A stretch of DNA of 20,440 nt, from the IMG/VR virus record IMGVR_UViG_3300021963_000812, positions 1 to 20,440 of that record; one strand, written 5' to 3'. This document shows positions 1 through 20,440 of the stretch, piece after piece; position 1 is the stretch's first letter; each line of letters starts with the position of its first letter. The DNA is from a virus. The notes below the pieces were generated by a model. The model was not told the DNA's origin and made no database searches. It worked only from the letters and a program-made list of their open reading frames with translations. The translations under genes and the position numbers were made by a program.

Positions 1-24
1 ACGGCACTTTTTTGATTTGGTCAT
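1..24 (-). CDS. Possible start of next phage gene (partial)
   Basis: An ATG at 24-22 opens a frame of eight codons (M-T-K-S-K-K-C-R) that runs off the left edge of the window. It lies about 43 bases downstream of the stop of the 112-aa gene, on the same strand and in the same tight operon spacing. A GAGG sits only one base before the ATG, too close to be a good ribosome binding site. Nothing can be said about function. The call rests on position alone. Confidence 0.3.
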
Positions 25-67
25 GCCTCAACTCATCCGCGAGCGGTTGAGCAGGAGCAAGCCAAAA

Positions 68-406
68 CTAAACGTCAGCCGCGTCCGACAGGTCGATCTC
101 CTGCTCCACGAGTGAGCGCACCTTGACGCTCTTCGCCGCTGCGTAGAGTTGCGCCACCACGTTGCCGCCGGCAGTCGCCAGCGCGTCTCGACCGAGATAT
201 TCGTCGAACTCTGCGTCCAGTAATTGCACGAGCGCGATCACTGCGAGCGGCAGATCAGGTCGAGCCTGCGCGTGTGCCGCATCCAAAAAGAGAGTGACGT
301 GCGCCGTCAGCGATTTCTCGCGCCGGTTCATTTCGTAGCTGTCGCCGACGCGAATGTAGTTTCCGCTGATTCCGTTCGGTAGCGTGATTGATTTTTGGAG
401 TGCCAT
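68..406 (-). CDS. Conserved-looking phage protein after the tail tip gene, function unknown
   Basis: This encodes 112 residues and starts three bases after the stop of the J-like tail tip gene (TGA-TTT-ATG), so it is almost certainly translated from the same message. The N-terminal half (about residues 1-45) is polar and beta-like. The rest looks helical and rich in Ala, Leu and acidic residues, with no signal peptide or membrane segment. I do not recognise the family. Position directly after the tip protein suggests a small tail or fibre accessory protein, or the first gene of the next module; this is inference. No Shine-Dalgarno-like sequence precedes the start. Confidence 0.75.
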   Translation of the reverse strand: MALQKSITLPNGISGNYIRVGDSYEMNRREKSLTAHVTLFLDAAHAQARPDLPLAVIALVQLLDAEFDEYLGRDALATAGGNVVAQLYAAAKSVKVRSLVEQEIDLSDAADV

Positions 407-409
407 AAA

Positions 410-2962
410 TCAGGTGCCGATTAAGCCATGCCCAGCCGTGCTGTCGAGATCGTCGATCAGAGCCTTGACCCGCTCTGCCAGTTGCTCGGTGGTCACGGTC
501 GAGGTCGCGAACGTCGTCCGCGTCGCCGTGCCTGTGGCCGTGCTCCAGCCGGTCTTGCGCGTGCTCAGAACTCGGCTCGACTGGATGTAGACTTCGCCGT
601 TCGTGTAATCAATTCGCAGCTTCTGCGTCGTGCCGGAAAAGACTCGAAAATTTACGTTCTTCACATCGACCGCTGTCGTTGCTCCGCTGATGCCGCTGCT
701 CGCATCGTTTGCGAAAAAGTTCGTGGCACCGACTGCGCTCTGCCCGATGGTCGAGCCGCCGGTGATCGCAACGCTCGACGATTCCTGCTCCGCCATATTG
801 CCAGTGCCGTAAGTGATGGTCAATGCGGCTGGAAAAGTTGAGTCCGTGACATAGCTGGAGGACGCTCCGCTGCGTGACACTGCGCGAATCTGCCACTCCT
901 CGCCGGCTGATGCATTGATTTGCGCGCCGTAATACCACTGCGAATTTTTAGAAGCATCGACCTTCCAAAGAACCGGACCACCGCCTCCAGCGGTCGTCCG
1001 CATTTCATAATAAGCGACGTCAGGACTGGTCGATTTTGTCCATGCCAAAACTCCTGCAAAATATTTTATTCCCGAAGCGACGTCGAATACAGGCGCCACT
1101 CCATCCATATATCCTGACGCCGTCGTGCTCGCAACGCTCGTCGGAGCGTTGACCGTAGTGCTTGCCGTAACATTGATACTGGCGCTCAAATAACTTGTCG
1201 AAACCTTGAAATATGACTCGCCGAAAATACGAACGTCGTAAGTCAGACCGATCTTCACGTCGCTGGAAATATAATCCAGCGTCTGATCTCCATCGACTTT
1301 CGACCACATCAAATAAGTCGTCGCGGTGTTTTCCTTGTATTCTATGCCCACGATTCCGCCGGATTGAATAAATGTTTCGGCCGGCGCAGTCCACGAAACT
1401 TTGATTCTCGGGAGAGCAGTTCCGTCGGCTTGAATGAGCTGCGTCGTTCCGTTTGCCGTCAGCGTTAGATTGGTCGGAGCGCTCAGAACGTAAGGATTCG
1501 GCAGTGTCGTGTTCGGAGAATCAGGAACTGCAACTTCGTCCGTCACGGTCCAGTCGTAGACGCTGGAAGCCGTCTCGCGCATCGTCATCTCAACGCCGAT
1601 CTGCGGCGGATTTCCATCGGTCGTGAAATGCCATTCCATCACCTCGAACACCTTGGAAGACCATCCAAGTTTCGTGTTCGTGATCATCACCGTATCGCCG
1701 GCGCGAAGCTGCATTGCCTCGAGCCGGAAGCGTGCGGTGAAAGTGATTTCCTCGCGCGCTCGGCGAAGCTCGATGACCGATAGACGCTGCGCGCACGACG
1801 AGGATGTCGTGAACGGGAGCACCACGTCGCGCCAGTAGCGCACGCTGTTGTCGGCAGAGTAATACGCGGCCGGCGCAATGGAAGGAAAGTCCGAGACCTG
1901 CCACTTGTTAGACTCCGAGACGTAGACGCCTTTTACCGCGTTGACGCGATCACGAGCACTCGTGCGCGTCTGCACGCTGATGCCGCTGGCGAAATGTTTC
2001 TCGGTCAGCGTGACGGTCGGGATGCGATAACCGGCAGCGTAGGGCACGATCTTGCCGCCCGAGTAGGCGATGAGACCACCCATCGCGGAAAGTAATTTGC
2101 CGATGTTCGCATCGGGCGATTCGCTCGTTGAGAGCACGCCGTTGCACTCGTAGCGGTCCTCGTAAGCCAGCGGAGAGACCGGCAGAATCTGAACTTGCTC
2201 CTCGCAAATGTTCGCTGCAGCAGTGATCGCCGTGTCGTCAATCTCGTTCGAGTCCATCCCGAGACCGAGGCTTTCGGTCAGGTAATCGCGCAAGCACAGA
2301 GCCGGATTCGCACTCCAGACCGTTGTCGTCGTGCGCGGATCGTAAACGGGTTTGCCCTTAACGATCGCCGAGATGTTCGGGATTCCGTTTGCGAAGACTT
2401 CCGTGTCCCAAGTGAGCTGCACGTAAATGTAGGAGATGCCGCGAAGCCGGTGCGCGCTCGTCCATTTTCCGTCAGTCAGTCCCGAGGTTGCGGACACGAG
2501 TTGCGGCTGTGCTACCTGCGCGCTGCCGCCGAGCTGCTTGTAGATTTCAGCCTTTCCGGTGAAGCGACCTTGAGCCGATGAGCCGGCGCCAGTCAGAGCG
2601 AGTTCGTCGCCGAAATAAACGTCGCCGATCTCTTCGACCTGATGACCAGCAAGCGCGACGACGATGTGCAGATACTCGTTCTTCGTTCCGGTCGTCGAAA
2701 TATAAACCATGACGCCCGAGACCTTCGCCGTGCCGTAGATAATCTGCCGCGAGGCAATCGGCGAACGCACCATTTGTCCGCGCTCAGACAATGACGAGTC
2801 CGCATAGCTCGGCATCTTAGGCGCGAGCAGCTTCGACGCGGCCATTGAAGCGGCCGTGATCGCGATAAAATTGAGCGTCGCGGTGATCGCCGTAGCGACT
2901 GCGACGCTTCCGAAAGCGTCCATCAGAGCGATCCAGACAACCGGATTTGCGAAAATTGGCAT
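410..2962 (-). CDS. Tail tip attachment protein, lambda gpJ-like
   Basis: This 850-aa protein is the largest complete product in the window and closes the tail module. Residues 5-50 form a hydrophobic, Ala-rich segment. Residues 64-120 contain the stretch RSPIASRQIIYG followed by EYLHIVVALAGHQVEEIGDVYF, a pattern I associate with the N-terminus of gpJ-type central tail tip proteins. A hub-like region follows to about residue 475. Residues 492-600 and roughly 605-715 look like two fibronectin type III-like domains. The C-terminus (about 800-850) has TRKTGW and then QLAERVKALIDDL...HGLIG, a helical ending I associate with trimeric phage fibre proteins. By family it would sit at the tail end, contact the host receptor and help open the path for DNA. 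It starts four bases after the stop of the NlpC/P60-like gene. The outer FN3 and C-terminal parts are the likely host-range determinants (inference). Confidence 0.9.
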   Translation of the reverse strand: MPIFANPVVWIALMDAFGSVAVATAITATLNFIAITAASMAASKLLAPKMPSYADSSLSERGQMVRSPIASRQIIYGTAKVSGVMVYISTTGTKNEYLHIVVALAGHQVEEIGDVYFGDELALTGAGSSAQGRFTGKAEIYKQLGGSAQVAQPQLVSATSGLTDGKWTSAHRLRGISYIYVQLTWDTEVFANGIPNISAIVKGKPVYDPRTTTTVWSANPALCLRDYLTESLGLGMDSNEIDDTAITAAANICEEQVQILPVSPLAYEDRYECNGVLSTSESPDANIGKLLSAMGGLIAYSGGKIVPYAAGYRIPTVTLTEKHFASGISVQTRTSARDRVNAVKGVYVSESNKWQVSDFPSIAPAAYYSADNSVRYWRDVVLPFTTSSSCAQRLSVIELRRAREEITFTARFRLEAMQLRAGDTVMITNTKLGWSSKVFEVMEWHFTTDGNPPQIGVEMTMRETASSVYDWTVTDEVAVPDSPNTTLPNPYVLSAPTNLTLTANGTTQLIQADGTALPRIKVSWTAPAETFIQSGGIVGIEYKENTATTYLMWSKVDGDQTLDYISSDVKIGLTYDVRIFGESYFKVSTSYLSASINVTASTTVNAPTSVASTTASGYMDGVAPVFDVASGIKYFAGVLAWTKSTSPDVAYYEMRTTAGGGGPVLWKVDASKNSQWYYGAQINASAGEEWQIRAVSRSGASSSYVTDSTFPAALTITYGTGNMAEQESSSVAITGGSTIGQSAVGATNFFANDASSGISGATTAVDVKNVNFRVFSGTTQKLRIDYTNGEVYIQSSRVLSTRKTGWSTATGTATRTTFATSTVTTEQLAERVKALIDDLDSTAGHGLIGT

Positions 2963-2965
2963 AGA

Positions 2966-3385
2966 TTAAATTTGCCAGCACCTCGCACCGTTGAGCGTCG
3001 CAAGCGGAGCGAAGATCAGTCCTGCGCGTCCTACGAAAGCGGAGCAGTGACCGAGATAAATCCCGATGGCGTTTCCGCGTCCGGTGTCCGCAACGATCAA
3101 ATCGCCACGCGAGCAACGCGTCGTTTCTACCTCGACGATGCCGCAGGATTTGCGCGCATCCAAAAGGATGCCACAAACTCCACCGAGCTTGCGCAGCAGA
3201 CGCATGGCAGACGCCGCAGAATCGTATTTGCCGCGAAGATCGGCAGCAGGGTCAACGCCAGTCACCATCTCCACCCAGTCGGCCGCAAACAGGCAGCAAT
3301 CGCTACTTCCCCAGACAAACGAAACGTCGCGCCGCTCCTCGATGTAAGCGGCAAGCAACGTCGGCCAATGATCAGCGCGCGTCAT
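2966..3385 (-). CDS. NlpC/P60-like tail tip protein (DUF6950-type)
   Basis: A 139-aa protein. Residues 24-36 read VWGSSDCCLFAAD; the Trp-Gly then Asp-Cys arrangement, with Cys30 as candidate nucleophile, is what small NlpC/P60-like phage tail proteins show. RGDLIVAD at 93-100 fits the next strand of that fold. His113 is a possible partner, but the pattern around it is weak, so peptidase activity is uncertain. Its place between the hub-like gene and the gpJ-like gene matches the lambda gpK and gene-transfer-agent order, where this protein helps local cell-wall penetration or tip assembly. The ATG overlaps the stop of the 218-aa gene (ATGA), implying translational coupling. Confidence 0.8.
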   Translation of the reverse strand: MTRADHWPTLLAAYIEERRDVSFVWGSSDCCLFAADWVEMVTGVDPAADLRGKYDSAASAMRLLRKLGGVCGILLDARKSCGIVEVETTRCSRGDLIVADTGRGNAIGIYLGHCSAFVGRAGLIFAPLATLNGARCWQI

Positions 3386-4038
3386 CGAGTGGTGTCCGGC
3401 TCCGATGTTTCAGATCCGCCGTTCCAGTTGGTGCTGTTGGTCTGGTTTTGATTGCCCCAGAAAATGGTTTTTTCTTGGATCGCGTTCACGAATTCCAGAC
3501 CGAGATCTGGTAGCGTGATCGAAGCGTAGGTCGGGAACAAGGTCTGTTGATCCTCGTCGGTGTATCGGATCTCACGCGTGCGCTTAAAATCAATGAGCTT
3601 GTTCTCCGCGCTCATCGTAATGAGCGAAGATTGCCCGTCGTCGCTGATTTGCATCACGTCCATGCGACCAGAAAAAACTGTGATCGGTGACGAGATGAGA
3701 CCGGCAGTCGGAGAGAGTGCTCCGAACATGATCGAGCACGCACGGCCTTGATAATCCTCTTCGAGCGCGTCGTAGACAAGCGCGGTCGGCACTCCTGATA
3801 ACTGCATCGTGATTCCTCGAGCTGCCAGATCCGTCGTTTCTTGCACCGGTGAAATCGTTCCGAGCGTGCCGAGACCGAGATATCCGGTGCCGTTGTAGGT
3901 CAGCGTGCCGTAGCCTGTCCAAAGGTAAAGCGGCGTGGAAAAGTCGAGTGACGCCATCAGGATCGGCGAGATCTGCGCGGTCGTTACCTGCGTCACCATG
4001 TCTGCCGAGATCGTCCTGCCGGCCGTTGTTATGCTCAT
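3382..4038 (-). CDS. Tail hub-like protein (DUF2163-like position and style)
   Basis: This encodes 218 residues, mostly beta-strand-like, with no membrane segment. It begins with residues that read as a short helix, then PILMASLDFSTPLYLWTGYG at 25-44. That opening (a surface or field line followed by a 'simple' beta domain) is typical of the small hub proteins that follow the distal tail protein in lambda gpL-like and gene-transfer-agent (DUF2163) tails. The C-terminal 25 residues are rich in Asn, Thr and Ser and probably flexible. It overlaps the preceding gene by ATGA, and a GAGGA nine bases before the ATG is one of the few plausible ribosome binding sites in the window. Function follows mainly from gene order; the family assignment is by eye. 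Confidence 0.75.
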   Translation of the reverse strand: MSITTAGRTISADMVTQVTTAQISPILMASLDFSTPLYLWTGYGTLTYNGTGYLGLGTLGTISPVQETTDLAARGITMQLSGVPTALVYDALEEDYQGRACSIMFGALSPTAGLISSPITVFSGRMDVMQISDDGQSSLITMSAENKLIDFKRTREIRYTDEDQQTLFPTYASITLPDLGLEFVNAIQEKTIFWGNQNQTNSTNWNGGSETSEPDTTR

Positions 4039-4616
4039 GTTGCTACGTCCTCTATGATCGAAAAGCTGATGCCGTAAATTGAAGCCAGATCAATCGCCCA
4101 CTCAGTCGAAGGTGACGTGAGCCGGAACACGCCCTTGGCGCTGGAGTAGGTGATCGGCGTGCTGACGGCGTAGCTTGAGCGCAGCACCGGGAACACCTCG
4201 ACCGACGAAGACGAGTTGACTTGAATCACCTTGTACAAGCTGGTCGAGATTTGCAGCCAGTCGCCGAGCGCGAACGATCCCGTGCCGCCTGAGTAAGTCA
4301 GCGTGGTAGCATTCGCGGTTGCAGTTGCGACGAGCAGCGTTCCGGTGACGCCTCCTCGATTGGTCGGGTTCGCGTAGTCTTGGAAATAAAATGTGCCGCG
4401 CTGAGCTGCGAGAAGGAACGAGATCATGGTCTCGGCATCAGCGCGCACCATCGGCGGACAATCTACGGCACCCATCCACGCTTGTCCCGGCCAGTTGTAT
4501 TGCTGCACCTGCATCGTGAACGGCGAGACGTTGCGAGCGACCGCCGAGACGCCCGTAAAGCTCAGGCGGCTTGCCTTAAACGGTGAAGGCGGCGAAAGCG
4601 GATAGGTTATAGCCAT
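4035..4616 (-). CDS. Distal tail / minor tail protein
   Basis: A 193-aa beta-rich protein with no signal peptide or membrane segment. It is the first gene after the tape measure and precedes the hub-like gene. In this position siphoviruses carry the distal tail protein (lambda gpM or DUF2460 type), which joins tube to tip. Visible features include a paired aromatic region QQYNWPGQAWMGAVDCPP near residues 38-55 and a central stretch around residue 100 with GSFALGDWLQI that resembles small beta domains of tail-tip proteins. AAGGA sits about eight bases before the ATG and is a reasonable ribosome binding site. The role is inferred from order more than from a sequence signature. Confidence 0.75.
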   Translation of the reverse strand: MAITYPLSPPSPFKASRLSFTGVSAVARNVSPFTMQVQQYNWPGQAWMGAVDCPPMVRADAETMISFLLAAQRGTFYFQDYANPTNRGGVTGTLLVATATANATTLTYSGGTGSFALGDWLQISTSLYKVIQVNSSSSVEVFPVLRSSYAVSTPITYSSAKGVFRLTSPSTEWAIDLASIYGISFSIIEDVAT

Positions 4617-4628
4617 GATGTTTTCCTT

Positions 4629-5912
4629 TTAGGCGAACGCTGCGCGATACGATCCACCACGGCGCACCATGTCGGGAATCTCGGCCTTAAGCCGCTTGCG
4701 TTCCTGCTCAAGAATCGGCGCAAGATCGGAGCGCGAGACGCCGCTTGCGATGTTGTAGGTGACGTTGATCGACGAGCCGCTAGATCGGCCGCCGCTTCCG
4801 CCTCCATTCGGAATGATGCTGCCGGATGAACTCGGAACGAAAAGCTCTGGTCCTTTTTCTCCGACGACGTAGGCGTTTCCGGCGCCTACGGGTCCACCTC
4901 CAGCGCGCATTCCTGCAATGAAATCTCCGATTCCTTTCGCAAACGGAGTCGTGACTTCCTGTTTGAAGACGAGGCGCAGTAGATCTTGCGCAAGTCCCTT
5001 GATGATCTCGCTCAAGTTTCCTCCAGAAATCGCAGCGTCTTCGAAGCCTTGTGCGATCGCTTGGCCTGCATCCGTTGCAAGCTGCCTTGATTCGGCGATC
5101 AAAGGGTTGAGCCTGCCATATATCTCAACCAACTGATCTTGCAGGATTATGCGCTTACTTTGATTATCTAGAGTCGTCAACGATAGCTGTCCCATTATAT
5201 CGGACTCTTTCGCTTTAAGCCCAATTATCTTTTCACTAACAGAAACTTCTTCGACATACATTTTGCTTTGAGCAACGCCCAAAGCCTCTCTCGATTTCAT
5301 GTAGCTCTCGTTCACGGAAAAAAGGTTTTGCGCGACTCCTATCTCAATGCCTTTTGCCTTGTTGATTTCTTGCTGATACTTCAGCGGATCGGTTCCTTTG
5401 ATCGCTTCGGCATTGGCTCGGATTTGCTGCGCTCTCTTTTTGTCCAACTCGATTGCCTGAGATTGTCCAAGTCCGACATTTTGTAACTGCTCATCGAGAT
5501 TTGCTGCCTCTTGAGCGCCTAACTTCAACGCGTCGGCATCTCGCAGGAGTCTAATTTCTAATGCTTTTGCAGCAATATCACCTTCTGTGAATACGCCTGC
5601 TAAATTAGCCGCAGCCAACGCAAGTGTTCTCTGGATTGCCATTGCAGCATCATCAGCGAATCCAGTTGCGACTGTCAGTTCGTCCAGATCTTCAGACGTA
5701 AGACCAAGCCTCTTTGCATTTTTTTCTGCGTCTTCAAGCGACGCGTCCATCCGTTTAATTCCACCAACGACGGCGCCAAACCCGAAGAATGTCGCCATCC
5801 CAACGCCGACTTGCTTGGCCGTCGTGTGCATCTTCGACATCTTATTCTGCACGCTCGCGAAAGCCTGTGCGGTCTGGTCCACCGCCTTCAGTTGAAATGT
5901 TGCGCTTGCCAT
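4629..5912 (-). CDS. Tail tape measure protein (short)
   Basis: A 427-aa protein that sets tail length and is ejected ahead of the DNA. Residues 1-60 start with a beta/alpha segment (FQLKAVDQTAQAF) and a small hydrophobic patch at 36-52. Residues 60-280 are almost entirely helical and suited to coiled coil. The most diagnostic part is residues 335-370: a Gly-rich turn, then AYVVGEKGPELFVPSSSG, a hallmark of tape measure C-terminal regions. The last 45 residues have the usual NVTYNI strand and a basic Arg/Lys-rich end. At 427 residues it is short for the family and implies a short tail. ATG begins one base after the stop of the frameshifted chaperone frame. GC content drops in the coiled-coil part (see findings). 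Confidence 0.92.
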   Translation of the reverse strand: MASATFQLKAVDQTAQAFASVQNKMSKMHTTAKQVGVGMATFFGFGAVVGGIKRMDASLEDAEKNAKRLGLTSEDLDELTVATGFADDAAMAIQRTLALAAANLAGVFTEGDIAAKALEIRLLRDADALKLGAQEAANLDEQLQNVGLGQSQAIELDKKRAQQIRANAEAIKGTDPLKYQQEINKAKGIEIGVAQNLFSVNESYMKSREALGVAQSKMYVEEVSVSEKIIGLKAKESDIMGQLSLTTLDNQSKRIILQDQLVEIYGRLNPLIAESRQLATDAGQAIAQGFEDAAISGGNLSEIIKGLAQDLLRLVFKQEVTTPFAKGIGDFIAGMRAGGGPVGAGNAYVVGEKGPELFVPSSSGSIIPNGGGSGGRSSGSSINVTYNIASGVSRSDLAPILEQERKRLKAEIPDMVRRGGSYRAAFA

Positions 5913-5913
5913 T

Positions 5914-6386
5914 TTATTTCGCGAGTTGGTTCCTGTGGTCTATGTAAGCAAGCCAGCCGTTCAATTCTTGAACCGGCATGGCAGCGACCTCGTGCGCAAA
6001 CTTTCCGAGGCGATCCGCGATGGCGTAAACGGCGAGGAAGTCGGAAGCGTCCCCACCGTGGATCAGTTTTTTAGTTCCTCGACCGTCGGCGCCTCCGTCG
6101 AGATGATCGAGTTCGCGACCCGTGCGACGATGTTGCTGTCAGCCTTGTTCAGCAGCGTCGGCTTGTGGTCGATGTCGAACAGCTTTTTCCCTTCAGCGTC
6201 GGACGCTTTGAGAATCAGAATATCGACGAGCAGCTCCATGTCGTTCTCTCGGCTCTTGCGGTAGAGCTTGTTCTTCTCCGAGAGCGTGACCGGCGTCGCG
6301 TAGATCGTGAGCTTCCACTCAGGCACCTCGATCGTTTTGGTGCCGAGTGAAGCGAAGTGTTCCCTGACAAGGTCGATTGCGTCCAT
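5914..6386 (-). CDS. Tail assembly chaperone, -1 frameshift product (G-T equivalent)
   Basis: Joining the 107-aa frame to the -1 frame at the slippery site gives a 157-aa protein. The added 50 residues run from the re-read cytosine at 6066 to a TAA at 5914-5916. They include LAVYAIADRLGKFAHEVAAM and then PVQELNGWLAYIDHR, which reads like the C-terminal T-type domain that recruits the tape measure protein in lambda gpGT. Without frameshifting, the 150 bases between chaperone stop and tape measure start would be the only sizeable empty stretch in an otherwise gap-free operon, and this frame fills it to within one base of the tape measure ATG. The presence of a heptamer, a sensible extension and the conserved position together make this strong; the frameshift itself has not been measured. 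Confidence 0.88.
6063..6386 (-). CDS. Tail assembly chaperone, short form (G equivalent)
   Basis: The zero-frame product is 107 residues, ending ELKN-stop. It has the shape of a siphovirus tail assembly chaperone: IEVPEWKLTIYATPVTLSE at residues 19-37, then a helical region, then ILKASDAEGKKLFD at 58-71, matching the 'D-x-x-G-x-x-LF' loop common in these proteins. By family it coats the tape measure protein during tail assembly and is not found in the mature virion. It lies between the tail tube and tape measure genes, as expected. No clear Shine-Dalgarno precedes the ATG, which lies eight bases after the tube gene's stop codon. Confidence 0.88.
   Translation of the reverse strand: MDAIDLVREHFASLGTKTIEVPEWKLTIYATPVTLSEKNKLYRKSRENDMELLVDILILKASDAEGKKLFDIDHKPTLLNKADSNIVARVANSIISTEAPTVEELKN
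6066..6072 (-). promoter_or_regulatory. Programmed -1 ribosomal frameshift site, A AAA AAC
   Basis: On the minus strand the last sense codons of the short chaperone frame are CTA AAA AAC, followed at once by TGA. A AAA AAC fits the X XXY YYZ rule for simultaneous tRNA slippage with exact codon phasing. A -1 slip avoids the adjacent stop and continues for 50 codons. I see no convincing downstream stem-loop or pseudoknot, which does not exclude the site because lambda G-T works without a strong one. Confidence 0.88.
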
Positions 6387-6394
6387 GCGTCACG

Positions 6395-6781
6395 TCACAC
6401 TGTCAAAGTCGAAAGCGTCCCATTTCCTTCGATGGAGATTGAGCCTTCGACCATGCCGTCAAACGCCGCATTGACATCAAACTTCGTCACTACGCCAGCG
6501 CCGCTGTAATAGGTCGCGGCCGCAGCGATGCCCATCGGATAGAGATTCACGGTCACGGACGAGCCGATGGAGCAAAGCACCTGACCGGCATCGATCGGGT
6601 CCCAGAATACATCGCCCGACACGCTGAAAGTTTTCATCGTGCCGCGACGCGTGCGATAGGTGTCGCCGATCACGCTATCTTCGACCGTGTCTGAGGAATG
6701 CGAGAGAGCGTAGTTTTTCAACTCGCCAATCGTAGTGGATGAGATTTTGACGGTGCCAGAGCGTCCGAGTGTGTTAGCCAT
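6395..6781 (-). CDS. Major tail tube protein
   Basis: A 128-aa protein, almost wholly beta-strand-like, starting MANTLGRSGTVKISSTTIG. Small tube proteins of siphoviruses have this N-terminal strand, a central loop with a conserved 'x-G-S-V-x-V-x-L-Y' style strand (here residues 72-82) and an ending of the type VEGSISIEGNGTLS (about 111-124), which lines the tube fold. It follows the gpU-like tail terminator and precedes the tail assembly chaperone, which is the standard order. It should polymerise into the tail tube around the tape measure. Only one base separates it from the preceding gene. No Shine-Dalgarno is visible; the region upstream of the ATG is A/T-rich. Confidence 0.88.
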   Translation of the reverse strand: MANTLGRSGTVKISSTTIGELKNYALSHSSDTVEDSVIGDTYRTRRGTMKTFSVSGDVFWDPIDAGQVLCSIGSSVTVNLYPMGIAAAATYYSGAGVVTKFDVNAAFDGMVEGSISIEGNGTLSTLTV

Positions 6782-6782
6782 G

Positions 6783-7214
6783 TTAATCGATTGTTAGATA
6801 AATGCAGTTGAAAGTATGCCGAGCGGTTCCCCAGCGTCTGTCCTCGTCCGGCTCTATTACATAATCCACGGACGTTAAATGCAGATCATCGCACGCTCCG
6901 CCAAGCGTCACGTCGGCCAGCATTGCGGCCTCGACCGCAGCCGAGCCGGTATCGAAGAGGTCGTCGATCAGGTAGGTGCCGCTTTCCGCTGTGAAATAAT
7001 CAACAACGAGTTCCAGTTGCCGGTATTGCGTGCGGTTGTTCGGAGCGAGCGTCCTGACCTCGATGCGCTCGGACACTGCGTAGATCGCAGCGGAAGGAAA
7101 GCTCACGCTGGCAATAGCGTTGTTCCGACCGCGTAAAATGTTGACGGTTGGGACGACGAGAGCCGCCGTGAGTTTCGTTGCGGCAGTGTTGCGGATGTCT
7201 GTGCGTGTGCTCAT
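6783..7214 (-). CDS. Tail terminator, lambda gpU-like
   Basis: A 143-aa protein with the layout of gpU-type terminators: an N-terminal helix (residues 1-20), a strand VNILRGR, then SFPSAAIYAVSERIEV at 38-53, a long strand QYRQLELVVDYFT at 63-75, a helix over 80-97, and a C-terminal VDYVIEPDEDRRWGTARHTF at 115-134. The last segment matches the charged 'D-D-x-x-x-x-W/x-A-x-x-x-F' ending known in this family. The protein caps the finished tail tube and prepares it for joining to the head. Its ATG overlaps the stop of the 266-aa gene (ATGA). Confidence 0.85.
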   Translation of the reverse strand: MSTRTDIRNTAATKLTAALVVPTVNILRGRNNAIASVSFPSAAIYAVSERIEVRTLAPNNRTQYRQLELVVDYFTAESGTYLIDDLFDTGSAAVEAAMLADVTLGGACDDLHLTSVDYVIEPDEDRRWGTARHTFNCIYLTID

Positions 7215-8011
7215 GCGGCTTCTTTAATTGGCATTGCTCCTCCGACCTTGGCGAATCCCAGATTGACTGCGCGGTTTGCCATGACTGCGGCCACCTTTCG
7301 TTCCGTCGTTTTGATCCGTGACGTTAGCACGGCATCAATTTTCGATTGGTAGTTCGGGATCTTTATATTGTAGGCGATGGCTTGAAGATATGGATTAGGA
7401 CCAAAGTTTGATCTTGAAAATCCGAACAGACCAGAGCCGCCAGCTTGCGGTTTTAGCTTGTCGGAGAACTTTTTGTAACGTGCTCCGGTCTTCTTTGCAG
7501 AAGAGTTCCAACCAGACACCGACCAACCGACACGATCTTCAATTTCTTTTCTGTATTTCTTGAAATCTGCTCCAAATGCCAGCGCGACAGCCTTGCCGGT
7601 GACACGTCCTCGAGAATTTCTGCGGCTCATGTGCTCTTGGCGGATGGCTCCTATGTTCTCCAGCAACTTCATCCCATAATATCCTTTCAGATTCGGATTC
7701 ATCAGAAGCTCGCGCATCTTCGCGATGTTTCTCGTGCGAGTATATTTCGCCATGGACTTGTAAAATCCGCCCTTCGTCGCCTTTGCTTCGAGATCCGAAT
7801 ATACAAGCGGCTGTGCCAGCTTTGAAAGGTCGCCTCGAACTGCGTTGACGCCTTGCTGCTTTGATTTCGGAGGAGTAAATTTGATCAGCGTCTGGAGTAT
7901 GTATTTTGCCTCCTCCTTGATCACGAGTCCGAGATCAACCTTGGCCGCGTTGGCAAGTTTAGCCAACGCCATCTCGAGTTTCGCAGTGTCCGCTTTGATC
8001 GAAAAGCTCAT
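7211..8011 (-). CDS. HK97 gp10-like neck / tail completion protein
   Basis: A 266-aa, strongly basic protein. The start (SFSIKADTAKLEMALAKLAN) is like HK97 gp10-type proteins, which begin with a short strand and a helix and sit between connector and tail terminator. The middle is unusually rich in Lys, Arg and Gly, and at 266 residues it is longer than typical gp10 proteins (about 110-170), so the central 100 residues look like an insertion. The gene lies in the expected place, directly before the gpU-like gene. It overlaps the stop of the 106-aa gene (ATGAG). The role in neck or tail completion is inferred from order and N-terminal style. Its DNA is visibly more A/T-rich than most neighbours. 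Confidence 0.68.
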   Translation of the reverse strand: MSFSIKADTAKLEMALAKLANAAKVDLGLVIKEEAKYILQTLIKFTPPKSKQQGVNAVRGDLSKLAQPLVYSDLEAKATKGGFYKSMAKYTRTRNIAKMRELLMNPNLKGYYGMKLLENIGAIRQEHMSRRNSRGRVTGKAVALAFGADFKKYRKEIEDRVGWSVSGWNSSAKKTGARYKKFSDKLKPQAGGSGLFGFSRSNFGPNPYLQAIAYNIKIPNYQSKIDAVLTSRIKTTERKVAAVMANRAVNLGFAKVGGAMPIKEAA

Positions 8012-8328
8012 ATCTGTTTGCAGACGTCGATTTCGACTCCGGTTCCTTCTGCATCGAATCGAAGTTGCTCAACGAAGTAGGTCACGCCAGAGCGCACGAG
8101 CGTCTGAGTTTGAGCCGGCGTCGTTCCGACCTGATTCGTGGTCAGGAAGATCGTGAACTTGGATTCGTCGCGGCGCTGATTCTCAAACTCGTCGAACGCA
8201 TTCCGCGACGAAGACCAGATGCCTGTGACCGTGCTGCCAAGATAGCTAAACGTGACGCCGGCCTGCGCCATGATGCCGTCGTAATCGGCTTGGAGTTGGG
8301 TCGAATCAAAGTCTCGGACGGCGGCCAT
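8008..8328 (-). CDS. Putative head-tail connector / neck protein
   Basis: A 106-aa protein, beta-rich at its C-terminus, with no membrane segment. It contains a central segment RRDESKFTIFLTTNQVG (about 52-68) and ends FDAEGTGVEIDV, which reads like a small barrel-type head-completion or stopper protein. The position just before the gp10-like gene is where siphoviruses place these. It starts 16 bases after the stop of the GT9-like gene and lacks a Shine-Dalgarno. No specific family is recognised with certainty. Confidence 0.65.
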   Translation of the reverse strand: MAAVRDFDSTQLQADYDGIMAQAGVTFSYLGSTVTGIWSSSRNAFDEFENQRRDESKFTIFLTTNQVGTTPAQTQTLVRSGVTYFVEQLRFDAEGTGVEIDVCKQI

Positions 8329-8344
8329 ACTTACACGCCGAACG

Positions 8345-9046
8345 TCAAAGGATGCGCGAAGCCGGCGAAAGCGCGTCGTTCTGCGAATCGCCGCTGAGAA
8401 CGTGCCAGAACTCAGAGCGGACGGCGCCGCAGATGATCGACGGAGCGGAGTTTATGGTGAACACGCTGCGAGCGTCGCGCAGCAGACGCGGCAGATGCGA
8501 CGACCGGCGCGCAGTCAGGATCGAATCCTTGGCGATTCCAGCCCTTCCGAGCGCCGCGGCATGGCTAGGGTCTGCCAGCGTCACGAAAGGCCCGCATATT
8601 CGATCCATTGCCTGTTCCTCGAGAGTCTCGAGCGAGTAGCGATTGCGCTGCGAGTAGCCGAACGGCGAGAAGATGCCCACGTCAGGAGTCAGATAGTAGT
8701 CGGCGAGGCTTGGCATCTGATCGATCAGGTCGAAGACAGGCTTGCGGTCGATGCCAGCGAGCAACGAATTTCGGCCATAGACAAACTCGAGCCACGTCTG
8801 ACCAGATTCGACGAACTCGTTGAAACGATTCGGCCAGATTTCGAGATCCAGAAGCATTCCAAAGTCGTGATCCGCGCGCTGACTCAGCAGCGATGGCCGG
8901 CAGTAGCTGACGCAGTCGAAGAACTCGTGATACTGCTCGAGGCACTCGACAAAAACCTCGTCGCCGTCAGCCGCGAAGTGCCGCGCGATTGGCAGGATTC
9001 GGATAATGTCGCCGAGCCGCTGCGAATAGGCGATGCAGATTTTCAT
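8345..9046 (-). CDS. GT9-like (heptosyltransferase-fold) glycosyltransferase
   Basis: A 233-aa protein. The N-terminal MKICIAYSQRLGDIIRILPI (residues 1-20), with Gly12-Asp13, is the opening loop of family 9 glycosyltransferases. Residues 195-213 (VFTINSAPSIICGAVRSEF) resemble the GT9 nucleotide-sugar region 'D-S-G-P-x-H-x-A-A-x-x-x'; here the Asp is Asn and the His is Ile, so catalysis is doubtful. At 233 residues it is shorter than typical GT9 enzymes (about 320-350). It overlaps the methyltransferase stop (ATGA), so the two are probably translated together. It may be a reduced or specialised member, a binding protein for sugar, or another Rossmann-type enzyme. Placement beside a glycosyltransferase and methyltransferase supports a sugar role. 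Confidence 0.6.
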   Translation of the reverse strand: MKICIAYSQRLGDIIRILPIARHFAADGDEVFVECLEQYHEFFDCVSYCRPSLLSQRADHDFGMLLDLEIWPNRFNEFVESGQTWLEFVYGRNSLLAGIDRKPVFDLIDQMPSLADYYLTPDVGIFSPFGYSQRNRYSLETLEEQAMDRICGPFVTLADPSHAAALGRAGIAKDSILTARRSSHLPRLLRDARSVFTINSAPSIICGAVRSEFWHVLSGDSQNDALSPASRIL

Positions 9047-9666
9047 CGTGAGAAGATCATCGTCAAAATGTTCTGCATCTTGCTGTCGCTTTTGCGGATC
9101 TTGTCTTCTGGATTGCCGCAGTAAATTTTCCGCATTCCTTGCCTTTCAAAAACGCGAGCGAGCGAATCAGAATTGAAGTGCCAAAGGTGTTCTCCCGGTC
9201 GGCGATGCTTCCACGAGGTAAACCATTTATCTCCGAGGATGTAATGATACCAAGGCACCGAGACGACCACGCACTTCGCGTTTACCTTTGGCAGTTTTGC
9301 GAAGTGCTCGAGCGAGTCGAAGAACGTCACTACGTCCCACGCTCCTTCCTGCCAGTCTGGATCAACGGTCACAAAGTCAGGCGCCGGATAGGGCGACACG
9401 TCGAAACCGTAAAGCGTTGCAGTCGGCTTTGCTCGGCCGATCTCTGCCAGAAACGCACCGGTGCCAAATCCCACGTCGCAGATCGTCGCAAAGTCGCCTG
9501 CGTGCTGCATCACTAGCTTCGCGCGAATCGCAGACAGTTCTGCCTGCGGGTAATTCTCATAGCGTGCGACATAGGCGTGATCATAACGCGCCGTGATCTT
9601 GCGGCTGACCGATTTGAGCGCGCCGATTTCTTTGCAGAATTTATATCCGACCGGAGGTTTGGTCAT
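9043..9666 (-). CDS. Class I SAM-dependent methyltransferase
   Basis: A 207-aa protein with the Rossmann methyltransferase signatures in order: motif I ICDVGFGTGAFL at residues 62-73 (Gly66, Gly68, Gly70), acidic post-I residue Asp89 in YGFD, and WDVVTFFDSLEHF at 110-122 as motif IV-like strand and helix. RRPGEHLWHFN at 155-165 is typical of small-molecule or sugar methyltransferases found in glycan clusters. The start overlaps the glycosyltransferase stop by ATGA, and its own stop overlaps the GT9-like start. I infer methylation of a sugar transferred by the neighbouring enzymes. A nucleic-acid target is less likely, because no DPPY-type motif is seen. Confidence 0.85.
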   Translation of the reverse strand: MTKPPVGYKFCKEIGALKSVSRKITARYDHAYVARYENYPQAELSAIRAKLVMQHAGDFATICDVGFGTGAFLAEIGRAKPTATLYGFDVSPYPAPDFVTVDPDWQEGAWDVVTFFDSLEHFAKLPKVNAKCVVVSVPWYHYILGDKWFTSWKHRRPGEHLWHFNSDSLARVFERQGMRKIYCGNPEDKIRKSDSKMQNILTMIFSR

Positions 9667-11360
9667 GATGGATTTCGCAGCTCGAACAGTTCCTTGCCAG
9701 CCTTGTATCGCTCCGGCGAGTTATTGTGATCATACGTTTTGTCATTCGGAGCGCGTCCGAATATTGGATGCAAATGTTCAAACGTGATGCGGTCTCGTGC
9801 GTCAATGACCACGCCGTCCTTCCACGCTCGCGCGCTGAACTCGTTGTCCGAAAAAACCGATTCGTAGCCTTCGTGAAATAGTTCTTTGCCCTGCTGCTCG
9901 TATCGAGCGCGCGAGCAAATTGCCATGCAAAGCAAAGTGTCTGTGCGATTGCCGTCATTTACCGCGATCACGAACGAATCAAATGCCGGATCTTTATCTT
10001 TGACCTCGGCCAGCAATTTCTCATCCCAACCGAGAGACGGCACCCAGTCGTCCGAGAGCTGAACCAAGATGTCTCCGGTCGCCTGCCTTGCCGCGCGATT
10101 CCATGCAGCGACGCACGACTTTTTGTCAGAGACTACGCTGAGAAAATAATCAGCCATCTCCATCGAATCCTTGTCGTCCGAATCGACCGCTAAGATGTGT
10201 TCAATCTGCGACGCATTGGTGGCCGATGTGAGCCAAGCGTCACGGCAAGCGACGGCCTGAGACGAACGATGCCGCGTCGCATGGAGCAACGAGATGCGCG
10301 GAGTCTTGCCGGCGTAATACTGCGATTGCAGAAATGTTGCGCGTGCCAAGTTCCCGTGCGCGCGAAACGCACGCGCTGCCAGATCGTATCCTGCCCAAGT
10401 ATACCACTTCACCTCGTGCGTCCACGGTCGGTCAGCCTCGAGCGGTTCGCGAAGCTCTAGCATTTTGTCTGCCCAATAACTTGCGCGCTGCGTGTCGTTC
10501 TTTTCAAAATACAAAAGAATCAGATGGGCAATCGCCTCGCGGCACCACGGATAAATTGCGTGCGCTTCCATCAGGTAGGTGAGCGCCTCGCGGTGACTAT
10601 TGCAGAGCTTCGCCAAGTTGATGAGCGTCTCGTAACGAAAAGCCGGTTGCAGATTAGGAAACGAAATTGCGATCTTTCCGAACGAGATTGCAGCGTTGGT
10701 ATTGACCGAGCAGTAATGCTCTTGGTGAATGTAGAAATACTGCGCGGCGACCTCGCGCACCGAGTGAGCAAGGATTCGCAGATTCCGCCGGCGGTTCTCG
10801 CGTTTAACGATTGCCGGCGAATGAATCCAGACCGGCGCCTGCCAGTCCTCGTGCTTGTCCTTTGGCAGAAGGAGCAGGTTTTCATGAACCTCGTGATGCC
10901 AGATGCGCCGGTCGTGGAACGCGTGCCTGCGGATTGCGCGCTCGCGATACAGTCGCTTGCCGCTGCCTCGCACGTCGTAGTAAGCACGCACCATCAGCAC
11001 CTCGGCCGGCAGTAGCGCGAGCTTCTCGCGGAATCCTTCGACCTTCTCGATTAAATCGTCGCAGTCAGCCCAAACCAGCCAGTCTCCGGTTGCCTGCGCG
11101 AATGCCTTGTTCCGTGCCGCTGCAAACGAATCGACGTGGTCCCAAGCCTCGGCGCCCAACTGGTTCTTGTGCTCGCTAAAAACGAACGGAATGCCCTTCT
11201 CCGCGCACCAGTCACGCGCCATCTGTTCAGTCTCGTCCGGCTTCTTGATGCCGATGGCACGCACCAACGAAAGCTCGTCGAAGATTGGTGCGAACGAGTT
11301 CAGCATCGAAAGGATGTGCTCGATCTCGTTTCCGCAGATTACGCACAGAGAAATTCGCAT
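9663..11360 (-). CDS. Two-domain GT2-type glycosyltransferase with helical linker
   Basis: I chose the ATG at 11360, giving 565 residues (MRISLCVICGNEIEHILSML). The longer open frame reaches back through the terminator into the capsid gene and is not credible. Residues 1-230 form a GT-A domain: ISLCVICGNE at the N-terminus and GDWLVWADCDD at 92-102 with the metal-binding Asp99-x-Asp101. Residues about 240-345 are paired helices of TPR style. Residues 354-530 form a second GT-A-like domain beginning RISLLHATRHR, with QATGDILVQLSDDWVPSLGW at 426-445 (Asp437-Asp438). Two transferase modules in one chain could add two sugars in sequence. It lies 18 bases after the terminator T-run behind the capsid gene. 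No Shine-Dalgarno is visible. The acceptor is unknown; virion protein is one possibility. Confidence 0.87.
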   Translation of the reverse strand: MRISLCVICGNEIEHILSMLNSFAPIFDELSLVRAIGIKKPDETEQMARDWCAEKGIPFVFSEHKNQLGAEAWDHVDSFAAARNKAFAQATGDWLVWADCDDLIEKVEGFREKLALLPAEVLMVRAYYDVRGSGKRLYRERAIRRHAFHDRRIWHHEVHENLLLLPKDKHEDWQAPVWIHSPAIVKRENRRRNLRILAHSVREVAAQYFYIHQEHYCSVNTNAAISFGKIAISFPNLQPAFRYETLINLAKLCNSHREALTYLMEAHAIYPWCREAIAHLILLYFEKNDTQRASYWADKMLELREPLEADRPWTHEVKWYTWAGYDLAARAFRAHGNLARATFLQSQYYAGKTPRISLLHATRHRSSQAVACRDAWLTSATNASQIEHILAVDSDDKDSMEMADYFLSVVSDKKSCVAAWNRAARQATGDILVQLSDDWVPSLGWDEKLLAEVKDKDPAFDSFVIAVNDGNRTDTLLCMAICSRARYEQQGKELFHEGYESVFSDNEFSARAWKDGVVIDARDRITFEHLHPIFGRAPNDKTYDHNNSPERYKAGKELFELRNPS

Positions 11361-11378
11361 GACGCTTTGCGATCTGTC

Positions 11379-11414
11379 AAAAACAAGAAACCCTGCGCCG
11401 GTAAAAGCGCAGGG
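11379..11414 (-). terminator. Intrinsic terminator after the major capsid gene
   Basis: On the minus strand CCCTGCGC (11414-11407) pairs perfectly with GCGCAGGG (11398-11391) around an eight-base loop, and is followed by TTTCTTGTTTTT down to 11379. An 8-bp GC-rich stem with a T-rich tail is a standard Rho-independent terminator. It lies 23 bases past the capsid stop codon and ends 18 bases before the glycosyltransferase ATG. Confidence 0.85.
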
Positions 11415-11437
11415 TTCTCGAAGCGAACCAGATTGCT

Positions 11438-12406
11438 TTAGCTGTATTGCGTGGTGATCAACTGAGCCGCGTTCGAATTGACAACCTTCTCGGCGACGTA
11501 ATGCGAAGATCGCACGACGTTCGACCGGATCGTCTCGTCGCGGTAGGTCGTCACGCCGATGACCGGACCATACTCGGACCAGTTGAGCGTGAAGCCAGCA
11601 CCGCCGCCGAAGTAGCCGGCGCCGCCATCGGAGACCGAGCCGACCCAAGCCAGCGTGTTGCTCCAGATATTGGAGCTAGAGAATGCAACACCTTCGTTGG
11701 CGCTGTCGTAGGACGATCGACCGATCAGCACTTCCTGCACGCCCAGCGCCTCGGCAGCAGCCGCGAGACCGACGTTCAGGAACGTGTCGGACGAAACACC
11801 AGCACCGCGCAGGCGGTTCTGAAACTTCGTCGAAGCCTTGATGCGATTGTAAACAGGACTCGAAAGGACAACTCTGAGATTGTCGATCGACTCGCCCTTC
11901 GCGAGCAGACGATCTTTGCAGTCATCAACGTCAGCACCGAAATCGAACGTCGCCAGATTCGCGGCCGTGTAAGCGGTCGCAGAATTGGTCGCGGTGAAGA
12001 CGGTATTGTCGAAGATTTTCGCAGCGACGCGAAGCTCGTGCGAGAGCATCAGCGAACGCTGAGAGAGCTTGCCGGCGATGACTTCAGCGTCGAAGAACCG
12101 CGCCATGTCAGCGGTCACAACGTCATCGATGGTATTCTCGATGCCGTATTCAATCGCGGTGTAGGTGTCCTGAGTGAACGACTGCGTCGCGCGAGGATAC
12201 GCACCACCGACAGCGCGCTGCTTGGCGCTCTGCTTGAGAAGTTGCGCTTCCTTGAGGAGAAAGGTCGGATACTGCCCAGCGCGCACTGGCACGTTGAGCA
12301 CTGGCATGACCTTGGTTCCGATGAGTCCGTTCTCCCAGTCTTTCGACTGTTCGAGGACACCGGCGATATCGCCACGGAATACCGCGGCTGCATTTGAGTA
12401 AGCCAT
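11438..12406 (-). CDS. Major capsid protein
   Basis: A 322-aa protein starting MAYSNAAAVFRGDIAGVLEQ. Its size, location directly after protease/scaffold and decoration genes, and sequence style support a HK97-fold capsid subunit. There is a helical region around residues 85-135 with IEYGIENTIDDVVTADMARF and then LSHELRVAAKIFDNTVF, which looks like the spine helix. A conserved-type segment RVVLSSPVYNRIKAS lies near residue 175, and a beta-rich end near 285-322 includes YRDETIRSNVVRSSHYVAEK. Many copies form the head shell. It has its own terminator, consistent with high expression. The start is preceded by an A/T-rich leader without a Shine-Dalgarno. Confidence 0.9.
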   Translation of the reverse strand: MAYSNAAAVFRGDIAGVLEQSKDWENGLIGTKVMPVLNVPVRAGQYPTFLLKEAQLLKQSAKQRAVGGAYPRATQSFTQDTYTAIEYGIENTIDDVVTADMARFFDAEVIAGKLSQRSLMLSHELRVAAKIFDNTVFTATNSATAYTAANLATFDFGADVDDCKDRLLAKGESIDNLRVVLSSPVYNRIKASTKFQNRLRGAGVSSDTFLNVGLAAAAEALGVQEVLIGRSSYDSANEGVAFSSSNIWSNTLAWVGSVSDGGAGYFGGGAGFTLNWSEYGPVIGVTTYRDETIRSNVVRSSHYVAEKVVNSNAAQLITTQYS

Positions 12407-12425
12407 TTGAGTAAATTTTTAAGGA

Positions 12426-12785
12426 TTAGAGACTGTTCAGCTTGGGAATGAATTCGACCACTGCGCCGGCCTCGGTCGCAGTCGTCAGAGTTTTGCCGAG
12501 AATCACGGTGCCGCTGACGGCTCCGAGACCGTTAGCGCCGATATAAATCGTGTCACCGACCGTAATCGGACCGGCGAGCATCGAAATTTTTTGCGTGCCT
12601 TGACCGTGCAGGAAAGCGACGGTGACATAGTCACCAGAGGCAGCATCGATCTGCGTGATGCCATCGACCGAGCCGGCCGTAGCAGCGAGACCGACACCGC
12701 GATTGTTGGAGATGACGACCGCGCGGAACGCGGTCAGAGCGCTGTTGGCGACGAAGGTGCCTGCGCCGAGATATTGAGTAGCCAT
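12426..12785 (-). CDS. Capsid decoration protein (DUF2190-like)
   Basis: A 119-aa protein of small Gly, Ala, Thr and Val residues, predicted all-beta. TAFRAVVISNNRGVGLAA near residues 18-35 and AGPITVGDTIYIGANG near 71-86 resemble DUF2190-type head decoration proteins, which bind the outer capsid and stabilise it. It is encoded between the prohead protease and the capsid gene, the usual place. It could instead act as a small head stabiliser of lambda gpD type; the family assignment is by eye. No Shine-Dalgarno is seen. Confidence 0.75.
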   Translation of the reverse strand: MATQYLGAGTFVANSALTAFRAVVISNNRGVGLAATAGSVDGITQIDAASGDYVTVAFLHGQGTQKISMLAGPITVGDTIYIGANGLGAVSGTVILGKTLTTATEAGAVVEFIPKLNSL

Positions 12786-12797
12786 GTTATTTTTAGA

Positions 12798-13772
12798 TTA
12801 GAGTTTGATCAGTTCGCCGGCCTGCACGCGCGAGCGGAAGGAAGCGTATTCAGTTGGATTGTTTTTCACCGAGAACGAGATGGCGGCAGCCTTGTCGCCT
12901 TTGAGTTCGACGCACTTCGCGGCGACGAGGGTCTCAAATTTCGACTCGACCTTCGCAGGCGCAGCAGCCTCGGCAGAGACCGAAGCGACAGCAGGAGCGC
13001 CAAAGGTCTTGGCGAATTCCTTCAGCGCAGATTCAGCAGCGAACTTAGCCGCGAGTTGCACCGCTTCGGTTTGAGCGCTCATGGCAGCAGCCGCATCCGG
13101 CTTCTTGTCTTGAGGCGCAATCGCCTCGAGCTTCGTCATGCGCTCATTCATAGACATGATGGCCGATTCGATCATGGCCGCGATTTCTTTTTGCAATTCT
13201 GGATTCATATTTAGGAGTTCGATTTCAATTTCAGGCGGTTCCGATCCGATTTGAATCGTATCGGTGCCAGTATTATCGGTCTGAAGTTGATTCAGTTTCC
13301 GAGAAAAGAAGCCTGCCGGATTCGCCGCAGGGTCGCTCACGATGTCTACGGAATAAATTTCCGAGCATCGTTGCAGCATTGTCTTCTTGTCCGAGGACAT
13401 TTCACTCGGACCAGAAAACGCAATGGACAGTCCGAACGTGTCAGGAATCTTGTTCGCGATCTCCAGTATGTAATTCCGATGCGGAGATGACTGGAGCAGA
13501 TTCAAATCACCGATCAGTTTTTGGCCGACGATGCTGAAGTTATCGATGTAACCAACGATATCGCCGGCGCCAGAGTTGTGATTCAGATTCACCTTGAGTC
13601 CGCCGGCATACGATTCCGCTGCGGTCTTGACCTGTTCCAAGGTCTTCGAGTCGATGACCACTTTGTGACCCAAGGCCACGCCCTCGGTGATCAGCGAGAC
13701 ACCACGAATGATGCCTTTGACCTCATCGATTACGCCGGCAGCCGCTGAAAATGAAATGATATCCGCCATCAT
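12798..13772 (-). CDS. Prohead protease fused to scaffold-like C-terminal region
   Basis: A 324-aa protein. Residues 1-160 match the S78/herpes assemblin-like prohead protease fold: the candidate catalytic His65 lies in VNLNHNSGAGD, Ser116 in DTFGLSIAFSG, and VDIVSDPAANPAGFF at 142-156 is the family's closing motif. Residues 190-260 are helical and Ala/Lys/Glu-rich, with the character of a scaffolding domain. The last 45 residues (about 275-324) carry the end that usually contacts capsid. The protein should scaffold the procapsid and then cut it. Two ATGs in a row leave a one-codon ambiguity in start. An internal ATG at 13206-13208 could give a 136-residue scaffold alone, as lambda gpC/Nu3 does, but no Shine-Dalgarno precedes it. 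Confidence 0.88.
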   Translation of the reverse strand: MMADIISFSAAAGVIDEVKGIIRGVSLITEGVALGHKVVIDSKTLEQVKTAAESYAGGLKVNLNHNSGAGDIVGYIDNFSIVGQKLIGDLNLLQSSPHRNYILEIANKIPDTFGLSIAFSGPSEMSSDKKTMLQRCSEIYSVDIVSDPAANPAGFFSRKLNQLQTDNTGTDTIQIGSEPPEIEIELLNMNPELQKEIAAMIESAIMSMNERMTKLEAIAPQDKKPDAAAAMSAQTEAVQLAAKFAAESALKEFAKTFGAPAVASVSAEAAAPAKVESKFETLVAAKCVELKGDKAAAISFSVKNNPTEYASFRSRVQAGELIKL

Positions 13773-13793
13773 TGTGATGGCTAACCGTCAAAA

Positions 13794-13997
13794 CTACTTC
13801 GGCTCGGACTGTTCGAGACGCTTGGCCTCGGTCTCAATATATCTGGAAAGGCGGACGAGTTCGGCCTTGATTGCAATATCGGAAGGCGTGAACGGCTTGT
13901 GACTTCGCTTGTCACGAAACGTCAACAGACGAACGCGCTGTGCAATTCCTTCGAGCTGTCGAGCTACGCGTCGCAGACGAGCATCTGCGTGCCTCAT
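13794..13997 (-). CDS. Small basic helical protein, function unknown
   Basis: I chose the start at 13997 (MRHADARLRR), giving 67 residues, because its ATG overlaps the stop of the upstream membrane protein (ATGA) in the operon style seen throughout. A longer frame extending to 14099 would read through that gene and is Arg-rich shadow sequence. The protein is basic and largely helical with no membrane segment. I do not recognise it. It lies between a small membrane protein and the prohead protease. It may be a lysis-linked or head-linked accessory. Confidence 0.65.
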   Translation of the reverse strand: MRHADARLRRVARQLEGIAQRVRLLTFRDKRSHKPFTPSDIAIKAELVRLSRYIETEAKRLEQSEPK

Positions 13998-14248
13998 TGC
14001 CGCTTTGACAGATAGATGATAACCCAGCCTATAACCGCAATGACCGACGCAACGGCGGATGCGATGAGCGCAGTTTGAGCGCCAACGATAGCTTTCCAAA
14101 TCTCCAGTTTAGTGACTCGCCCGTTTGTCCGCTCCACCTGTGCGATGATTCGATCGGCCTTCCGGCACATCTCATCCTGAGCAGCCATAATGCGGCTCAG
14201 AGTTGCGTTGATCGAGTTGGGATTAAAATCCTCGGGATGATCGCTCAT
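13994..14248 (-). CDS. Small single-pass membrane protein with coiled coil (lysis-associated?)
   Basis: The start at 14248 (MSDHPEDFNPNSINATLSRI) gives 84 residues and leaves 10 bases after the preceding stop; an upstream ATG at 14284 would overlap the preceding gene by 26 bases. Residues about 15-48 are helical and suit a coiled coil. Residues 52-80 form one strong hydrophobic segment (IVGAQTALIASAVASVIAVI and onward to WVIIYL), ending in the short basic tail SKRQ. This is a tail-anchored layout. Next to a holin-like gene it may be a holin partner or antiholin, but no family is recognised. Confidence 0.7.
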   Translation of the reverse strand: MSDHPEDFNPNSINATLSRIMAAQDEMCRKADRIIAQVERTNGRVTKLEIWKAIVGAQTALIASAVASVIAVIGWVIIYLSKRQ

Positions 14249-14258
14249 GGTTGGTAAT

Positions 14259-14693
14259 TCACTTCTTCTGGTATCGTGCACCAAACCACCAGTACATCAT
14301 GGTCCATGCGCCAAAATTGGTTTCGCTGGCTAGTGCCGAGCGTGTGTCGCCGACGCTCGTGAAGTAGACGGTGGCGATAAAGATCGCACCGACCCAAGTC
14401 AGTCCCGGTCGCGTAGCGCGAGAGAACGCATCCACGACGAGGTAAAGATTGACGATGACCGGATGCGCGTTCGCAGGAATCGCGATGGCGCCTTGAGTCT
14501 TCTGCGACTCGGTGAATGCCTTCCATGCTTCGGTCTTCTCCGCAGACTCCGTGCGCGCTTGCATCAAGCGGATCTCGATGTCCGCTTCCTTGCCCTTGCG
14601 GAACGTGTCGAACCACGAGGTCGCGATGTGCAGCACCGACCCGAAGATGCCGCCGCCAATCGCTGAGGAGAAGAAGTCGAAGATCGAGGTCAT
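14259..14693 (-). CDS. Holin-like membrane protein
   Basis: I chose the start at 14693 (MTSIFDFFSSAIGGGIFGSV), 144 residues, because this ATG overlaps the stop of the 77-aa gene (ATGA). A longer frame to 14762 would run inside that gene. The N-terminal 30 residues form a Gly-rich hydrophobic/amphipathic helix. Residues 31-65 are charged and helical. Two membrane segments follow, about 77-92 and 98-114, and the C-terminus WTMMYWWFGAR looks like a third partial membrane segment. The layout resembles the 3-TM holin family of phages and gene transfer agents, which makes membrane lesions at lysis. No endolysin gene is in the window, so the lysis role is inferred. Confidence 0.68.
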   Translation of the reverse strand: MTSIFDFFSSAIGGGIFGSVLHIATSWFDTFRKGKEADIEIRLMQARTESAEKTEAWKAFTESQKTQGAIAIPANAHPVIVNLYLVVDAFSRATRPGLTWVGAIFIATVYFTSVGDTRSALASETNFGAWTMMYWWFGARYQKK

Positions 14694-14923
14694 GACTTGT
14701 TTATCGTCGCGGTCGATGTCGGCTTGTCTATTGCCAGCACGCCGTTGCAACTGACGTTCCATTCGTTGCCGGTGCGCTCACTGGTGCATGGGACGTTGAT
14801 CGAAAAGTGCTTGAACAGGTATTCCTTTTGCGCCTTTTCGCCCTCAAATATACGCCAGACATGGTCAAGTGTCCCGCGACCGGGTTCGCCTCGGCTCTTG
14901 TTGAATCGAATGATGTATTTCAT
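14690..14923 (-). CDS. Small phage protein, function unknown
   Basis: A 77-aa protein starting MKYIIRFNKSRGEPGRGTLD. It overlaps the oxygenase stop (ATGA) at its start and the holin-like start at its end, so it is embedded in a translationally coupled series. DHVWRIFEG near residues 20-28 and a beta-like C-terminal half with two Cys residues (Cys46, Cys59) are the only notable traits. There is no membrane segment. I do not recognise the family. Confidence 0.75.
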   Translation of the reverse strand: MKYIIRFNKSRGEPGRGTLDHVWRIFEGEKAQKEYLFKHFSINVPCTSERTGNEWNVSCNGVLAIDKPTSTATINKS

Positions 14924-15594
14924 ACGACCTCAACCGGAGTTGAACACGTCTTTGCTAGATTGTATCCGACGCTCAAATTGAAATGCACGAACTTGATCGG
15001 CTTGTCCGAACCATGTCGGCCGAATGAATGCGGCAACCACGCATTTGTGATGAGCATGAGTCCCGGCTCTGGCACAAAGTTGATAGCATTACTCGCCGGA
15101 GTTGCTATGCTCATGTCTTGCTCCGGCAGATTGATCTGCACCTTGCCGCATCGCGGGTCGTGAAACATGGCCCGCGAACAGCCCTCTGGTGTCTCTAGGA
15201 AATAGAACCCGACCAGTTGATGGCCACCGCCGTGGACGTGCCGTTCCATGAACGAATGCTTGTGGTGCTTCTGTGTCCACATTGCGTCAAGGGTGACGTT
15301 GAAGTTATCCATCGCGTAACCTTGGCTCTGCAATATTCCCCAAGCGTTGTGGCCGACGTAGCTGCAAAAATCCTTTACACGCGAGTCACCAGCGAAACTT
15401 TCAGTCTGATGCAGCGGGTATAGCTCATGCACATCGTTACCGATCTTGCTCAGTAATTCATCGGAGACTTCGCTCACGGATGCGATGAACTCCGGCTTCT
15501 TGCTGGAATAAATCGCAGACGGGAAGTAATTGAACGTAAAAAACTCCGGCTGCTTTACCGGCTCCTCCACCTTTGCTTTGCGTTTCTTAAACAT
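14920..15594 (-). CDS. Putative 2OG-Fe(II) oxygenase
   Basis: A 224-aa protein. Residues 115-133 (FMERHVHGGGHQLVGFYFL) match the core of small phage 2-oxoglutarate/Fe(II) dioxygenases (2OG-FeII_Oxy_5 style): a His-x-His or His-x-x motif, a Gly-rich turn and a strand ending in aromatic residues. FHDPR at 144-148 and LPHSFGRH at 187-194 followed by KFVHFNLSV at 201-209 give the second conserved His (His189) and the closing 'F-N' strand of the double-stranded beta helix. Iron ligands are probably His119 or His121 and His189; the acidic ligand is not obvious, so catalysis is less certain. By family it would hydroxylate a protein, nucleotide or small molecule. It overlaps the upstream gene by eight bases and lies next to the adhesin genes. 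Confidence 0.75.
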   Translation of the reverse strand: MFKKRKAKVEEPVKQPEFFTFNYFPSAIYSSKKPEFIASVSEVSDELLSKIGNDVHELYPLHQTESFAGDSRVKDFCSYVGHNAWGILQSQGYAMDNFNVTLDAMWTQKHHKHSFMERHVHGGGHQLVGFYFLETPEGCSRAMFHDPRCGKVQINLPEQDMSIATPASNAINFVPEPGLMLITNAWLPHSFGRHGSDKPIKFVHFNLSVGYNLAKTCSTPVEVV

Positions 15595-16108
15595 CGAGCT
15601 TCACCCAGTTGGTTGAGGATTCATCCCAGCGGTATCGGCCTTCTGGCCTTGGGACCGGAGCAACATACCTGAGTCCGTCTTCGCTGGCCACCCAGCTCGG
15701 GAAAGGAGGAACACTAGACTCGACCCACTCGTTTGTCTCTCGGTCGAACTTGTATGGGTATGCACCTTTGACCGTCGGTCGCGGCGGCTGAATTGGTCGC
15801 AAGGTTTCTTCGTTCAGCGTCCAGTTAGGCAGCAGGCTTGCCCGTGCTTCAGCAATCTTAGCCGCCTTTTCTTCGGCTGTCATCGGGCGAACGTGGTGAA
15901 TGTCCGTGTAAACGCCGTCCACCAATTCGTAGACGCACTCAGCGCAGACCTCAAACAGCCCTGCGGTTGGAGGAGCAACACGGACGAACCTCGCAAACTC
16001 AGGAGGCAGATTGTCGGTGTCTATACCGGGAAAAGCCTGCCGAAAGTTATCACCAAAAATGGGATGCTCGAAGGCTCTGCCGTCTTTGACTCGTATGTAT
16101 AGTTCCAT
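15587..16108 (-). CDS. Fibre-associated / fibre-assembly-like protein
   Basis: A 173-aa protein starting MELYIRVKDGRAFEHPIFGD, followed by NFRQAFPGIDTDNLPPEFAR. I associate this opening with accessory proteins encoded beside fibres in aquatic phages. The C-terminal half contains two repeats of a Trp motif: DRETNEWVESSVPPFPSWV and DESSTNWVKLDV. Its start overlaps the stop of the glycine-rich adhesin gene by one base (TAATG), and its end overlaps the oxygenase gene by eight. Function as an adhesin chaperone or tip component is inferred from context and style. Confidence 0.75.
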   Translation of the reverse strand: MELYIRVKDGRAFEHPIFGDNFRQAFPGIDTDNLPPEFARFVRVAPPTAGLFEVCAECVYELVDGVYTDIHHVRPMTAEEKAAKIAEARASLLPNWTLNEETLRPIQPPRPTVKGAYPYKFDRETNEWVESSVPPFPSWVASEDGLRYVAPVPRPEGRYRWDESSTNWVKLDV

Positions 16109-17016
16109 TATTCGTCTGCTGTTCGAGTTGACGGGAAAGACCTAGCGCATCCCGGCCAGATGATGCGGACTGCGCCGACTCGCCCAAGGCCGGAAGTGCC
16201 AGTACCGGATGATACCACACAGCAGCCACAATAAAGCGTGTAGCATCCCCCAAGACCACCACCTGCACCATATAAACCGCCAGCACCTCCAGCAGGTGTA
16301 TTATATGCGTAACCAAGCCCTCCGGTGCTTCCAGTAACACCTCCGCTGCCTCCTCCACCTCCTAAACCTCCGGCACCAGCAGTAGCGCCAGCAATACCAC
16401 CGGCTCCGTTTGCTCCACTCCCTAAGATCCCAGTCCCGCCGCCGCCACCCGAGCCACCAGTAAATAACATTAATTGTGGAGCAAAGCTTGCACAAGAACA
16501 ATTTTGACCGTCACCGCCGCCGCCACCGGCACCACCAGCACCAGCAGTGCCGCTGCCACCGGCACCATTACCGCCAGTACCTGAGTAACCGCCAGCACCG
16601 CCACCGCCAGATCCTGAGCCAGCACCACCGTTACCGCCACCGCATCCTGCAAATGTGCCGCCGAGGCCGCCAGCCGCAGTGTAGCCACCGCCGTTGCCAA
16701 GCGCCGCAAAACCACACGCATTGGCAATACTATCTCCCACGCTATAACTTGAACAGGTACGAGGTCTGCCTCCGCCAACGGTCATAGAATACGAGTTTCC
16801 CGGAATTACTGTTTTATTATTCCGGTATCCAAGACCGCCACCGCCAGATCTGCCTCCTCCAATAGCGATCATAGAAACTTTAGTTACACCAGCAGGCGCA
16901 ACCCATGAGTAAGTGCCCTCAGTGGTGTATGCTTGCTGGCCTGTAACTGGCCCAGTCTTACCACTCCACCCAAACGCCTTAGCCGACGCCGCACCTCGTG
17001 TAGTAATCGCTGGCAT
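16108..17016 (-). CDS. Glycine-rich adhesin-like tail fibre protein
   Basis: I chose the start at 17016 (MPAITTRGAASAKAFGWSG), 302 residues, eight bases after the preceding stop; the longer frame to 17130 overlaps that gene and gives Cys/His-rich shadow sequence. Residues 30-60 contain GTYSWVAPAGVTKVSMIAIG, the usual beta entry into a Gly-rich domain, then GLGYRNN and a beta segment. Residues about 108-255 are dominated by Gly, Ala, Ser and Thr runs. The C-terminus GAVRIIWPGCARSFPSTRT is an ending I know from aquatic phage glycine-rich proteins. Such regions can form polyglycine-II helix bundles at fibre tips, as in the T4-like gp38 adhesin. About 12 Cys residues are unusual for a phage surface protein and may pair. 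Variable loops between Gly runs are likely receptor contacts (inference). Confidence 0.8.
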   Translation of the reverse strand: MPAITTRGAASAKAFGWSGKTGPVTGQQAYTTEGTYSWVAPAGVTKVSMIAIGGGRSGGGGLGYRNNKTVIPGNSYSMTVGGGRPRTCSSYSVGDSIANACGFAALGNGGGYTAAGGLGGTFAGCGGGNGGAGSGSGGGGAGGYSGTGGNGAGGSGTAGAGGAGGGGGDGQNCSCASFAPQLMLFTGGSGGGGGTGILGSGANGAGGIAGATAGAGGLGGGGGSGGVTGSTGGLGYAYNTPAGGAGGLYGAGGGLGGCYTLYCGCCVVSSGTGTSGLGRVGAVRIIWPGCARSFPSTRTADE

Positions 17017-17024
17017 GGTGTCGT

Positions 17025-17480
17025 TTATTTGAACTGAGTCTGGCTGGCGAACACGATGAACGTGCGATCCGCCGTCTTGGTGATGGTGTAGGTGTAGATG
17101 TCCCAACTTGAGGCATTGCCAGCAGACCACGCAGTGCCGCCTTGGTATTTCGGCGTCACCGTGGTGCCATCAATCTGAAGCACGTTATTATAGTAGGCGG
17201 TCGCACCTGTTGCTACGATGTGAACACAGGAGATGGTCTGCCCGACATTGAGATAAGAGTTTAACGAACGCGCTTTTGAAAACGTAATGTTTAGCGTCCA
17301 GTTGGCAGTCGCAGAAGCACTGGCGTATATGACCGACTGGGAGTTGATCTCGTAGATAATCGTTCCAGTGGCCGCGACTCCGGTGATGGTCGTAGGCTCA
17401 ACCGCACTCGTCAGCGCAGCCCTGACCAGCGTAGGCTGGACAACCGGATTGTAGGTGAATGCTGAAGAGACCGTTGGCAT
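17025..17480 (-). CDS. Small beta-rich virion or fibre structural protein
   Basis: A 151-aa protein, almost entirely beta-like, low in charge. It ends NASSWDIYTYTITKTADRTF and then IVFASQTQFK, preceded by NNVLQIDGTTVTPKYQGG. This combination recurs in small structural genes I know from marine phages, beside glycine-rich fibre genes, where the function is not established. It begins two bases after the 148-aa gene. The close spacing and the matching composition of the 148-aa, 151-aa and glycine-rich genes suggest one fibre module. Confidence 0.78.
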   Translation of the reverse strand: MPTVSSAFTYNPVVQPTLVRAALTSAVEPTTITGVAATGTIIYEINSQSVIYASASATANWTLNITFSKARSLNSYLNVGQTISCVHIVATGATAYYNNVLQIDGTTVTPKYQGGTAWSAGNASSWDIYTYTITKTADRTFIVFASQTQFK

Positions 17481-17482
17481 TT

Positions 17483-17929
17483 TTAGTAGGCTCCGCCAAA
17501 CGCTGTGACCTGCAACGCAGTGCCAGCCGCAGTGGTAGTCACGGTCGTAGAGGCATAAAGCGCAAACGCCGCAGGTAGCACAAGAGGTGCCGGGAATGTG
17601 TAGGTCGTGGTAAACGCCGCTGCCGTGGTGCTTGGCGTCACTGCGGTGACCGCGATTTCAAGAATCATAAACGCGGTCGTGCCGTCCCAAAGCCAGATGT
17701 CCACGAGGTTGGCAGCGTTGATAGTCGAGATGCCTGTGCCAGCAGCGTTCACTTGGATCGAATCGATCCGCAGTCCGTTGGTGGAAACGGGAACGAATGC
17801 CGTGATGTTAGCACCGGCCAGCGATGCGGTAGCCGTGGGCGCACGGGTCGTGCAGGCGGTCTGCGCCACCAGCGTCAGCGTCTTGGCATACGGTGTCTGT
17901 GCGAAGATAGGTGTAGATGTAACGGCCAT
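17483..17929 (-). CDS. Small beta-rich virion or fibre structural protein
   Basis: A 148-aa protein rich in Thr, Ala and Val. GLRIDSIQVNAAGTGISTIN at about 52-71 and VDIWLWDGTTAFMILEIAVT at 76-95 form two clear beta blocks, a layout that resembles small structural or fibre-base proteins of aquatic phages. GGAGG nine bases before the ATG is the best Shine-Dalgarno in the window; it lies inside the last codons of the fibre gene. There is no membrane segment or signal peptide. The function is inferred from its neighbours. Confidence 0.78.
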   Translation of the reverse strand: MAVTSTPIFAQTPYAKTLTLVAQTACTTRAPTATASLAGANITAFVPVSTNGLRIDSIQVNAAGTGISTINAANLVDIWLWDGTTAFMILEIAVTAVTPSTTAAAFTTTYTFPAPLVLPAAFALYASTTVTTTAAGTALQVTAFGGAY

Positions 17930-17932
17930 AAA

Positions 17933-20440
17933 TTAAAATCCTCCAAAGTTATTTGCTAAGAAAATGTTGCTGCCTGTTGAGGCTGAACTTGAGCCAGCAG
18001 CAATCGTGATTGCTCCGCTTCCGTTGGTAATTGTTATGCCAGAGCCAGCCGTCAAAGTTGCTTTTGTCAGTGTATTTCCGGTCGTGTTGCCGATGAGCAA
18101 CTGGCCATCGGTGTATGTCGTCTGACCTGTTCCGCCCTTCGCCACCGTAACTGTATCACTCAGAGTCGACCCAGCCGCCGTGACGGTGATCGCTGCACTC
18201 CCGTCAAAATTGACGCCATTGATCGCGCGAGGAGTAGCGAGAGCCGTGGCTGTCGCTGCGTTGCCCGTGGTAGAGCCAGACGAGCCGCTGGCATTGCCGG
18301 TTAAATTCGCGGTGATTGTGCCAGCGGTGAAATTACCAGAAGCATCGCGGGCAACAATTGCAGAGGCAGTGTTGGCTGACGCTGCCGTCGTCGCGCTGTT
18401 TGAGACTTTAAGAGCAGTCGCAATTGTATCGAGCTTCGTGTCGGCAATTGCGGCGGATGCATTGATGTCTGCGTTCACGATAACGCCTGCTGCGATTGCG
18501 GTGGCATTTCCGACGCTCGACACATCGCCAGTCAGATTCGCATTCGTCGTTACGTTTCCAGCCGTCAGTCCAGCAGCCGTGCCGGTAATGTTCGTGCCGA
18601 CAAGTGATGCTGGCGTGCCAAGTGCCGGACTAGCTCCAAAGGATGTCAGCGAGGATGCGGTAACACCGGAAGCAAGAGTCGCGCCGGTGAGCGTGCTAGC
18701 GTCTGCCGTGATAGTGATTGCCGCAGTCCCGTCAAAGTTAGTTCCGTTGATTGCGCGCGCCGTGGCCAATGCTGTTGCCGTCGCCGCGTTCCCGGTCGTC
18801 GAGCCAGACGAGCCGCTCGCGTTGCCGGTGAGATTCGCGGTGATCGTCCCGGCGGTGAAATTACCGGACGCGTCACGCGCAACGATTGCCGATGCCGTGT
18901 TGGCCGATGCTGCGGTCGTCGCTGAATTGCTGACCTTCAGCGCAGTCGCAATCGTGTCCAGCTTGGTATCGACGATCGCGGCACTCGCATTGATGTCCGC
19001 ATTGACGATCACTCCAGCAGCGATTGCCGTCGCATTGCCAACGCTGGTCACATCGCCAGTGAGATTCGCGTTCGTGACTACGGTTGCGGCATTGCCGACG
19101 CTAGTGACACCTCCAGTGAGATTCGCATTTGTGATCACGGTCGCAGCGTTGCCGATGCTCGTGACACCTCCGGTCAAGTTTGCGTTCGTGACGACCGTGG
19201 CAGCGTTACCGACGCTGGTCACGCTACCAGTCAGATTTGCGTTTGTCACCACCGTGGCCGCAAAGCTGCCGGTGCCGCTGCCAGTCACGCCTCCGGTGAG
19301 CGTGATCGTCTGGTCGCCGGTGTTAGCTCCAGAGACCGAGGTCGTGCCGGTGACTGCAAGCGTCGGAGTCGATGCGCCAGAGACCACGACGGAATTGACC
19401 GAGGTCGGAACGATGGCTCCGAGCGTCAGACTGATTGCCGGCGTGGTCGTCGAGGTCGCTACGGTGCCGGACACTCCGTTCGCCGTCGTCACCGAAACGC
19501 TGGTGACCGTGCCGCTTCCGCCAGCCGCGACGAACGATGTATTCGTGCCGTCGCTCTGGAGCACCTTGCCGCTTGCTCCGACCTGAGATGGAAGCAAAGC
19601 GTTGAGCGCATCGTTCGCCGTGACCTGACCCGTGCCACCCTTGGCAATCGTCACAGTGTCCGAGAGCGTGCTGCCGGCAGCTGTCACCGTGATATTCGCC
19701 GTGCCGTTGAAGCTGGTGCCGTTGATCGTTCGTGCTGTCGCTAGCGCGGTTGCGGTCGATGAGTTCCCGGTCAGCGCAGCGGTGATCGTGCCTGCGGTAA
19801 AGTTGCCAGACGCATCACGAGCGACAATCGCGGACGCAGTATTCGCAGACGCCGCAGTCGTGGCCGAGTTGGAAACCTTGGATGCGGTCGAGATCGTCGC
19901 GAGCTTCGTATCCACGATTGCCGCGCTCGCGTTGATGTCAGCGTTGACGATCACGCCCGCTGCAATCGCTGTCGCGTTCCCGGTGCTCGTGACGTCGCCG
20001 GTCAAATTCGCGTTCGTGACTACGGTCGCTGCAAAGCTGCCTGTGCCGCTTCCGGTCACTCCACCAGTCAGCGTGATGGTCTGATCGCCGGTATTCGTTC
20101 CGCTGATCGCGCTCGTGCCAGTCACTGCCAGCGCCGGCGTCGAGGAACCGGAAAGCGTCACGGCGTTGACCGTCGTCGGCGTGATTGCACCGAGCGTAAG
20201 GCTGATCGCCGGAGTGGTCGTGCTAGTCGCTACGGAACCCGAGACACCGTTTGCAGTCGTCACTGATACGGAAGTCACGGTCCCAGATCCGCCGCCTGAT
20301 GCACTAATGGTGATTGATCCCGGTGCGTTCGCGATCGTGACACCGCTGCCGGCTGTCAGCGTTGCCTTCGCGAAATCTCCGTTTGAGCCGATGAGCAACT
20401 GCCCATCGGTTGACGCTCCGACCAGATCGAGGATCGAAGT
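17933..20440 (-). CDS. Long repetitive tail fibre protein, N-terminus outside the window
   Basis: At least 835 residues are encoded; the frame is open to the right edge. A TTG at 20398 could be taken as the start, but 14 more in-frame codons precede it and encode GASTDGQLLIG, the same motif found at residues 763-770 (TDGQLLIG), so coding continues beyond the window. The chain is low in charge and rich in Ala, Thr, Gly, Val and Asn. It is built from repeat families described separately, with the motifs VTSVSVTTANGVSG, TGDQTITLTGGVTGSGTG, ARDASGNFTAGTI and GGTGQTTYTDGQLLIG known from phage long-fibre and 'beta-strand repeat' proteins. It should form an elongated trimeric shaft. The end, ANNFGGF, carries no intramolecular chaperone or peptidase domain. 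The glycine-rich protein may serve as its tip. Confidence 0.88.
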   Translation of the reverse strand, partial: TSILDLVGASTDGQLLIGSNGDFAKATLTAGSGVTIANAPGSITISASGGGSGTVTSVSVTTANGVSGSVATSTTTPAISLTLGAITPTTVNAVTLSGSSTPALAVTGTSAISGTNTGDQTITLTGGVTGSGTGSFAATVVTNANLTGDVTSTGNATAIAAGVIVNADINASAAIVDTKLATISTASKVSNSATTAASANTASAIVARDASGNFTAGTITAALTGNSSTATALATARTINGTSFNGTANITVTAAGSTLSDTVTIAKGGTGQVTANDALNALLPSQVGASGKVLQSDGTNTSFVAAGGSGTVTSVSVTTANGVSGTVATSTTTPAISLTLGAIVPTSVNSVVVSGASTPTLAVTGTTSVSGANTGDQTITLTGGVTGSGTGSFAATVVTNANLTGSVTSVGNAATVVTNANLTGGVTSIGNAATVITNANLTGGVTSVGNAATVVTNANLTGDVTSVGNATAIAAGVIVNADINASAAIVDTKLDTIATALKVSNSATTAASANTASAIVARDASGNFTAGTITANLTGNASGSSGSTTGNAATATALATARAINGTNFDGTAAITITADASTLTGATLASGVTASSLTSFGASPALGTPASLVGTNITGTAAGLTAGNVTTNANLTGDVSSVGNATAIAAGVIVNADINASAAIADTKLDTIATALKVSNSATTAASANTASAIVARDASGNFTAGTITANLTGNASGSSGSTTGNAATATALATPRAINGVNFDGSAAITVTAAGSTLSDTVTVAKGGTGQTTYTDGQLLIGNTTGNTLTKATLTAGSGITITNGSGAITIAAGSSSASTGSNIFLANNFGGF
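18293..18526 (-). repeat. Fibre repeat family B, copy 3
   Basis: A 78-residue module beginning DVSSVGNATAIAAGVIVNAD. It lies 528 bases (176 codons) from copy 2. The DNA differs at many third positions although the protein is nearly identical. Confidence 0.85.
18821..19054 (-). repeat. Fibre repeat family B, copy 2
   Basis: A 78-residue module beginning DVTSVGNATAIAAGVIVNAD. It differs from copy 3 at only two residues. The similarity to copy 3 extends on through SGSSGSTTGNAATATALAT to the NFDG segment. Confidence 0.85.
19028..19255 (-). repeat. Four tandem 57-bp units in the fibre gene
   Basis: Four consecutive 19-residue units of the pattern TVVTNANLTGxVTSVGNAA, with small changes (Val/Ile, Ser/Gly/Asp, Val/Ile). 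The four DNA copies differ at many third codon positions. Unit number is a likely point of length variation between relatives. The first unit overlaps the end of repeat A copy 2, and the last passes into repeat B copy 2. Confidence 0.85.
19229..19513 (-). repeat. Fibre repeat family A, copy 2
   Basis: Second copy of the module beginning GTVTSVSVTTANGVSG, ending at TNANLTG, where it runs directly into the 19-residue tandem array. Copy 1 instead runs into repeat family B. Confidence 0.85.
19763..19996 (-). repeat. Fibre repeat family B, copy 1
   Basis: A 78-residue module beginning DVTSTGNATAIAAGVIVNAD and ending ITAALTGN. It differs from copy 2 at five residues, mostly in the LATISTASK segment. 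Confidence 0.85.
19997..20284 (-). repeat. Fibre repeat family A, copy 1
   Basis: About 96 residues beginning GTVTSVSVTTANGVSGSVAT and running through TGDQTITLTGGVTGSGTG to TNANLTG. Copy 2 at 19229-19513 matches it at most residues, with differences concentrated in the middle (ITPTTVNAVTLSGSSTP against IVPTSVNSVVVSGASTP). It is probably one structural module of the shaft. Confidence 0.85.

Follow-up and report, generated by a model that had tools for sequence, protein, structure and literature searches.

A glycosyltransferase gene linked to the capsid gene and followed by an exchangeable slot: a predicted virion-glycosylation locus in uncultured phages

What is a set of sugar-modifying enzymes doing in the middle of a phage morphogenesis operon? 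The question is raised by a 20,440-base virus record from IMG/VR (the window, i.e., the whole stretch of DNA analysed here), in which the structural genes lie on the minus strand, as do all window features given below. Their order starts with tail-fibre-like genes, a possible protease or scaffold gene—a gene without family match near the cement-like gene—and the cement-like protein gene itself, followed by the major capsid protein gene (11438..12406, 322 aa; PHROG 1005, major head protein, E 6.6e-33) and an intrinsic-terminator-like hairpin (11388..11417; 12 bp stem and T-rich tail). Three genes then precede the neck: a glycosyltransferase (GT) that we term the anchor (9663..11360, 565 aa, start ATG at 11360; Pfam PF00535, E 4.9e-15), a SAM-dependent methyltransferase (9043..9666, 207 aa, slot family F2; PF13489, Methyltransf_23, E 1.2e-13; PHROG 6564, E 5.9e-14) and a short glycosyltransferase with a GT9 fold (8345..9046, 233 aa, slot family F1; AF2 model and Foldseek). 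The latter two fill the region that separates the anchor from the first neck gene (8345..9662), described below as an exchangeable slot. The right border of this slot is a head-tail attachment or Hc1-like neck gene (8008..8328), with matches to PF05354 (E 9.5e-4, under the curated cut-off) and PHROG 82 (head closure Hc1, E 0.0093); beyond it come a further neck gene and the tail genes, namely those of the terminator, the tube, a probable tape measure and the tip.

The preliminary description of this DNA had reported three same-strand genes at 8345-11360 with ATGA overlaps at both junctions (anchor/methyltransferase and methyltransferase/GT9-like), which proved exact to the base. The PHROG and Pfam matches of the neighbours likewise confirm its placing of the cassette between the major capsid and neck genes, and two PF00535 stretches together with the Methyltransf_23 match bear out the double GT2 protein and the methyltransferase that it had named.

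Linkage of the anchor glycosyltransferase to the capsid gene

An IMG/VR search with the anchor retrieved 252 relatives, and the arrangement of capsid gene and glycosyltransferase goes far beyond chance, since it recurs in more than 100 distinct capsid–GT pairs. To avoid circularity, the capsid protein was also used as the query: the anchor lay directly downstream of the capsid gene in 78 of its 80 best loci, and the other two (L130 and L143) are contigs that break off no more than 125 bases beyond the capsid gene. With a more distant capsid protein as the query, the anchor was present in 49 of 51 new loci, one exception being a contig end and the other (L339) an HNH endonuclease-like insertion followed by a contig end; an insertion of the same kind separates the capsid gene from the anchor in L065. 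A tail-terminator query returned the anchor in all 48 loci with enough upstream sequence—each of these searches covering the 80 best relatives, such that more distant members may differ. The anchor is a core gene of this phage group and not cargo. The earlier picture of a single inserted cassette of three genes therefore needs correction, as the swappable part comprises only the genes behind the anchor. Among very distant capsid homologues in bacterial genomes (24-31 bits, partial matches), the two that were read had no glycosyltransferase between the capsid and neck genes, which suggests that the locus may have been inserted in the ancestor of the group.

The surrounding signals are conserved as well. 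Of 109 related loci, 107 have a hairpin with a T-rich tail in the spacer that leads from the capsid gene to the anchor, as compared with 13 of 545 shuffled spacers. The upstream terminator proposed at the outset is indeed present as a structure (11417-11388 in the window), with a presumed function in termination. The ATGA or GTGA overlap at the 3' end of the anchor is kept in 110 of 119 related loci, and the head-tail attachment or Hc1-like neck gene stays at the same place across loci. In gene order, overlaps and fixed linkage, the locus shows protein-type glycosyltransferase genes among structural genes, a placement that was sought as a mark of phage virion-glycosylation systems.

All these loci are metagenomic, and the hint at a host comes from one contig (L159) in a Betaproteobacteria MAG. 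The capsid protein had no match among 50,697 phage records, and no cultured relative was found in the phage collection for either the capsid or the GT9-like protein. The sole cultured lead was a weak match of the GT domain (26%) in Streptomyces phage Daubenski, where the matching pair of glycosyltransferase genes stands in a group of non-structural genes, with the portal gene approximately 8 kb away.

Family and fold of the anchor

The anchor scored 56.3 bits against PF00535 (Glycos_transf_2), in two stretches and well over the curated cut-off of 23.3, and its halves matched two different PHROG glycosyltransferase families. Its AlphaFold model (pLDDT 87.8, pTM 0.68) consists of a first GT2 domain (residues ~1-180), a TPR-like helical region (~186-348) and a second GT2 domain (~356-565); no TPR model matched the protein in Pfam. 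The residues D99-C-D-D102 and H159-E160 of the first domain are invariant in 24 diverse anchor sequences and, together with the profile score, the acidic D99-C-D-D102 motif places the anchor in GT family 2. An SDDW motif marks the second GT2 domain of long anchors and is absent from short ones.

The top Foldseek matches of the anchor in the PDB were SunS (7msn and 7msp, E 8e-14 to 3e-11) and ThuS (7msk, E 2e-11), and a profile built from the 24 anchors matched the GT domain of GmaR over residues 3-203 (E 3.1e-9). These relatives modify polypeptides: GmaR of Listeria, in which TPRs follow the GT domain, adds GlcNAc to flagellin (PMC9638930), and SunS and ThuS attach a sugar to peptides (PMC6405829). 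In both GmaR and the anchor a TPR region comes after an N-terminal GT2 domain, but the anchor has a second GT2 domain where GmaR has linker and antirepressor domains. The glycocin S-glycosyltransferases SunS and ThuS, its best fold matches, act directly on a polypeptide; they form an S-link to cysteine in a small bacteriocin precursor, whereas no such precursor was noticed at the present locus, and the identity to them is 15-20%. With GT2 and TPR-like helices combined in one protein and a likeness to both SunS and GmaR, the best-supported reading of sequence and model is that the anchor is a polypeptide glycosyltransferase of the GmaR/SunS type, predicted to transfer sugar onto a polypeptide.

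The same features bear on the possibility that these enzymes glycosylate hypermodified bases of phage DNA as a defence against restriction. A base of this kind would point to thymidylate synthase-type genes of PF00303, a family to which the dCMP/dUMP hydroxymethylases belong; such genes were found in none of 12 records (33-48 kb, possibly incomplete), as against 9 of 14 genomes in the control. Glycosyltransferases of viruses are known to hypermodify DNA (Pyle 2024, as cited in PMC12619734), but the position of the anchor in a structural operon and its GmaR-like GT–TPR architecture also argue against this use, which we regard as highly improbable.

Contents and exchange of the slot

Behind the conserved anchor, the slot held at least nine different gene contents among the relatives, called by a simple script without one-by-one curation. 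Besides the methyltransferase and GT9 pair of the window, these comprise GT9 alone (L003), methyltransferase with GT2 and GT9 (L011 and L065), DUF5672 with GT9, a Methyltransf_24/TylF-like protein with GT2 and GT9, methyltransferase with a protein of unknown type, GT2 and GT9 (L063), and either a GT2 (F4) or a GT2-like protein (F3) as the only gene. In L077 the slot combines an unmatched protein with a zinc alcohol dehydrogenase and a TPP-dependent E1/transketolase-like enzyme that is split. The genes are almost always sugar-related or methylating enzymes, with the GT2 matches of F3 and F5 lying under the Pfam curated cut-off. L003, which lacks the methyltransferase, is a near-identical relative whose capsid protein is 99% identical to that of the window. 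In a tree built from 61 capsid sequences, the F3, F4, F6 and F7 slot types each form one group, and the methyltransferase and GT9 type is split by others. The slot is exchanged, but slowly, because its nine states require at least nine changes on this tree, and its contents are mostly stable within lineages.

A coupling between anchor and slot accompanies the F3 type. Anchors are 459-506 aa long when F3 is present (70 of 70 loci) and 563-577 aa otherwise; in the short ones the second GT2 domain is degenerate and the SDDW region is lost. Since a short anchor is always paired with the separate GT2-like gene F3, a second transferase is kept. No homology was detected between F3 and the lost domain, so F3 looks like a functional replacement at most.

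The third protein of the window had been called GT9-like, with a structure prediction suggested as a check. Its AlphaFold model (pLDDT 92.5, pTM 0.91) supports the name at the level of fold: the leading glycosyltransferase matches in Foldseek were the GT9 structures 3tov (E 3.3e-7), WaaC, WaaF and TibC. At E 0.1 its sequence matched nothing in Pfam or PHROG, and the protein is approximately 100 residues shorter than members of family 9. As far as the model allows, it is a GT9-like protein by fold and no member of the family by sequence profile. It shares with WaaC, WaaF and TibC a conserved N-terminal GD motif; this motif, G12-D13, is invariant in 17 relatives and presumably lies where WaaC has its catalytic Asp. 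A further search with this protein added 67 loci, of which 55 showed both slot borders, 10 were cut upstream and two had a diverged or undetected neck gene. The order capsid–GT–MT–GT9–neck, which the preliminary description proposed to look for in relatives, recurs as capsid–anchor–slot–neck with varying slot contents, and the GT9-like family was seen only in this slot among the 80 best matches; genes of this kind in unrelated places would have spoken against a virion role.

The GT9 fold brings the host surface into consideration, as the enzymes might alter the O antigen or the core of the LPS at a late stage of infection, excluding competitors or keeping progeny off debris. WaaC and WaaF are LPS heptosyltransferases, and varied slot contents could follow host surface types. 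Phage glycosyltransferases are known to change the host serotype (a review cited in PMC12619734), and yet the fold itself extends to proteins as acceptors, TibC being a protein heptosyltransferase that acts on TibA (PMC4358343). The anchor, moreover, is closest to polypeptide and less to lipid-linked glycosyltransferases, and neither it nor the slot families have a clear transmembrane helix (maximum mean hydropathy of 1.96 over 19 residues). Expression with the structural operon would also come too late for most exclusion functions. We therefore consider a role at the host surface unlikely. Seroconversion of the gtr type in particular is disfavoured by the lack of obvious transmembrane helices and by the absence of a GtrA flippase and a tyrosine integrase from 12 records (33-48 kb, possibly incomplete; the integrase test covered the tyrosine type).

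Repeated change in the slot, along with a presence beside the capsid gene so near to universal as to be unusual for a decorating enzyme, would also fit an anchor that serves as an assembly factor or scaffold of the head-tail joint, with catalysis secondary and a slot that tolerates unrelated moron genes. The invariance of the catalytic-type residues D99-C-D-D102 and H159-E160 across diverse anchors makes this improbable, however, as does the slot itself, whose mostly sugar-modifying or methylating genes are unlike random morons. Moron cargo as a reading of the anchor itself was rejected, the anchor being universal in the sample.

Predicted function and known systems

We consider it likely that the locus is a virion-protein glycosylation system within the head-tail operon, in which the anchor decorates an abundant structural protein and the slot genes finish the glycan. 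This is the best explanation for a soluble enzyme of a polypeptide-glycosylating type whose gene is tied to that of the capsid protein, lies behind a terminator and has swappable genes for sugar enzymes after it. In the proposed mechanism, the terminator behind the gene of the abundant capsid protein would pass only some transcripts on to the anchor. The soluble GT2–TPR–GT2 protein would then take a sugar from a nucleotide-sugar donor and attach it directly, as the first of the glycan, to side chains of a structural protein that the phage produces in the same cell. The TPR-like region of the anchor would hold this protein, and its second GT2 domain may add a further sugar. The slot enzymes would complete the glycan—in the window, the GT9-fold enzyme could add a sugar and the methyltransferase cap or tailor it—and exchange of the slot between lineages would alter the glycan type of the particle while anchor and target remain constant. 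The methylated glycan on a virion protein that the preliminary description had proposed accordingly survives as the best-supported reading, given the capsid linkage and the likeness to polypeptide glycosyltransferases, with methylation predicted for this lineage.

As for the acceptor, the near-invariant linkage to the capsid gene supports a virion target, as had been argued from the location, though the position by itself does not identify the capsid protein as that target. Mirror-tree comparisons of the anchor with each virion protein singled out no acceptor, all genes being correlated (0.77-0.91, all loci). With a single cysteine in the capsid protein of the window and no cysteine in the cement protein, a link through sulphur to the head surface, like that made by SunS, is unlikely; judging from these compositions, an O-link would be expected, or else the acceptor may be another protein. 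Synteny with structural genes could, for its part, reflect common late expression rather than a common target, and a protein or surface glycan of the host might serve as the acceptor instead.

The closest known system is the virion glycosylation of mycobacteriophages (Che8 and relatives); for the present locus, glycosylation is a prediction. PMC12619734, PMC11600133 and PMC11256854 describe capsids and tail tubes of mycobacteriophages glycosylated by phage enzymes (Freeman et al. 2023) and, in cluster O, tandem glycosyltransferase genes that adjoin an O-methyltransferase. Both systems share phage-encoded glycosyltransferases with their genes beside a methyltransferase. The lineage differs, and the anchor and capsid protein have no detectable similarity to those of the mycobacteriophages. 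The position differs too: Maravista is reported to carry its glycosyltransferase genes close to the 3' end of its genome (PMC11256854), whereas the locus described here keeps a fixed place between the capsid gene and the neck genes. The GT2–TPR–GT2 anchor and the exchangeable slot are features of the present locus, and we found no description of a core glycosyltransferase with such a slot in the open-access papers that were searched. By inference, then, the locus may work like mycobacteriophage glycosylation while differing in lineage, fixed position, anchor type and anchor-plus-slot design.

A more far-reaching reading, which we put forward tentatively, is that the anchor is a core and perhaps essential morphogenesis glycosyltransferase of a widespread uncultured group, and that the slot is a locus for the glycan type of the particle, with lineages differing in their sugar coat. 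The slot would then be comparable, for phage particles, to the serotype loci of bacteria.

Most of what is known about glycosylation of phage virions comes from actinobacteriophages, in which it changes immune recognition. Here it is predicted in a capsid-locked form, in environmental phages without a cultured member in the phage collection searched, and with a predicted design in which the tailoring genes can be exchanged and the acceptor side stays constant. The phages of this group probably give their particles sugar coats that differ by lineage. If this is true, the locus would offer a handle on the role of such sugar coats in nature, as close relatives differ in the slot and share capsid and anchor.

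Variable genes around the anchor glycosyltransferase

In the related phage locus L077, the exchangeable slot between the anchor GT2-TPR-GT2 glycosyltransferase and the first neck gene (positions 4565-7486) codes for a TPP-dependent E1/transketolase-like enzyme in split form, together with a zinc alcohol dehydrogenase and a protein that matches no family—a gene set that looks like a phage-made route towards an unusual sugar or polyol. On the other side of the anchor, the spacer separating it from the major capsid gene carries an HNH-endonuclease-like gene in two further loci, L065 (4296-4979) and L339 (4183-4839), apparently representing homing-type insertion into the same spacer in two different phages. 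An additional weak GT2-like frame (18.7 bits) was found at 25680-26027 of the L283 record (G308), apparently outside the slot; it was the sole such frame noticed among the 12 longer records.

Further possibly virion-related genes in the window

The minus strand of the window also encodes an 821-residue repetitive, Thr/Ser-rich protein (17933-20398; 164 Thr and 95 Ser residues) with a 57-base tandem repeat at 19035-19258. This product, a probable tail-fibre or appendage protein, offers a possible alternative glycan acceptor. A putative 2OG-Fe(II) oxygenase (14920-15594, minus strand; PF13759, E 8e-9) was limited, among the neighbourhoods compared, to records of the window's own virus, and a hydroxylated side chain could constitute a further virion modification. 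Tail-fibre-type genes adjoin the oxygenase gene. Within the tail-tip operon, a DUF6950 protein (2966-3385, minus strand; E 1e-33) with weak NlpC/P60 similarity is likely a tail peptidoglycan hydrolase.

Possible host association

L159 and L070 have the same length (27,992 bases) and content, and L159 is a phage contig from a Betaproteobacteria MAG bin (VGHX01000030.1); this binning gives a weak hint as to the host of the phage group.
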